A stretch of 64,000 nucleotides of DNA from Niastella sp. (GTDB lineage: Bacteria; Bacteroidota; Bacteroidia; Chitinophagales; Chitinophagaceae): assembly GCA_017744515.1 (NCBI GenBank), contig JAGIBF010000009.1, forward strand, positions 15,934 through 79,933. Direction: 5' to 3'. The translations under genes and the position numbers were made by a program. Below, one piece after another: positions 1 through 64,000 of this stretch; the stretch's first letter is position 1, and each line of letters begins with the position of its first letter. The notes beneath the pieces are model-generated. The model was not told where the DNA came from. It did no database searches and saw only the letters and a list, made by a program, of their open reading frames with translations.

Positions 1-935
1 GTTTCCAGGAAGTGAAGCCGATGGTATTTGCCGGTATCTTCCCGGTGAATACAGATGAGTTTGAAGAATTGCGCGATTGTATGGACAAGCTGCAGTTGAA
101 TGATGCTTCGCTTACTTATGAATTGGAAACCTCCCAGGCCCTTGGCTTTGGTTTCCGTTGCGGCTTCCTCGGTATGCTCCACATGGAGATCATCCAGGAA
201 CGTCTCGAAAGGGAGTTTGATCAAACGGTGATCACGACCGTTCCCAACGTGAGCTTTATTGCCTACACCACCAAGGGTGAAAAGGTAATTGTAAATAACC
301 CTACCGAGTTTCCCGATCCTGTAAAGACCGACCGGATCGAAGAGCCTTTTATCAAAGCGCAGATCATTACCAAGCCTGAATATATTGGTAACATCATGAC
401 GCTTTGCCTTGGCAAACGTGGCATTCTCATCAACCAAAGCTACCTTACTACTACGCGTGTGGAGCTGGTGTTTGAAATGCCTTTGACTGAGATCGTATTT
501 GACTTCTACGATAAATTAAAGAGCCAGACCCGTGGCTATGCTTCTTTCGATTATCATCCTATCGGTTATCGCGACAGTGATATCGTAAAGATGGACATTC
601 TCCTCAATAATGATAAAGTGGACGCACTCAGCGCCCTCATTCACCGTGGCCGTGCGCAGGACTTTGGTCGCAAGCTGTGCGAAAAGCTGAAGGAGTTGTT
701 GCCCCGTCAACAGTTCCAGATCGCTATCCAGGCTGCAGTAGGTGCCAAGATCATTGCCCGCGAAAACATCTCTGCAATGCGCAAGGACGTTACCGCCAAG
801 TGTTATGGTGGTGACATCAGCCGTAAGCGTAAGCTGCTCGAAAAGCAGAAAGAAGGTAAGAAGCGGATGCGCCAGATCGGTAACGTAGAGGTGCCCCAGG
901 AAGCTTTCCTGGCCGTACTGAAGCTGGATGATTAA
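1..935 (+). CDS. lepA: Elongation factor 4 (LepA), C-terminal part, truncated by window start
   Basis: Protein contains LepA-type C-terminal sequence ([70 protein letters not shown]); reading frame open to window edge. Confidence 0.97.
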
Positions 936-999
936 TTTCCGGATTGGATTCAGGATTAGGATGCTGCGTTTTACGGCTGGTTTCCTATATTGCTGCTGC

Positions 1000-2067
1000 A
1001 TGCGCAGAACGTTATTGCTGCTGATAACAGGCCTTTTGCCGTTTCATACGCTGTTAGCCCAGACTACCCGGGATATCCGGTTCAGGGATGAACCTCCAGG
1101 CCAGCGTATACAGCATTATTATGTCAATTCTGTTAAAGACGAGCGTACAGATACTTCCAGCATCGGTGTGTTGAAGGCAGGGGTATTCAACAAAAAGGAA
1201 ATTGCCGTAAACCTGGAACATGGTGCAGCAGCAGCTATCGGTTCGTATATTCAAAAAAACTATAAGCAGGATACTGCTTCTTCGGCTGCAGACCTTCGCA
1301 TTACCGATTTACAGATCAAACAATTGCCTGGTGGTATCAGGTCAAAAACAGAGCTTTCTCTTACGATTGCTTTTTTCATCAATGGCACGAAGCTAACCGA
1401 ATACAAGGGCAGGGGAGAAGTACAAACGATGGGAGATATGTTTAAGCATATCGAAGACATGGTTCGTCAGAGCTTGCAGAACAGTTTACAGGAATTCGAT
1501 ACATGGTGGGGTGCGAACAAGCTTTTATATGCCCCCGACGCCCCGGTAACGCTCCATGTTGAGATCGACCCTGCTCCCAAAGACCCCAACCAGCTCGGTT
1601 ATTCCAGATCACGTCCGCTGACGGCTAATGATTTTTTAGGCAAGCCCGATGATATGTCACGTGCTGCAGCCGCCACTGCCGGCGCCATAGGCATTAAATA
1701 TGCTTCTACTATTGAAAACGGACGGATCTCCGTTCAGGTGGTGATCACCCCTTTTTTTGATAAGCTGAATTCGTGGTACCTGGATAAGCACCGCGATAAT
1801 GCGAAAGTGCTGGCACATGAGCAGCGGCACTTCGATATTGCTGCCATCAAAGCATGTGAACTGGCCGATACGATGCGCTCGCGGAAGCTTACCAAAAGTA
1901 ATTACTTCGGTGAATTGGAGTTGATCGCTGCGAAGAAGCAACAAGAGACGAATGACTTGCAGGCGCAGTATGATGCAGAAACGCGTCATGGTATGAACTC
2001 GTCGGCGCAGGAAAAATGGAATAAGCTGTTGCTGGATATGCTGGCGAAGTTGACGTGCTATAAATAA
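1000..2067 (+). CDS. Secreted DUF922-like putative Zn-dependent protease
   Basis: Signal peptide from internal Met (MRRTLLLLITGLLPFHTLLAQ), HEQRHFDIA metal-binding-like motif; ORF track start 928 is probably too far upstream. Confidence 0.7.
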   Translation: MRRTLLLLITGLLPFHTLLAQTTRDIRFRDEPPGQRIQHYYVNSVKDERTDTSSIGVLKAGVFNKKEIAVNLEHGAAAAIGSYIQKNYKQDTASSAADLRITDLQIKQLPGGIRSKTELSLTIAFFINGTKLTEYKGRGEVQTMGDMFKHIEDMVRQSLQNSLQEFDTWWGANKLLYAPDAPVTLHVEIDPAPKDPNQLGYSRSRPLTANDFLGKPDDMSRAAAATAGAIGIKYASTIENGRISVQVVITPFFDKLNSWYLDKHRDNAKVLAHEQRHFDIAAIKACELADTMRSRKLTKSNYFGELELIAAKKQQETNDLQAQYDAETRHGMNSSAQEKWNKLLLDMLAKLTCYK

Positions 2068-2097
2068 ATGATTACATTTAATACCTAAATAATCCCC

Positions 2098-2742
2098 ATG
2101 CGTACTCCCTTGCAGAAAGAAGAAAAGATCTTACTGGTCACCCACAGGAGTTGGCTGCAACTGATCGTACCTGTGCTGTTGATGCTTGTTGGTTTTGTAG
2201 CTTCTTATTTTATCGGCTTTATCGAATACTGGGGATGGATAGCTGCGGTGGCTGGTATTATTTATTTTCTGTTTGCTTATTGGAGCTGGAAGGTAGATAT
2301 CTGGGTGGTAACCAATTTGCGGGTGATCGATGAAACCGGACTGCTCAATCACTACGCCAAGGAAAGCCCGCTGGAGAAGATCAACAACGTTTCGTACGAT
2401 CAGAATATATGGGGCCGCATCTTCAACTATGGTCATGTGGAAATTCAAACGGCCGCAGAGGTTGGCGCCACCGATTATTATAATGTTCACCATCCCAAAC
2501 GGCTAAAAGACACTATCACACTCGCACAATCTGAATACAAGAACTTTCAATTGTCAAGCCAGGCACGGCAAATGGCCGCTGCTATGGGCTGGCAATCTAC
2601 CGCTACTGCCAGCAATGCTACCAGTGGTCACACGCCCGGCCAGAATATTGCTTCTGAATTGGAAAAGCTGTTCCAACTCAAGCAACAAGGCATTATCAGT
2701 GAAGATGAATACAACAGGGCCAAGAGTAAGTTATTGGGGTAA
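2098..2742 (+). CDS. PH domain-containing membrane protein with C-terminal SHOCT-like motif
   Basis: Two TM segments, bPH2-like region (NLRVIDETGLLNHYAKESPLEKINNVSYDQ), C-term LEKLFQLKQQGIISEDEYNRAKSKLL. Confidence 0.75.
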   Translation: MRTPLQKEEKILLVTHRSWLQLIVPVLLMLVGFVASYFIGFIEYWGWIAAVAGIIYFLFAYWSWKVDIWVVTNLRVIDETGLLNHYAKESPLEKINNVSYDQNIWGRIFNYGHVEIQTAAEVGATDYYNVHHPKRLKDTITLAQSEYKNFQLSSQARQMAAAMGWQSTATASNATSGHTPGQNIASELEKLFQLKQQGIISEDEYNRAKSKLLG

Positions 2743-2747
2743 GACTG

Positions 2748-3770
2748 TTAGTTATTGGGCTTCTTCTTAGGTGGCTTTACAGGTTCAGGCTTTTTGTTGC
2801 CCTTATTCAGGTTGCGCCTGGATTGTTCTTCCAGCTGGCGTTCGTTCACGTTGCCGGCATCATCCATTATAAGAGCGTCTTTGGGGAAATCGCCATCCTT
2901 CAACATCTGGTTGAATAACTTATCGACATGCACCCACTGGCCATTCTGCCATTTGAAGGCTTCATAGTCTCCATCGGGAACCAGGGTCCATCTCTTTTCG
3001 GGCTCGTCGCTCTCTGAAACGAGGTGATCAACCAGTATCACATCTATTTCAGGATCGTAATTCAGGAAGGTCTTTGCTTCTTTTTTATACTCGATGCTAA
3101 ACCTTGTTTGTACCGCCTTCTTTATTGAATCGTTCTTATAAGAGAAGAACGGGCCACCGAACACGGGCTCGCCGTTTTGATTAAAGGTCAGCACCTCTAT
3201 CCACTTCTTGTTGCTGTTCACACTGAAATCATCGAAGCCCAGCAGTGTATAGTACTTCTTCCCATTGTATTCTTTCATTATGATACGGTAATAGAGCGCA
3301 CCGATCCAGTTGCGAACATTGCGAACGGAGTCCATCGGATTTTTGGTGAACATAGATGCATCGAACAGGGGAAACAATTTCAATGATCCGTCTTTCGTAG
3401 GTACCTGTATAGCGCCTTTTTGATGATAGACATACTCATCTTTCTTCATTTGCCAGGTGAAGATGCGGAAGCTGCTGTCCGGCGCATACAGCCGGGAGAT
3501 ATTCAGGGAGTCGAATGGATAATAAAAGGAATTTTTGGTAACCAATGCCCGCACGAAGGTGCGCACAAACTGGCTATCGCTGCGGAAGCGATTGGCTGTG
3601 ATGGAGTCGAACACCATGCGGGCAGAGAATTCTTTCAGTGAATCTTCTTTCTTCTGCAGGGTGGCTCTGTCGGCAGCGCTTATTTTTTGGGCCTGCAAGC
3701 TGCGGGGACTTGCCATGACGGCCAGTATCAGCAGGCTGGCAGACAGATATTTTATTATCCGGTTATTCAT
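2748..3770 (-). CDS. Secreted hypothetical protein
   Basis: Long ORF with N-terminal signal peptide (MNNRIIKYLSASLLILAVMASPRSLQAQ). Confidence 0.7.
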   Translation of the reverse strand: MNNRIIKYLSASLLILAVMASPRSLQAQKISAADRATLQKKEDSLKEFSARMVFDSITANRFRSDSQFVRTFVRALVTKNSFYYPFDSLNISRLYAPDSSFRIFTWQMKKDEYVYHQKGAIQVPTKDGSLKLFPLFDASMFTKNPMDSVRNVRNWIGALYYRIIMKEYNGKKYYTLLGFDDFSVNSNKKWIEVLTFNQNGEPVFGGPFFSYKNDSIKKAVQTRFSIEYKKEAKTFLNYDPEIDVILVDHLVSESDEPEKRWTLVPDGDYEAFKWQNGQWVHVDKLFNQMLKDGDFPKDALIMDDAGNVNERQLEEQSRRNLNKGNKKPEPVKPPKKKPNN

Positions 3771-3853
3771 AATTATAGTACAATCAACGTAATAAGGAGT
3801 ATGGCAAAGGTATGCCAGTACCCCTCAAGGAACGCAAAAGCCGGGCTAAAATT

Positions 3854-4411
3854 TTATACCAATTGCAAAGCTTTTGCAAAATCGGCTAAATCCAAGACGG
3901 CCAAATCGATGGTGGGGTTGGGTAGTGGCTGGTTTGGGTGGGTAGTTTTTACAAATACGGTATGCATGCCGGCATTACGGCCAAACTCCATATCGCTGAT
4001 GTTGTTGCCAACGATGAGTGATTTGTGCAGGTCTATTTCGGGGTAATCTTTGGCTGCTTCGAGGGCCATGCCAGGATTGGGCTTGCGGTTGGGATGATCG
4101 TTGGTGAGGGAGGTGCAGTAGTAGATCTTGTCGATGCGGCCGCCGGCAGCTTCGATATCCTGCAGCATACGGGCATGTATCTCATGCAGGTCCGCTTCGG
4201 TCATCAATCCTTTACCGATGCCCCGCTGGTTGGTAGTAATGATGATGCGGCCAAAGCGGTTGGCAAATACGCTCATGGCTTCCGGTACACCGTCATAGAA
4301 TACGAACTCGTCATAGTTGTATACGTAGTCCTGGTATTTCTCGTGATTGATGACGCCATCCCGGTCGAGGAATAATGTCCAGCTATTGTCGATTTGTGTA
4401 AGATCAAGCAT
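3854..4411 (-). CDS. gmhB: HAD-family D-glycero-D-manno-heptose bisphosphate phosphatase (GmhB-like)
   Basis: LFLDRDGVINHEKYQDYV, TTNQRGIGKGLMTEADL, HPNRKPNPGM, IVGNNISDMEFGRNAG motifs; next to heptose pathway genes. Confidence 0.85.
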   Translation of the reverse strand: MLDLTQIDNSWTLFLDRDGVINHEKYQDYVYNYDEFVFYDGVPEAMSVFANRFGRIIITTNQRGIGKGLMTEADLHEIHARMLQDIEAAGGRIDKIYYCTSLTNDHPNRKPNPGMALEAAKDYPEIDLHKSLIVGNNISDMEFGRNAGMHTVFVKTTHPNQPLPNPTIDLAVLDLADFAKALQLV

Positions 4412-4413
4412 AA

Positions 4414-5115
4414 TTAAAAACTCATGGTTCCGAACTCCTGATTGGCTTTTGCATAGTCGGCTGGTATGCCAATGTCTATGAAGTAAGCGTCTTGTGCCAG
4501 GCCATACATGTTGCGTTGAGCGTATAGCTTTTCGAGGTAATCTTTTTCAAAGGAGAACTTTTCAGGCAGCGTCTCCTGTAAAAAAGACGCTACGTTCAAT
4601 GCATATACGCCCCCATTGATATAGCCGGATTCGTAATATTGTTTTTCCCGGAAGTCGCTGATCCTGTGATCCTCCATCAGTTCTACCACACCATACCGGT
4701 CAAATTGCTGCATAGGCTTTAGGGAAAGCGTGCAATCAGCTGCGTGGCTGGTGTGAAAGGTGGCTAACTGATCAAGCTGAATGGTGAAGATGGTATCGCC
4801 GTTCAATACCAATACATCTTTCTCCTTGGCTTTACTGCAGGCCAGTTTAATAGCGCCGCCGGTACCCAGTGGTTCCTGCTCGATGGTTGTTTGTATATCG
4901 AGATGCGGGTATTGTTCCTGCAGGAATGCTTCGATCGCTTCATGCATATACCCCAGTGAAAAGATGAATCGTTCTATCCCCTGTTTGTGGAAATAATCGA
5001 TCACGTAAGCAAGGAAAGGTTTACCGGCTACAGGAGCCATACATTTGGGCAGGTCAGGTACAGCGCTACGTAAGCGGGTGCCTAACCCCCCGGCCAGTAT
5101 GATACACTCTTTCAT
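4414..5115 (-). CDS. hddC: Nucleotidyltransferase, probable D-glycero-alpha-D-manno-heptose 1-phosphate guanylyltransferase
   Basis: MKECIILAGGLGTRLRSAVPDLPKCMAPVAGKPFLAYVIDYF signature; operon context. Confidence 0.82.
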   Translation of the reverse strand: MKECIILAGGLGTRLRSAVPDLPKCMAPVAGKPFLAYVIDYFHKQGIERFIFSLGYMHEAIEAFLQEQYPHLDIQTTIEQEPLGTGGAIKLACSKAKEKDVLVLNGDTIFTIQLDQLATFHTSHAADCTLSLKPMQQFDRYGVVELMEDHRISDFREKQYYESGYINGGVYALNVASFLQETLPEKFSFEKDYLEKLYAQRNMYGLAQDAYFIDIGIPADYAKANQEFGTMSF

Positions 5116-5693
5116 TATTCTCCGAAGTATTGTTCTTCGACCAGTTCACAAATGATATGGCCAAGCATGATGTGGCTTTCCTGGATACGGGGCGTATTTT
5201 TGGAAGGCACATTGATGAGGTAATCACTGAGCTCTTTCATCTTGCCGCCTGTCTCTCCGGTAAATCCCACAGTAACGATGCCTTTTTCACGGGCCACTTC
5301 AAATGCTTTCATGATGTTGGTAGAGTTGCCGGAAGTGGAAAGACCTACCAGGAAGTCTCCTTTTTTACCAATGCCTTTTATCAGGCGGGCAAAGATCACA
5401 TCATAGCTGTAGTCATTGGCCACGGCTGTCATATAGGATGTGTTACAGTGCAGGGCTTCTGCCGGCAATGCTTCACGGTCTTTATAGAAACGGCCGGAGA
5501 ATTCAGCCGCGAGGTGTTGTGCATCGGCCGCGCTGCCGCCATTGCCACAGAAGTAAATGTGGTTGCCATTTTTCAGAGCAGCTACCATCGCTGCAACCAC
5601 TGCTTCTGTTCTCTTCAGCAGTGCTTCATCCTGCAGAACGCTGGTCTTAACAGCTATGGATTCGCTAACGATCTTTTTTATTCTGTCTTGCAT
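5115..5693 (-). CDS. gmhA: Sedoheptulose 7-phosphate isomerase (SIS domain, GmhA-like)
   Basis: SIS motif HIYFCGNGGSAADAQHLAAEFSGRFYKDR; internal Met (MQDRIKKIVSES) preferred as start over ORF-track 5828. Confidence 0.88.
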   Translation of the reverse strand: MQDRIKKIVSESIAVKTSVLQDEALLKRTEAVVAAMVAALKNGNHIYFCGNGGSAADAQHLAAEFSGRFYKDREALPAEALHCNTSYMTAVANDYSYDVIFARLIKGIGKKGDFLVGLSTSGNSTNIMKAFEVAREKGIVTVGFTGETGGKMKELSDYLINVPSKNTPRIQESHIMLGHIICELVEEQYFGE

Positions 5694-5719
5694 AATATAT
5701 AATGATAAAGGATTTGCTA

Positions 5720-6739
5720 TTAAATGGTCCAGGAGGTCATTCCATGTTGAATGAACTGGTAATGCTTTACGTCTCCTCCAAACCTGGACAAGGTTTCGAT
5801 CACTGCATATTTTGTATTGTCGGGACAATAAAAGGTCATGAATCCCCCGCCTCCGGCGCCTGATATCTTGCCTCCGGTGGCGCCTGCTTTTTTAGCCGAC
5901 TCGTAAATGTCATCGATCAGGATATTGGAAATACCTTCAGCCATTTGTTTCTTCTGGCGGAAACCAAAGTCGAGGATGTCTCCGATCTCATGTACTTTGC
6001 CTTTCAACAAGGCTTCCTTCATCAGCTGTGCCTGGTGTTTGAGCTGGTGCATGGCTTCGATACTCTTCTCTTGTTTGTTCACCACATTCAGGCTCTGCTT
6101 TTCAATGATCTTTGCAGACTCCCGGCTGGTGGAAGTATAGTACAATACCAGGTTGTTTTCCAGTTCAAACAGGTATTGTTGTTTGATGCGTAAAGGGTTT
6201 ACGATCACTTTATCGTCGGCGTAGAATTCCATGTAGTTCACACCGCCGAATGTGCAGGCATATTGGTCCTGCCGGCCACCTGCCATGTTGAGGTCTTTTC
6301 TTTCTATTTCGTAGGCAAGGTGAGCTACGTCGTATTCGCCAAGGGGCAAACGCAGCATTTCGGCAAAAGCGCCAAGAATAGCCACCACAAGGGTAGAGGA
6401 GGTGCCCAGCCCCGATCCTGCCGGCGCATCTACAAAGGTAGACAGCCTGAATCCTGTAAGCGGAAATGCATATTGCTCCTGCAGCCGGTTGTATACTCCC
6501 TTCAGCAGGTCGAGCTTGCCATCGAGCGGCAGACGGTTGGTAAGGTCAAAACGTTGTTCTTCCTGCCTGTCCATCGCTTGCAGGATGATCACGTTTTCGC
6601 TCAGTGGTTCAATATTGGCGTACGCATAGAGTGATATGGTAGCGTTGAGGATGGCCCCGCCATAAAGGTCGCAATAGGGGCTTACATCGGTGCCGCCGCC
6701 AGCTAATCCAATTCTTAAAGGTGCTTTGCTCCTGTACAT
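5720..6739 (-). CDS. hddA: GHMP kinase, probable D-glycero-alpha-D-manno-heptose 7-phosphate kinase
   Basis: RSKAPLRIGLAGGGTDVSPYCDLYGG, APAGSGLGTSSTLVVA, GGKISGAGGGGFM GHMP motifs. Confidence 0.86.
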   Translation of the reverse strand: MYRSKAPLRIGLAGGGTDVSPYCDLYGGAILNATISLYAYANIEPLSENVIILQAMDRQEEQRFDLTNRLPLDGKLDLLKGVYNRLQEQYAFPLTGFRLSTFVDAPAGSGLGTSSTLVVAILGAFAEMLRLPLGEYDVAHLAYEIERKDLNMAGGRQDQYACTFGGVNYMEFYADDKVIVNPLRIKQQYLFELENNLVLYYTSTSRESAKIIEKQSLNVVNKQEKSIEAMHQLKHQAQLMKEALLKGKVHEIGDILDFGFRQKKQMAEGISNILIDDIYESAKKAGATGGKISGAGGGGFMTFYCPDNTKYAVIETLSRFGGDVKHYQFIQHGMTSWTI

Positions 6740-6793
6740 TGGTTTACTCCTGTTTTTTCCGCTGCGAAGATGCGAATAAAATGTATAATTCGG

Positions 6794-7945
6794 TCATGAC
6801 GGCGTTTTTGTTGCTGCCAGTTCGAGGATGGTATCTACAAGATTGTGCCAGGAGTATTTTTCTTTTTCCTGCCTCAACTGTGGTATGAAGTGTTGTTCGC
6901 CTATTTCAAAATAACGTATGATGGCGGCAGCGAGTGATGCCGGCTCTGGCTCACAGACAAGTCCTACCTGTTCATGTGGTACCAGCGCAGGCAATGCGCC
7001 TACATTGGTTACGATCATGGGCTTCTCGAAATGATAGGCGAGTGGTGTTACGCCGCTTTGCGTGGCGTTGCGGTATGGCTGCACGACGCAGTCGGCCGCG
7101 CACATATAATATTTTACTTCGCTATCGGCAATGAAATCTGTGCGCTGGATAAGCATATCTTCGATGCCCAGTTGTTTTATCTGGTCCTGGTAAGCTTTTG
7201 CATCGTGGTAATACTCTCCGGCTATCAGTAGTTTGATGTTTGCTGCGGGCGTTCTTTCTTTCACGATCTTCATAGCGTCCAGCAGCAGGTCCAGGCCTTT
7301 GTACTCGCGGATGAAACCAAAGAACAACAGTATTTTATCTTCCTGCGGCAGGCCAAGTTGCTGCCGTGCAACTGCTTTGGGCACTGCTTCGCCAAAATTG
7401 TCGTACAATGGATGGTTGACTAGCTGGGCGGGTTTGGTTTGTTCAAACTGACGCAAGTCTTTCATCACTTTTTCGCTCATGGTGATGAAGGCGTCGCAGG
7501 TCTTCAGGAAGTAACGGGTGAAGGCGGTATCACCGGGGCGCTTTTCATGCGGAATGACGTTGTCTGTTAGTGCTATGACCCGGGTATGTTTGTTTTTTTT
7601 CACCTGACGCAGGATGGTGCCAAGAGCAGGTCCCATCAACGGCAGCCAATAGCGTACGAGTATGACATCCGGTTTGATCTTTTTGAGGGTATTACCTACC
7701 TGCCACCAGTTGAACGGATGAATGGAATTGATCACTGAATAGATCTCTATACCTGCAGGTGCCGGCTCAGATGAATATTGAGTGGTGCCCGGAAACATGA
7801 ATGAAGGGTATTGCAGGGAGAAGGAATAGATGGAGCAGGCGTGTCCTTCGTCTATGAATTGCTTACATAGCCGCTGATTGAAGGTGGCTAAACCGCCCCG
7901 CAGGGGATGGCCGGGACCAATAATGACTACTTTTTTGTGCGCCAT
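6794..7945 (-). CDS. Glycosyltransferase family 4-like
   Basis: GPGHPLRGGLATFNQRL N-term, LLFFGFIREYKGLDLLLDAM, GVTPLAYHFEKPMIVTNVGALPALV. Confidence 0.85.
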   Translation of the reverse strand: MAHKKVVIIGPGHPLRGGLATFNQRLCKQFIDEGHACSIYSFSLQYPSFMFPGTTQYSSEPAPAGIEIYSVINSIHPFNWWQVGNTLKKIKPDVILVRYWLPLMGPALGTILRQVKKNKHTRVIALTDNVIPHEKRPGDTAFTRYFLKTCDAFITMSEKVMKDLRQFEQTKPAQLVNHPLYDNFGEAVPKAVARQQLGLPQEDKILLFFGFIREYKGLDLLLDAMKIVKERTPAANIKLLIAGEYYHDAKAYQDQIKQLGIEDMLIQRTDFIADSEVKYYMCAADCVVQPYRNATQSGVTPLAYHFEKPMIVTNVGALPALVPHEQVGLVCEPEPASLAAAIIRYFEIGEQHFIPQLRQEKEKYSWHNLVDTILELAATKTPS

Positions 7946-7967
7946 GCAAGGGTTTCAATATTTTACT

Positions 7968-8013
7968 TGTCACCTTGAGCCTGCCGAAGGGTTTGGACAA
8001 GCTCAACCTGACA
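7968..8013. repeat. REP-like element, two inverted copies back to back
   Basis: TGTCACCTTGAGCCTGCCGAAGGGT followed by TTGGACAAGCTCAACCTGACA (reverse complement TGTCAGGTTGAGCTTGTCCAA). Confidence 0.75.
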
Positions 8014-8019
8014 TTAATC

Positions 8020-8964
8020 TTATTCTATTCCTAATTTCTTTTCGATCAGGTAAGCGTTCCGGCTTGGAGCATTCCGGGCGATCAACTCACCCAAAAAGCC
8101 TGCCATGAATAGCTGTGTACCTATTACCATGCTGGTCAATGATATATAGAAAGGGGGGCGGTTGGTAAGGCCTTTCGTCGAGTCGACAATCTTGCCAATG
8201 ACCAATATGGCAATCATGGCAAAACCGATGAGGAAGAAGATTGTCCCTATCAATCCGAAGAAGTGCATGGGCCGTTTACCATATTTACTGACAAACATGA
8301 TGGAGGCGAGGTCGAGGAAACCATTCACGAAACGTTCCCAGCCAAATTTAGTAGTGCCGTATTTGCGTTTGCGGTGCTCGACTACTTTTTCTCCTATTTT
8401 CCGGAAGCCAGCCCATTTGGCCAGTACCGGAATATAGCGGTGCATTTCGCCATATACTTCAATGCTCTTGACCACCTTGCGCCTGTAAGATTTAAGTCCG
8501 CAGTTAAAGTCATGCAGGTGTATTTTGGATATGCGGCGTGTGCTCCAGTTAAAGAAACGGGAAGGTATGTTCTTGGTCAGTGTATTGTCATACCGCTTTT
8601 TCTTCCAACCGCTGATCATATCGTACCCATCTTCCACAATAAGACGGCGGAGTTCTGGTATTTCATCGGGGCTGTCCTGCAGGTCGGCATCCATGGTGAT
8701 CACCACATCGCCCAGCGCAGCTTTGAAGCCTTCATTGAGCGCAGCTGATTTACCATAATTGCGTTGGAAACGGATGCCTTTGACATTAGGATTGCTGGTA
8801 CGCAAAGATTCTATGACATCCCACGACTCATCGGTACTTCCATCATCTATCAATATGACCTCATACGAAAGGTTTTGTTCTTTCACCACCCTGTCTATCC
8901 AGGCGCACAGTTCCGGCAGTGATTCTGCCTCGTTCAATAAGGGTACGACAATGGAGAGATCCAT
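8020..8964 (-). CDS. Glycosyltransferase family 2 (polyprenol-linked type with C-terminal TM segments)
   Basis: MDLSIVVPLLNEAESLPELCAWI, DDGSTDESWDVI, MDADLQDSPDEIPEL, two C-terminal TMs. Confidence 0.9.
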   Translation of the reverse strand: MDLSIVVPLLNEAESLPELCAWIDRVVKEQNLSYEVILIDDGSTDESWDVIESLRTSNPNVKGIRFQRNYGKSAALNEGFKAALGDVVITMDADLQDSPDEIPELRRLIVEDGYDMISGWKKKRYDNTLTKNIPSRFFNWSTRRISKIHLHDFNCGLKSYRRKVVKSIEVYGEMHRYIPVLAKWAGFRKIGEKVVEHRKRKYGTTKFGWERFVNGFLDLASIMFVSKYGKRPMHFFGLIGTIFFLIGFAMIAILVIGKIVDSTKGLTNRPPFYISLTSMVIGTQLFMAGFLGELIARNAPSRNAYLIEKKLGIE

Positions 8965-8965
8965 A

Positions 8966-9481
8966 TTATTGGTTAAAGGAATTTTCGAATGGTGTCTTTT
9001 TCTTGGTTACTGCTGCACCAATCAGGGCTGCGATAGCTCCGGAAATAACGTACCAAAAGAGCAGTATGAATATCATGAACATGGTAAAGTTCTTCTCAAA
9101 CCATTGTATACCTTGTTCTATCTGGTTGGGGTCTGCATTAGGGTTTTTGGCGGCTTCGATCCTGGCCTGTTCAACAAACTTTTCTTTTATTTCGGGGAAT
9201 AAAAAGCCTTGGGCAATGGTATACGCAACCATCAAAACAGTGATAACAGCTACTATTTTAAATCCAAATCCAAAAAGCCCTCCAAAGGTGGCCTGGTATC
9301 CGGTTTCTTTTCCATGGTTGACGACGCCCCAGATGATAGAGCCTCCAAAAATGGCTATGCTAACATATTGGATCCATCTTTCGGTATATAGATTGGCAAA
9401 GTAGATCACCAATGCCAGTACAATCAGTACCAAAGAGGCGAGTAGACCTATTGTAACTGCAGATGTAGTTTTCCTTTCCAT
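8966..9481 (-). CDS. DUF4199-like membrane protein
   Basis: Four hydrophobic segments; typical Bacteroidota DUF4199 size and neighbourhood (GT2, dihydroorotase). Confidence 0.7.
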   Translation of the reverse strand: MERKTTSAVTIGLLASLVLIVLALVIYFANLYTERWIQYVSIAIFGGSIIWGVVNHGKETGYQATFGGLFGFGFKIVAVITVLMVAYTIAQGFLFPEIKEKFVEQARIEAAKNPNADPNQIEQGIQWFEKNFTMFMIFILLFWYVISGAIAALIGAAVTKKKTPFENSFNQ

Positions 9482-9493
9482 ATCAGGCTTGTT

Positions 9494-10759
9494 TTATTGG
9501 GTTAAATGTACGCGATCTCCATTAACAATACCCCTTACTGCACCGGTTAATGTTTTACCGATAAAGGCAGAGTTCTTCGACTTCGATTGGAAACGTTTTT
9601 CATCCACTGTAATTGTTCCGGCGGGATCATAAAGCGTGATGGCTGCTTTGGCTCCTTTTTGTATGGAAGCTGCTTCAAGCCCGAATATCTTACGGGGATT
9701 GATGCTGAGTAATTCCACCCACCTGCTTTCCGGAACTTCGGGCATAGCCGTTTTCAGAACTGCATAAGCGGTTTCCAGGCCTATCATGCCATTTTTCGCA
9801 TATTCAAACTCCAATACCTTGCTGTCGAACTCATGTGGCATGTGGTGTGTGGCAATACAATCGATGGTGCCATCGAGCACTGCTTTTTTCAGTGCATTCA
9901 CTTCCGTTGCTGTGCGTAGGGGCGGATACACTTTGAGGTTGGTATCGTATTGCAGCAGATCGGCATCCGTAAAGAACAGGTGGTAGGGAGTTACGGAACA
10001 GGTAACGGCCAGACCGCCTTCTTTAGCTCTCCGGATATAATCGAGCGAACGGGGAGAGGTGACGCCGGTAAAATGCAGTTTGGAGTCGGCATAGCGGGCC
10101 AGTTTGATGTCTCTGGCCACCAGCAGTTCTTCCGCCATCATGGGTTTGCCTGGCAAGCCCAGCTGGGTAGATATGATGCCTTCGTGCACCAGCCCGTTGG
10201 CGCCTACACTTTTATCGTCGGGTATCTGGATGACCACGCCGTCGAATGCTTTTACGTACTGCAGTGCTTTCACCAGCAGCCCGGCGCTCTGGATGGGGTG
10301 GAGGCCATCGCTGAAGGCTATGGCTCCGTTGCTCCGCATATCATACATTTCCGCCAGGTCTTTTCCTTCGGCGCCCCTGGATACAGCTCCGATGGGGTGC
10401 ACATTGACCGGGAGGCTTTTTGATTTTTGCTTGATGTATTCGGTCTGTGACTTGTTGTCTACTACCGGCTTGGTATTGGGTACCACCAGCACGTCGGTAT
10501 ACCCCCCTGCAGCCGCGGCGGCGGCGCCCGTTTCGAGGGTCTCTTTGTATTCGTATCCCGGGTCGGCAAACTGGGCAAAGATATCTACCCAGCCCGGCGA
10601 CAGGGTCAGGCCCTGACCAGCAATTACCTGGTCCGCCTTTGCCTCTATGCGGGGTTGAATGTCTTTAATAATGCCGGACTCAATAAGTATATCCTGCCTG
10701 GTTTCGTGAAAAGGAGAGGATGGATCGTTAATGTAAGCCTGTTGAATGAGCAACACCAT
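9494..10759 (-). CDS. pyrC: Dihydroorotase-like amidohydrolase (HxH metal motif absent)
   Basis: Overall DHOase similarity (GYEYKETLETGAAAAAAGGYTDVLVVPNTKPVVDN; YPPLRTATEVNALKKAVLDGTIDCIATHHMPHE), but SPGWVDIFAQFADPG replaces the canonical DxHxHxRxPG. Confidence 0.8.
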   Translation of the reverse strand: MVLLIQQAYINDPSSPFHETRQDILIESGIIKDIQPRIEAKADQVIAGQGLTLSPGWVDIFAQFADPGYEYKETLETGAAAAAAGGYTDVLVVPNTKPVVDNKSQTEYIKQKSKSLPVNVHPIGAVSRGAEGKDLAEMYDMRSNGAIAFSDGLHPIQSAGLLVKALQYVKAFDGVVIQIPDDKSVGANGLVHEGIISTQLGLPGKPMMAEELLVARDIKLARYADSKLHFTGVTSPRSLDYIRRAKEGGLAVTCSVTPYHLFFTDADLLQYDTNLKVYPPLRTATEVNALKKAVLDGTIDCIATHHMPHEFDSKVLEFEYAKNGMIGLETAYAVLKTAMPEVPESRWVELLSINPRKIFGLEAASIQKGAKAAITLYDPAGTITVDEKRFQSKSKNSAFIGKTLTGAVRGIVNGDRVHLTQ

Positions 10760-10998
10760 TGTTCAAAAAATTGAGCGAAGTTAAGGTATTACTGGCTAAT
10801 GGGTTGGGGAGCGTTGAAAAAATGTTGATTATCAAGCGTAAGAAGCCCGTTTTCATCCTTTTGCTTCATTTCCCTTATTTTTTGACTGTAACAGAACTTT
10901 TCTTAAAAACTACATCAAAGCATAGTTGAACACATTTTGCTATTCGTTATACCACACGGAGGACTAAGTCCAGACTTAAGGAATACAAAACCAGTACA

Positions 10999-11196
10999 GA
11001 GCGACAATTCCTCGCTCATGCAAGGAGGCAACTATTTTCAACGGAGGAAGAGTAATCATCCTCCGTTCACTCAAATCGTTCTTAATACACTCCATTCATT
11101 CTCTCCATACCCAGCATTCAGTTTTCAGGGAGGCTATCGGCACAGCGGGTCATTACTGCAGGTGTGCAGATCGCTTTCCAATAGCCTTCTGAAAAC
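10999..11196. other. Cluster of three consecutive intergenic hairpins; candidate structured RNA or regulatory region
   Basis: GAGCGA(10999-11004)/TCGCTC(11012-11017); AACGGAGGA(11040-11048)/TCCTCCGTT(11059-11067); GTTTTCAG..AGGCTAT..(from 11121)/..ATAGCCT.CTGAAAAC(to 11196) with inner AGCG/CGCT and CTGCA/TGCAG. Confidence 0.5.
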
Positions 11197-11210
11197 ATGA
11201 GCGTTAACAA

Positions 11211-11522
11211 TCAGGGCAGGTCACTGTAGATGATGGCTATCGGGAAAAACAGGAAAAAGCCATACTCGTACTCGTGGAGCCCCCATGCCGGCGTGGCGCT
11301 GAAGGTGTAGCCTGGGTTGGCATTGCGCAGGCGTTGCATTTCTCCGTTTACAGTGTTCGTGGTACCTACGGGATAGTACGCGTCATAATCGTAGTACCAG
11401 GTGTAGATAAACAGGGCTTTGGATGTGGCTGGTGCAGCAGGTTGTGGGGTGGCGGTAATGGATTGGCCTGGACATAGCGCCAGCAGCAGGGTAATGATAC
11501 CCAGGGAGAGTGCTTTTTTCAT
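11211..11522 (-). CDS. Small secreted hypothetical protein
   Basis: 103 aa with signal peptide MKKALSLGIITLLLALCPGQSITA. Confidence 0.5.
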   Translation of the reverse strand: MKKALSLGIITLLLALCPGQSITATPQPAAPATSKALFIYTWYYDYDAYYPVGTTNTVNGEMQRLRNANPGYTFSATPAWGLHEYEYGFFLFFPIAIIYSDLP

Positions 11523-11636
11523 AACAAAGGAGGTTTAATGAATGAATAATCCTCCATCATTGCGCTGTATACAATTTACATCATTTATTCGGTGTGTTCG
11601 GGGCAATAACGTTGATAGAAGTCAAAAAACTCATAC

Positions 11637-12422
11637 TTAATAACCTGTTAACCTGGCCTGACGCTTGGCTTCTTTTTGTGCCGGCGTGAGGTTGCGTTCG
11701 TAATCGTACAGGGCGTTTTCCCATTCGCCGTAGATGGCATTGGGCAATACGATAAATTTGCGACCCCATTCGTCTTTTATCCTGTCAGCTTCCTCTCTTC
11801 TGATGTCGATCGGTTTCTTTTCAAATGCTGTGGTGAAATCGGTGAGGTTGTCGCCCAATAACATCACGATCTCATATTCCGCCATTACTTTCTGCCGCCT
11901 TGCTTCTTTGGAAGAAGTGTTAAGAAGGAACAACATGTGGGCGGTATCGGCGTCGGGCAATTGTAATTGTTGAAGGTTCAACAAGGTGCTGGTAATCTCA
12001 CTGGTGTCGCGGTTGCTGATGTAAAAGATGCTAAGACCTTTTTGTTTGGCCGCTTGCAAAAAAGCTACGGCACCCGGAAGGGCAGTAGCTACGGAGCGGC
12101 TGGTCCATTGTTTCCATGCCTGGCTGCTGTATTCTTTTCCCTGTTTGATGAGCTGGGCTTCGCTGTAGCTATTGTCGAGGATGGTTTCGTCGAGGTCGGT
12201 AACGATGGCCAGTTTCTTTTTGCGGAGCTTTCGCTTGGGTATTTCCTGCAGGCGCAGGTGTGCCAGGTTGAATGCCTGGTAGCATAAGGCCCTGTACTCG
12301 GCAGCTGTTTGCTGGAACAGCACGGGATATGACTTGATACTGGTAGCCGGCACGGTGGTTTCCTGTGCAGGCAATGCCTGAACGACTATCAGGCCAAATA
12401 AAAGCGGCATGAGTTGTTTCAT
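11637..12422 (-). CDS. 5'-nucleotidase, lipoprotein e(P4)-like HAD acid phosphatase
   Basis: LAIVTDLDETILDNSYSEAQL, FYISNRDTSEITSTLLNL, VMLLGDNLTDFTTAFEKK; internal Met start MKQLMPLLFGLIVVQALPAQE. Confidence 0.85.
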   Translation of the reverse strand: MKQLMPLLFGLIVVQALPAQETTVPATSIKSYPVLFQQTAAEYRALCYQAFNLAHLRLQEIPKRKLRKKKLAIVTDLDETILDNSYSEAQLIKQGKEYSSQAWKQWTSRSVATALPGAVAFLQAAKQKGLSIFYISNRDTSEITSTLLNLQQLQLPDADTAHMLFLLNTSSKEARRQKVMAEYEIVMLLGDNLTDFTTAFEKKPIDIRREEADRIKDEWGRKFIVLPNAIYGEWENALYDYERNLTPAQKEAKRQARLTGY

Positions 12423-12461
12423 AGCCCAAATGTAACTTGTTTGGACTATTGGAGGATATGT

Positions 12462-12498
12462 AAAAAGAAACGGGGCACCTGATAACAAGTGCCCGTTT
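12462..12498 (-). terminator. Rho-independent terminator downstream of the WcaJ-like gene
   Basis: Minus strand AAACGGGCAC-TTGTTATCAG-GTGCCCCGTTT followed by CTTTTT. Confidence 0.6.
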
Positions 12499-12528
12499 AT
12501 TTATTCTACGGTAATAGGGAATACGCTT

Positions 12529-13908
12529 TTAAAAGGCTGCCTTATGTGTTTTCTCACTGAATACAGTAAGGAATATGATCTTGATGTCGAGCACAGGCGT
12601 CCAGTTCTCTACATACCAAAGGTCATGAGCGGTACGGTTGTTCTTTTGCTCGTCAGTATCAGTAGGGCCTCTCCAGCCATTTACCTGCGCCCATCCTGTA
12701 ATGCCGGGCTTTAGGTAGTGACGGATCATATAGTTGTCCACTTCGCGCTGCATCACCTCATTGAGGAAGATACGATGGGGGCGGGGACCTACCACGCTCA
12801 TATCACCGATCAAAACGTTGATGAATTGAGGTAACTCGTCAAGGCTGTATTTACGTATCACACGACCGATCTTCGTTACGCGGGGATCATCTTTGGTAGT
12901 AGATGCTTTTCCGGCAACAGCCGCATCGTTTTGATACATGCTCCTGAACTTATAAAGTTTGAACTGACGGCCACCTTGTCCCAAACGAATGGGGCAATAG
13001 AATACCGGGCCGGCAGATTCCCATTTGATAAGGATAGCCAATACCAGGAACAAAGGCGCCAGCATGATCAATGCCATCAGGGAGAAGATCACATCACAAA
13101 CACGCTTCAATGTTGCGAAGCGGAATCTGTCGAGTGATATCTCACGGATATTGATAATAGGCATATCGCCAAAACTGGTAGTCTTATAGTTGCGGCCTAA
13201 GAGACGAAAGTAGTCGGGCACCAGGCGCACCCGTATACCATGATAGTCGGCTTTATCGGCTACAAATTGAATTTTCTCATCGAGGTGAGTGGGTAATGCA
13301 ATGATCACTTCATCCACCTTTTTCTCTTTCAATACCTTGTCCATGTCCGATATGCGGCCAATGATCTGGTATTGGAGATCGGAATCTTCAGGATTGTCAT
13401 CGAGAAAGCCGATGATGCGGTATCCAAAGTCTGGATTCTGGTGAAAGTAGTTTTCGATGTGTGCACCAACACGTCCTGCACCAACTACCAATGCCTTGCG
13501 CACATTACGCCCGTCGATGCGCATGCTGCGTACGATGGAGAATAGCAGGTAATTGACAATCATATTGATTGCCGGAAAGCCCAGCAGGAATGTCATGAAT
13601 TGTGTTTTGGTATATCCTTGCGGTATACCCAGCACGAGATATAATAAGCAGAGCACCGCTATCATTTCGAAGTGCGTCTTCAAATGATTCTTAAAGCGAT
13701 ACCTCAAACCATTATGTAAGTGTAAATAATAAACCTTGTTCTTGGAGGTGATGAATATCCAGGTTAAGATCAAGGTAATGAGATACAGATAGTTCTGTTC
13801 ACTCATGCCATGTCCGTAGAACATGTTAATGCCTGCAAAACATCCTATAAGAGTCAGAAAGTCTCCGGCACCGTATAGCAACGTAAGTCGCCTGTCTGAA
13901 CGAATCAT
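12529..13908 (-). CDS. wcaJ: Undecaprenyl-phosphate glucose phosphotransferase (initiating sugar transferase)
   Basis: Multi-TM N-term, KRVCDVIFSLMALIMLAPLFLVLAILIKWESAGPVFYCPIRLGQGGRQFKLYKFRSM; DELPQFINVLIGDMSVVGPRPH. Confidence 0.92.
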   Translation of the reverse strand: MIRSDRRLTLLYGAGDFLTLIGCFAGINMFYGHGMSEQNYLYLITLILTWIFITSKNKVYYLHLHNGLRYRFKNHLKTHFEMIAVLCLLYLVLGIPQGYTKTQFMTFLLGFPAINMIVNYLLFSIVRSMRIDGRNVRKALVVGAGRVGAHIENYFHQNPDFGYRIIGFLDDNPEDSDLQYQIIGRISDMDKVLKEKKVDEVIIALPTHLDEKIQFVADKADYHGIRVRLVPDYFRLLGRNYKTTSFGDMPIINIREISLDRFRFATLKRVCDVIFSLMALIMLAPLFLVLAILIKWESAGPVFYCPIRLGQGGRQFKLYKFRSMYQNDAAVAGKASTTKDDPRVTKIGRVIRKYSLDELPQFINVLIGDMSVVGPRPHRIFLNEVMQREVDNYMIRHYLKPGITGWAQVNGWRGPTDTDEQKNNRTAHDLWYVENWTPVLDIKIIFLTVFSEKTHKAAF

Positions 13909-14226
13909 ATAAGGATATGGGTTAAGTTTTCTAAAGGATAATTGATTAACTGGCCAAACTGATCACGTACGAATAACCAATTAAGAAACGCAAAACTATA
14001 AGTTATATGATGCAGGTGAAAGTGGTGAAACATAATTTATTTGCGTGTATATATAAGTACAACATGTTTATCTGTATGGGAATTATTTTCCAAAAGAGGG
14101 AAAGTTGAGAATCATCAAAGAGCTAATTATCACGATTGTATATAATAATAATGGCTGTTCTATTGCGTTAAAGAAAAGCGGTTTCTATATTGTGCCGCAA
14201 TTGTTATTGCTCTAAACTCGTATCTT

Positions 14227-14790
14227 ATGATGGCATCCCTACGCTCCCGTATCTATGGGCTTATTCTATTGTCGTGTATATCACTTCCTGGTTTTTCTCA
14301 GTGGAGTGACGGGCCTTTTCTGAGTCTTGGTATACAGGCCGGTTTTCCTTTAAACAAACAAGTGAAAGCTTATTCATGGGCTGTCGGTGGTTTGGGTAAG
14401 TTCTCCCTTCCGCTGGGTACCAATGATTATTTCACTTTTTCATTAAATGCTTTAAGTATTAATGGAAAGGGCAAGGGAGCTGTGCAGGAGACTGATAAAG
14501 GCTTGAAAGAACATGATATTCTTTCAGGATTTATAGGTTACCGGTATGATTTCCGGAAGGAAGATGCTACTAATTATTTCTTTATGGAACCTCAGATCGG
14601 CTGGACTGCTTCCGGCACTGACTATAATACTTTCTCTGTGTTGCCGATGGTCGGTTACTCGCTGAATGCAAAGATCGATTTTGGTCTCTGGTATCATGCT
14701 TCTACTACTACACAGCGTTATTCCAAGATCGGTGTGCTGGGTGTTTTGGTAGCGTATAACTTCCACTTTGCAAGCAGAAATGCTGAATAA
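14227..14790 (+). CDS. Putative outer-membrane beta-barrel protein
   Basis: Signal peptide then alternating beta-type pattern with C-terminal aromatic strand. Confidence 0.55.
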   Translation: MMASLRSRIYGLILLSCISLPGFSQWSDGPFLSLGIQAGFPLNKQVKAYSWAVGGLGKFSLPLGTNDYFTFSLNALSINGKGKGAVQETDKGLKEHDILSGFIGYRYDFRKEDATNYFFMEPQIGWTASGTDYNTFSVLPMVGYSLNAKIDFGLWYHASTTTQRYSKIGVLGVLVAYNFHFASRNAE

Positions 14791-14895
14791 AAAGTTATAT
14801 TAATCCAATTATAATGTCATCCTGCCAATAGCTTTTGAAGGGTTCCGTTAATACAAGGGAGCATTTTCCCCCATTGTTTAATTGCAGGAACCTAT

Positions 14896-15459
14896 ATGCA
14901 AAAGAATATTCAGAGTGATCTTTACCGGTATGGCGGATTGACCGGTTCAAAGGGCTTTTTAAAAGGCCTCAGGATACCCGGTTTTCGTTATACGTATTTA
15001 CTTCGTAAAGCTTCCACGTATAAAAAATATACTCCCGGTTGGTTTTTCTATTCTTTCCTATTGAACAGGTATGCTTATAAGTATGGCTTTCAGATACCTT
15101 CCCGTACTTCAATAGGTGAAGGTTTTTATATTGGTCATTATGGATTTGTTGTGATCAATGAAAAAGCCAGGATTGGCAGGAATTGTACCATAGGGCCTGG
15201 TGTTACTATCGGTCAGGCTAACCGGGGAAAGCTCAAAGGTTATCCCACCATTGGGGACAATGTGTGGATTGGAACGAATGCTGTAATTGTGGGTAATGTC
15301 AGGATCGGTTCAAATGTGTTGATCGCTCCTAATGCTTTTGTGAATCAGGATATTCCTGGAAGCTCTATGGTGATAGGTAATCCCTGTCAGATCATACCCA
15401 AAGAAAATCCTTGTGAGAGTTATATCAATTTTGTCCTGGAACCGGAAACAATAGTATAA
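14896..15459 (+). CDS. Serine acetyltransferase-like left-handed beta-helix acyltransferase
   Basis: Hexapeptide repeats (IGRNCTIGPGVTIGQANRG; TIGDNVWIGTNAVIVGNVRIGSNVLIAPNAFV). Confidence 0.8.
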   Translation: MQKNIQSDLYRYGGLTGSKGFLKGLRIPGFRYTYLLRKASTYKKYTPGWFFYSFLLNRYAYKYGFQIPSRTSIGEGFYIGHYGFVVINEKARIGRNCTIGPGVTIGQANRGKLKGYPTIGDNVWIGTNAVIVGNVRIGSNVLIAPNAFVNQDIPGSSMVIGNPCQIIPKENPCESYINFVLEPETIV

Positions 15460-15485
15460 TGTAGATCTGATTGTTGTTTTATAGT

Positions 15486-15514
15486 AAAAAGCCAGCATAT
15501 TCTGCTGGCTTTTT
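15486..15514. terminator. Bidirectional Rho-independent terminator between convergent genes
   Basis: AAAAAGCCAGCA-TATTC-TGCTGGCTTTTT perfect inverted repeat. Confidence 0.85.
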
Positions 15515-15551
15515 GGGTAGTTGTAAGGGCTTGTATTAAAAAGGGAAATAT

Positions 15552-16316
15552 TTAGCGGGGCCTTACTTTTAGCATCAGCCTGAAAAAGAAGGCACTGTTC
15601 TGTATCAAAAAGCGAATGGTGGCATAATACTTTGGCCATAACCTTTTAGGCTCTTTTGTCAGCCTGTAAACCCATCTTAATCCCATCTTCTTTATCCATT
15701 CCGGGCTTTTCAATGTTTCATCAGCCAGGTACAGGAATACGCCTCCTACACCCATCATTAATGATTTATCCAGCTGCTGGTGAAAGTGGTGCATCAGGTA
15801 ATCCTGTTTAGGGCTGCTGATACCAATCCATACAATGTCTGGTTTAAGCGCATTGATAGTCGCTATGTCGGCTGTAATGGCTGCATTGCCTGCAATAGCG
15901 GAAGCTGCCACAAAAGGTGGTGCTTTATAACCAAGTATTTTTGCTTTGGGATATTGTTGTTGCAGATTCTTCTGCAGATTCACCAGCAATTCATCTGTGC
16001 CTCCGTAGAAGTAATGAGTAAGTTCTGTTTGCAATAATGCTTTGCACAAGTGAAAGCCTGAAACGGTGCTTACTGATTTGTTGCCACGCAGTCTTGCCAC
16101 TAATTGCGACGGCTTACCATCAGGCATCGTAAGGTAGGCATTGTTCAATATGCTCAACAGTTGAGGATCACCATTCGCTTCTTTTACCACTGATGCATCC
16201 GGAAAGCAGATGTAGGCCGGTGCATTAAATGGATAGCTGCTGACCTTTTTGATCGCTTCTTCAGGATTGATGACCGATATATGCACGCCTAAGAAATCAA
16301 ACCGGCTGTTGTTCAT
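15552..16316 (-). CDS. WecB/TagA/CpsF-family glycosyltransferase (GT26)
   Basis: FLGVHISVINPEEAI, TMPDGKPSQLVARLRG, DIVWIGISSPKQDYLMHHF, GVGGVFLYLADETLKSPEWIKKMGLRWVYRLTKEPKRLWPKY. Confidence 0.9.
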   Translation of the reverse strand: MNNSRFDFLGVHISVINPEEAIKKVSSYPFNAPAYICFPDASVVKEANGDPQLLSILNNAYLTMPDGKPSQLVARLRGNKSVSTVSGFHLCKALLQTELTHYFYGGTDELLVNLQKNLQQQYPKAKILGYKAPPFVAASAIAGNAAITADIATINALKPDIVWIGISSPKQDYLMHHFHQQLDKSLMMGVGGVFLYLADETLKSPEWIKKMGLRWVYRLTKEPKRLWPKYYATIRFLIQNSAFFFRLMLKVRPR

Positions 16317-16890
16317 CTTTTTTAAGTTTTTTGATAAAGCGGGCCGGATTGCCTGCCCATATTTCATTAGGTGGTATGTTGCCAGATACTACACTGCCTG
16401 CTCCCACCACTGAATTGTCGCCAATGGTAACACCTTTCAGTATGATTGAGGCGCCGCCAATGAACACATTGTTACCTATATGGATTGCTGCTGTTCTGTA
16501 ATTATCGTTGGGAGTGGCAAGACGAACATCCGGGTCGATGGGATGGAAGTCGGAATCCCAGATCTTACAACTTCCGCCGATCATTACATTGTTGCCCAGG
16601 GTGATGGATTGGGCACAATAGATGGCAGAGTTGCTCATCCGCAGGTTCGTTCCGATGGTCAATAATGCACCGGGTTTCACCACGATCGAGCTCCTCGTAT
16701 CTCCTCCGATAGGATTTTTGTATTTACCCGAGTTGATCCTTGCATGATCGCCAATAGTCATTCTGCCGCGGTTGATGATCAATAAGGGACCGAAGATGGT
16801 GATCTTTCCATGTTTCACTTTGAACAGCCACAATTTGAACAGGTTCAAAGGCAGGAAAAGGAGCTGATATATCTTTTTAAAGATTCCCAT
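16297..16890 (-). CDS. Hexapeptide-repeat acyltransferase
   Basis: LbH repeats (IGNNVFIGGASIILKGVTIGDNSVVGAGSVVSGNIPPNEIWAGNPARFIKKL). Confidence 0.85.
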   Translation of the reverse strand: MGIFKKIYQLLFLPLNLFKLWLFKVKHGKITIFGPLLIINRGRMTIGDHARINSGKYKNPIGGDTRSSIVVKPGALLTIGTNLRMSNSAIYCAQSITLGNNVMIGGSCKIWDSDFHPIDPDVRLATPNDNYRTAAIHIGNNVFIGGASIILKGVTIGDNSVVGAGSVVSGNIPPNEIWAGNPARFIKKLKKDEQQPV

Positions 16891-16892
16891 AT

Positions 16893-17951
16893 TTATCTAA
16901 CTGCATTAGCCAGCAGACTATTGTATACTGAGCTCAATGATTTCATATAATAATCTGATGAGTATTCTTTTTCGATGGTAGCCCGGGCTTTTCTACCTAC
17001 CTCTGCCTGTTTGGCGGGATTGGTAAGTACGGTGGAGAGAGAGCGGGCCAGGTCTTCTGATGAACGCTGCTGCGCCAGAAAGCCATTCTCATTGTCTACT
17101 ACTACTTTTTTGAAGGCGTCCACGTCCGATACGACGACTGATTTTCCAAGCGCCATCGCTTCCAGCAATGCCATGGGCATTCCTTCGCCATGAGAGGGAA
17201 GCAGGAAGATGTCGGAGTCGTTGAGCGAGTGCCATTTCTGGGCGCCCCATACCACCCCTTTGTATTCAAATGAGTTACCGAGGTTGTCGGCCAGCGCTTT
17301 CAGAAACCATTCCTGGTCGGGACCGGAGCCGTATACATCCAGTTTGAAAGGTACCTGCCGTGCTTTGATGGTTTTAAGTGCCTCTACGATCTCCTTCAGT
17401 CCTTTGGGCATGTGCAAACGACCAAAGTAGATGATCCTGTTGTAGGTGGGCGCCTGGCTTTCGAGAGCCGGGATCTCATTCAGGTCGATACAGTTCCGCA
17501 GGATCAACACTTTTTCCGGCGACACATTGTACAGGCGCTGGATAGATTCCTTTTCATCCTCATTGAGCACGATGAGCTGGCTGGCTGCTTTCAATATCCA
17601 CTTCACCAGCGGAGAATTGCTTTTCTGGTAAGCCAGCACGCCGCCGTGAAAATGGACGATGAGGGGAATGTTCTTTTTCTTCGCGAGATACAGGAACATG
17701 AAATCCCTGATCACCGATTTATTATCGAATGAAAAATGAAAGTGTATAAGATCGTAGGTATTGTTCTTCAGGGTGCGCCTGAACTCTTTTATTTTCCGGA
17801 GGTAAGTACTCGTTTTGTTCTTGGTGCCGAGGTCCCTGTCGAAGAAATCTGTTGTATGCGGGGCATTGTTCAGGATCATGTTGATCACAGTAACGATACC
17901 TCCCAGTGATTGGGCTGGATCATTGTTGGGACCGGTCATCAGGATTTTCAT
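16893..17951 (-). CDS. Glycosyltransferase family 4
   Basis: MKILMTGPNNDPAQSLGGIVTVINMI; IYFGRLHMPKGLKEIVEAL; PSHGEGMPMALLEAMALGKSVVVSDV. The upstream 37 codons of the ORF-track call translate an intergenic repeat. Confidence 0.9.
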   Translation of the reverse strand: MKILMTGPNNDPAQSLGGIVTVINMILNNAPHTTDFFDRDLGTKNKTSTYLRKIKEFRRTLKNNTYDLIHFHFSFDNKSVIRDFMFLYLAKKKNIPLIVHFHGGVLAYQKSNSPLVKWILKAASQLIVLNEDEKESIQRLYNVSPEKVLILRNCIDLNEIPALESQAPTYNRIIYFGRLHMPKGLKEIVEALKTIKARQVPFKLDVYGSGPDQEWFLKALADNLGNSFEYKGVVWGAQKWHSLNDSDIFLLPSHGEGMPMALLEAMALGKSVVVSDVDAFKKVVVDNENGFLAQQRSSEDLARSLSTVLTNPAKQAEVGRKARATIEKEYSSDYYMKSLSSVYNSLLANAVR

Positions 17952-18002
17952 CTGGTATTGGTTTTTCTGTATTGCTTGATTGCTGTCACTATCACTATTG
18001 CT

Positions 18003-18060
18003 GTCACCCTGAGCTTGTCGAAGGGGTGTGGAATCGTCAAAGGGCGGCTCACCCTTTGAC
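18003..18060. repeat. REP-like element plus adjacent perfect hairpin
   Basis: TGTCACCCTGAGCTTGTCGAAGGGG (18002-18026) and GTCAAAGGG(18036-18044)/CCCTTTGAC(18052-18060). Confidence 0.75.
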
Positions 18061-18064
18061 AATC

Positions 18065-18637
18065 TTATGGTACATTACTAAAATCAGTTATCACCTTTCC
18101 GTACAGGCTTGTCTCATGTTTTATCAGTTCGTCTTTACTTCCTCTGTAACGGATATGTTTTGCAGGCACACCGCCTGAGATAGAGTAGGGCATAACATCT
18201 TTGTTGACTACTGCCCCGGCCGCAACGATGGCGCCCCGGCCGATGGTAACGCCTTTAAGCAAAGTAGCACCGGCGCCTATCCATACGTCCGATTCTATTT
18301 TTACGGGCATATCTTCGTGCGGTTGCTTTTCCCGGATATCAGCTATGTAACGGCCACGTAGATCAACGGGGTGCTCACCGGTGATGATGGTAACGTTGGG
18401 ACCCATGATCACTTTGTCGGCTATTTCTATATGCGCCACGCCACAGATGAAACAGGCAAAGGGGCCAATGTATACATCGTTACCCACCTGCATATTCCAA
18501 TAATGGATATCCGAGTTGAATGGAAAGAACCGCACGTTCTTGCCTGCTTTGGCAAAGAGACGCGTGTAGAAGGCGCGGCCGGTGTAGTTGGCCGCTTTCT
18601 TTCCGTATTGTCCTATTTTGAATAATGCTTTGATCAT
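18065..18637 (-). CDS. Hexapeptide-repeat O-acetyltransferase
   Basis: VWIGAGATLLKGVTIGRGAIVAAGAVVNKDVMPYSISGGVPAKHIRYR. Confidence 0.87.
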   Translation of the reverse strand: MIKALFKIGQYGKKAANYTGRAFYTRLFAKAGKNVRFFPFNSDIHYWNMQVGNDVYIGPFACFICGVAHIEIADKVIMGPNVTIITGEHPVDLRGRYIADIREKQPHEDMPVKIESDVWIGAGATLLKGVTIGRGAIVAAGAVVNKDVMPYSISGGVPAKHIRYRGSKDELIKHETSLYGKVITDFSNVP

Positions 18638-18649
18638 GGTATCTCCTGT

Positions 18650-19915
18650 TTATGCTGCTATCCCGCCCCTTTCTCTTTCTTTTTGTGCTGCTGCCCGGGC
18701 AGCAGTGCCCGGCCTGTTGTATTGACCAAAGAAATCGTTGATCTTCTTTTCCAGTACTTCCCAGGAAAAATTGTTGACCACGAAGTCGTAGTTGGCCTGA
18801 CCCATGGCCTGGCGTTTTTCAGGCGAGGCCATCAGGGTGATGATGCCTTTCGTCAGTTCTTCTATGATTTTCTCTTCAGATTGGATGTTGATCTTGATAG
18901 CGCCTTCATCGGGAACCATGTATTTAGGACCACCGTTATTGATGGTCAGCATCGGAAGGCCGTAGAGGCTGGCTTCCAGCAATACGTTGCCGCTTGCCTC
19001 TGTCAAGGAAGGGAAACAGAAAATATCGGCTTTCTGGTAATGTTCGAAAATGTCGGTCCTTTGCATGTTGCCATGGAAGATGACCATATTCTCCAGACCA
19101 TTTTGCGCCACTATATTTTTGAGGTTGTCTCTTTCACCACCATCACCAATAACGTTCAGCACCAGGTTGGTTTTCCCTTTCAGCGGTATGAGCGATTTGA
19201 TCAGTAGCTCTGCTCCCTTGTATCTCACCAGCTTGCCTACATACAGTAAGTTGAGCTTGTCGTTTTGTTTGGGTGCTACGGCTATTTTCCGGTCGCCGAT
19301 GTTGATACCGGTATCCAGTATGGTGATCATTTTGTGCACGTACTGAGGGGGCAATACTTCGCGCAGGTAATCGAGTGTGATCAGCAACTTATGGCTGCTT
19401 TTCAGTTGTTTGCTGAAAGGCGGGAAACGTAGTATCCAGCGATCGAGCACACGCAGTTTATTGAGCTTAGGCTCTTTCTTGAAGTATGATTTTAGTTCCT
19501 TTGGTATTTGTAATCCGCCACCAATGGGGCCTACTACGAGCGGCTTGCCCAGTTTATAAAGAGAAGTGTAATACCGGAAACTGGAGGGTGTTTTTTTCAG
19601 GATCACATCTGTCCATTCAAGCAGTTCTTTGTTTTGCTTTACATATTTATAGCTTTTGCTGTCGAAGCTGAAGTAGCCGGGATACAGCTGCATTTTCCTT
19701 TTCTTCTCCAACCAATAAGGGATATCAAAGCCAATAACCTCCAGGTTGTGGGGCATTGGGTTGAAATAGGATTCCAATGCTTCAGCGCAACTGCGGTTGG
19801 TAAGCAGTTTTACATTGTGCTCTTTCAATAGCACCTCCAGCCATTTAACGGCGGTATAGGATTCGGAACTTTCGAAAGGGTTACAGAAGTAAGCTGAGTA
19901 TAAAATATTGGCCAT
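18650..19915 (-). CDS. Glycosyltransferase family 4
   Basis: LLYVGKLVRYKGAELLIKSL; ADIFCFPSLTEASGNVLLEASLYGLPMLTINNGGPKYMV. Confidence 0.88.
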   Translation of the reverse strand: MANILYSAYFCNPFESSESYTAVKWLEVLLKEHNVKLLTNRSCAEALESYFNPMPHNLEVIGFDIPYWLEKKRKMQLYPGYFSFDSKSYKYVKQNKELLEWTDVILKKTPSSFRYYTSLYKLGKPLVVGPIGGGLQIPKELKSYFKKEPKLNKLRVLDRWILRFPPFSKQLKSSHKLLITLDYLREVLPPQYVHKMITILDTGINIGDRKIAVAPKQNDKLNLLYVGKLVRYKGAELLIKSLIPLKGKTNLVLNVIGDGGERDNLKNIVAQNGLENMVIFHGNMQRTDIFEHYQKADIFCFPSLTEASGNVLLEASLYGLPMLTINNGGPKYMVPDEGAIKINIQSEEKIIEELTKGIITLMASPEKRQAMGQANYDFVVNNFSWEVLEKKINDFFGQYNRPGTAARAAAQKERERGGIAA

Positions 19916-19929
19916 GGTTGGGGGGATTA

Positions 19930-21087
19930 TTATAGTTTATTCAGGAAGTCGTGGGTCAACTGTCCGTAAGTAGTATAGTTAAAAGTTGTTTCTCCTAATT
20001 TTCTTCCTTCGAGGCCTACGCTGTTGGCCAGTTGTTTATCGTTGGCTGCCAGGCTCATCAGGTCGGCATAGGCTTCTTCGGTATATTCCGTTGCTACAAG
20101 CGCATTCTTCTTGTGTTCGAAGTAGTACTCAATTTCTCCGATATTGCCGGTGATGATGGGCCTGCCGCTGGACAGGTATTCACCGATCTTATGAGAGAAG
20201 CGGGCTTTGTCTTGCTTATCCGGACGTAAGGGGATCAGCAGTGCCAGCGCATACTGGTATCCTTCGAGCAGTTTAGCGAACGGCAGTTTCTGCTCGATGA
20301 CCACTTTACCTTGCAGGCCTTCCTGTGTAATGAGGTCCTCTACTTTCCGGATCATATGTGCTGACCCGCTCAATACGAGCTTCAACTTCTGCTTATGGCC
20401 TCTGGCCGTAAAGATGGAAAAGCTTTTGATGATGAATTGTATCACGGTGAAGTAACCTGCGGTACCGCAATACATGAAGTATTCTGCACTTTCATCTTTA
20501 ATATCATAATTTACCGGCTTCAGCATTTCGAAGTCGGCAAGGATAGGTACTTTAAGAACAGGTTTTTTGAAGCGTGCTACTTTTTGTTCCAGCAGCGTAC
20601 TGATGGGGAAGATGCCCTTTACAAAATAGCCAAAGGTATAATCGAATACAAAGAAGTCGAACCGCTTCACCGGCGTTATCTCCGGAAAGTACAAATGCCA
20701 TTCGGTAAGGGTAACTACGGTTTTATAATTCAGCCTTTTGGCGAAGAATACATAGAGCAGGAAGAAAGGGTAGTAGCTGTGCTCCATGATCAGTACGTTT
20801 TGCTGTGCCTTGCTCCGTTTTTCTTTCAGCAGCTTATAAATAGACTTGATGTTCTTTATCAGCGACAGTTTACCATTCTTGGGAAAGATATGGTATTCGA
20901 TACCTTCTCTGGTGCCTGTTTGGCCTGTTGCCGGCAGGCCCGACAAACCGAAGGGTGAATTAATGATGGATACTTTATCGGTATGGTTGAGCAAACCCCT
21001 TGCTATCAATTCATTTTTTGAATTGGTGGCGGTGAATTTTGCCGGATAGTTATCTGTTGCCCCTAAAAAGATTACGTTGCTGCTCAT
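19930..21087 (-). CDS. Glycosyltransferase (GT-B fold)
   Basis: ALLIPLRPDKQDKARFSHKIGEYLSSGRPIITGNIGEIEYYF; EPS cluster context. Confidence 0.75.
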   Translation of the reverse strand: MSSNVIFLGATDNYPAKFTATNSKNELIARGLLNHTDKVSIINSPFGLSGLPATGQTGTREGIEYHIFPKNGKLSLIKNIKSIYKLLKEKRSKAQQNVLIMEHSYYPFFLLYVFFAKRLNYKTVVTLTEWHLYFPEITPVKRFDFFVFDYTFGYFVKGIFPISTLLEQKVARFKKPVLKVPILADFEMLKPVNYDIKDESAEYFMYCGTAGYFTVIQFIIKSFSIFTARGHKQKLKLVLSGSAHMIRKVEDLITQEGLQGKVVIEQKLPFAKLLEGYQYALALLIPLRPDKQDKARFSHKIGEYLSSGRPIITGNIGEIEYYFEHKKNALVATEYTEEAYADLMSLAANDKQLANSVGLEGRKLGETTFNYTTYGQLTHDFLNKL

Positions 21088-21109
21088 TGTTATCCCTTTT
21101 GCTGTTCAC

Positions 21110-21700
21110 TTATAGTTCGCGGATTACTTTACATGGATTACCTGCTGCAATAACATTGGCCGGTATGCTTTTAGTGACTACGCTATTGGCCCCGATAACG
21201 GTATTGGCGCCAATGGTAACCCCTTTCAATACGACGCTGTTAACGCCCAACCACACGTTGTCTTCTATCACTACTGCCGCCGGTGCGCCACTCCTCGGAT
21301 CGTCGAGATGCCAGTCGGAATCGGTGATCAGGGTATTGGCGCCACAGCGTACATTATTGCCGAGTGTAATGCTTTTGAAGGCGCCGATCACGGTGCCGCT
21401 GAACCCACAGCCATCGCCAATGCGGATGGTCGCTTTCTCTTCGCTTCCCAACGTGGATACCATACAAGGACGGTTGACCCCAATGAGGTTGGACGTAGGT
21501 GTAGAAAAGAAAGTGCAGTTATTTCCTATTGTAATGCTTGTTCCCGGATAGCGCCTGAAATGGCATTTGCCCTGGAACGCTGCGTTGCTTCCCAATTGTA
21601 CGCCCCACCACTGTGCGCGCACGGTGTTCCATTTCCCTGCCAGTTGTGCAAGCCGGATGCTGAAAACTTGAGTCGTATGGGCCAGGCTTCTAAACTTCAT
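21110..21700 (-). CDS. Hexapeptide-repeat acyltransferase
   Basis: VWLGVNSVVLKGVTIGANTVIGANSVVTKSIPANVIAAGNPCKVIREL. Confidence 0.85.
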   Translation of the reverse strand: MKFRSLAHTTQVFSIRLAQLAGKWNTVRAQWWGVQLGSNAAFQGKCHFRRYPGTSITIGNNCTFFSTPTSNLIGVNRPCMVSTLGSEEKATIRIGDGCGFSGTVIGAFKSITLGNNVRCGANTLITDSDWHLDDPRSGAPAAVVIEDNVWLGVNSVVLKGVTIGANTVIGANSVVTKSIPANVIAAGNPCKVIREL

Positions 21701-23033
21701 ATTGTGGTACGGTTAATGGAGTCTCCGGTGCTTCTTCTGTTTTTTGTACTACTTTATACTGCTCGTAGTATTTGTTGTATGCCAGGCATATCAACAGCCC
21801 TGGTATATTCATATTGAGGTGCACAAGGGTGAGGTTGGCTACTATAAATCCCATCATACCCCAGTAAGGTCCCCAATAGTCGAGTCTTTTAGCGGTGTTG
21901 TGCAGCTTCTTCATGAGGCACCAGAGGAAGAAGATAAAAGGTAATGTGCCCAGCATGCCATACCAGTAAAAGAGCGACAGGTAGCCTACATGTATCTGTG
22001 AGGAGCGGCCTTTGAGCAGGGCGGTGAGTTCTTTATCGCCAGTGGCGCCTTCCCCCCAGCTCAGGTTGCCTTTGCCCAACACTGGATTGTCGGGGTATAC
22101 TTTCCCGAATATCTCGAAAGCAAGCAGGCGCGTGGAGGCAGCTCCTTCTTTTAATCCACCGTGTTTGGTTTCCAACAGCCTTTCTGCTACCAGCTCGTCG
22201 ATGTTAAAGCCAAAATAACTTAGTACCCAGGATGTTGCAAAGCTCACTACAACGATCATCAGGACGAGCCTGAATATCTGTACGAGGCTGGTTTTCCGCA
22301 GTGTAAATTTTGTAAATAAGGTAATGAACAAGTTGATAAGTATCCATCGTGATTTGTTGATCAGTGAAAAGATGGCGCCTGCTACGTAGTATACCATAGC
22401 TGGTTTATTCCGCTTGATGTTCTCGGCAATGATGATGCTGAGTATCGGCACCACGGTGAGCCCTGCATAGATAGTACCGCCGAGGTAGGAATAGATAGAA
22501 CTGAACCTGCGTTCCATTTCTTCGGTGGCTTCCACTTCTTCAAGCGAGTGGGGGTTGAGCAGGAAGTTGTAATCGATAGTTTGTTGTATCAATATGACCA
22601 CTACAGAAAGCCAGAACAGTATTTTGAGATAGCTGGTCAGCTTTTTCATGTAGGGCTTGGAAAACCAGGTGTTCTCGATAACGAGTGCGGCCAGGAACCC
22701 AAACAGGACCTGGTTTTTGAAGAGATAAGTAAAGGTGAAGCTTTTATTGGCTAAGAACAGATCGGAAAAGATAGTGTATAGTGCGAAAATACCGAGGTAG
22801 CGCAGGTAGAACGGGAAGCGAAGCCCACCATTCTTATGTGCTTCCAATAGCAATACCACCACGGTGGCAGCTATGAGCATGTTGAACACGTAGGTGCCGC
22901 TTTTCACAGAAGTAAAGGTTACGATAAAGTAACTCAGCAAGGGTGAAAATGCGATCGCCATCAACAGCAGCAGGTTGATGCTGTTGGCAGGTGTTCTTTT
23001 CAACGTGGTCGTATAGTATTGACGGGCTATCAC
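21690..23033 (-). CDS. O-antigen polymerase/ligase-like multi-TM protein (Wzy candidate)
   Basis: About 10 TM segments, EPS cluster position, loop with GKGNLSWGEGATGDKELTALLKGRSSQIHVGYLSLFYWYG. Confidence 0.7.
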   Translation of the reverse strand: MIARQYYTTTLKRTPANSINLLLLMAIAFSPLLSYFIVTFTSVKSGTYVFNMLIAATVVVLLLEAHKNGGLRFPFYLRYLGIFALYTIFSDLFLANKSFTFTYLFKNQVLFGFLAALVIENTWFSKPYMKKLTSYLKILFWLSVVVILIQQTIDYNFLLNPHSLEEVEATEEMERRFSSIYSYLGGTIYAGLTVVPILSIIIAENIKRNKPAMVYYVAGAIFSLINKSRWILINLFITLFTKFTLRKTSLVQIFRLVLMIVVVSFATSWVLSYFGFNIDELVAERLLETKHGGLKEGAASTRLLAFEIFGKVYPDNPVLGKGNLSWGEGATGDKELTALLKGRSSQIHVGYLSLFYWYGMLGTLPFIFFLWCLMKKLHNTAKRLDYWGPYWGMMGFIVANLTLVHLNMNIPGLLICLAYNKYYEQYKVVQKTEEAPETPLTVPQYEV

Positions 23034-24292
23034 TGGTGGTTCCTGATGATTTCGTGATAGATCGATACCAGGTCATTGGTGATATTGCCGGGATCATGCC
23101 GGTCGAGTGAACGCCGGCGGGCCTGTTCTCCATATTGTTTTGACTGGTGGAAGGTGCCTGCCACTTCTGTGATAGCGCCTGCGAGGGAATAAGGATCGCC
23201 ATCCTGTACCAGCAAGCCTTCTTTACCATTCTCCAGCAGGGAAGCCGTGCCGCCTGCATAACTGGCCACAACAGGCATGCCCATCAGTAATGCTTCGCAC
23301 AGGCTGTTGGGACTGTTCTCTATATGACTTACCTGACAATACACATCAGCTTCAGCCAGTAATTGTGCTATTTCTTTTTCTCCTTTCGATCCCAGCAGGT
23401 GCAGGTGCAGTTTTGGGTAATCGGCTTTCAGCCATTGGCCGGCTGTTTTTACAATGATGCTCTGCGCATTCAAGCCTACCACCTGCCACTCGAAATTAAT
23501 GCCCCCTGCTTCGGTCAGCAGACGGGCGGTGTTCACGATCGTCTCGAAACCTTTGTACAAAGAATCGCTGGAAATGGTGACGATCTTCAGGGTTTCAGAA
23601 AACTGGTTCTTCGTCCAGGCTTTTTTATAGAAAGTATCTCTTAGAATTTCGTTGTTTTTATAATAAGCACTTTGAGGAGCCAGCACACGCGTAATGCGCC
23701 TGTCCCAATCGGTACGACCTATGATGTGGCGGGCATGGCGCAATATTTTCTGTTCCCTTGCCGCCCTTGTACGCATGTCTTTGTATTGACGGCCCGCAGA
23801 ACGTAGTTTTATTTTCTCTTTGATGCCTTCATACCTTTTAGCTACGTCGAGCGGGATGCCTGCAAAATATTTTTCACTGTAGGGCAGGAGGGCGCCTTGT
23901 ATGGATATCACCACAGGGATATTGGTATGGTATTGCAGGAGGCCAAAGTTCTCTTCTGTACCATGTATATGGATCAGGTCGGGCTGCACGGTTTGCATTA
24001 CCTGCAATAACTGGGGGAGCTCCTGTTCGTCGTTGGCCGGTTTGTTCAGCAGCTTATTGAAGTACCGGGCCGATTTGGAGCCGGTGTTTTTTCTATGTAA
24101 AGGATAGTAGTTCGTTTTGTTATATGTAAAAGGTGCCATGGGCTGGCCGGTATAGAATGCGATGTGCAGCTCTACACCTCCACGGTTGTGCACGGCATTT
24201 TCGAGGGAGGTCAGCCATCCGCCGCGGTGGCTTTCCAGTCCCATCTTCTCGGTTGCTGAGCAAGGTGTATTTGTGAACCAAAGGATCTTCAT
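23030..24292 (-). CDS. Glycosyltransferase family 4
   Basis: LIHIHGTEENFGLLQY; ADVYCQVSHIENSPNSLCEALLMGMPVVASYAGGTASLLENGKEGLLV. Confidence 0.9.
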   Translation of the reverse strand: MKILWFTNTPCSATEKMGLESHRGGWLTSLENAVHNRGGVELHIAFYTGQPMAPFTYNKTNYYPLHRKNTGSKSARYFNKLLNKPANDEQELPQLLQVMQTVQPDLIHIHGTEENFGLLQYHTNIPVVISIQGALLPYSEKYFAGIPLDVAKRYEGIKEKIKLRSAGRQYKDMRTRAAREQKILRHARHIIGRTDWDRRITRVLAPQSAYYKNNEILRDTFYKKAWTKNQFSETLKIVTISSDSLYKGFETIVNTARLLTEAGGINFEWQVVGLNAQSIIVKTAGQWLKADYPKLHLHLLGSKGEKEIAQLLAEADVYCQVSHIENSPNSLCEALLMGMPVVASYAGGTASLLENGKEGLLVQDGDPYSLAGAITEVAGTFHQSKQYGEQARRRSLDRHDPGNITNDLVSIYHEIIRNHQ

Positions 24293-24303
24293 GTTCGCTC
24301 TTG

Positions 24304-25236
24304 TTATTGCTGTTCTTCCTGTTTTATCTTTTCTGCTATGAGCTTTGTGAAATATTGGGCGCCTTCATCGTTGAGGTGGGCACGGTCGGCAAACCACTCC
24401 CTGTGTTGCTGGAGAGCGGTATCACGACTGTAATCCCAGAATGTCACTCTATTGTTTTGGCAAATGGCACGGGCAAGCCCGATGGTTTGCGATCTTTTGT
24501 ATTGGTAGTAAATGGGCGACACCACTACGAATACTTTGCTGCCGGCTGCCTTTGCCGAGGTGATAAAGCTGGTAAAGCTTTTTACCAGTTGGGTGTCTAT
24601 CTTCTCTTCGATGTTGTATTCCTGTATATCATTTTTGTACGTGGTGGTAAGCGCCACATAGCCGTTGAGGTCTGTTTTCCTGCTTTTGTTCATTTCAGTG
24701 TTGCCCACCGCTATTTTGAATATCAATGAGTTGAACGGGTATACTGCTGACTGGAGTTTTATTTTTTCGAAGGGGCTTTTCAGTTCTACGATGTCCCTTA
24801 TTTCTTCATGTGTTTTATAGTAGGGAAGGAGCGCCGAAAGCCGGTCGTAATTCTCAGGCGATTCGTTGAAGGTGTAAACATCCAGGTCGAGCAGAATGAC
24901 CTTGGGAGTATATCTTTTAAGGATGCTTTTGAGTACTGCCGTGTTGTAAAAGATAAAGTTGCCATCCCGGCCAGTGTTGTAGGTCCTCATGCCCAGTTGT
25001 TGCTCCATCACCGCAGGATGGTAGTGGTGGTTGGCGCGGGAGGAGCCAAAGATGAGCGCATCGCTATGGGTAACTTCCATGGCGTAGGTGGTGCGGTACA
25101 GTAAGCCCGATTCCTGTTTGAAGTACCAATAGCGCAGTACTTTTCCCAACAGGAAGTCGCCACCAACGATGATGACGGCCAGTAATCCCAGTTTGTACAG
25201 CAGGCGGCCTGTTCTATTGTTCAGTGCTTGTTGCAT
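24304..25236 (-). CDS. SGNH/DltD-like membrane-anchored protein, EPS acylation partner candidate
   Basis: N-terminal TM, DALIFGSSRANHHYHP, C-terminal DRAHLNDEGAQYF; immediately downstream of the MBOAT gene. Confidence 0.65.
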   Translation of the reverse strand: MQQALNNRTGRLLYKLGLLAVIIVGGDFLLGKVLRYWYFKQESGLLYRTTYAMEVTHSDALIFGSSRANHHYHPAVMEQQLGMRTYNTGRDGNFIFYNTAVLKSILKRYTPKVILLDLDVYTFNESPENYDRLSALLPYYKTHEEIRDIVELKSPFEKIKLQSAVYPFNSLIFKIAVGNTEMNKSRKTDLNGYVALTTTYKNDIQEYNIEEKIDTQLVKSFTSFITSAKAAGSKVFVVVSPIYYQYKRSQTIGLARAICQNNRVTFWDYSRDTALQQHREWFADRAHLNDEGAQYFTKLIAEKIKQEEQQ

Positions 25237-25240
25237 GAGG

Positions 25241-26659
25241 TTAGAATTGGAAGTAAATGAATTGGCCGCCATCGAATACCCCGATAAGGAGAATCAACAG
25301 TACGATGGAGGCATAGGTTACATTTCTTATCACCACATTCCTGTTGTTGATCAATATGTTTTTGTTGACAAAGAATTCGTTTTGCAGATCGTAAGCAAAA
25401 AGTACTGTTATGCCAATGAGGGAGAACAGTAGCTGTGATGGATCCGACAGGTAGGGCTTGCCACTGGTGGTGAATATCTTTTGCATAATGAGCAGGGCGT
25501 CGTGGGTGCTATTGGCCCTGAAGAATATCCAGCCAAAGCTGATGAGCAGAACGGTAATAAGTGTAGCTACCACGCGCGGCAGTTGGATGCGACTGAGAAT
25601 GCCGCCATTCTTACGGGCCTCATTGATCAATCTTTCTCCCGCCAGGTACAATCCGTTCAGCGCGCCCCATATAATGAACGTCCAGCTGGCGCCGTGCCAA
25701 AGTCCGCTCACCATGAAAGTGATGAAGAGGTTGAAACAATTACGGGATATTTTTACGCGGCTGCCGCCTAATGGAATATACAGATAGTCCTGAAACCAGG
25801 TGGAGAGGGATATATGCCATCTTTTCCAGAATCCCGATGGTGAGGTGGCTAAGTAAGGGCGTTTGAAGTTGGTCATCAGCTCGAAGCCAATCACTTTGGC
25901 GCATCCGAGGGCGATGGTCGAGTAGCCGGCGAAGTCGCAATAGATCTGGATGCCAAATAAGAATGTGGCTATCGTGAGGCTGGTGCCGTTGTGTTCGCCT
26001 GGGTTGTTGTATATGGCGTCCACGTAAATGGAAAGGCGATCGGCTACCACCACTTTCATGAAGAAACCCCACAGCAGGAGCTTGCATCCTTCGATAAACT
26101 TGGTGTAGTCGAATTTGTGGTATTCACGAAACTGGTGCAATACGTTTTGGGGCCTTTCGATAGGGCCTGCCACCAGCTGGGGGTAGAACATGACGTACAG
26201 AGAGTAGATACCAAAATGCCTTTCCGCCTTCTGGTTACCACGATACACCTCGATGGTATAGCTCATGGCCTGGAACGTGTGGAACGACAGGCCAATGGGC
26301 AACAGGATCGAGAGGTAAGGAATGTTATTCACTACGCCCAGTGACTGGCATAGTACGGATATGTTTTCGTTGATGAAGTTGTAATATTTGAAGACCGCCA
26401 ATACGCCGATGTTGGCCACCAGGCTGCATACCAGGAAGAGTTTCCTTTTACGGCCACTTGCTTTTTCGATGAAAATACCTGCATAATAGTCGACTACGAT
26501 GGTGAATCCGAGAATGAGTATATAGATGGGCACGAAGGCCATGTAGAAATAGCAGCTGCTTGCCAGAAGCCAGAGCCACCTGAACCGGTGGGGTAGCAGG
26601 AAGTACAGCAGTGTAACTACCGGAAAGAAGATCAGGAATTCAAAGGAATTGAACAGCAT
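25241..26659 (-). CDS. MBOAT-family O-acyltransferase (AlgI-like)
   Basis: MLFNSFEFLIFFPVVTLLYFLLPHRFRWLWLLASSCYFYMAF; FWKRWHISLSTWFQDYLYIPLGGSR; VSGLWHGASWTFIIWGALNGLYL. Confidence 0.93.
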   Translation of the reverse strand: MLFNSFEFLIFFPVVTLLYFLLPHRFRWLWLLASSCYFYMAFVPIYILILGFTIVVDYYAGIFIEKASGRKRKLFLVCSLVANIGVLAVFKYYNFINENISVLCQSLGVVNNIPYLSILLPIGLSFHTFQAMSYTIEVYRGNQKAERHFGIYSLYVMFYPQLVAGPIERPQNVLHQFREYHKFDYTKFIEGCKLLLWGFFMKVVVADRLSIYVDAIYNNPGEHNGTSLTIATFLFGIQIYCDFAGYSTIALGCAKVIGFELMTNFKRPYLATSPSGFWKRWHISLSTWFQDYLYIPLGGSRVKISRNCFNLFITFMVSGLWHGASWTFIIWGALNGLYLAGERLINEARKNGGILSRIQLPRVVATLITVLLISFGWIFFRANSTHDALLIMQKIFTTSGKPYLSDPSQLLFSLIGITVLFAYDLQNEFFVNKNILINNRNVVIRNVTYASIVLLILLIGVFDGGQFIYFQF

Positions 26660-26722
26660 TGGATTTGGTTTTGGCCAGGGTTTTAGAGAATCTGCTTTGG
26701 TTTGTTTTTTTGGTTTAATTGC

Positions 26723-28102
26723 TTACTGGTTCCATATTCCCGTTGCTTTTTCGTCTATAATTTTATTTACCTGAATATATTGTAATACAAATGTGAACGA
26801 CTTGGTAATGATAGAAGCTACAATAACGCCATAAACACCCATTACGTATTTACTGAGTACAAAAGCCAGCAATATATAGGCAGCGATCTCGAAAAAGGTA
26901 AAGTACATGGCCAGTTTGATCTTTCCCGATCCGTTGATGAACATGTTGTAGACAGAGATAAACACGATCTGTATAAAGTACAACGCCATGGTGATGGTGA
27001 TAGCAATCGGTATTCTCACTTTATCCCCGATCCAAAGCTCGAATACCCAGGGAGAGATGGCAGCCATGAACAGGATACCAAGGCTCAGTACCAGGGATAT
27101 TTTGTTGATCTTTTTGATGGTGTTCCTGATCCAGCTATAATCCTTCTTTACGAGCATTTCGGTGAAGCCCGACCAAAGGGGCGTTACTACGATGGCATTG
27201 AGAATGAGGATCACCTGGAAATACTTGAATACGATGTTGTAAATGGTCACCTGGTCGGGACCAAAAAGTTTGATAAGGATGATGCTGGCGCTCGAGTTCA
27301 GGATGATGGACGCTATCTGGATGAACAGGAATTTGAACCCGAGGGCTGTAATATGCTTTGCGTGGCTGAAATCGATGTGTTTTATACCGGGCTTGATGTG
27401 TTTCAGCCAGGTGTTGTACAGGATGATGGAGCCCACGGTAAATGTAAAAAGAGGCACCACGCTCAATACGATCCCGGCAGTGAGTAAGGGCGGCAGGCTC
27501 GTTTTGGACAGGAAATAGATGGTGATGAAACTAATGAGGTTGGAGATCGTGGGGAAGGCTACGCTAAGCGCAGACTTCTGTATCGCAAATAATATGGGTT
27601 GTATCAGCTGCGCCACAAAGGTGAGACAGAGGCTGGTGAACACGATCAGTGTCAATACCTGCAGCTCATGATTGCCGACGAGTTTTACATTGAGGAAGCC
27701 CGCCCAGTTGATGTAAAACCCAATAGCGCAATAGAGCAGTGCAATGGCGCTGAAGATCAGGAATACCAATATATACGAGGTGCTGATCAGGCTTTTGGCA
27801 GTATCATGGTCTTTGTTTACCAGTGCCTGCGTCAGTTTATTGCGGAGGCCATTGCCGATGCCAATGTCGAAAAACTGGAACCAGGACAGAAAAGAGGTGA
27901 GGGCGATCCAAACGCCATACCGCTCACTATCGAGGTAGTGGATGAGCAAAGGAACATACAGCAGGTTGATGATGATGCTCAGCCCTTTTACCATCAGTCC
28001 GCCGAAAATGTTCTTTTTGATATTTTCTGACAATGCATGGCCCTTTCCGGAGCCGGGTAGTATTTTTCTGTACAGTTTCAGGGTGGGTAGCATTGTTCTC
28101 AT
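26723..28102 (-). CDS. Polysaccharide flippase (Wzx-like, MATE/MOP superfamily)
   Basis: Multi-TM; LTSFLSWFQFFDIGIGNGLRNKLTQALVNKDHDTAKSLISTSY. Confidence 0.87.
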   Translation of the reverse strand: MRTMLPTLKLYRKILPGSGKGHALSENIKKNIFGGLMVKGLSIIINLLYVPLLIHYLDSERYGVWIALTSFLSWFQFFDIGIGNGLRNKLTQALVNKDHDTAKSLISTSYILVFLIFSAIALLYCAIGFYINWAGFLNVKLVGNHELQVLTLIVFTSLCLTFVAQLIQPILFAIQKSALSVAFPTISNLISFITIYFLSKTSLPPLLTAGIVLSVVPLFTFTVGSIILYNTWLKHIKPGIKHIDFSHAKHITALGFKFLFIQIASIILNSSASIILIKLFGPDQVTIYNIVFKYFQVILILNAIVVTPLWSGFTEMLVKKDYSWIRNTIKKINKISLVLSLGILFMAAISPWVFELWIGDKVRIPIAITITMALYFIQIVFISVYNMFINGSGKIKLAMYFTFFEIAAYILLAFVLSKYVMGVYGVIVASIITKSFTFVLQYIQVNKIIDEKATGIWNQ

Positions 28103-30489
28103 CGTACGGCCACTTTTTTAGCTGTTTTTCTCTCTTTTTTCACATCACTTTCATACGCGCCGTATCCATAGCCGTAGCTATAGCCGTAACCATAGCCACG
28201 TTTTTTGAGGAGTACGTCGTTGACGATGATGTTTATCTTAGGCATTACTTTCTTGCGGTTGAACTTTTCGATCAGCGTGATCTGCTGTTTGTAAGTAAGG
28301 CGGTGACGCACTACGTACAAGGTTGCATCTGCATGGCTTGCCATGATCTCTGCGTCGGTAACCAGGCCTACGGGCGGGCTATCGATGAGAATATAGTCGT
28401 AATGTTTTTTCAGCTCTTCGAACAGTTGCTGCGTTTTGGGCAGCATCAACAATTCTGTTGGATTGGGCGGCAAAGGACCTGATGGCAGCACCGTAAAGTT
28501 GTCATCTACACCAGATGGCTGTGTCCATTGAAGCCAGTTGTCATCGTTGGAGATGATGTAGTTGGAAAAGCCTGTCTTACGCAGGTTCAGGTTTTCTGTG
28601 ATCTTGGGTTTGCGCAGGTCAAGCTCCAGCAGGATCACTTTTTTACCTGCCAGTGCAAGCGCTGCCGACAGGTTGATCGACAGGAATGATTTTCCTTCAC
28701 CACTCATACTGGAAGTAACAAGGATTGTTTTTTCATGTTCTCCCGGCAGCAGGTACTGCAGGTTGGTGCGGAGTGAGCGAAGCTGCTCGGCAATCAACTG
28801 GCGCGACCTGAGCGAGATGGTCACTACGTCTTTCTCGTTGTTGTGTCCTATTTCGGCCAGCACGGGTGCGCTGGTAAGCGCATTGATGTCTTCTATCGAA
28901 TTGACACGGTTATTGAAGTAGTCCTTTCCAAAGCTGATCACCAATGGAATTAGCATGCCTATAAGGAAGGCCGTCATCATGATCATGCTCTTTTTGGGCT
29001 TGAAAGGTGATGATTCGGCTTTGGCCATATCGATGATCCGGGCGTTGGCAAGCGTGGATGATTTCGATATCGCTGTTTCTTCCTGTTTCTTCAGGAGAAA
29101 CAGGTAAAGTTCTTGTTTGATGGCCTGCTGCCTTGAATAGTCGAGGAAGATGCGTTCTTTCGACGGCACTTTGCTGATCATTCCTTCCACGCCATTGTTT
29201 CTTTTTTTGAGTTCTGATATGCTTACGTTGAACCCCTGTTTTACGGAGTTGATGCTGCTCAGCAGTTCGCCGCGCATGTTGACGAGTTGTTCATCCAGGC
29301 TGAGGACAGAAGGGTGCTGAGGCGTATGGCTCAACAGCATTTTGTCTCTCTCCAGCTGCATCTCATTGTACCGTTGTACGAGCGCCACAAAGCTGGGGTC
29401 CTGCATCACAAGAGAGGAAGGAACGATGCGTGCGTTGTTCTGGTTGCTTTTCAGGAACTGCTCCAGCGCCTCGATCACGGAGAGCTGTACTTCCTGGGTA
29501 GTTTGCTGTTTGGAAAACTCGCTGGTATTGTCGAGCAATATGCGTGATTGTTCGGTAAGGTCGGTGAGTTTGTTCTTTGTTTTAAACCCTTCAATATCCT
29601 TTTCTATACCCGATAGCTCACTTGACACAAGGGAAAGCCTTTCGTCGATGAATTTCATCGTGCTATCGGCAATCCTGTTCTTATCGTTCACGTTGGCCTG
29701 CAGGTAGGTGTTGATAAGCGCGTTCAGTATTTTCTGTCCCTTCTCAGGCAGGGTTTCTGTGAGCGTAAGGTAGATCACGCTGACTTCATCATTGGGAATA
29801 TCAACAGTGAGCGACGCCATGTAGCCCTGTGTAGTGCCATCGATTGACCCGATGGTGATCTCGAGCCGTTGCTCTACCGGCCATCTTCCAAATCCTTTAG
29901 AGGGGTTGATGACTGCGGTGCCTTCGCTCAGGTTGAGGGTATCGCCAAAATGTCCTTTGAGCCTGGTATGTTCGTTGCTTAATGTGAAGTTGGTAGGGTT
30001 TGTCTTGTCAAACTCCAGGTGATAACTCAGCGAATTGCCCGGGAATGAATCTGTTGCTTTGATAATAGTCAATACTACCGGGCTTTCGGTATAGATCTCT
30101 GTATTTTGTAATTGACCAGGTATGAAGTAGTGTATGTTGAGCTGCAGGTTCCTGACTACTTGCTCCATGAGTGTACGGCTCTTGAAGATCTCCGCTTCAT
30201 TATCCACATTACTTTTACCACCCAGCAGCCCGAAGTCCTGCAGTATGCTGGCGCCTCCCAGTTCGGAACTTTTTTTATCATCCTGTACCAGTACCGACGC
30301 ACGTATTTTATATTGACGGGGAGAGGTCTTAAAATAAAAGACGGCAATAGCAAGACTGACGGACACAGAAAGGATCAGCCAGGGCCATAGGGATAAAAGC
30401 TTTGAAATGATCTTCTGGAAAGAGATCATTTCATGCGATGCTTCTGGATCGTCGAACGGGGTGATATCTGCCGGCGCTTTCTTTTGCAT
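28099..30489 (-). CDS. Wzc-like chain-length determinant / BY-type tyrosine autokinase
   Basis: Wzz N-term, ILVTSSMSGEGKSFLSINLSAALALAGKKVILLELDLRKPKI Walker A/A', DYILIDSPPVGLVTDAEIM Walker B, Tyr-rich C-term. Confidence 0.93.
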   Translation of the reverse strand: MQKKAPADITPFDDPEASHEMISFQKIISKLLSLWPWLILSVSVSLAIAVFYFKTSPRQYKIRASVLVQDDKKSSELGGASILQDFGLLGGKSNVDNEAEIFKSRTLMEQVVRNLQLNIHYFIPGQLQNTEIYTESPVVLTIIKATDSFPGNSLSYHLEFDKTNPTNFTLSNEHTRLKGHFGDTLNLSEGTAVINPSKGFGRWPVEQRLEITIGSIDGTTQGYMASLTVDIPNDEVSVIYLTLTETLPEKGQKILNALINTYLQANVNDKNRIADSTMKFIDERLSLVSSELSGIEKDIEGFKTKNKLTDLTEQSRILLDNTSEFSKQQTTQEVQLSVIEALEQFLKSNQNNARIVPSSLVMQDPSFVALVQRYNEMQLERDKMLLSHTPQHPSVLSLDEQLVNMRGELLSSINSVKQGFNVSISELKKRNNGVEGMISKVPSKERIFLDYSRQQAIKQELYLFLLKKQEETAISKSSTLANARIIDMAKAESSPFKPKKSMIMMTAFLIGMLIPLVISFGKDYFNNRVNSIEDINALTSAPVLAEIGHNNEKDVVTISLRSRQLIAEQLRSLRTNLQYLLPGEHEKTILVTSSMSGEGKSFLSINLSAALALAGKKVILLELDLRKPKITENLNLRKTGFSNYIISNDDNWLQWTQPSGVDDNFTVLPSGPLPPNPTELLMLPKTQQLFEELKKHYDYILIDSPPVGLVTDAEIMASHADATLYVVRHRLTYKQQITLIEKFNRKKVMPKINIIVNDVLLKKRGYGYGYSYGYGYGAYESDVKKERKTAKKVAVR

Positions 30490-30500
30490 GGATAATCGGT

Positions 30501-31319
30501 CTATATTCTTGAGAAAATCACAATTAGTAAAGAGATACCTGTGGCAATCAGGCTGATGTTCCTTGTTTTAACCGCATCTGTCGAGGCGATCTTTGATTTG
30601 CCCGGTTCCACATAGATCATATCACCCTGCTTCAGGTAGAAGTAGGGTGAGCTGAACATATCGGCTGAGTTGAGGTTGAACCTCACGTATTGTTTTTGTC
30701 CCAATGAATCGCGTATCAACAGCACGTTCTCTCTTTTCCCAAAGATGGTAAGGTCGCCGGCCATGCCGATGGCATCGAGGATGCTTACTTTTTCATTGGG
30801 TACTACATACGAGGCAGGGCGGGCTACTTCGCCCAATATGGTGATGCTGAAGTTGGCAAAACGTACATTGACTACAGGGCTGTTGTAGAACAGGGACACT
30901 TTGTTGCGTATGGAGTCTTTTGCCACGGAGGTAGTTAAGCCTGCTACTTTGATCCTGCCGATCACGGGCAATTCGATGGTGCCCTGGTTATCTACCAGCA
31001 ATCCTGATATGGGTGTTGGTGCCACCGGTGAGGTAGAGGAGCCGGGTTGTATAGCAAAGGAAGTGGTGTTGCCCGCTGTCAATACGGTGTTCACCTGCGG
31101 GTCGAGCGTCAGGATGGAAACCTGTAAGATGTCGTTGGGCTGAATGATGGGATCGCTAAAGCCAAGGCTTGGGATATTCCTGGCGCCCTGATAAACCGTA
31201 TCGGGGATGTTCTTGAAGTAGGTGATCTTTTTATCTGTACCGCATGAGCTGGCAAAGATGATAATGCATAGGAATGCAGCGATAGTAATGGATAGACTTA
31301 ACCGGCTCATGGGTTTCAT
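30501..31319 (-). CDS. Polysaccharide export outer-membrane lipoprotein (Wza-like)
   Basis: Lipobox (FASSCGTDKK), IIQPNDILQVSILTLDPQVN, GTIELPVIGRIKVAGLTTSVAKDSI SLBB-like region. Confidence 0.9.
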   Translation of the reverse strand: MKPMSRLSLSITIAAFLCIIIFASSCGTDKKITYFKNIPDTVYQGARNIPSLGFSDPIIQPNDILQVSILTLDPQVNTVLTAGNTTSFAIQPGSSTSPVAPTPISGLLVDNQGTIELPVIGRIKVAGLTTSVAKDSIRNKVSLFYNSPVVNVRFANFSITILGEVARPASYVVPNEKVSILDAIGMAGDLTIFGKRENVLLIRDSLGQKQYVRFNLNSADMFSSPYFYLKQGDMIYVEPGKSKIASTDAVKTRNISLIATGISLLIVIFSRI

Positions 31320-31355
31320 CTGATATTAGATTTTTAACTAATGGTTTTTCAATGG

Positions 31356-31385
31356 GCCTGTTCATATATCGACTACTGAACAGGC
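31356..31385. promoter_or_regulatory. Leader-region hairpin upstream of the EPS operon
   Basis: Perfect 9-bp inverted repeat GCCTGTTCA(31356-31364)/TGAACAGGC(31377-31385), 37 bp upstream of the wza-like start. Confidence 0.55.
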
Positions 31386-31580
31386 AAATGATGCTAAATA
31401 AGTTGATGGCAAGTAACCGTCCAATTCCCAAAACTGGATATAGAATCTAAAAACGGGACAAAATGGTGTTTATTATAAACCTACCTATTTAATTTTTAAT
31501 TATTTAAGACCCCGCCTGAACATATATGAATGAGGTTGTATGTGATAATGGTAAATTAATATTATGGGTGTTGTATATGG

Positions 31581-31618
31581 CAAAAAAAAGTGATCCCAAC
31601 CGACGGTTGGGATCACTT
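31581..31618 (-). terminator. Rho-independent terminator downstream of the SusCD/DUF5007 locus
   Basis: Minus strand AAGTGATCCCAACC...GGTTGGGATCACTT followed by T-run. Confidence 0.88.
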
Positions 31619-31672
31619 AAAGGGTTTGGATAATAGAGTATGGATGGTTGGGTCGAATAGCGGGCCGTCCTT

Positions 31673-32653
31673 CTAATTTACTTTGCTTACATCAGTAAAC
31701 TTAAGTTCAATGATGTAAGTGCCTTCCATTTTCAAAGTGAATGCAAAACGGGGATTAACCGAGTATAACCCAGGTGTAAATCCGTCCACAGTTGCAAACT
31801 GGCTCGGTATGCGGTAATAGATGAGGTGTCCCCAGTCTGTAGTGGCATCCACATATTTAGCCAGTGGGAAGGGAGCTACCTCAAAGTCGCAGATCATAGC
31901 TGTATCTGTGAACTGTACGGGTGTAAAGCGGGCATAGTTCTCGAAGGTGGGGCGGTCGCCGCGCCTGATGATCTCTCCGGCTTTTGGATTGAAAGCCCTA
32001 CCATTTTTATCGGTAAGCTTAAGAATGATCCTGGCCCCATCGTTGGACACCTTGGTGAAGGTGAGCTTAGGATTTTTATGTGGGGTAGCTACACCAGTCA
32101 CATTGTGAAACGCATTGGACACATTGTCTTCCTGCTGGAAGATGTCGTCGGGAAGCGGGTCTACTATATTGATGGTGCCAAATGATGGGAACACTTTCGT
32201 AGTGCTTGAATTGGTAGCCTGCAGGTCGAAAGTGTATTTACCGAGGGGAATATTAACCGATCCGCGGTTAAAGCTGATCTGACCGCTAACCGGGTTAAAT
32301 TCCATCGGTGTTACGGTTTTTTTCTCCCGCTTCTTGTTGAGCTCCGCTACAGTCGTATCAGTTTTAATATCGAAGGTCATGCCTGGTTTGAACATGAGCA
32401 CTTCGTATTTCTGGTTAAACTCCTTTGGTGCGGCGCTTCCGTTCTCACCACGCAGGTTAAGCATCTCAAAGGTGATGGGTGGTGTTGAACCGTCGATGTC
32501 AATGCGCTGGGATTGTACCAGGGGCAAACCACGCAGGCAATAAATGTTCTTATCGATGTAGCGCATGGTATCGCTGAGGAATCCTTCCTGTATTTTTTTG
32601 CAGGCTGCGCCGGCTATGATAAGTACCAGCAATATGATGGTTATCTTTCTCAT
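31673..32653 (-). CDS. Lipoprotein, DUF5007-like
   Basis: Lipobox IIAGAACKKIQ; position at end of SusCD operon; family call from memory of sequence pattern. Confidence 0.5.
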   Translation of the reverse strand: MRKITIILLVLIIAGAACKKIQEGFLSDTMRYIDKNIYCLRGLPLVQSQRIDIDGSTPPITFEMLNLRGENGSAAPKEFNQKYEVLMFKPGMTFDIKTDTTVAELNKKREKKTVTPMEFNPVSGQISFNRGSVNIPLGKYTFDLQATNSSTTKVFPSFGTINIVDPLPDDIFQQEDNVSNAFHNVTGVATPHKNPKLTFTKVSNDGARIILKLTDKNGRAFNPKAGEIIRRGDRPTFENYARFTPVQFTDTAMICDFEVAPFPLAKYVDATTDWGHLIYYRIPSQFATVDGFTPGLYSVNPRFAFTLKMEGTYIIELKFTDVSKVN

Positions 32654-32667
32654 GATTATTTTATTTT

Positions 32668-33357
32668 TTATTTAGGAAGTGCTTCTGTATTGAAGAATAG
32701 ACGATGAAAATCGCTTAACACGTGTATGGTGCCCGTAGTGGTAATGATACCGCTGGTTTGACAGTCATAGCTCATATCTCTATCCTTATTGGGGATTGAG
32801 TTGTAGTCGGGTTCTGTTTCATCACGCGTACCGATCACTTTGGTGAAATTGACATAGTCGACGTGGTCGATGTAGGAACCATAATCCTGGGTCCTCCTGA
32901 GCTTGATGTAGAATTGTACGTTGGGGATGTTGCCGAGCAGGTTTTGATAAAACTTACCATCTACCGTGAGTTTTTCCCGTCCGAGGTCACCCGTGTACAT
33001 ATACATCTTGATAGAGTCTTTTATTTCCTGCAGTGGCAGACTATCCAGCGTGTACTTGATGTTCTCATTATTCAGTTCCAATGCTCGTCTGTTGTAACGT
33101 GCTCTTACGAATTCGTCGACGCTATAGTTGGTAGTAGCAAAGAAAGTGATATTGCCATTCACGGCATCCTTCAGGCCAGCTCTGTCGATGAGATGAACCA
33201 GCGAAGAGAACTGGGGCTTTGATTTCAGGAAGTCGTAGGTGGTCATATTGACCTTGGGATTGTGCGTCCCTCCGTCATTCTTGTAGCTGTCCTTGTTGCA
33301 GGAAACGAGGCTGCCTGCTGTAACGAGGATGAGTAATGCTGTTATAATATTTTTCAT
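32668..33357 (-). CDS. Fasciclin-domain-like lipoprotein
   Basis: Lipobox SLVSCNKD; TYDFLKSKPQFSSLVHLIDRAGLKDAVNGNITFFATTNYSVDEF fasciclin-like block. Confidence 0.7.
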   Translation of the reverse strand: MKNIITALLILVTAGSLVSCNKDSYKNDGGTHNPKVNMTTYDFLKSKPQFSSLVHLIDRAGLKDAVNGNITFFATTNYSVDEFVRARYNRRALELNNENIKYTLDSLPLQEIKDSIKMYMYTGDLGREKLTVDGKFYQNLLGNIPNVQFYIKLRRTQDYGSYIDHVDYVNFTKVIGTRDETEPDYNSIPNKDRDMSYDCQTSGIITTTGTIHVLSDFHRLFFNTEALPK

Positions 33358-33390
33358 ATAAGTATAATTATTTGTGTTAAGCACGGATGA

Positions 33391-34968
33391 TTAGATCTTA
33401 CCCAGCCACCAGGAGGTTTGTACCAGGAACCTGTTGTTTCTGAACAGATCAGGGCTAACGGGCCAGTAGAAGCCTCCCCGTGCAAAACGCGCTTCTGACA
33501 GCCAGTCCACAAAGTTTACATACTGTCTTGTTCTCAGCAGGTCCCAGAAAATATGTCCTTCTACATAGAGTTCTTTGCCTCTTTCCACGATGTACTCATA
33601 CATGAGGTCGTCTTTTGTGTAGCTGTTGTCGACACGGTTATCGGGATGTGCACCATTTCTCTCGCGGAAGGAGTTGATCACCTGCATAGCAGTAGCGAGA
33701 TCATTCTTGTAAAGTGCTATTTCCGCACGCAGCAATTGCATATCCGAGTAGCGGAAGAGGATCATGTCGTTGCTCAGGTAAGCATCCAGGTTTTGGCCGG
33801 GATTGCGGTATACCACGTTGCTGTACTTGCGGCACATCGGCTCTGATGTCTTTGTATAATCGAAGTTTTTGCGATAACGAACATCTGCAGTATCCAGCGG
33901 GCGTGTCCACTGGCTGCCATCCCAATACCAGAACTGGTAATTGTTGTTGAAATAGGTGCTTGGAACCCAGAAACGGGCATTGCTGCTATAGTAAGCCACA
34001 TAGTCAGGGCCGCGCAGAAACTCCAGGCCAATGTGGGCGTTGGAACCTTCCTGAGTTTTGTCGTCCATGTACAACTGGAAGATGCCTTCGTTTGAAGTAG
34101 CGGTGTTGCTGCGGCCAACGAAAGTGGTGTAGTAGTTCGCTGTGTCGGTGTAAGAGTATCCGCCCAGTGCCAGCAGTTTGGTAACGGTGGTATCGGCACT
34201 GTTCACATCTTCTGCGTTGGGCGTATTGCTGGCAAGATTGCTCATGGTAGCGCGCCAGAGGTAGAGGTGCGCCAGCAGGGCATATGCTGATCCGCGATTG
34301 GCTGTTACGGCTCTTTCTGACTTTACCGCATAGCCCCAGTCGAGAAGGGCTGCTGCTTGTTTGCAATCTTTTTCTATTTGTTTCAGTACGTCGGCCACCG
34401 GAGTACGCGCGAGTTGGGGTGCAACAATGGCGTCATCATAGGCTTCCACTACAAGCGGCACATCGCCCCAAACCTTCGCCATTTCAAAATAGGTGAAGGC
34501 ACGGATGAAGAGCGCCTGACCTTTCATTTTGTTTTTGAATTGCTGGATGTTGTCTACATCGGCAAAATCGGCATCTGTTGATTTGTCAACCTTGCTGATG
34601 ATCAGGTTGCTCATGTTGATGGTCTTGTAAAACAATGACCAGTCACCCAGGCTTTGCACGTTGTATTTGAAGGTGAAATCGCCATTCTGAATACCTTCGA
34701 GACCGTCACCATTATAATCGATGGTAAAGTAGTTTTTGGCTACTGCATCGCCATACATATAATAGCGATTGCTTTTATCGGTGAGCGTGCGTCTCAGCAG
34801 CGAATAGTTGCCGGCCATGGCTGACTGGTAATCACGGCCGGTTTTCCAGAACACTTCGTCGTAGGTGGAGTTTTTGGGTGTTTGCTCCAACAGTTTCTTG
34901 CACGAACTACCAGCGAGCACACAAAGCAGCAGGAGTGGGATGCTATATATAGATATGTTGCGTTTCAT
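33391..34968 (-). CDS. susD: RagB/SusD family nutrient-uptake outer-membrane lipoprotein
   Basis: Lipobox CVLAGSSCKKLLEQTPKNS; YEYIVERGKELYVEGHIFWDLLR; C-term PVSPDLFRNNRFLVQ; directly after susC. Confidence 0.93.
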   Translation of the reverse strand: MKRNISIYSIPLLLLCVLAGSSCKKLLEQTPKNSTYDEVFWKTGRDYQSAMAGNYSLLRRTLTDKSNRYYMYGDAVAKNYFTIDYNGDGLEGIQNGDFTFKYNVQSLGDWSLFYKTINMSNLIISKVDKSTDADFADVDNIQQFKNKMKGQALFIRAFTYFEMAKVWGDVPLVVEAYDDAIVAPQLARTPVADVLKQIEKDCKQAAALLDWGYAVKSERAVTANRGSAYALLAHLYLWRATMSNLASNTPNAEDVNSADTTVTKLLALGGYSYTDTANYYTTFVGRSNTATSNEGIFQLYMDDKTQEGSNAHIGLEFLRGPDYVAYYSSNARFWVPSTYFNNNYQFWYWDGSQWTRPLDTADVRYRKNFDYTKTSEPMCRKYSNVVYRNPGQNLDAYLSNDMILFRYSDMQLLRAEIALYKNDLATAMQVINSFRERNGAHPDNRVDNSYTKDDLMYEYIVERGKELYVEGHIFWDLLRTRQYVNFVDWLSEARFARGGFYWPVSPDLFRNNRFLVQTSWWLGKI

Positions 34969-34990
34969 GTTTTTCCTTTTTAGCGTTTGA

Positions 34991-37900
34991 TTAGAATTGA
35001 ACCTCCAGGCCGAGCGTGAATTTTCTTGGAATGGGGTATCCGGCTCCGTTGTACTCTCCATAAGGATTAACAGCTTCTGCATCAGGTAGGTCTTTCGAGC
35101 GCTGGAACATCGCTACGTTGTCGACAGTGCCAAATACTTTGAAGCGGTCAAGCTTGAATTTGGTGAGCAGGCTGCGGGGAAGATCGTAGGAGAGGATAAC
35201 GCTCCTGATCCTGAAGTAATCGCCTTTTTCAAGGAAGAAAGTCTGGGCTGACGTGTAATAGTAGCGATACGTGCCGAGGTCATACTTGGCATATTCGGCC
35301 TTATCGCCTGGTTCGCGCCAGATGTTGATCTTATTGAGATTGGGGGTGGAGAACCTTACGAAGTTATAGTAGGGGTCGCCATCCTGTGAGTTGGCAAAAC
35401 GGTCGGATTTAAAGAGGTTCAACACGTCCCTGTCGAAAGTGAACGTACAGAAGATACCGAGTGTTAAATTCTTCCAGGTAAAGTTGTTGGTGAAACCGCC
35501 GGTGATCTTGGGATTGGGATCACCAGTGGGAACTTTATCAGGATTAAGACCATCGTTGAAGATATCGATCAGGTAATCTCCGTCGAGATCGGCAAACTGG
35601 AAGTCTCCCCCGCGATATTCTCCATTGGGGTTACGGAAGCGGGCGCCTGTGTAGGGGTTGATGGGAACGTCCTTGTCTGTGGCGTACACACCCAATGTTT
35701 TATACAGGTAGAACGCATAGATGGGGCTGCCTACTGACAGAATATGCGATTTGTCGAAGCGGTCTCCACTGAGTACGAGATCACGACCTGCATTGGGAAG
35801 GTTCATGATCGTGTTCTTGTTGTATGCGATGTTCACACGGCTGAACCATTTGATCGCGCTCCCGTTGGGCAGGGGATTGGCAGCGAGTGTCAGTTCCACA
35901 CCCGCATTTCTTACGCCGATCGCATTGGTTTGGGCCATATCATAACCGGTGGTAACGGGCAGTTCTACGGCGAATAATCCGAAGGAGTTTTCTTTATTAT
36001 AGAAATCCAGAGAAGCGGAATACTTTCCGTTCATGACTTCCAAGTCAGTACCGATATTCCATTGTTTTGATTTCTCCCAGCTCAGGTCTTTCTGGGCCAC
36101 ACCATTGGTAAAGTTGGGGGTAACGGCGGTAATGGAATTGTAAGTAGCTGCACCACTTCCGTTGTATCCTCCTGCATTTACGCTATACCTGTTATACTGC
36201 AGGTAGTTGTCGCGCGGCTGGGCGCCGGAGGTACCTAAGCTGGCGCGGAGTTTCACCATGGAGAAAGTGTTGGCCACTCTTTTCATCCAGGGCTCTTCAG
36301 TGAGTATCCACGCTGCTGATGCGGCAGGGAAAAAGCCCCATTTGTTGTTTTCTCCAAAGCGTGATGATCCATCCGTACGAAGGCTACCGGAAAAGAGGTA
36401 CTTGCCATCGAAGTCATAAGAGGTACGGAAGTAGTAAGACAATAAACCATAGGCCTGGTAGTCGGAATAAGCTCCGATCTTTAATTGCTGGAACCCTTGT
36501 ACCACTTGTATTTGGTCGGAAGCTCCACCATAACCAGATGCCTGTGTCTGTTGGAACTGGTCATAGGTAAATTCCTGGCCAGCTACCATGCTGAGGTTAT
36601 GTTTGCCAAATGCATTTACATAGCTCAGGTAGTTGGATGACATCACATTGATGGCATTATCGGTATACGTGTAGGAATAGTTACCGTTACCGTTCTGCAA
36701 TTCATTGGTGCGGTTGTAGTCACGGCGTGAGTTCTTATATATATAAGAGGTGAGTGAGGTGAGCCGCAGGTGATTGGAGAAGGTATAACCGAGGTTCATT
36801 GTAAAGTTGAACTGATTGGCTATGTTTTTATCGAGGTTATCCTTATACTGTCCCAACAGGAATTCTTTTTTATTGGGATCGAGGTTGAACAGGGAAGAGG
36901 GCATGTTGCCTGCACCAAGGGAGATCGGGCTGTTGCCATCTCCGTTTCCGCGTGCTTTATCTGTACGGAAATAGCTGATGATGGGGTTGATCTCCAGCTT
37001 ACCGCCGAGTGAGCGGGCGCCGAGGTTGAGGCGCATGGTGTATCTCTTGAAACCGGTGGCTTTGATGGTACCTTTTTCATCGTAGTAGTTGGTGCTGAAG
37101 CGATAGTTGGTTCCTCCGTCGCTGGCGCCGCTAAGGCTCAGATCCACGCTCTTTACATTACCAGGCTGGTAGAACATATCCTGCCAGTCGGTATTGCCGT
37201 TGAAAGCAGGGTTGAGACTGTCTGTGATCAGCGCAGGCAACCCTCTTTCCTGGTTGTAATCCAGCTGTTGCTGGAGGATAGCGAGCTTGGCCCTTCTTTC
37301 TTCTGCTCCGAGGGTAACATCGCGCAATTTGGGACGCTGCGTAATACCTGCGAAACCAGACACGATGACTTTGGGTGGTCCGTTTCTACCTTTCTTGGTA
37401 GTGATGAGGATTACACCATAAGCTGCGCGTGATCCATAAATGGCTGCGGCTGATGCATCTTTTAGTACGTCGATAGATTCAATATCATTAGGGTTTACAC
37501 CGCCGAGATAGTTCATGCCGGTACCAACGCCGGGACCTGCATAAGACTCTGTAGGCTGGGGTACGCCGTCTACTACATAGAGGGGGCTGTTCATGATGTC
37601 GTACTCATCATAGTTTGAGTTGATCTGTGAGTTACCACGTACCAGCACCGTTGGTGTGGCGCCGGGGGCTCCACTGAAGTTCTGTACGTTTACACCAGAA
37701 AGACGGCCTTGCAAGAGCTGGTCGAAGCTGGAAGCCGGCAGGTTGGCCAGTTCTTTTCCGGAAATACTGGACACCGCAGCGGTGTTTTTCTTACGCGTTA
37801 CTTTCTGGTAACCGATGACGACTGTTTCGGTGAGGTTACTGTTCGATTCTGCAAGCTTGATGGAAAGCGGTTTTTCACTGGTGATCTTGATGCTTTGTCC

Positions 37901-38131
37901 GGCATATCCCACCGACGAGACCTCGAGCGTTGCATTGATGCTGGTGGGAATGGAGAAGAATCCTCTGTCATTGGTTGTAACACCCCTGTCGGTGCCTTTG
38001 ATTTTAACGCTGACACCTGAGAGAGGTTCGTTTTTGGCATCGGTCACGATACCTGTGACGATTAACTGCTGTGCCTGTATATAGCAAAACAGGCATAGCA
38101 GTACACATGATAAAAAGAGCTTTTTCATCAT
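34991..38131 (-). CDS. susC: SusC/RagA family TonB-linked outer-membrane protein
   Basis: Carboxypeptidase-like N-domain, VVIGYQKVTRKKNTAAVSSISGKEL, NDIESIDVLKDASAAAIYGSRAAYGVILITTKKG. Confidence 0.96.
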   Translation of the reverse strand: MMKKLFLSCVLLCLFCYIQAQQLIVTGIVTDAKNEPLSGVSVKIKGTDRGVTTNDRGFFSIPTSINATLEVSSVGYAGQSIKITSEKPLSIKLAESNSNLTETVVIGYQKVTRKKNTAAVSSISGKELANLPASSFDQLLQGRLSGVNVQNFSGAPGATPTVLVRGNSQINSNYDEYDIMNSPLYVVDGVPQPTESYAGPGVGTGMNYLGGVNPNDIESIDVLKDASAAAIYGSRAAYGVILITTKKGRNGPPKVIVSGFAGITQRPKLRDVTLGAEERRAKLAILQQQLDYNQERGLPALITDSLNPAFNGNTDWQDMFYQPGNVKSVDLSLSGASDGGTNYRFSTNYYDEKGTIKATGFKRYTMRLNLGARSLGGKLEINPIISYFRTDKARGNGDGNSPISLGAGNMPSSLFNLDPNKKEFLLGQYKDNLDKNIANQFNFTMNLGYTFSNHLRLTSLTSYIYKNSRRDYNRTNELQNGNGNYSYTYTDNAINVMSSNYLSYVNAFGKHNLSMVAGQEFTYDQFQQTQASGYGGASDQIQVVQGFQQLKIGAYSDYQAYGLLSYYFRTSYDFDGKYLFSGSLRTDGSSRFGENNKWGFFPAASAAWILTEEPWMKRVANTFSMVKLRASLGTSGAQPRDNYLQYNRYSVNAGGYNGSGAATYNSITAVTPNFTNGVAQKDLSWEKSKQWNIGTDLEVMNGKYSASLDFYNKENSFGLFAVELPVTTGYDMAQTNAIGVRNAGVELTLAANPLPNGSAIKWFSRVNIAYNKNTIMNLPNAGRDLVLSGDRFDKSHILSVGSPIYAFYLYKTLGVYATDKDVPINPYTGARFRNPNGEYRGGDFQFADLDGDYLIDIFNDGLNPDKVPTGDPNPKITGGFTNNFTWKNLTLGIFCTFTFDRDVLNLFKSDRFANSQDGDPYYNFVRFSTPNLNKINIWREPGDKAEYAKYDLGTYRYYYTSAQTFFLEKGDYFRIRSVILSYDLPRSLLTKFKLDRFKVFGTVDNVAMFQRSKDLPDAEAVNPYGEYNGAGYPIPRKFTLGLEVQF

Positions 38132-38249
38132 TTAGCAGTTGTTTGGTTGAGCCTAAAGGTACCGGTATGCTAAACAGAAATTGACTCAAAACTTAACTTT
38201 TCTTTAACCGATTTTGCCCTACTAAAACCTTTTAGCATGTGGTTTTAAC

Positions 38250-38265
38250 GCGCAACCGGTTGCGC
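38250..38265. promoter_or_regulatory. Perfect 16-bp palindrome, LacI-family-like operator
   Basis: GCGCAACCGGTTGCGC is self-complementary; 119 bp upstream of the susC start. Confidence 0.6.
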
Positions 38266-38556
38266 ATCCGAGAGAGAATTCTGCGTCGTTAATGACTCGT
38301 TAATGAGTTGTTAACGAAGCGCTGTGCATGAAGTGAGTAAGTGACCATCGGTTCTTGCTACGTCCGTAGTAAAATCTATCCAATAGCGATATTGACTGTT
38401 TTTTTTGATCACATAGGCTGTTATCCTATTAAAAGATAAGTAACCAATAAATACCTGTTTACTCCGGGCAAATCAGTAAGTGTGCTGATCAAAGAGTAAA
38501 ACGTACAGTTGTAAAGTAAAAGTGTGCTGATATTCGTAAAGGTTCGGAACGGGGTC

Positions 38557-38890
38557 TCGTATTTCTACGATGGGTGTTGTAAATACTGAAATTTGATAAT
38601 CAAGCAGTTTTCCTCTTGTGTTAAAGGAAAGGTAAAACTACTTTTACACTGTTGATAAATGATACGGTTTCCGAAAAAATCCAAACATCCTGAAAGACCG
38701 CAATATCCAGGAAAAACCAAACGTCCAGAGTCCAACGTCCAAAAAGAAACCAACTGGAACAATATCATTTAAACAACCATTTAAAATTCCAGTATCGATT
38801 ATCCAATTATCCCGGAAAATCTTCATGGTTAATGTTCATCTGAATCACGTCCAAAAGATTTTAAGCCCCGCAGCAATGTGGGGCTTTTTT
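38557..38890 (+). ncRNA. Candidate structured ncRNA, copy A of three-copy family
   Basis: TCGTA-TTTC-TACGA; GTTTTCCTCTTGTG 36 nt later; TAAATGATA(38656-38664)/TATCATTTA(38763-38771); loop AUAUCC/ACCA motifs; ATCACGTCCAAAAGATT; terminator AAGCCCC/GGGGCTT + T6. Confidence 0.72.
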
Positions 38891-39000
38891 ATGCCCATCC
38901 CCGGAGAAATAATGACAAGCTATCACGTACAAAAGGCTGTCTGTGTAGAAGAGGTGGTAGGGTAGGTCAGAGGGCGTATATTTATTAAAAGCACTTAGCC

Positions 39001-39915
39001 ATGAACTTCCTGCGCCTTTGCGGCAGCCTTGCCTGCCTGTTATCCCTTATGCTGCTTGCCCGCTGTGGCGCTCCATCTTATTCCTCAGCCATAGTTTACC
39101 CTTCGCCCATGCCCGATTCTGTTGCGCTGCCCTTTATGCCCGGCATCGTCTGCAGCGACTCCCTCGACTTCAATGCGGCCTTTTCTCCTGACGGAAAATC
39201 CTTCTATTTCACCCGGCGACTGACGAAATGGGTAGTGCTGGTGTCTCATTTCAACGGCTCGAAATGGAGCGCACCCGTACCTGCTCCCTTTGCCGATACC
39301 GCTTATGCCGAGGCGGATGCCACTTTCGCGCCGGATGGCTCCGTATATTTTATTTCCAACCGTCCGCGCAGTCCTGCCGATACCTTATCCGATTACGATA
39401 TCTGGCGCAGGCGTCCCCTCGCCAATGGTGGCTGGAGTGAACCGGAGAATGTTACGGTCATCAACTCTGATAGTACCGAATATTATATCTCTTTTGCCGA
39501 AAATGGCAACCTCTATTTCGCCTCCTTTCGCGCCGGCGGTTATGGTTCGGTTGATATTTATGTAAGTAAGCTTGCCAACGGGGAATATACAGCACCGGTA
39601 AACCTGGGACCAGCGATCAACACTGCCGGCACAGAACATGATCCCTGTATTTCCCCCAAAGAAGATTACCTGGTCTTCACCGCCGCCGAAAGAAAAGACA
39701 CCATCGGCGAGGCCGACCTGTATGGCTCCAGACTGGTAGCCGGCAAATGGTGCCCTTCCGTTAACCTCGGCAAGCGTGTCAACACGCCTACGTATGAGTA
39801 TTGTTCTTACTTCTCTCCGGATGGGCAGTATCTCTTCTTCAGCAGTGACTTTGATGTGAAATGGGTGAAAGCGAAGTCTGTGCTGGATGATATTGACAGA
39901 GCATGTAAGTATTGA
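39001..39915 (+). CDS. PD40/WD40-like beta-propeller lipoprotein
   Basis: Lipobox LLARCGAP; repeats DFNAAFSPDGKSFYFTRR, ADATFAPDGSVYFISNR, DPCISPKEDYLVFTA, YCSYFSPDGQYLFFSSD. Confidence 0.82.
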   Translation: MNFLRLCGSLACLLSLMLLARCGAPSYSSAIVYPSPMPDSVALPFMPGIVCSDSLDFNAAFSPDGKSFYFTRRLTKWVVLVSHFNGSKWSAPVPAPFADTAYAEADATFAPDGSVYFISNRPRSPADTLSDYDIWRRRPLANGGWSEPENVTVINSDSTEYYISFAENGNLYFASFRAGGYGSVDIYVSKLANGEYTAPVNLGPAINTAGTEHDPCISPKEDYLVFTAAERKDTIGEADLYGSRLVAGKWCPSVNLGKRVNTPTYEYCSYFSPDGQYLFFSSDFDVKWVKAKSVLDDIDRACKY

Positions 39916-39917
39916 AA

Positions 39918-40823
39918 CTACGTGCTACGCGCCGTGAGCCTTGAACGAAAATGCACATGTATGTTCATCCACACAATGGCCAGCAGCATGATAACGATGC
40001 CTGTCCATTGCAGCGGAGCAATCCGCTCGTCCAGCACAATACTGGCGCATATTACAGCTACCGGTAATTCAGCCGTCATGATGATGGCGCTGATGCCTGC
40101 CCCTATACGGGGTATGCCCTGTGCAAAAAGCACCGGAGGAATGATGGTGCCAAAGAGAGCAAGAAACAAGGTCCATTTGATCAATCCCATATCGAAATGG
40201 TGCCCAACGGTAAGCTGGTGAAAATTCACGACCGCTATCCCGATGGTTGAACCAGTCATGATGATGGCGCTTTTTTCCAATGCCGGTATCGCGATGCCGA
40301 TCCTGCTGTTGGCTACCACATAGATGGCATACAGGAATGCCGACGCAAGGGCGTATAACATCCCTTTTATGAAGGCGCCATCGACTTGTAGGCGTGTCAT
40401 CCCGCTGGCCAGCAGGGTGCCCGCCAGTATGATGGCGATAGTAATCAACTGTATGGCATCCGCTTTCTTATTGAAGATGATGCGGTCCAGTAATACACCC
40501 ATCCAGGTAAACTGCATGAGCAGGATAATGGCCACCGATGCAGGGATGTATTTTACAGATACATAGTACACGAAAGTAGTGAGGCCGATGGCCGCGCCTG
40601 TGATCAATACCGGCCAGCTGTTGGCTATTGGTATTGCTGATTGCGTCTTTTGTTGTTTACGTTTCAGCCAAACGCACAGCCACAATACGAGCATGCCGGT
40701 GAAAGCCTGTGTAACAGATATGCCGGCGGCCGTATATCCTTCACGATACGCCAGCTTTACGAACGTAGAGAGTATGCCGAAGCTGCAGGCTCCGGCGAAA
40801 ACCATCAATATATATTTAGTCAT
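39918..40823 (-). CDS. EamA/DMT-family transporter
   Basis: Ten TM segments, internal duplication; VSVKYIPASVAIILLMQFTWMGVLLDRIIF. Confidence 0.85.
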   Translation of the reverse strand: MTKYILMVFAGACSFGILSTFVKLAYREGYTAAGISVTQAFTGMLVLWLCVWLKRKQQKTQSAIPIANSWPVLITGAAIGLTTFVYYVSVKYIPASVAIILLMQFTWMGVLLDRIIFNKKADAIQLITIAIILAGTLLASGMTRLQVDGAFIKGMLYALASAFLYAIYVVANSRIGIAIPALEKSAIIMTGSTIGIAVVNFHQLTVGHHFDMGLIKWTLFLALFGTIIPPVLFAQGIPRIGAGISAIIMTAELPVAVICASIVLDERIAPLQWTGIVIMLLAIVWMNIHVHFRSRLTARST

Positions 40824-41072
40824 TGTTTCCGGTTGTGATAATAAAAGGCTACGAGGCAGAAAGGCATTGAGGCAACAAGAGAAAACGCTCATGTTGACTT
40901 AATCTTTACAATACCTGTTGATTTCAGGCATTGAATAGGAAATGCAATAACAACCGGGCTTACGTGGTTACAAGCCGCCAAGAGCATGGAATGTTCCGGT
41001 CATTATGCAAATGCAACCGGAGGAGGAGGTGTGGAGGAAAGTATTCTGTGATTCATGATGTCTTCAATTGTG

Positions 41073-41428
41073 TTACAATAATAGCAAGAAATATCCAATC
41101 TCAGGCAATTCAGCATAGGGTTGTTTTCTTGCACGGGCGCCTGCCATAATACTCAGTTTATATCTTTCCGGATTGAATTTTGCCCGCATAAAGAGTGGGG
41201 TACTCTTATTGGCTGCTATCAGCAACTGAAGTCCGTTTATACGATCCGTTAATGGTTTTTGGCGCCATTGCTCACGTGTAGGGCTGTGCCAATAAGGAGG
41301 CTGGTTACATCTATGTCAAGCACTTCATAGCCATCCCTATAAGCAGGGTCTGCATTTGTTTGGCTAACATAATGAAGGAAGGGTTATGCCTCCTCAAACG
41401 CATCGACTACCCGGTAGCGTATAGTCAT
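41073..41428 (-). pseudogene. Decayed gene, family not recognised (in-frame stop plus frameshift)
   Basis: Manual minus-strand translation: MTIRYRVVDAFEEA*PFLHYVSQTNADPAYRDGYEVLDIDVTSLLIG then, after a frame change, HSPTREQWRQKPLTDRINGLQLLIAANKSTPLFMRAKFNPERYKLSIMAGARARKQPYAELPEIGYFLLLL*. Confidence 0.55.
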
Positions 41429-41460
41429 TTTCCTAAAGAAATGCAAATGTGTAGTGTGGT

Positions 41461-41895
41461 TTACCCCCGGCGGGAACGCATGGCCCGCACGTGCTGGAGC
41501 GCTTTGTCTTTGGCCAGTTTTTTATACTCGGGTGAGTCGACGGCATAGATAGCTACTTTGCCTTCTCCATCACTGTGCACGCCCCAGCCATAACGCTTGG
41601 CCAGCGGGGAGGAGCGGAGGCAGGGTTGCCCTTTGGAAAAGAACTGTTCGCGTGCGGCAGGTTGCTCATTCCGGTTGATCTTATTCCTTTCGGCAAACAC
41701 CTGAAACAGCACATCGTCGGAAGTGTATTTGTAAGGATTGTTGGCAATGAGGTCAAACTGGCTATTGGCTACCGTTTTATTATCCCCTTTTTGTGGAGGT
41801 ACTTCTCCTATTTTCACCGGGCAGTCGTCGGCCACCTCTATGAAGGTATTTTGGTAGTTGGTGGTGTGTATCCTAAAATCTTTCATGGCTTTCAA
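41461..41895 (-). CDS. DUF6157-like protein
   Basis: MKDFRIHTTNYQNTFIEVADDCPVKIGEVPP...; SKGQPCLRSSPLAKRYGWGVHSDGEGKVAIY. Confidence 0.65.
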   Translation of the reverse strand: MKAMKDFRIHTTNYQNTFIEVADDCPVKIGEVPPQKGDNKTVANSQFDLIANNPYKYTSDDVLFQVFAERNKINRNEQPAAREQFFSKGQPCLRSSPLAKRYGWGVHSDGEGKVAIYAVDSPEYKKLAKDKALQHVRAMRSRRG

Positions 41896-42188
41896 TGTAT
41901 AGTAAACGGCTCATGCGGCCCCTACCAAGTTAGCAAAATTTCCGGTCAGTAAGCCAGGGCTTCTGGCAGGTCTGAGCGATTTTTAATTTGCCAGTTTATT
42001 GGGAATTATGACTTTTTTCTTACATTTGATACAGCCTTGTGTGAAATCCTTTTTTGATTCCCCTGTTATTCCAGTCTGCTATATTTTATAGTGGCGGTAT
42101 TGATCCCGGTGCATTCCTTGCTTTGTTTATTATTCATTAAGAAGCTTGCTACGGCAATGATCTGTATGCTTCGTCTATGGAGCTACTG

Positions 42189-42545
42189 ATGTATGCTTTG
42201 ATTGCTCATAAATTAACTGTTTTGAAAAAATATCTATTACCCATTTTCCTGTTGATTGCCCTGCTGATCGCCACTGGTCTGGCATGGGCCCAGGGGATTT
42301 AATCGTTTCACATGTTTACCATCAAAGTGCGTCCTAACCCGGTTGATGATGTAGTAACCGTTGCCGGCCTGGCTCCCGGAAGCCAGCTATGCCTGATCGA
42401 CGCCTCAGGTAATGTTGTAGCCAATGTCATCACCACCCAAACAACCCAGGAGATCGACATGCGAACCCTTTCCCGGGCTTCCTACATTTTGCAGGTGTTG
42501 TATGATAACAAGATGGTCAAGAGTGTTCAACTGACCAGGCAATAG
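42189..42545 (+). pseudogene. Signal peptide plus T9SS C-terminal sorting domain, split by one in-frame TAA
   Basis: Same-frame translation MYALIAHKLTVLKKYLLPIFLLIALLIATGLAWAQGI*SFHMFTIKVRPNPVDDVVTVAGLAPGSQLCLIDASGNVVANVITTQTTQEIDMRTLSRASYILQVLYDNKMVKSVQLTRQ. Confidence 0.6.
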
Positions 42546-42553
42546 CTGGCTGC

Positions 42554-44287
42554 TTATTTCCACACAGGTATGTCGAGATAGCTGCTATTGTACCATTGAA
42601 CGTGAAGGGGCGCGCCTGCGTCTTTAATCGTTTCCGTATTGACGTCCCTGCCGGTACCATAATTGATTTGCTCGAAGGGGCTTTTATTGATGTTGACGAT
42701 GGCCACTATCCTGCTGCCCTTGCTAAGTTGCCTGCCGGTGATATAGGAATTGTCAAAGGGTATCGTTTCTTTTCTTCCTGGTGTTAGCAGCTGCCTTTTG
42801 GTGTTGCTGCGCGCAAAGCTCGCACGTCCCATATAGTAGGAGAGGTAAAAATACCTTCCATCCGGCATCTGCTCAAACAAGGCGATGCTATAGTCCATGT
42901 CTTTCTTATTGATGCTGGCTATGATCTCTCCCGTAAATCTTCCTGTTATTTGCATGGGTTCTTGCAACGGAGCTGTTTTATATACCAGCCCATTGGTGAA
43001 CACGGTATCGTAGATGATATTGTTGGCGTAGTAATAACTGCGCCTGCTGGTGCGATCCGTAAAGTCTATCTGCTGGCTTACTGCCTGTTGTTGTAATGGC
43101 CGTTGTGGACTGAGTAAGTGATGCGCACGCTTATTATCTGGCGTGAGATAAAGCCGCAGCGTATGGTTGCTCATTTGCTTTAGTGTAGGCACATGCTTCC
43201 ATTCATTGGCGCCCATCACCTCGAAGTTGATGTAGTCCTTTAGCAGGGCTGGTTTAGGACCACCTTTAAGTATGTAATCAAACCATTGGTAAATGATAGC
43301 ATGAATGGGAATATTAGCCACCGGGTCGATCGGATAGTTGATGTATACGGAGTCTGGATAACCCTGCGATCCGAAATGGCCATAGGGACCGATCAGGAAA
43401 TAATGTTGGGCGTTGGGGTTGTATTTAAGGTGCTCGCGCAGGTAGTAAGTGGCGCCTGGTTGTCCGCCGTCATAATAGCCGGTGGTAGTGAGCACAGGAA
43501 TATTGATACGCGCAAAGTCCTGCTGATAAGGGATCATGCTCTGCCAGTATTGGTCATAGGTAGGATGGTCGAGCCAGCGTTGAAAGATCGCATTGCCGGG
43601 GCGCCCCGCCAGTGTGTCGAGTGCGCGGTAAGAGCGTCCTTCTTCAAACCACCGTTCGTATACATCGCCCCAATGACGGCTGTTATAATCCGCAGTGTCC
43701 AGCCATTTGTTGTTGGTAGTATAATAGATCCACGGAAAGGGAAAGCTCATGAATACATTGTTGGTCATGGGCACATCGAGACCTGGCGCTGCGGAAGCAG
43801 AAGGCACGATGGTTTTCAGGGCAGGGTGCAGATGTTTGGTAGCGGCCCATTGCACAAAGCCACTATAACTCCCTCCATACATGCCTACCTTTCCATTACT
43901 CCAGGATTGATGGGCAATCCAGTCGATGACATCGTACGCATCGGCGCCTTCATGCTCATAAGGCACTATTGCATCGGGGCTGTATCTTTTTCCTCTTGTG
44001 TAGGCTACTATGCCCACGTAACCATTATTAACCGCTGCTATCGCTTTTTTGATATCTGTTGTGCGGGCATAGATGGTAAAGAAGAGGATCGTGGGCTGTG
44101 GGGCAGTAAGGCCTGCCTTCCTTACTACCAATGCTGAAATATGAGCGCCATCCCGGGTTTTGATCAGTACACTATCATCGATGATATACTGTTGGTTGGT
44201 GCTGCTGTCTTTGGCTGGCGTTGATTGCGCAGTCAATCGAATGCTTGCTATCAGGCAAAAGAATGTCAGTGAGAAAAATGCTCTCAT
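42554..44287 (-). CDS. CocE/NonD-family hydrolase (X-Pro dipeptidyl-peptidase S15 type)
   Basis: DGAHISALVVRKAG, VIDWIAHQSWSNGKVGMYGGSYSGFVQWAAT, IPVLTTTGYYDGGQPGATYYLREH. Confidence 0.9.
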   Translation of the reverse strand: MRAFFSLTFFCLIASIRLTAQSTPAKDSSTNQQYIIDDSVLIKTRDGAHISALVVRKAGLTAPQPTILFFTIYARTTDIKKAIAAVNNGYVGIVAYTRGKRYSPDAIVPYEHEGADAYDVIDWIAHQSWSNGKVGMYGGSYSGFVQWAATKHLHPALKTIVPSASAAPGLDVPMTNNVFMSFPFPWIYYTTNNKWLDTADYNSRHWGDVYERWFEEGRSYRALDTLAGRPGNAIFQRWLDHPTYDQYWQSMIPYQQDFARINIPVLTTTGYYDGGQPGATYYLREHLKYNPNAQHYFLIGPYGHFGSQGYPDSVYINYPIDPVANIPIHAIIYQWFDYILKGGPKPALLKDYINFEVMGANEWKHVPTLKQMSNHTLRLYLTPDNKRAHHLLSPQRPLQQQAVSQQIDFTDRTSRRSYYYANNIIYDTVFTNGLVYKTAPLQEPMQITGRFTGEIIASINKKDMDYSIALFEQMPDGRYFYLSYYMGRASFARSNTKRQLLTPGRKETIPFDNSYITGRQLSKGSRIVAIVNINKSPFEQINYGTGRDVNTETIKDAGAPLHVQWYNSSYLDIPVWK

Positions 44288-44321
44288 AATAGTGTCTTTA
44301 AAAATGAATGAGTCGTTTACG

Positions 44322-45041
44322 CTATAGTCTGCTCTTGCTTTTGAATGCTGCCGATTGCCGGGTCGACAAAATAATTGCCGTGCCAGTGTGCAGGCTTACC
44401 TGTAGCCTTCCGTCGGGCAGCGGTTGCACTGCTGCGATAAAGTTGGTATTGATGATGGCTGTTCTGCTGGTTCTGAAAAACATTGCCTGGTCAAGCTGTT
44501 TTTCCAGTTGATTCAGCGATCGTTTGATGTATGCTTTTTTGTTACCAAAGTATAGCCGGGCATAGTTGCCGGTAGATTCTATGAGGTATATATCCTTTAC
44601 CTGTATAAAGTGATACTGTTCCCCTTCTTTAATGAACAAGGTATGCGTACCGGGCAGTGTTTCACTCGTACTGGTCCTGACTGCGAGCATTGTCCTGATC
44701 TTTTCTATCGCTTGCGCAAAGCGTTCTTCACGGATGGGTTTTACGAGGTAATCGAGAGCATTGGCATCGAACGCCTGTACGGCATATTGGTTATACGCCG
44801 TAGTAAAAATGACTTCCGGCAGTTCTTCCAATGATTCAAGCAGATCGAACCCGGTTCGTTCAGGCATTTGTATATCGAGGAAGATAAGATCGGGATGAAG
44901 CATATTGATCTGTTGTTCCGCCTCGTCGGCATCGGCGGCCTCTGCCACCACTTCAAAGTCATTATAGGGCAGGAGGTGGCGTCTGATCTCTTCACGCGCC
45001 AGTCGTTCATCATCGATGATCAGGGTGCGGTACGGCTTCAT
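44322..45041 (-). CDS. LytTR-family response regulator
   Basis: Receiver domain (TLIIDDERLAREEI; LIFLDIQMPERTGFDLL; DYLVKPI) plus LytTR domain (YLIESTGNYARLYFGNKKAYIKRSLNQLEKQL). Confidence 0.94.
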   Translation of the reverse strand: MKPYRTLIIDDERLAREEIRRHLLPYNDFEVVAEAADADEAEQQINMLHPDLIFLDIQMPERTGFDLLESLEELPEVIFTTAYNQYAVQAFDANALDYLVKPIREERFAQAIEKIRTMLAVRTSTSETLPGTHTLFIKEGEQYHFIQVKDIYLIESTGNYARLYFGNKKAYIKRSLNQLEKQLDQAMFFRTSRTAIINTNFIAAVQPLPDGRLQVSLHTGTAIILSTRQSAAFKSKSRL

Positions 45042-46096
45042 GTGCGCGGCATGGTGATGGTGGCTAATACGGTTTCAGTAGTGAGCTGCGTAAGGTGCAG
45101 GCTGGCCTGGCCACCAAACTGCAGTTGCAGGCGCTCCTGCAGGTTCTTTAACCCCAGCCCGCCATTATGTTGCGCCTGTAATATGCCCGGGTTTTGCACC
45201 GTTGCCTGCAGGTGGCCATTGTGTTGTTCTACTTTGATGCTGATCGAGCCACCACTTTTACGTTGCGCTATTCCGTGCTTGATAGCATTTTCTACAAGCG
45301 TTTGTATGCTCAATGGCAGAATAGCAGTGTGGGCCAGTTGAACATCTATTGTTATCTGTGTATGCAATCGTTCTTCGAAGCGTAGTTTTTCCAGTTCAAG
45401 GTAGTCTTCAACAAGTGCCATTTCCTGCTGTAGGGTAATGAGTGGCGTATCCCTGTTGTACAGAGCCGTGCGCAGTACTTCAGAGAGCAGGTCGATGGCC
45501 CTGCGGGCTGCCCGTGGGTCTTCCATCACCAGCGCCTTTATATTGTTGAGCGAGTTGAAGAAGAAATGCGGATTGAGCTGGGCCGTAAGGTTATTGAGCT
45601 GCGCCTCTTTGGCGATGAGAGCCAGCCGGGCACTTTCCCTGGTGGCGTTGATCTCCCGCTGCGCGTAATGATAACCATAATAAGCCAGCAGCCAGATGCT
45701 CATGAGGCGCATGCCGGTCATAAAGGTCGTAAGGGTTTCTGACCGGAAGCTTTCTTCCAGTGTTCCGGTATAACCATATTCGAACCAATACCGGATGAGG
45801 TGGTTTTTACCGACCGTCAATAGAACGAACAGACCTCCGAGAATAATTACTGAAGGTATAAGCCTGGTGAGGAGCTTACGTGGCTGCAGCTGATGCCATC
45901 CCTGACGCACGGAGATCGTACGGTACAGGTGCGTCACAGGAATATAGATAAGCAGATCGCCCGCAAAGTGGATAACTGCCAGCCAGGGGCTGAAATTGGT
46001 GCCTATAAACCCCATAAAGTTCCAATAAAGCGAAGCCACGGACCAGCCGATAAGCTGGCATTTCCAGTAAAGTGATAGACTCCGTGTAGCTTTCAT
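45038..46096 (-). CDS. LytS-like sensor histidine kinase (His_kinase + HATPase)
   Basis: QLNNLTAQLNPHFFFNSLNNIKALV; LSIQTLVENAIKHGI; overlaps the regulator start by 4 bp. Confidence 0.94.
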   Translation of the reverse strand: MKATRSLSLYWKCQLIGWSVASLYWNFMGFIGTNFSPWLAVIHFAGDLLIYIPVTHLYRTISVRQGWHQLQPRKLLTRLIPSVIILGGLFVLLTVGKNHLIRYWFEYGYTGTLEESFRSETLTTFMTGMRLMSIWLLAYYGYHYAQREINATRESARLALIAKEAQLNNLTAQLNPHFFFNSLNNIKALVMEDPRAARRAIDLLSEVLRTALYNRDTPLITLQQEMALVEDYLELEKLRFEERLHTQITIDVQLAHTAILPLSIQTLVENAIKHGIAQRKSGGSISIKVEQHNGHLQATVQNPGILQAQHNGGLGLKNLQERLQLQFGGQASLHLTQLTTETVLATITMPRT

Positions 46097-46242
46097 GGCT
46101 GTGTTGTCTGTTTGTAAGGCAAACCAACAAAATCTATCCGTTATGATGAAAACAAAGTACAGGAGCGCGTTTGAGCGGGTGATGAACGTCAGGCGATGAA
46201 CTGACTGGATAAGTTATTCAGTCTGTTTAGGTTATCAGGTGT

Positions 46243-46566
46243 TCGTAGATTTACGATCCGCGCCGTACTTGATGCAGTTTGTAGATTGGGCAGTTTTGCT
46301 CTTGTATCCACAAGTGGGGATAAGTATTTTTGTATTGTTGATTAATTGATACGGTTTCCAAAAATCCAACGGCGCCCATGGCCAAATATCCTGAAAAACC
46401 AAGGCTCTGATAGCAACCAATATCCAAAAACCAGGAAACAATATCAGTTAACGGCCCTTCAAAATCCAATGTCGATATCCAATTATCCGGGAAAAGCTGT
46501 GTGATTTATTTTCCTGATGACCGTCCAAACGATTTAAAGGCCCTGATTTTTCAGGGCCTTTGTCTT
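46243..46566 (+). ncRNA. Candidate structured ncRNA, copy B of three-copy family
   Basis: TCGTA-GATT-TACGA; GTTTTGCTCTTGT 36 nt later; TTAATTGATA.CG.GTTTCC(46342-46359)/GGAAAC.AA.TATCAGTTAA(46434-46451); loop motifs; terminator AAAGGCCCTGA-TTTT-TCAGGGCCTTT(46536-46561). Confidence 0.77.
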
Positions 46567-46661
46567 TTATGTACCTTCCTCTGTTTGTTACTCCACTGTT
46601 ATGGCTGTTGGCATTTGAGTAAAATGCTTTATTTTGATGCCATTACTTTTCAATTGCCTGT

Positions 46662-47327
46662 ATGTTTAAGACCCTGACGTTCTGCTGTGCCATCTTCCTT
46701 GTAATTAGTTGTTCTCACAAGTTGCATTCCGGTAAATCGCTCAACAATGATGGCGTTGCCAATTGGTATGCTTATGTAAAAGATCATAAGTACGACAAGG
46801 CGAGTGACGTCTATCAATTTACCGACAGCATGATCCGCCTGCATGGTGATAAAGCGGGCTACCTGATGTCCAATAAGTCTTATGGTGATTTCGAACTGAC
46901 ATTGGAGTATCGTTGGAACATGGAGCCGGCTTATCAGCGGGGTAGCGGCAAGAAAAACAGTGGTGTGATGTACAATGTGCCGGATACTGCACATGATATG
47001 TTATGGCCGGCAGGTATTCAGTTCCAGGTGAAGGAGGACGCTACCGGTGATTTTATATTATTGGAGAACGTAACACTGACGGTGCGTGATACAACCCGTG
47101 CTCCTGGCAAAAGTGTGGCAGTACCCCGGCTTAGCGGGCAGGAGAAACCATTAGGTCAATGGAATACCATTCTTATCAGGAATGTTCAGGGTAAGTGTGC
47201 TCAATATTTGAATGGCATATTGGTCAATGAAGGAGCCAATGCCTCTTCTAAAACCGGCCGCATTTTACTCCAGTATGAAGGCTCACCGATTGACTTCAGA
47301 AAGGTAGTGGTGAAGACACTTAGATAA
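46662..47327 (+). CDS. DUF1080 (3-keto-disaccharide hydrolase-like) lipoprotein
   Basis: Lipobox FLVISCSHK; YGDFELTLEYRWNMEPAYQRGSGKKNSGVMYNV; GQWNTILIRNVQGKCAQYLNGILVNE. Confidence 0.82.
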   Translation: MFKTLTFCCAIFLVISCSHKLHSGKSLNNDGVANWYAYVKDHKYDKASDVYQFTDSMIRLHGDKAGYLMSNKSYGDFELTLEYRWNMEPAYQRGSGKKNSGVMYNVPDTAHDMLWPAGIQFQVKEDATGDFILLENVTLTVRDTTRAPGKSVAVPRLSGQEKPLGQWNTILIRNVQGKCAQYLNGILVNEGANASSKTGRILLQYEGSPIDFRKVVVKTLR

Positions 47328-47522
47328 TCTCACTTTTATACTATGTGTAACTGGCTGCTAAATGGGCCTTGCTAAATCGATATTCGCTTGTCGTTTTGGT
47401 GTCAATGTAGATTATAGCTGCCTGTATAACACTGATTAGGATTAGTTGTCAGGCAATTAAGTTATCCGTAGAAGCCCTGTGAACTCACTAATAACTGCGT
47501 CTTTATTGGCCTATGCTCTTAC

Positions 47523-47840
47523 CCGTAATTTTACGAAATAGCCCGTAGATGGTGAAGTGATATGAAAGGGCGGTTTTGCTCTTGTGCCCGCAGGCGCTGG
47601 ATGGTAGCTTTGTATTGTTGATTAAATGATACGGTTTCCCAAGTCCAATGTATCCATGAAAAACCAGTCTTAAATAGGGATGCCAATATCTGAAAAACCA
47701 TGGGAAACGATATTATTTAATGAACAACCAAGCCTTATCCTGATCCAATATCCAGAAGAACCAAAGGTTAAGTTTTCCTGATCACGTCCAAAAGATTCTG
47801 TACAAGGGCGAGTTGTTTTTCCAAACGACTCGCCTTTCTG
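47523..47840 (+). ncRNA. Candidate structured ncRNA, copy C of three-copy family
   Basis: CCGTA-ATTT-TACGA; GTTTTGCTCTTGTG 36 nt later; ATTAAATGATA.CG.GTTTCCC(47621-47640)/GGGAAAC.GA.TATTATTTAAT(47702-47721); ATCACGTCCAAAAGATT; terminator AAGGGCGAGTTGTTT/AAACGACTCGCCTTT(47804-47837). Confidence 0.77.
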
Positions 47841-47847
47841 TTTATGA

Positions 47848-49467
47848 TCAATGCCCCGCATGGTTATACTGCACATAAAGTTTCTCCTCTTCAATATCCA
47901 ATAACGACAGGTATTTTCGGATAATAACATCATCCACTTCTTTCTTAGTGTTCAGTTGGTGTAAGAGTTGCCTTTGTGCATTCAATATCTCGAGATACAC
48001 CAGCCGGAAGTGCGGATAGAAAGTGGCTGTCTCTTCCGGCAATGCCGTTGTCTGCGTCATTGTATGCAACATCGTCACTTCAGCTTCGAGCCGTTGTTGA
48101 AGGCTCTGCAACAGTTTATTGGTTTGCAGTTTTTCTGCATGTTGTTGCTTTAACAACTGCAGGGCAGCCTGCGACATTTTCTTCCTTACAGCAGCATCCT
48201 GTTGTTCTTCCGGTATCACTGCATCGGGATCTTCCAACTTTAGCCATTTGATCAGGAAGGGTAGTGTAAGGCCTTGCAACACCAGGGTCACGAGGATCAC
48301 AGAGAAGGTGATGAAAAGTATCAGGTTGCGTTCCGGAAAATGGGCGCCATTATCGAGGTACACGGGTATCGACAAAGCCGCTGCCAACGACACCACACCC
48401 CGCATGCCTGCCCAGCCAAGTACCAATGGGCCCTTCCATCCTGGCCGGTTGTCGGCAGTGGTGATATACTGGCTTACCCACACGGTAAAGGCTGAAGCAC
48501 CGAACGTACAGAGTATCCGCAATACGATGATCAATCCGGAAATAGCCAGTCCATAACCAACGGCGGTGCCCAGACTTACGCCGCCGAGGTCTTTGATCAC
48601 TACAGGCAGTTCCAGCCCGATGAGCATAAATACCAGTCCGTTCAATACAAAGCTGATCGTTTCCCACACATTCCAACCCTGTATACGGCTGCGGTGGTCG
48701 AGAAACTGGTGACTGCGCAGCGACAGGAAAAGGCCACCACTCACCACGGCCAGCACACCAGAGAAATGGAACTCTTCCGCCACGATATACATAGTGTAGG
48801 GGGCAAGAAAAGTAAGCACGATATTGATAGGAGGCGTTGTTGGAAGCCAACGGTGCAGGGCGTAAAATACCAATGCTATGAGTATACCGGTAAGGATACC
48901 CATAATAATGACTATAAAGAAGCTAAGCGCCGCATCCCGGAATACGAAGTTGCCGGTGGCGACCGCCAGGAGGGCAAACCGGAATACGATAAGGCTGGCT
49001 GCATCATTGAGCAGACTTTCACCCTCTACAATGGAGAGTAACCTCTTGGGTACCTTCACGGTTTGCATCACGGAAGAGGCGGAGACGGCATCGGGCGGGG
49101 AGATGATACCACCCAGCAGGAAGCCCAGCGCAAGGGTAAAACCGGGAATGAGCCAGTTGGAAAATACGGCTACTACGCAGGAGGTAAGCAGTACGATGAG
49201 GAACGCAAAACTACTGATTACCCGCCGCCAGCGCCAGAGCTCTTTCCAGGAGGTTTTCCATGCCGCTTCATATAATAACGGTGGCAGGAATATGACGAAT
49301 ATGAGCTCGGGATCTATTTCGATGGGCGGCAACCCGGGAATAAAACTGATGGCCAGCCCCGCCACTACCAGCAGGATGGGGTAAGATACTTTGATCTTTT
49401 GCGCCAACATGACCAGCAGCATGATAACAAGGACCAGGATGATATAGGCGATGAATGTATGGTGCAT
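47848..49467 (-). CDS. Na+/H+ antiporter (CPA1/NhaP-like)
   Basis: Multi-TM; GGIISPPDAVSASSVMQTVKVPKRLLSIVEGESLLNDAASLIVFRFA; WAGMRGVVSLAAALSIP. Confidence 0.93.
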   Translation of the reverse strand: MHHTFIAYIILVLVIMLLVMLAQKIKVSYPILLVVAGLAISFIPGLPPIEIDPELIFVIFLPPLLYEAAWKTSWKELWRWRRVISSFAFLIVLLTSCVVAVFSNWLIPGFTLALGFLLGGIISPPDAVSASSVMQTVKVPKRLLSIVEGESLLNDAASLIVFRFALLAVATGNFVFRDAALSFFIVIIMGILTGILIALVFYALHRWLPTTPPINIVLTFLAPYTMYIVAEEFHFSGVLAVVSGGLFLSLRSHQFLDHRSRIQGWNVWETISFVLNGLVFMLIGLELPVVIKDLGGVSLGTAVGYGLAISGLIIVLRILCTFGASAFTVWVSQYITTADNRPGWKGPLVLGWAGMRGVVSLAAALSIPVYLDNGAHFPERNLILFITFSVILVTLVLQGLTLPFLIKWLKLEDPDAVIPEEQQDAAVRKKMSQAALQLLKQQHAEKLQTNKLLQSLQQRLEAEVTMLHTMTQTTALPEETATFYPHFRLVYLEILNAQRQLLHQLNTKKEVDDVIIRKYLSLLDIEEEKLYVQYNHAGH

Positions 49468-49810
49468 TACGCAGGTAGCTTTGGTATTAGGGGTAAAAAT
49501 AACGAAGTATTGAGGTAGTCGGATGGTGTTTTAAAAAATATGAGCTTTTTTATTGACATTTTTGATGTTAATACCAATCAGCCCGGCAGAAAACCGCACA
49601 CCTTTCAGTTTGTATACGGCAGGTAAAGGAAGGTGTTGAGAATGTTCCGTTTGTTAAGCCTGTATGACCAACATATAATTTTACCAGATGCCTCCGGGTT
49701 GCTACACAGCAGTATTTATTTCATTATAAATGCATGGTGTAACCGCACAATACGGCTACTTTCCGCATGCGTGTTTTCAGTAAGTTTATGGACCAACTAA
49801 CAGTAGCTTC

Positions 49811-52800
49811 ATGAGAAAAATACTCGCATCGCTCCTGGTGGCATACCTATGTTTACTGGGAACTTCTTCTTTTGCACAGCGTGATACAAGTCTTGTGGCA
49901 CGCATCAACCATTTGATCAGTCAGGAAATCAATCTATCGCTCAGGGCAGATAGTGTTGCTACACAGGCTGGTCTGCTGCAGGTTTATTTCAATACGGGCA
50001 GCGCACTGCGGAAGGGTGTCTTGTCTGAAACCGAATCTGAATTATTGACGGAACTGTTGGTCCACCTTACTACTGAAACGAATACCAATAACATAGTGTT
50101 GCTTGCCAGAGATGCAGCTTCTGGCAAGTGGCAATCCCTGGATTATTTTACAGATCAGCCAGCGGTATCGAAGTTCATACCTGTGAAGAACCATGATGCG
50201 TATCCGGAAAAAGCCGGTCAGGTCCGCTCCTCCAACAGCAGGGTATTTCCCGGTGGCGGTATTCCGGGCGTCACCGGAGCGCTCTCGGGAAAATCAGTCT
50301 GGTTAAGTCCGGGGCATGGCTGGCAAAATACGGGCACTGGCTATACCACGCAACGCGGCACCACCAACCAGGTGGTGGAGGATTTCACTACGGCTGAAAC
50401 GGTGGACTACTACCTGCAACATTATTTGATGAATGCCGGCGCCAGTGTATGGAGCGTGCGCGAGCGGGATGTGAACCCGGAGGAGATCATTGTAGACAAT
50501 GACCAGGGCCCACCCGGTTACACGGAAACAGGCACCTGGGCCAATGGTACGATTGCCGGTTATAATGGTACATACCGCACCAGTTCGGCCGATGTTATGG
50601 AGTCGGCTGCGGCTATTTTCACACCATCTGTTACGGTCAGCGGATATTATTGGGTATCGGTACGCTTTATCAGTGGTGTGAACCGCGCTGCCGATGTGAA
50701 GTACACAATTAATCATGCGGGCGGTACTGCTACTTATACAGTGAACCAGGAAGTGCATGGTGATACCTGGGTTTACCTGGGCCAATATTACTTTTTTGCC
50801 GGTGGTAACAACAAAGTGGTCATCAGCAATCAATCCGCTGATGTGGGGCAGGCAGTAGTGGCGGATGCTGTGCGATTGGGTGGTGGTATTGGCATCGAGC
50901 CCGATTGTGCTACCGGTGGCGTAGCCAGTGGTAAACCCCGCTTTGAAGAGGCGGCCCGTCAATATGCACGCTTTCAGGGGCACCCGGTATGCCGGGAGGA
51001 TGTTACGGTGCGTCCTGTGTATACAGAGTGGGAATTGTCGAAAGGCCTGCCTGCTGAGATCAACAATGCTATCTATGTAGCTTTTCATACCAATGCCGGT
51101 GGTGGCACGGGTACGGAGACGTATCGTTACAATGGATTGGGTGCTTCGCAACCGGTCATTACGTCCGGCAGCACAGAGTTGCGCGATAGCATTCACCGGC
51201 AGATCATTGCCGACCTGCGTGCGGGCTGGCGCAGCACCTGGACCGATCGTGGTGTAAAAGAAGCCAACTTTGGCGAGTTGCGGGAACTGCGCACGATCCC
51301 GGGCACACTGATCGAGTTGGCCTTTCATGATCTGGCTGCCGATGCTACCGATCTGCGGGCGCCTGAGTTTCGCCGCATGGCGGCACGCGCTATTTATAAA
51401 GGCATAGTAAAGTTCTTCAATTACCGTGATGGCATTCCGCTGGTGTTCCTGCCCGAGCAGCCTACAGGTGTGCGCGCAAAGAATATTGGTGGTGGACAGA
51501 TCATGCTCAACTGGACAGCGCCGGTAACCGGCGGCATCTTTGGTCATGCTGCTACCAGTTATCGCGTATATGTAAGTGAGAATGGCCGTGGTTATGATAA
51601 TCCCACAGAAGTGCTCACCACGGATTATTCTTTTAGCGGAACCGCTGGTAATACGTACTTTTTTAAGATAACAGCAGTGAATGCGGGTGGCGAGTCTTTT
51701 GCTTCAGGTGTGGTAGCTGCGCGTATTCCTTTGCCTGGTGAAACGGTGAAGTTCCTCGTCGTAGATGGTTTCGACAGGCTGGATGCTTCTGCTATGTTGC
51801 TGAAGAACGAAGGAGCGGTACTGGGCAATGTGCGCAGAATGGTGCTGGACAAGATGAACAATTATCATTACATGGTGGAGCATGGCACTGGCCTGGCAAG
51901 TTGCAACCTTGCTTTTGATGGCGCACAGAATGAAGCAGTGGCAGCAGGCAGCGTGAACCTCGCTGATTATTTTGCCGTCGATTGGTTTGTAGGAGAGGAG
52001 AGTACGGCCGACAGAACACTGGACGCCACAGAAAAGCAATTGCTGAAGAATTACCTCGATGGTGGGGGACGATTGCTGATATCGGGTGCGGAAATCGGCT
52101 GGGACCTGGGCAGGGCCGCATCTGCCAATGCAGACCTGAACTTTTACAACAATTACCTCAAAGCCCTGTATGTAAGTGATGGTGCAGGCACTTATAATTT
52201 TACCGGTACGCCTGCTTTGTTGAATGGTGGTAATGGTGTGTTCGGCAATGGCGTGAATGGTTATTACAATGTCGATTTCCCCGATGTGATCAATGTGAAC
52301 GGTGGTTCGGAGATTGTGTTGAATTACAGTGGTGGCACGGGCGGTGGCGCTGGCATTGGCTACAAAGGGGCCAACTTCAGGGTACTGTACCTCGGCTTTC
52401 CGATCGAAGCCATTACGGATGAAACGGTCAGGAATAATCTCTTCTGTCAGTCGGCCAATTACCTGTCCGCCAGTACAACACTGCCGGTGCATGGTTTTAT
52501 GCTTACCGGCCGGGCAGAGTCTGGCGCCAACAGGTTGCAGTGGACTACCCAATCAGAAATAAATACAGATCATTTTATCATAGAACGCAGTGTGGATGGT
52601 GTTCACTTCATGCCGGTGGGCAGACCGGTGAAAGCGCAAGGTTCTGCGGCTGCGGGACACACTTACTCCTGGATCGATCACGATGTGCTGCCCATGGCCC
52701 AATACCGGATAAAGGGTGTGGATGTAAACCTCTATGAAACCCTTTCCAATATTGTGATCATCCGCAACACGCCCGCGCGTATGTTCTATGTAGTAGAAAA

Positions 52801-53020
52801 TCCTGCTGTATCCACCATTCGCATGCGCGTCAATCATGCCGGTGCTTTCCGGCTCCAGCTGGCCAATGCACAGGGACAGGTGTTGTACCGGTCAAGCCAC
52901 GCAGCAACAGGTGGCGGGGAAGTGAAGGTGCCTGTCAACGGGTTAAGCAAAGGCGTTTATTGGTTGTCTGTTTACCCGGATGGCGAAGCAGTTCAAACGT
53001 TCAGAATAATGCTTCAATAG
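49811..53020 (+). CDS. Secreted N-acetylmuramoyl-L-alanine amidase with golvesin-C-like insertion, FnIII-like domain and T9SS C-terminal signal
   Basis: VWLSPGHGW...ETVDYYLQHYLMNAGASVWSVRERD; FHTNAGGGTGTETY; IPGTLIELAFHD; golvesin-like GTYRTSSADVMESAAAIFTPSVTVSGYYWVSVRF; T9SS C-term. Confidence 0.8.
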   Translation: MRKILASLLVAYLCLLGTSSFAQRDTSLVARINHLISQEINLSLRADSVATQAGLLQVYFNTGSALRKGVLSETESELLTELLVHLTTETNTNNIVLLARDAASGKWQSLDYFTDQPAVSKFIPVKNHDAYPEKAGQVRSSNSRVFPGGGIPGVTGALSGKSVWLSPGHGWQNTGTGYTTQRGTTNQVVEDFTTAETVDYYLQHYLMNAGASVWSVRERDVNPEEIIVDNDQGPPGYTETGTWANGTIAGYNGTYRTSSADVMESAAAIFTPSVTVSGYYWVSVRFISGVNRAADVKYTINHAGGTATYTVNQEVHGDTWVYLGQYYFFAGGNNKVVISNQSADVGQAVVADAVRLGGGIGIEPDCATGGVASGKPRFEEAARQYARFQGHPVCREDVTVRPVYTEWELSKGLPAEINNAIYVAFHTNAGGGTGTETYRYNGLGASQPVITSGSTELRDSIHRQIIADLRAGWRSTWTDRGVKEANFGELRELRTIPGTLIELAFHDLAADATDLRAPEFRRMAARAIYKGIVKFFNYRDGIPLVFLPEQPTGVRAKNIGGGQIMLNWTAPVTGGIFGHAATSYRVYVSENGRGYDNPTEVLTTDYSFSGTAGNTYFFKITAVNAGGESFASGVVAARIPLPGETVKFLVVDGFDRLDASAMLLKNEGAVLGNVRRMVLDKMNNYHYMVEHGTGLASCNLAFDGAQNEAVAAGSVNLADYFAVDWFVGEESTADRTLDATEKQLLKNYLDGGGRLLISGAEIGWDLGRAASANADLNFYNNYLKALYVSDGAGTYNFTGTPALLNGGNGVFGNGVNGYYNVDFPDVINVNGGSEIVLNYSGGTGGGAGIGYKGANFRVLYLGFPIEAITDETVRNNLFCQSANYLSASTTLPVHGFMLTGRAESGANRLQWTTQSEINTDHFIIERSVDGVHFMPVGRPVKAQGSAAAGHTYSWIDHDVLPMAQYRIKGVDVNLYETLSNIVIIRNTPARMFYVVENPAVSTIRMRVNHAGAFRLQLANAQGQVLYRSSHAATGGGEVKVPVNGLSKGVYWLSVYPDGEAVQTFRIMLQ

Positions 53021-53138
53021 CTGGCAGAAGGGTGGGGACGCAATAGCCTTTTTATTAAAATGTAATAAATGTTGCGGCAGGCTGTAACATTTGTTTTTCC
53101 CGGGCGTCTCTACTACATAAATCTGTTAACCAGCGCTT

Positions 53139-55502
53139 ATGTTTAAAAGCTTTTTCAAAATAGCCTGGCGCAACTTACTGCGCAGTAAAGGATTTTCAGC
53201 CATCAATATTGCAGGTCTGGTCGTAGGGATGGCCAGCGCCATCCTCATTTTGTTGTGGATACAGAACGAAGTGAGCTATGAGCAGTTTCATGAAAAGAAA
53301 GATCGTATTTATGAAGCCTGGAACAAGGCCGAATTCAGCGGAGAATTGAATTGCTGGAATACCACGCCCAAAGTGCTGGCCAGAACGTTGGAAAAGGACC
53401 TGCCCGAGGTAGAAAGTGCCGTGCGGGTAAACTGGACCAGCAGTTTCCTGTTTACCATCGGCGATAAGAAGATTAAGATACGTGGCAACATGGTAGACTC
53501 CAACTTCCTGCAGGTGTTCACTTTCCCTTTGCTGAAAGGTAATCCTGCACTGGTGTTGAAAGACATGCACTCCATTGTGCTTACGGAGAAACTGGCGAAT
53601 AAGCTGTTTGGCAAGGAAGACCCCATGGGGAAAGTCATTAAGATCGACAATAAAGAAAACTTTACGGTCACGGGTATCTTGAAAGACCTGCCCAATAACA
53701 CACGCTTCAATTTCGAATACCTGCTACCCTGGGCCTACAATCGCTTTATAGGCAATGACGACGAGTACTGGGGCAACAACAGCACCCGCACATATGTGTT
53801 GCTGAAGCCCAATGCCACCCTGGCTTCCGTAGCGCCTAAGGTAAAAGTGATCAAACAACGCTATGCCAAGGATGAACCTAAGTGGGAGATGTTCTTATAC
53901 CCCATGAAAAAGTGGAGACTGTATTCCAGCTTCACCAATGGAGTGGAAGATGGCGGTGGCCGTATTACATTCGTAAAGCTATTTGGCATCGTGGCTGCTT
54001 TCATCCTGCTGATCGCCTGTATCAATTTCATGAACCTGAGTACCGCCCGCAGTGAGAAACGCGCCAAAGAAGTAGGTATCCGAAAAGTAGTAGGCGCGCA
54101 AAGATTCTCATTGATAGGTCAGTTCATCAGCGAGTCGGTGTTGTTGGCGTTGATCGCGGGTTTCTTTGCCATCATCGTGGTGCAATGCAGCCTTGGTGGC
54201 TTCAATACCCTTACCGATAAAAGATTGTATGTGCCTTATGCCAGCCCCTTGTTTTGGCTGATAGGTCTTGCGTTTATATTATTCACCGGGCTGCTCGCAG
54301 GAAGTTATCCTGCTTTCTTCCTCTCTTCGTTCAAACCGGTAAAAGTATTGAAGGGCACGTTCAAGAAGGCGCAATCTGTAGTGACGCCGCGCAAAGTGCT
54401 TGTTGTATTGCAATTCACCTTTGCCATTGTGCTGATCATTTGCACGATTATCGTGAAGCAACAGATCGATTATGCCCGCAGCCGCCAGACGGGCTACAAC
54501 AGAGACAACCTGGTGTACCATATTTTCACGGGAGATATCGGGAAGCACTTTGAACTGATCAGGAATGAACTGATCAGTACAGGAGTGGCCACTTCTGTTA
54601 CCAAGACGAGCGCGCCCATTACAGAAAGCTGGAGCGATGGCTGGGGCCAGGAGTGGGAGGGCAAGGATCCTAATGATAAAACTGATTTTTACCGGTACAA
54701 CGCAGATGAGGGGCTGGGTAAAACGGCAGGACTGCAGTTTGTACAGGGGCGCGATTTCGACCTGAAGAAGTTTCCTACGGATTCGACGGGTATGATCATC
54801 AACGAGTCGTCGCTGAAGGTGATGAAGTTTAAAGACCCCATCGGTAAGATCGTGAAGGATAATGGAACCGAATGGCATATCGTGGGTGTGATCAAGGATT
54901 TTATTCTCACTGACCCTTATCAACCTACGCGGCCGATGCTGATTGCCGGCGGTAAGGCCTGGTTCAATGTGATCCTGATGCGGTTCAATGGCGATAACTC
55001 AACAGAGAAGAACCTGAAAACGGCAGAGAACATTTTCAGGAAGTTCAATCCCGAATACCCCTTTGAGTACCAGTTTGTGGATGAGGAATATGCCCGCAAG
55101 TTTGAAGATGAGAAACGGATTGCCACACTGGCGGGCCTGTTTGCCGGGCTCACGATCTTTATTTCCTGCCTTGGCCTCTTTGGTCTGGCCATCTATATGG
55201 CAGAGAGCCGGGTGAAGGAGATTGGCGTGCGCAAAGTGCTGGGCGCTTCAGTGACAGGGCTGGCCACGCTGCTTTCAAAAGACTTCCTGAAGCTGGTATT
55301 GATCGCTTTTGCGCTCGCTTCGCCAGTAGCCTGGTGGGCTATGAATACCTGGCTTAAAGATTATCCGTACAGGATATCCATTCAGTGGTGGGTATTTGCC
55401 ATGGCAGGTTTACTATCTGTTATGATCGCGCTGGCCACAGTAAGCTACCAGGCTATCAGGGCCGCGCTGGCAAACCCGGTGAAGAGCCTTAGGACTGAGT
55501 AA
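53139..55502 (+). CDS. ABC transporter permease (MacB_PCD/FtsX type)
   Basis: MFKSFFKIAWRNLLRSKGFSAINIAGLVVGMASAILILLWIQNE; EKRAKEVGIRKVVGAQR; ESRVKEIGVRKVLGASV. Confidence 0.93.
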   Translation: MFKSFFKIAWRNLLRSKGFSAINIAGLVVGMASAILILLWIQNEVSYEQFHEKKDRIYEAWNKAEFSGELNCWNTTPKVLARTLEKDLPEVESAVRVNWTSSFLFTIGDKKIKIRGNMVDSNFLQVFTFPLLKGNPALVLKDMHSIVLTEKLANKLFGKEDPMGKVIKIDNKENFTVTGILKDLPNNTRFNFEYLLPWAYNRFIGNDDEYWGNNSTRTYVLLKPNATLASVAPKVKVIKQRYAKDEPKWEMFLYPMKKWRLYSSFTNGVEDGGGRITFVKLFGIVAAFILLIACINFMNLSTARSEKRAKEVGIRKVVGAQRFSLIGQFISESVLLALIAGFFAIIVVQCSLGGFNTLTDKRLYVPYASPLFWLIGLAFILFTGLLAGSYPAFFLSSFKPVKVLKGTFKKAQSVVTPRKVLVVLQFTFAIVLIICTIIVKQQIDYARSRQTGYNRDNLVYHIFTGDIGKHFELIRNELISTGVATSVTKTSAPITESWSDGWGQEWEGKDPNDKTDFYRYNADEGLGKTAGLQFVQGRDFDLKKFPTDSTGMIINESSLKVMKFKDPIGKIVKDNGTEWHIVGVIKDFILTDPYQPTRPMLIAGGKAWFNVILMRFNGDNSTEKNLKTAENIFRKFNPEYPFEYQFVDEEYARKFEDEKRIATLAGLFAGLTIFISCLGLFGLAIYMAESRVKEIGVRKVLGASVTGLATLLSKDFLKLVLIAFALASPVAWWAMNTWLKDYPYRISIQWWVFAMAGLLSVMIALATVSYQAIRAALANPVKSLRTE

Positions 55503-55511
55503 TAATATCAT

Positions 55512-55557
55512 TGTCAGGCTGAGCTTGATCACTGTCAGGCTGAGCTTGTCGAAGCCT
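55512..55557 (+). repeat. REP-like element, GGCT...AGCC arm variant with duplicated left half
   Basis: TGTCAGGCTGAGCTTGA + TGTCAGGCTGAGCTTGTCGAAGCCT. Confidence 0.75.
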
Positions 55558-55587
55558 CATTCAACATAGCAACACACAGGCTCACAT

Positions 55588-55622
55588 AAAAGAACCCCGG
55601 GTTAACCCCGGGGTTCTTTTTA
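55588..55622. terminator. Bidirectional terminator between convergent genes
   Basis: AAAAGAACCCCGGGTTAACCCCGGGGTTCTTTTT. Confidence 0.88.
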
Positions 55623-55656
55623 TGCACAACAACAATAAATATGGTTATTTGATCAT

Positions 55657-56469
55657 TTATTGTACAGTGGCTAAGTTGTCAATAATTTCGGCAGACTCTT
55701 TTTGATACTGGAACGGTGAGACGCCTGCAAACTCTTTAAAGGCGCGTATGAAGTGAGATTGGTCGGCATAATCATTCTCAAAAGCAATATCAGATAGTTT
55801 TCCGTAATCATTGTTCCTCAGTTGCTGTAAGGACGCCTGAAACCGACATATTCTTGAAAATAGTTTAGGAGAAATTCCAATATATTCTTTGAATTTACGT
55901 TCAAAGCTTCTTTCGGATAGTTGTAATTCAGTCTGTAACCCTTTCAAAGCTACATTTCCCTTAGACCTTGCTATGACAGAAATGGCGTATTGCATCATGT
56001 CATTTTTCCGGTTCTGATGCTTTTGCGCCTGCGCATTCAACCAGCCAGAAAGCAATTCAATTTTGCCGGGCATGGATGATGTATTCTGCAATTGTTCTGT
56101 AAGTGATGAATTCCCTTTTATAATCAGGGTGCTCGCATCCATGCAGGTATCGGTGAGTATGCCGGCATTGAGACCAAAAACGGCTTTCAGTGCATTGGGA
56201 CGAAGAAAGATACCTACAGCGGTAAGCGGCCCGGTAGAATGGATCCTGGCATGGGTGGTAGCCTGCCCATATAAGCAAAGATCAGGTAGTTGCTTATCGT
56301 TCTGGTAAAAAGAACCTTGCGCTACCTGGTGAAAGATAAGTCCCGGACAACCGTCGGCAAATGTGCGGAATGATTGAGGCGCCTTACTATCAGAAGGTGC
56401 TTCGAGTGTCCAGAAGCCGCGGACAAACTCCTTCAGGTGCGCTGGCGGTGGTATTTGTTCGTATTTCAT
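55657..56469 (-). CDS. AraC-family transcriptional regulator
   Basis: LQLSERSFERKFKEYIGISPKLFSRICRFQASLQQL...IAFENDYADQSHFIRAFKEFAGVSPFQYQKE. Confidence 0.93.
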   Translation of the reverse strand: MKYEQIPPPAHLKEFVRGFWTLEAPSDSKAPQSFRTFADGCPGLIFHQVAQGSFYQNDKQLPDLCLYGQATTHARIHSTGPLTAVGIFLRPNALKAVFGLNAGILTDTCMDASTLIIKGNSSLTEQLQNTSSMPGKIELLSGWLNAQAQKHQNRKNDMMQYAISVIARSKGNVALKGLQTELQLSERSFERKFKEYIGISPKLFSRICRFQASLQQLRNNDYGKLSDIAFENDYADQSHFIRAFKEFAGVSPFQYQKESAEIIDNLATVQ

Positions 56470-56546
56470 GGCTATGAAAGGCTGCTGCCTGGGATGAAGT
56501 TACTCAATTACGTTGTCATAACCTATACCCCTAAAATCAATAAACT

Positions 56547-56825
56547 ATGGACACTCTCGTTGCCATTTTCGCCAATTCACTCGTTTGTGCGCTGTTGTTT
56601 TCCCAATTGTTACGCCTCTACAAAGGAAGAAAAGCCCGCCATCTTTCCATCGGATTACTGGTACTGCTGCTCCCTGCTACGCTTTGCTGGGCCGTTTTCG
56701 GTTACCTCGAAAGTAAACAGCTGATGTTCTTGTCAAGTGTTGGAACAGCCGTGTTGACTGTCCTGACGCTTGGTGTATACATCAGTACCACAAGGCATTG
56801 GCGCATAAACAACCACGCCAGCTAA
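56547..56825 (+). CDS. Small membrane protein (three TM segments)
   Basis: 92 aa, hydrophobic, followed by a terminator. Confidence 0.5.
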   Translation: MDTLVAIFANSLVCALLFSQLLRLYKGRKARHLSIGLLVLLLPATLCWAVFGYLESKQLMFLSSVGTAVLTVLTLGVYISTTRHWRINNHAS

Positions 56826-56842
56826 CTTGCTGCATTAACTTT

Positions 56843-56880
56843 AAAAGCCATCAGGAGCATCCGCTGCTGATGGCTTTTTT
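56843..56880 (+). terminator. Rho-independent terminator
   Basis: AAAAGCCATCAG...CTGATGGCTTTTTTT. Confidence 0.88.
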
Positions 56881-56974
56881 TATTTCCTCCCGGCGCTCAC
56901 TACCGTCCGCATCAATCGTTTCTGAACAGAAAATAGATTTTCTGCCTATATTTTCTTACATTCAATAAACTTTC

Positions 56975-57544
56975 GTGCTGAAACGGCTGTTTGCCATAAC
57001 GCTGCTGATTGTCCACCTGTTCAATCTCACCGGATACGCCATCCTGTTTGAATATTTTATGGCCCGCTCTGATCTGCAACTGGTAAAGCAGTTGGATGCC
57101 AACCAATATAGCGACCACGAATTATTTGTTGTAAAGGTGCCCCTGTATGTACCTTATTTAGCCAACCGGAATGAATACGAAAGGGTTGATGGTGAAATGC
57201 AAGTGGACGGTGTTTATTACAACTATGTAAAAAGGAAGGTCAGCAACGACACCTTGTTCCTGCTCTGTGTGCCCAATAAAGATAAAACCCACTTTTACCA
57301 TGCCCGTAATGAATATGGCAAACAGGCAAACGGCATTCCTGCTGGCGAAGAAAACAGCAGGTCGCTGATAAAGAAGATCAATATCTCCAGCGAATACAAT
57401 CAACCCGTATTACTATACGCTTTCACCTCCACTGCTGAGCCAATGATCGCTCATTGCGGATACCCGGTTGACCAATTGATCGATGTTTTTACTGCCGATA
57501 CGTACAAGCCTCCACGGATCAAACACTCCATGTTGTTGAATTAA
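56975..57544 (+). CDS. Hypothetical membrane-anchored protein
   Basis: 189 aa with N-terminal TM (LFAITLLIVHLFNLTGYAILFEYF). Confidence 0.6.
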   Translation: MLKRLFAITLLIVHLFNLTGYAILFEYFMARSDLQLVKQLDANQYSDHELFVVKVPLYVPYLANRNEYERVDGEMQVDGVYYNYVKRKVSNDTLFLLCVPNKDKTHFYHARNEYGKQANGIPAGEENSRSLIKKINISSEYNQPVLLYAFTSTAEPMIAHCGYPVDQLIDVFTADTYKPPRIKHSMLLN

Positions 57545-57546
57545 GC

Positions 57547-57623
57547 TGTCACCCTGAGCAATGTCACCCTGAATTGCTGTCACCCTGAGCTTGTCGAAGG
57601 GTTGTCGAAGGGTTGTCGAAGGG
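57547..57623 (+). repeat. REP-like element with both half-sites amplified three-fold
   Basis: TGTCACCCTGA at 57547, 57562, 57578 followed by TTGTCGAAGGG at 57591, 57602, 57613. Confidence 0.85.
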
Positions 57624-57687
57624 TTTCAGTCAAGTCATCTGTTCTGTCTTCATCCGACGGGCAATCGCCTGTTATAAAACCTATGTT

Positions 57688-59913
57688 ATGAAATTCTTAT
57701 TGTCAAGGATGACCACTGTCCTTTGTGTACTGTTGTTATTTGTCTCCTGTTCTACTGACAAACATCCCAATGCCGAAATGATCAACCTGTTGGGGTCTAT
57801 TGCTCAATCGGAATACAGCTCCGGTAATTCTTTTTGCCCGGAAGCGAAGTTGGCTTACTTCGATTCGTTGTTGCACCATGCAGCCAATGCAGCCGACTCT
57901 AATTTCCTGGAGTTCTCCATTGCCAGAACGTTATTGGAATTGGGCGAAGAGGAAAAAGCCATGCAGATCAGCGACCGGGTGGTGAGACGGATACCAGAGT
58001 ACGAGTGGAGCCATTTACAGGCAGTAACGAAAGATATAGCTATTGCCAGTTTAAGGATTGGCGAGCGAAAGAACTGCATTAAGAATCATACAGGCGAATC
58101 CTGCGTTTTCCCTATTGCCGGAGGCGGCATTCATGCCGACAGAAATGGTTCTTTAAAAGCCATCGAAACGTATGAAAAGCTATTGAGCTACGAACCGAAT
58201 GATCTCGAATCGAAGTGGCTGTTGAACATTGCTTATATGACAATTGGTGAGTATCCGCATGGAGTTCCGGGTAAGTTGCTGATCAAAGGACTGGATGCGG
58301 ACACCGCTTACAGCGTGAAACCTTTTACTGATGTGGCTGCCCGTATAGGTTTAAATACGAACAACATGGCAGGTGGCAGCATTGTCGATGATTTTAACAA
58401 TGATGGTTACCTCGATATCATAACCAGTAGCTGGGGACTGGCACAAGGCATGCATTATTGTCGCAATAATGGCAATGGCACGTTTACGGACCTGTCGGTA
58501 GTCTCCGGTCTGCGGGCACTTACCGGCGGACTGAACATCATGCAAACCGATTATAACAACGATGGCTTTAAAGATATTTTTGTACTGCGCGGCGCCTGGA
58601 AAGGCAAGTATGGCAAAGAACCCAATTCCTTGTTGAAGAATAATGGTGATGGCACCTTTTCGGATGTGACGAAAGAGTGTGGCCTGCTTTCTTTTCATCC
58701 TACACAAACCGCCACCTGGGCCGATTTCAATAACGATGGCTGGCTGGATGTATTTATCGGCAATGAAACCTCCACCGCCGATGAAATGCACCCCTGTGAA
58801 TTATTCATGAGCAATAAGAACGGCACCTTTACCGAAGTAGCTACAGCTGCTGGTTGTGCTGCAATAGCTTTCGTAAAAGGAGTGACTTCCGGTGACTATG
58901 ACAACGATGGGCTCACTGATATATTCATTTCTACATTGAATGGGAAGAAAATGTTGTTCAGGAACGAAGGAGTAAAAGATAATATGGTCAGGTTTACCGA
59001 TGTTACTGCCCAGGCAGGGATTGCTGCTAATAAAACGGGTACTTTCCCCACCTGGTTTTGGGACTATGATAATGATGGCTGGCTCGACCTGCTTATTTCC
59101 GGCTATGAATTCAACAGGTCTTTAGCCTGGTATGCTGCAGCTGAGGCGATGGGACAGTCCGTTGGCAATTCCGGTAAATTATTTCTGTACAGAAATAAGC
59201 ATGACGGCACTTTTGAAGATGTGTCTGCCAGTATGGGGCTCAACCGGGTTGTGTTTGCGATGGGCGCCAATTTTGGCGATATCGATAACGATGGATACCT
59301 CGATATGTATTTCGGTACCGGCAATCCTTTATACCAGTCGCTGGTACCTAATAAAATGTTCAGGAATCTCGGAGGGAGCCGGTTTGTTGATATTACTACC
59401 ACTGCCCGGGTAGGTAACCTGCAGAAAGGGCATGGTGTTTCTTTTGCAGACCTTGATAACGATGGCGACGAAGATGTTTACATCGATATGGGGGGCGCGT
59501 ATATAGGAGATGCTTACGAAAATTCGCTGTACCTGAACCCGGGGCAAAACGACAATCGCTGGATCAATCTTACGTTGGAAGGTGTTACGGCTAACAGAGC
59601 CGCTATTGGTGCAAAAGTAAAGGTCACCTTTAAAGAGAATGGAAAAGAAAGATCTGTTTACCGCGACGTCAATTCGGGCGGCAGTTTTGGCTCCAATCCC
59701 TTAACGCAGCATATTGGTATTGGCCAGGCAGCCGTTGTTGAAAGCCTTGAGATCAAATGGCCTGTCACTGGAAAAGTACAAGAGTTCAGGAACATACATG
59801 CCGGTGAGGATATTGCCATTCGCGAAGGAGCCACTACGGTAGTGAAGCGGGCGATCAACCGGGTTGATTTTATGCTGGCAGGTAACCGCGTGATCGGCTG
59901 TTCCCCGTTTTGA
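57688..59913 (+). CDS. FG-GAP/VCBS repeat protein with C-terminal ASPIC/UnbV domain (CRTAC1-like), lipoprotein
   Basis: Lipobox LLLFVSCSTDK; repeated DFNNDGYLD/DYDNDGLTD/DIDNDGYLD; C-term ASPIC-like VNSGGSFGSNPLTQHIGIGQAAVVESLEIKWP. Confidence 0.9.
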   Translation: MKFLLSRMTTVLCVLLLFVSCSTDKHPNAEMINLLGSIAQSEYSSGNSFCPEAKLAYFDSLLHHAANAADSNFLEFSIARTLLELGEEEKAMQISDRVVRRIPEYEWSHLQAVTKDIAIASLRIGERKNCIKNHTGESCVFPIAGGGIHADRNGSLKAIETYEKLLSYEPNDLESKWLLNIAYMTIGEYPHGVPGKLLIKGLDADTAYSVKPFTDVAARIGLNTNNMAGGSIVDDFNNDGYLDIITSSWGLAQGMHYCRNNGNGTFTDLSVVSGLRALTGGLNIMQTDYNNDGFKDIFVLRGAWKGKYGKEPNSLLKNNGDGTFSDVTKECGLLSFHPTQTATWADFNNDGWLDVFIGNETSTADEMHPCELFMSNKNGTFTEVATAAGCAAIAFVKGVTSGDYDNDGLTDIFISTLNGKKMLFRNEGVKDNMVRFTDVTAQAGIAANKTGTFPTWFWDYDNDGWLDLLISGYEFNRSLAWYAAAEAMGQSVGNSGKLFLYRNKHDGTFEDVSASMGLNRVVFAMGANFGDIDNDGYLDMYFGTGNPLYQSLVPNKMFRNLGGSRFVDITTTARVGNLQKGHGVSFADLDNDGDEDVYIDMGGAYIGDAYENSLYLNPGQNDNRWINLTLEGVTANRAAIGAKVKVTFKENGKERSVYRDVNSGGSFGSNPLTQHIGIGQAAVVESLEIKWPVTGKVQEFRNIHAGEDIAIREGATTVVKRAINRVDFMLAGNRVIGCSPF

Positions 59914-59959
59914 TCTTCGTCAGGATATCCTTATATTACGATACTACAACCATTGCCAC

Positions 59960-61141
59960 ATGAAAGGATCGCTTTTAACCTTAGGGCTCTTGCTGCTCTT
60001 TGTCGTTGAAATACTACGTGTTTATTTAATTATGCCTTTTCCCGGAAGCCAGCAAAGTGATACGATCGATTGGGCTTACTGGCTACACAATAATATATGG
60101 TGGATAAGGATCATTGGCCTGCTGCTGATTGTTTATCCGGTAGTGCAGGTCATGCGTAATGCCAAACGCTGGAAGAAGCTGTTGCTCGTTGTTGGTTTGG
60201 CGTTGTATGGTGTGGTGTTTTATTGTTTCAATTTCCGTTTCCTCGCCGATAAAATGTTTTATCAACCCACCTATACCCGGTTTGCAGACGCTGATCATAA
60301 TAAGGTGGCTGCCGATAAACTGGTGATCGGCGTGGTCATCAATGGAGAGGCGAAGGCCTATCCCATCCAGATGATCGGTTATCACCACCAGGTGCGTGAC
60401 ACGATTGCCAATACACTGGTCATGGTTATTTATTGTACGGTTTGCAGGACCGGCCGTGTTTTTAGTCCGGTGGTCGATGGCCGGTTGGAAACATTCCGGC
60501 TGGTAGGTATGGACCATTTCAATGCCATGTTCGAAGATGCAGCTACCAAAAGCTGGTGGCGTCAGGCTACCGGCGTTGCTGTGGCCGGACCATCGAAAGG
60601 AAAAAAACTAACGGAGATTCCTTCCACGCAACTTTCGCTTAAAGCATGGCTGCAGGAATATCCCGGGGCTGTTGTTTTTCAGGGCGACACTGCTTTCAAT
60701 AAACAATATGAACACCTCGCTGCATTTGATAATGGGACTATCGGGAGCGGTTTAGAAAAACGGGATTCCGGTTCCTGGCAAATGAAATCGTGGATAGTAG
60801 GTATGGTACAGGGTGAGCAGGCAAAAGCCTATGATTGGAACGAACTGGTCGATAAAAAGATCATACAAGATTCGCTGCCCGGCCTACCGGTATTGTTGGT
60901 ATTGGAAAAAGACAATGCTTCTTTCCATGTGTGGAACAGGCGGGTGAAGGATAACACGTTGCAATTCGCTACGCACAACATTAATTATCTAAAAGATTTG
61001 AACACGCTATCGGTATGGGACATGACAGGATTATGCATTGATGGCCCTTTTAAGGGCGAACAGTTGTTACCGCTACAAGCTTATCAGGAGTTCTGGCATT
61101 CCTGGAGCACCTTTCATCCCGGCACGGCAAAGTTTCCCTGA
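59960..61141 (+). CDS. DUF3179-like membrane protein
   Basis: VIGVVINGEAKAYPIQMIGYHHQVRDTIANTLVMVIYCTVCRTGRVFSP. Confidence 0.85.
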   Translation: MKGSLLTLGLLLLFVVEILRVYLIMPFPGSQQSDTIDWAYWLHNNIWWIRIIGLLLIVYPVVQVMRNAKRWKKLLLVVGLALYGVVFYCFNFRFLADKMFYQPTYTRFADADHNKVAADKLVIGVVINGEAKAYPIQMIGYHHQVRDTIANTLVMVIYCTVCRTGRVFSPVVDGRLETFRLVGMDHFNAMFEDAATKSWWRQATGVAVAGPSKGKKLTEIPSTQLSLKAWLQEYPGAVVFQGDTAFNKQYEHLAAFDNGTIGSGLEKRDSGSWQMKSWIVGMVQGEQAKAYDWNELVDKKIIQDSLPGLPVLLVLEKDNASFHVWNRRVKDNTLQFATHNINYLKDLNTLSVWDMTGLCIDGPFKGEQLLPLQAYQEFWHSWSTFHPGTAKFP

Positions 61142-61145
61142 AACA

Positions 61146-62243
61146 TCAGGGTACAATGGTCGTGAATAAATAAGTAGCCAGTATTACCAGCAATACAATA
61201 CCCTGCAGGATATTGGTGCGCCCTGCACCGAACGAGATGCTGATGGTGAATAGTGACAGTATCAGCAGCAGCGTCGACTTGGTGTCGATACCCAGCGTAA
61301 TATGGAAGCCGGTGAAATACCCCACGATGGCCACCGCCGGTATGGTAAGCCCAATGCTGGCCAGAGCAGAGCCCAACGCAAGGTTGAGGCTTGTTTGCAA
61401 ACGGTTGCGCCTGGCAGCCCTGATGGCTGCAAGCCCTTCGGGCAGCAGTATCACCGTAGCGATGATGATCCCTACGAGACTTTTGGGTGCGCCCATGCTT
61501 ACCACGATGTTTTCAATAGCAGGAGATAAGTTTTTAGACAAGATGACTACTACTGCCAATGCCAGCAACAGAAACAGCAGGCTGCTGACGGCGGTGACTG
61601 TATTGGGAGGTTCGGCATGTGTATCTTTTTCGCCTTTAGGCAAAAAGTATTCCCGGTGACGGACGGCCTGCACGGCCACAAAGCCCAGGTACAGCACCAA
61701 TGATACAATAGCAACAAATATCAGCTGGCTCGTAGTATACACAGGCCCCGGCGTACTGGTGGTATAATTGGGCAACACCAGCGTGAGGATAGTAATGGCG
61801 GTGAGGGCTACGAGGGAAGCACTTACACCTTGTTTTACAAACACCTGTTCTTTGAAGCGATAACCGCCCACCAGCAGGCACAGGCCGATAATGCCGGTGA
61901 GGATAAGCATAATGGCCGCAAACACGGTATCCCGCGCCAGTGTGGAGCCCTGTTCCCCTTCCGTAAGCATGATGGTCACGATCAGTGATACCTCGATGAT
62001 CGTGATGGCCAGCGCCAATATCAGCGTGCCGTAAGGTTCCCCCACTTTATGAGCCACTACCTCCGCATGATGCACAGCACTCAGCACCACAGTGATCAAT
62101 ACAATACCCAGCAAGCCATTGACCCAGCCGCTGTTTTCTTTCCCGGTCATCAATAGTAATAGTAAACCAATCAGAGGACAAAGAATAGTCCACATTGGCA
62201 ATGCAATCTTAAAGCGCCGGAAGAGAAAACCTTTTTGCTGCAT
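61146..62243 (-). CDS. Calcium/proton (sodium/proton) antiporter, ChaA/CaCA type
   Basis: HHAEVVAHKVGEPYGTLILALAITIIEVSLIVTIM; GIIIATVILLPEGLAAIRAARRNRLQTSLNLALGSALASIGLTIPAVA. Confidence 0.9.
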   Translation of the reverse strand: MQQKGFLFRRFKIALPMWTILCPLIGLLLLLMTGKENSGWVNGLLGIVLITVVLSAVHHAEVVAHKVGEPYGTLILALAITIIEVSLIVTIMLTEGEQGSTLARDTVFAAIMLILTGIIGLCLLVGGYRFKEQVFVKQGVSASLVALTAITILTLVLPNYTTSTPGPVYTTSQLIFVAIVSLVLYLGFVAVQAVRHREYFLPKGEKDTHAEPPNTVTAVSSLLFLLLALAVVVILSKNLSPAIENIVVSMGAPKSLVGIIIATVILLPEGLAAIRAARRNRLQTSLNLALGSALASIGLTIPAVAIVGYFTGFHITLGIDTKSTLLLILSLFTISISFGAGRTNILQGIVLLVILATYLFTTIVP

Positions 62244-62456
62244 GATAATGGAATTAGCTGTTTAACAGATGGATAGGGTGAAACGGTAAATATAAGAAAG
62301 TTGCCGATATAGCCCTTTTTCCCCTATATCAGCATGTACTATTTCTAATTGTGAATAAAATCTTGTTAAAAGATTGGTAACAATCCAGTAATACAGGCGT
62401 GATATTAAGTTAACCTCAACACAGGACTTTTGCCGCCGAAAATACTACATAAAATA

Positions 62457-63713
62457 ATGGTTAAGGCGTTCCTCACAATGGTCATGTTGTGCATGACTTG
62501 TTATCTTTTTGCTCAACAACCAGCTCCTGATCCTCGCTACAAGCTGGTAACTGGTGATCATATTGTACAGTGTAAAAACTATTACCTGCTTACGCTGCTG
62601 AAACAGGATAAAGAAGCGCGCAAAATGGTAGAAGGTGATACGGCATTAGCCAATATGGCGCAGCGTAAGCTGGCTGGCCTTGCCAATGCGCTGAAAACTT
62701 GTGGAAACACCGCTACCTGCTACACTGAACAGTTAAAGCTGTCAGGGCAGGAAATACAAACTGTCGGCGCCCGCCTTGCAGCTTTATACAATGAAAACAA
62801 TGCGCTGGGTAAATTAGTAAAACAACACCTTATTCCTTCAGGTACTTATATTCTCTTTCAAAAAGAAAGCGGCGCTGAGCTGTTGCGCAAAGCCTGGGAG
62901 CAGGATGCGATGGGAATCAACTTTGCCATTGGTGTGTATGCTGAAGGTAAAAAAGCCAATTATCCCCTGATTGATTCCATCAGCTTTAATGTAAACAATC
63001 CCCGCTATGGCAGCATGCTGTATTCACCCGCCTATGTGGTGATGCAGGAGTGCGCGGCAAGCCGGCTCTTTTTCCTGCCTTCGCTCACCGCCTCCTTGCT
63101 GTTCATTGAAATCAATGAGCGGGATCAGGCAGCTGATTATGAGCCGATGGAAACGACGGTGAACAAAGCCGCTTACGACAGAATACAGACCATCAAGTGG
63201 ACCAGCTATAAATATTCTGTGATCCTGGTGCCTGGTGCAGGCCCTGAAGATCCGGCGGTGCCCCTGAGCGCTGGCGGTATGCTCCGTTGCCGGTTGGCTG
63301 CCATACAATACCAGAAAGGATTGGCGCCATTTATAATGGTGTCTGGTGGCAAGGTGCACCCCTATAAAACCAGGTACAATGAAGCGGAAGAAATGAAACG
63401 CTTCCTGATTGATAAGCTGCACATACCCGAAAATGCCGTTATCATGGAGCCCCATGCACGGCATACTACGACCAACATGCGGAATGCGGTGCGCCTTATG
63501 TTCCGCTACGGAATGCCCATGGATAAGCCGGGCCTTGCTTCCACAGAAAGAGGACAAAGCACCTGGATATCCGGTACCCTCGTAGAAAGGTGTAAAAAGG
63601 AGTTGGATGAAGTACCCTATAAACCAGGCGAGCGCCTTTCTGAAACGGAAGTAGAGTTTTATCCATTGCTCGATGCACTGCACATCGATCCGACAGAAAT
63701 AATGGACCCGTAA
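62457..63713 (+). CDS. YdcF/SanA-like DUF218 protein
   Basis: SVILVPGAGPEDPAVPLSAGGMLRCRLAAIQYQKGLAPFIMVSGGKVHPYKTRYNEAEEMKRFLIDKLHIPENAVIMEPHARHTTTNMRNA. Confidence 0.88.
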   Translation: MVKAFLTMVMLCMTCYLFAQQPAPDPRYKLVTGDHIVQCKNYYLLTLLKQDKEARKMVEGDTALANMAQRKLAGLANALKTCGNTATCYTEQLKLSGQEIQTVGARLAALYNENNALGKLVKQHLIPSGTYILFQKESGAELLRKAWEQDAMGINFAIGVYAEGKKANYPLIDSISFNVNNPRYGSMLYSPAYVVMQECAASRLFFLPSLTASLLFIEINERDQAADYEPMETTVNKAAYDRIQTIKWTSYKYSVILVPGAGPEDPAVPLSAGGMLRCRLAAIQYQKGLAPFIMVSGGKVHPYKTRYNEAEEMKRFLIDKLHIPENAVIMEPHARHTTTNMRNAVRLMFRYGMPMDKPGLASTERGQSTWISGTLVERCKKELDEVPYKPGERLSETEVEFYPLLDALHIDPTEIMDP

Positions 63714-63794
63714 TGGCCAGTGGTGAATAGTGTGTGGTGAGTAAGCACTCACAACTGACAACTCACGATTGCTGCCTGTCAAAAAGAAACACCA

Positions 63795-64000
63795 ATGAAA
63801 TTACTTACTGCCTTTGTTAGTTGCACTCTTTTAGCTTTTACGGCACACCGTGCCGGTGTAGATATGCAGATCAATCACGCACTTTCTGTCGATTCATTAG
63901 GCGCATGCCAGGGCGTATCCTTTCAAAATGGCCGCCTCTTCTTATATGGCGATAGGGAAGTAGGCATGATCAGGGAATACAAACTATCCGGCGATTCGAT
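63795..64000 (+). CDS. Secreted protein, 5' part only (runs off window)
   Basis: Frame from ATG 63795: MKLLTAFVSCTLLAFTAHRAGVDMQINHALSVDSLGACQGVSFQNGRLFLYGDREVGMIREYKLSGDS, open to window end. Confidence 0.6.
   Translation, partial: MKLLTAFVSCTLLAFTAHRAGVDMQINHALSVDSLGACQGVSFQNGRLFLYGDREVGMIREYKLSGDS

Follow-up and report, generated by a model that had tools for sequence, protein, structure and literature searches.

We found that the 64,000-nucleotide stretch of Niastella sp. DNA analysed here (the window) carries three members, A, B and C, of a family of eight paralogous genes for predicted small RNAs, with members D to H located elsewhere in the genome. Computational comparison established the family itself, its synteny, a common operator and promoter, a closing stem, an array of short motifs and a linkage to genes for response regulators. 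We consider it an even bet that these features belong to a Gac/Rsm-like circuit, in which regulators of the NarL family would switch on eight multicopy decoy RNAs as one regulon. We hold it somewhat short of even, and so put it forward tentatively, that Bacteroidota evolved such a circuit independently and that the eight decoys titrate an undescribed UCC/ACC-binding RNA-binding protein. Global post-transcriptional control is poorly known in the Bacteroidota, and eight co-regulated RNAs together with two highly conserved regulators would point to a global circuit which has seemingly not been described.

Copy A occupies the forward strand between a susC promoter region and a gene encoding a PD40 lipoprotein. 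Its operator (38557–38590, +) consists of TCGTATTTCTACGA (38557–38570) and the half-site GTAAATACTGAA (38579–38590), which are 20 bp apart with centres near −87 and −66, and is followed by a promoter (38613–38646, +) made up of CTCTTG at −33, N20 and TACTTTTA at −7. The RNA is predicted to start near 38651, at GUUGAU, because of the position of the −7 box TAnnTTTG, and would run for about 240 nt (38651–38890, +), an extent which also rests on the promoter and terminator positions and on the conserved block. Within it are found the 5′ strand of the closing stem (38651–38672, +; GUUGAUAAAUGAUACGGUUUCC), which shows covariation in the family, the 3′ strand with which it pairs (38755–38779, +; UGGAACAAUAUCAUUUAAACAACCA), an array of UCCAA and AACCA motifs covering the stem loop and the stretch right after it (38678–38813, +), and an intrinsic terminator (38863–38890, +; AAGCCCC-N10-GGGGCTTTTTT), which forms a strong hairpin in the fold.

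An earlier note, made from the letters of this DNA, had named a series of sequence blocks for copy A, and all of them were found within 38557–38890, including the terminator block at 38863–38890. The perfect 9 bp stem which it described was borne out, as TAAATGATA (38656–38664) pairs with TATCATTTA (38763–38771) along its whole length, and its distance of about 7.5 kb between A and B was measured as 7.7 kb. The AATCACGTCCAAAAGATT block had 2 matches in the window at ≤ 3 mismatches, against 0.07 expected. When 38132–39000 was aligned to four related species the conserved part ran from 38557–38895, 38466–38895, 38547–38890 and 38597–38896 respectively, with identities of 78–84%; these are nearly the ends which the note had given for the element. 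In this comparison with relatives, 38557–38895 was the sole conserved part of an 869-base gap, and its 3′ edge was the terminator, i.e. before PD40. The note was also right in that the borders of the element do not depend on susC or PD40. RNA A was kept in the checked relatives, in which susC was not found next to it.

On the strand of A, copy B follows at a distance of 7.7 kb and copy C at 9.0 kb downstream, with C starting 1.3 kb after B. Copy B has an operator of two half-sites, 20 bp apart (46245–46276, +), a promoter of CTCTTG N20 TATTTTTG (46299–46332, +) and an RNA (46337–46567, +) with a stem, a UCC array and a terminator (fold z-score −3.1). Copy C has an operator which is a perfect match to the operator pattern (47525–47556, +), a promoter of CTCTTG N20 TAGCTTTG (47579–47612, +) and an RNA (47617–47843, +) with the same three elements (fold z-score −3.5). 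Orthologues of both RNAs were found in four further genomes. The −7 boxes of A, B and C all follow CTCTTG by 20 bases, and the copies are about 60–70% alike in sequence; a BLAST search of the 7.6 Mb own genome with copy B returned only these 3 clear copies.

With a model of the operator, promoter and 5′ stem (R3, built from 30 sequences), every one of the five genus genomes gave eight copies, no more and no fewer, at E values ≤ 8e−6 and followed by a jump to 0.04, and the A/B/C trio was present in all five genus members in a search with a promoter and 5′ model. It should be noted that members of the family went into models R1 and R3 and therefore match them by construction. Of the copies counted in the other four genus members, however, most had no part in building these models, and the same holds for nearly all matches linked to a regulator. 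The fourth paralogue, D, adjoins lysS and an SDR gene and has its own conserved 3′ domain. Of 299 Chitinophagaceae genomes sampled, 33 (10 genera) had a D gene, always as a single copy, and none was found outside this family among 399 sampled Bacteroidota genomes. A pattern for the 3′ domain matched Chitinophagaceae records and also scattered ones in Nostoc and other phyla, which we took to be unrelated. Across the D RNA (L064:1771–1878) and the D-type loci this domain was nearly invariant (UAAAAUUUGUACCUAUUGAUGACCC...GGUUUCGUACAAA), and its UUUCGUACAAA has two possible pairing partners, UUUGUAC and CCUACGAAA, giving two mutually exclusive hairpins. The fifth RNA, E, was found through an operator match with 2 mismatches and lies next to aspS, divergent from a response regulator gene. 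Aminoacyl-tRNA synthetase genes adjoin two of the eight RNAs: lysS at D (L064) and aspS at E (L109). Most of the eight genes, including A–C, end in a terminator, and no clear terminator was seen just behind E. Beyond the array, each RNA type also has a conserved section specific to that type. No Rfam family matched at gathering score, with weak matches on A confined to its 3′, terminator half, and nothing matching RNAs of this kind from Chitinophagaceae or Bacteroidetes was found in the open-access literature, to which the search was limited. The eight-copy family is apparently undescribed so far.

The operator upstream of each of the eight genes is TCGTA-N4-TACGA with a second half-site 20 bp on, a layout which was conserved over 30 loci. 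When the whole own genome was searched with the operator pattern (≤ 3 mismatches), A, B, C and D were found at ≤ 1 mismatch and nothing else was found at that level. Its position at about −87 and −66 is where activators usually bind. The family promoter, CTCTTG-N20-TAnnTTTG, is of the Bacteroidota type, for which the −7 box is TAnnTTTG (PMC9723704), and its spacing was constant across the family. Judged against this layout, GTTTTCCTCTTGTG, which had been counted among the blocks of the RNA, is most probably the −33 promoter region and outside the RNA. The earlier reading of a noncoding RNA family with a real stem, an intrinsic terminator and several copies stood, but the shared operator, copies D–H and the linked response regulators were absent from it.

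Two of the RNAs are located beside genes for response regulators: the divergent neighbour of E is RR1 and that of F is RR2. Both regulators are Response_reg + GerE proteins of the NarL/FixJ family and sequence kin of VraR, and the identity of RR1 was 88–98% in the closest genera. A family RNA was found divergently beside RR1 in 20 of the 29 assessable genomes, belonging to 7 genera, and beside RR2 in nine of nine genomes, with the operator between the RNA and the regulator gene for both RR1 and RR2. Nine genomes contained RR1 with no detectable RNA alongside, also when filters were switched off. As the operator is shared, we infer common control of all eight RNAs, in which RR1 and/or RR2 would also bind the other six operators. 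Next to RNA F the operator/promoter model also gave weak matches on the other strand (L274:2905–3025 and L272:7223–7322), a possible sign that the RR2 genes have a comparable operator of their own.

The closing stem is formed by the first 20 or so bases of the RNA and a strand which lies about 110 bases further on. In the family alignment there were changes on both sides in 10 of 15 pairs and 78% of cells were paired; the covariation score of this stem was reached by none of 500 shuffles and by no slid version. For 53 RNAs, the 5′ strand gave a mean of −20.0 kcal/mol with its own downstream sequence, compared to −13.7 kcal/mol with sequences from other genera, and the own strand beat 90% of swaps in 40 of these RNAs. 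The RNA strand was assigned on the basis of the promoter and terminators; the numbers of G-U and A-C cells in the stem (28 vs 22) were too close to set it. We also considered a peptide gene and rejected it, as A, B and C contain indels which shift the reading frame from one species to another, and the species have no start-to-stop frame in common.

The stem loop and the stretch following it are rich in AUCCA, UCCAA and ACCA. AUCCA and UCCAA were over-represented in the A/B/C and D RNAs, with AUCCA found 161 times in 30 D-type RNAs against 30 expected. The UCC count exceeded that of dinucleotide shuffles in all eight own RNAs (for example 10 vs 2.2 in A and 23 vs 4.6 in G), although the excess in F was marginal (0.047), and the UCC motifs were less paired than average in seven of the eight. 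There were between 5 and 23 UCC motifs per RNA and about 85 per genome. Within 150 bases, A, B, C, D, G and H had 8–15 motif matches (11 for A), E had 6 and F had 3, compared to a background maximum of 7 in 0.8 Mb of a relative read on both strands (1.6 Mb); the arrays of E and F are weak. RNA G (L305) has a second, very dense array after the stem, which brings it to 23 UCC motifs in about 440 nt, and it is the strongest candidate for a decoy.

These features suggest the following circuit. The eight RNA genes of each genome would form one regulon, in which RR1 and/or RR2 would bind the GTA-N4-TAC operator about 65–90 bp upstream of the start, and this binding would activate the RNA genes, whose promoter is of the housekeeping type. 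Every one of the RNAs would display many mostly unpaired UCC/ACC motifs above its closing stem and so act as a multi-site decoy for a partner with a matching recognition site; the likeliest partner is an RNA-binding protein. Its uptake would alter the translation or stability of the mRNA targets of that partner. Transcription, regulator binding, activation and decoy action are all predicted steps. In our own ranking a decoy acting on a protein comes first and base pairing second. The arrays could serve as bait for protein or mRNA partners and the operator as a handle on the signal pathway and, if the proposal is true, the RNAs would lead to an undescribed RNA-binding regulator.

The RsmX/Y/Z and CsrB/C RNAs are under the control of a NarL-family response regulator. 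The Gac/Rsm and BarA/UvrY-Csr systems resemble the family described here in having several RNA genes, a palindromic operator, a repeated unpaired motif and a regulator of this type, which in our family is linked to RNA genes and would control them, and for RsmX/Y/Z and CsrB/C the several RNA genes, the palindromic upstream operator and the repeated short unpaired motif have been described (PMC2375449). However, the motif of CsrB/RsmZ is GGA, whereas here it is AUCCA/UCCAA/ACCA, and our RNAs also differ from Csr/Rsm RNAs in their operator, their long closing stem and the lack of an Rfam match. CsrB/RsmZ-type RNAs which sequester CsrA were therefore rejected as an identity for the family, since the enriched motif is not GGA and the own genome had no match to CsrA (PF02599); for these reasons membership in the Csr/Rsm RNAs fails, while the analogy holds. 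With this circuit, the logic known from Gac/Rsm and LhrC would have a further, independent instance in a phylum which lacks Shine-Dalgarno sequences.

The csRNAs of streptococci are multicopy sRNAs under a two-component system and, like LhrC1-5 of Listeria, share with our family the multiple copies, the redundant UCC-type motifs and the two-component control, which for ours is a prediction. It is conceivable, though we lean against it, that the eight RNAs are base-pairing sRNAs of this kind, with the repeated UCC/ACC as redundant seeds for G-rich mRNA sites, as in LhrC or in FopS with other seeds. There are precedents for this in LhrC1-5, multicopy sRNAs with repeated UCCC seeds under the LisRK two-component system (PMC4132741), and within the phylum in the multicopy FopS family, which represses susC mRNAs (PMC11697453), and the conserved part that every RNA type has beyond its array would also suit base pairing. 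However, Bacteroidota mRNAs are without the Shine-Dalgarno sequence, which is the usual target of UCCC seeds (noted in PMC9723704), and the 23 UCC motifs in RNA G are more than seeds would need. In a scan of the start regions of 546 genes, carried out on 0.8 Mb of a relative in place of the own genome, neither the motif nor its complement was notably enriched at start codons, AACCRA showing a mild 1.8-fold rise, and the complements UUGGA, UGGAU and AGGAU were if anything rarer there than further upstream.

The known base-pairing RNAs also differ from the family in their anatomy. Each of the five LisRK-controlled LhrC RNAs carries three UCCC seeds and acts by base pairing, and the paper describing them itself draws the parallel to Rsm RNAs (PMC4132741); the seeds bind a Firmicutes mRNA ahead of its start codon, whereas here there are 5–23 UCC motifs in a phylum without Shine-Dalgarno sequences. 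The FopS/GibS sRNAs of Bacteroides are, as here, multicopy Bacteroidota sRNAs with housekeeping-type promoters and terminators (PMC11697453), but FopS has a single-stranded 5′ R1 seed followed by a terminator hairpin, and this described anatomy sets it apart from RNAs with a covarying 5′ closing stem and an array. Rfp18 of Flavobacterium is likewise a conserved Bacteroidota sRNA; in the part of its description available to us, the pairing region is the third stem-loop and no motif array or shared operator is reported (PMC9723704). The RbpB motif, GUAGGAUA (PMC12119571), differs from the array motif found here. In the D RNA (L064 around 1771) AUCCUAC is complementary to most of this Bacteroides motif.

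A decoy for a specific RNA-binding protein is also to be distinguished from an array which titrates a general factor, such as Rho, the ribosome or proteins which handle tRNAs and recognise UCCA/ACCA ends. We regard this as improbable. The motif resembles the NCCA ends of tRNAs and the arrays are rich in C, poor in G and for the most part unpaired; lysS beside D and aspS beside E would also fit, but these tRNA-synthetase neighbours may be due to chance.

The gene neighbourhoods of the RNAs in the window were well conserved. In the five genus members, A adjoins the PD40 gene wherever PD40 was found, B lies beside a 3-keto-disaccharide hydrolase gene, and C is near the same gene and, where it is present, a Na/H antiporter gene. 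The earlier note had proposed that the unit moves or duplicates independently of its neighbours; this did not hold, as the order, strand and flanking genes of A, B and C were constant in all five, and because of this constancy we read the three copies as old duplications which have been kept in place. A LytTR response regulator and a LytS-type histidine kinase (44322–46096, −; identified by Pfam) are ordinary neighbours and are not needed for the RNAs, since in the corresponding region of one relative (G219) this pair has no match, yet A, B and C are all kept. We therefore discarded the idea, attractive at first, that the LytTR regulator next to copy B controls the RNAs; the operator tracks the NarL-type regulators. 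In G219 (L053), other reading frames fill the site between A and B which is held elsewhere by the LytTR regulator and kinase.

It is very unlikely that the RNAs are 5′ leaders or cis-regulators of the downstream gene, which for A would be PD40. Both A and B are followed by a gene which has their orientation, but terminators close A, B and C ahead of the next gene, C faces the convergent Na/H antiporter gene, the neighbours vary between copies and the conserved block stops at the terminator. That the elements are repeats of a mobile or selfish kind (MITE, REP or retron-like) which spread independently of genes can practically be dismissed, for although several alike copies occur in differing gene contexts, their positions, strand and neighbours are constant in five species, the copy number is eight each time, the borders are the operator and the terminator, and the copies are merely about 60–70% alike. 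Further along the window, 49811–53020 encodes a large protein which combines Golvesin C-terminal, amidase_3 and fn3 domains.
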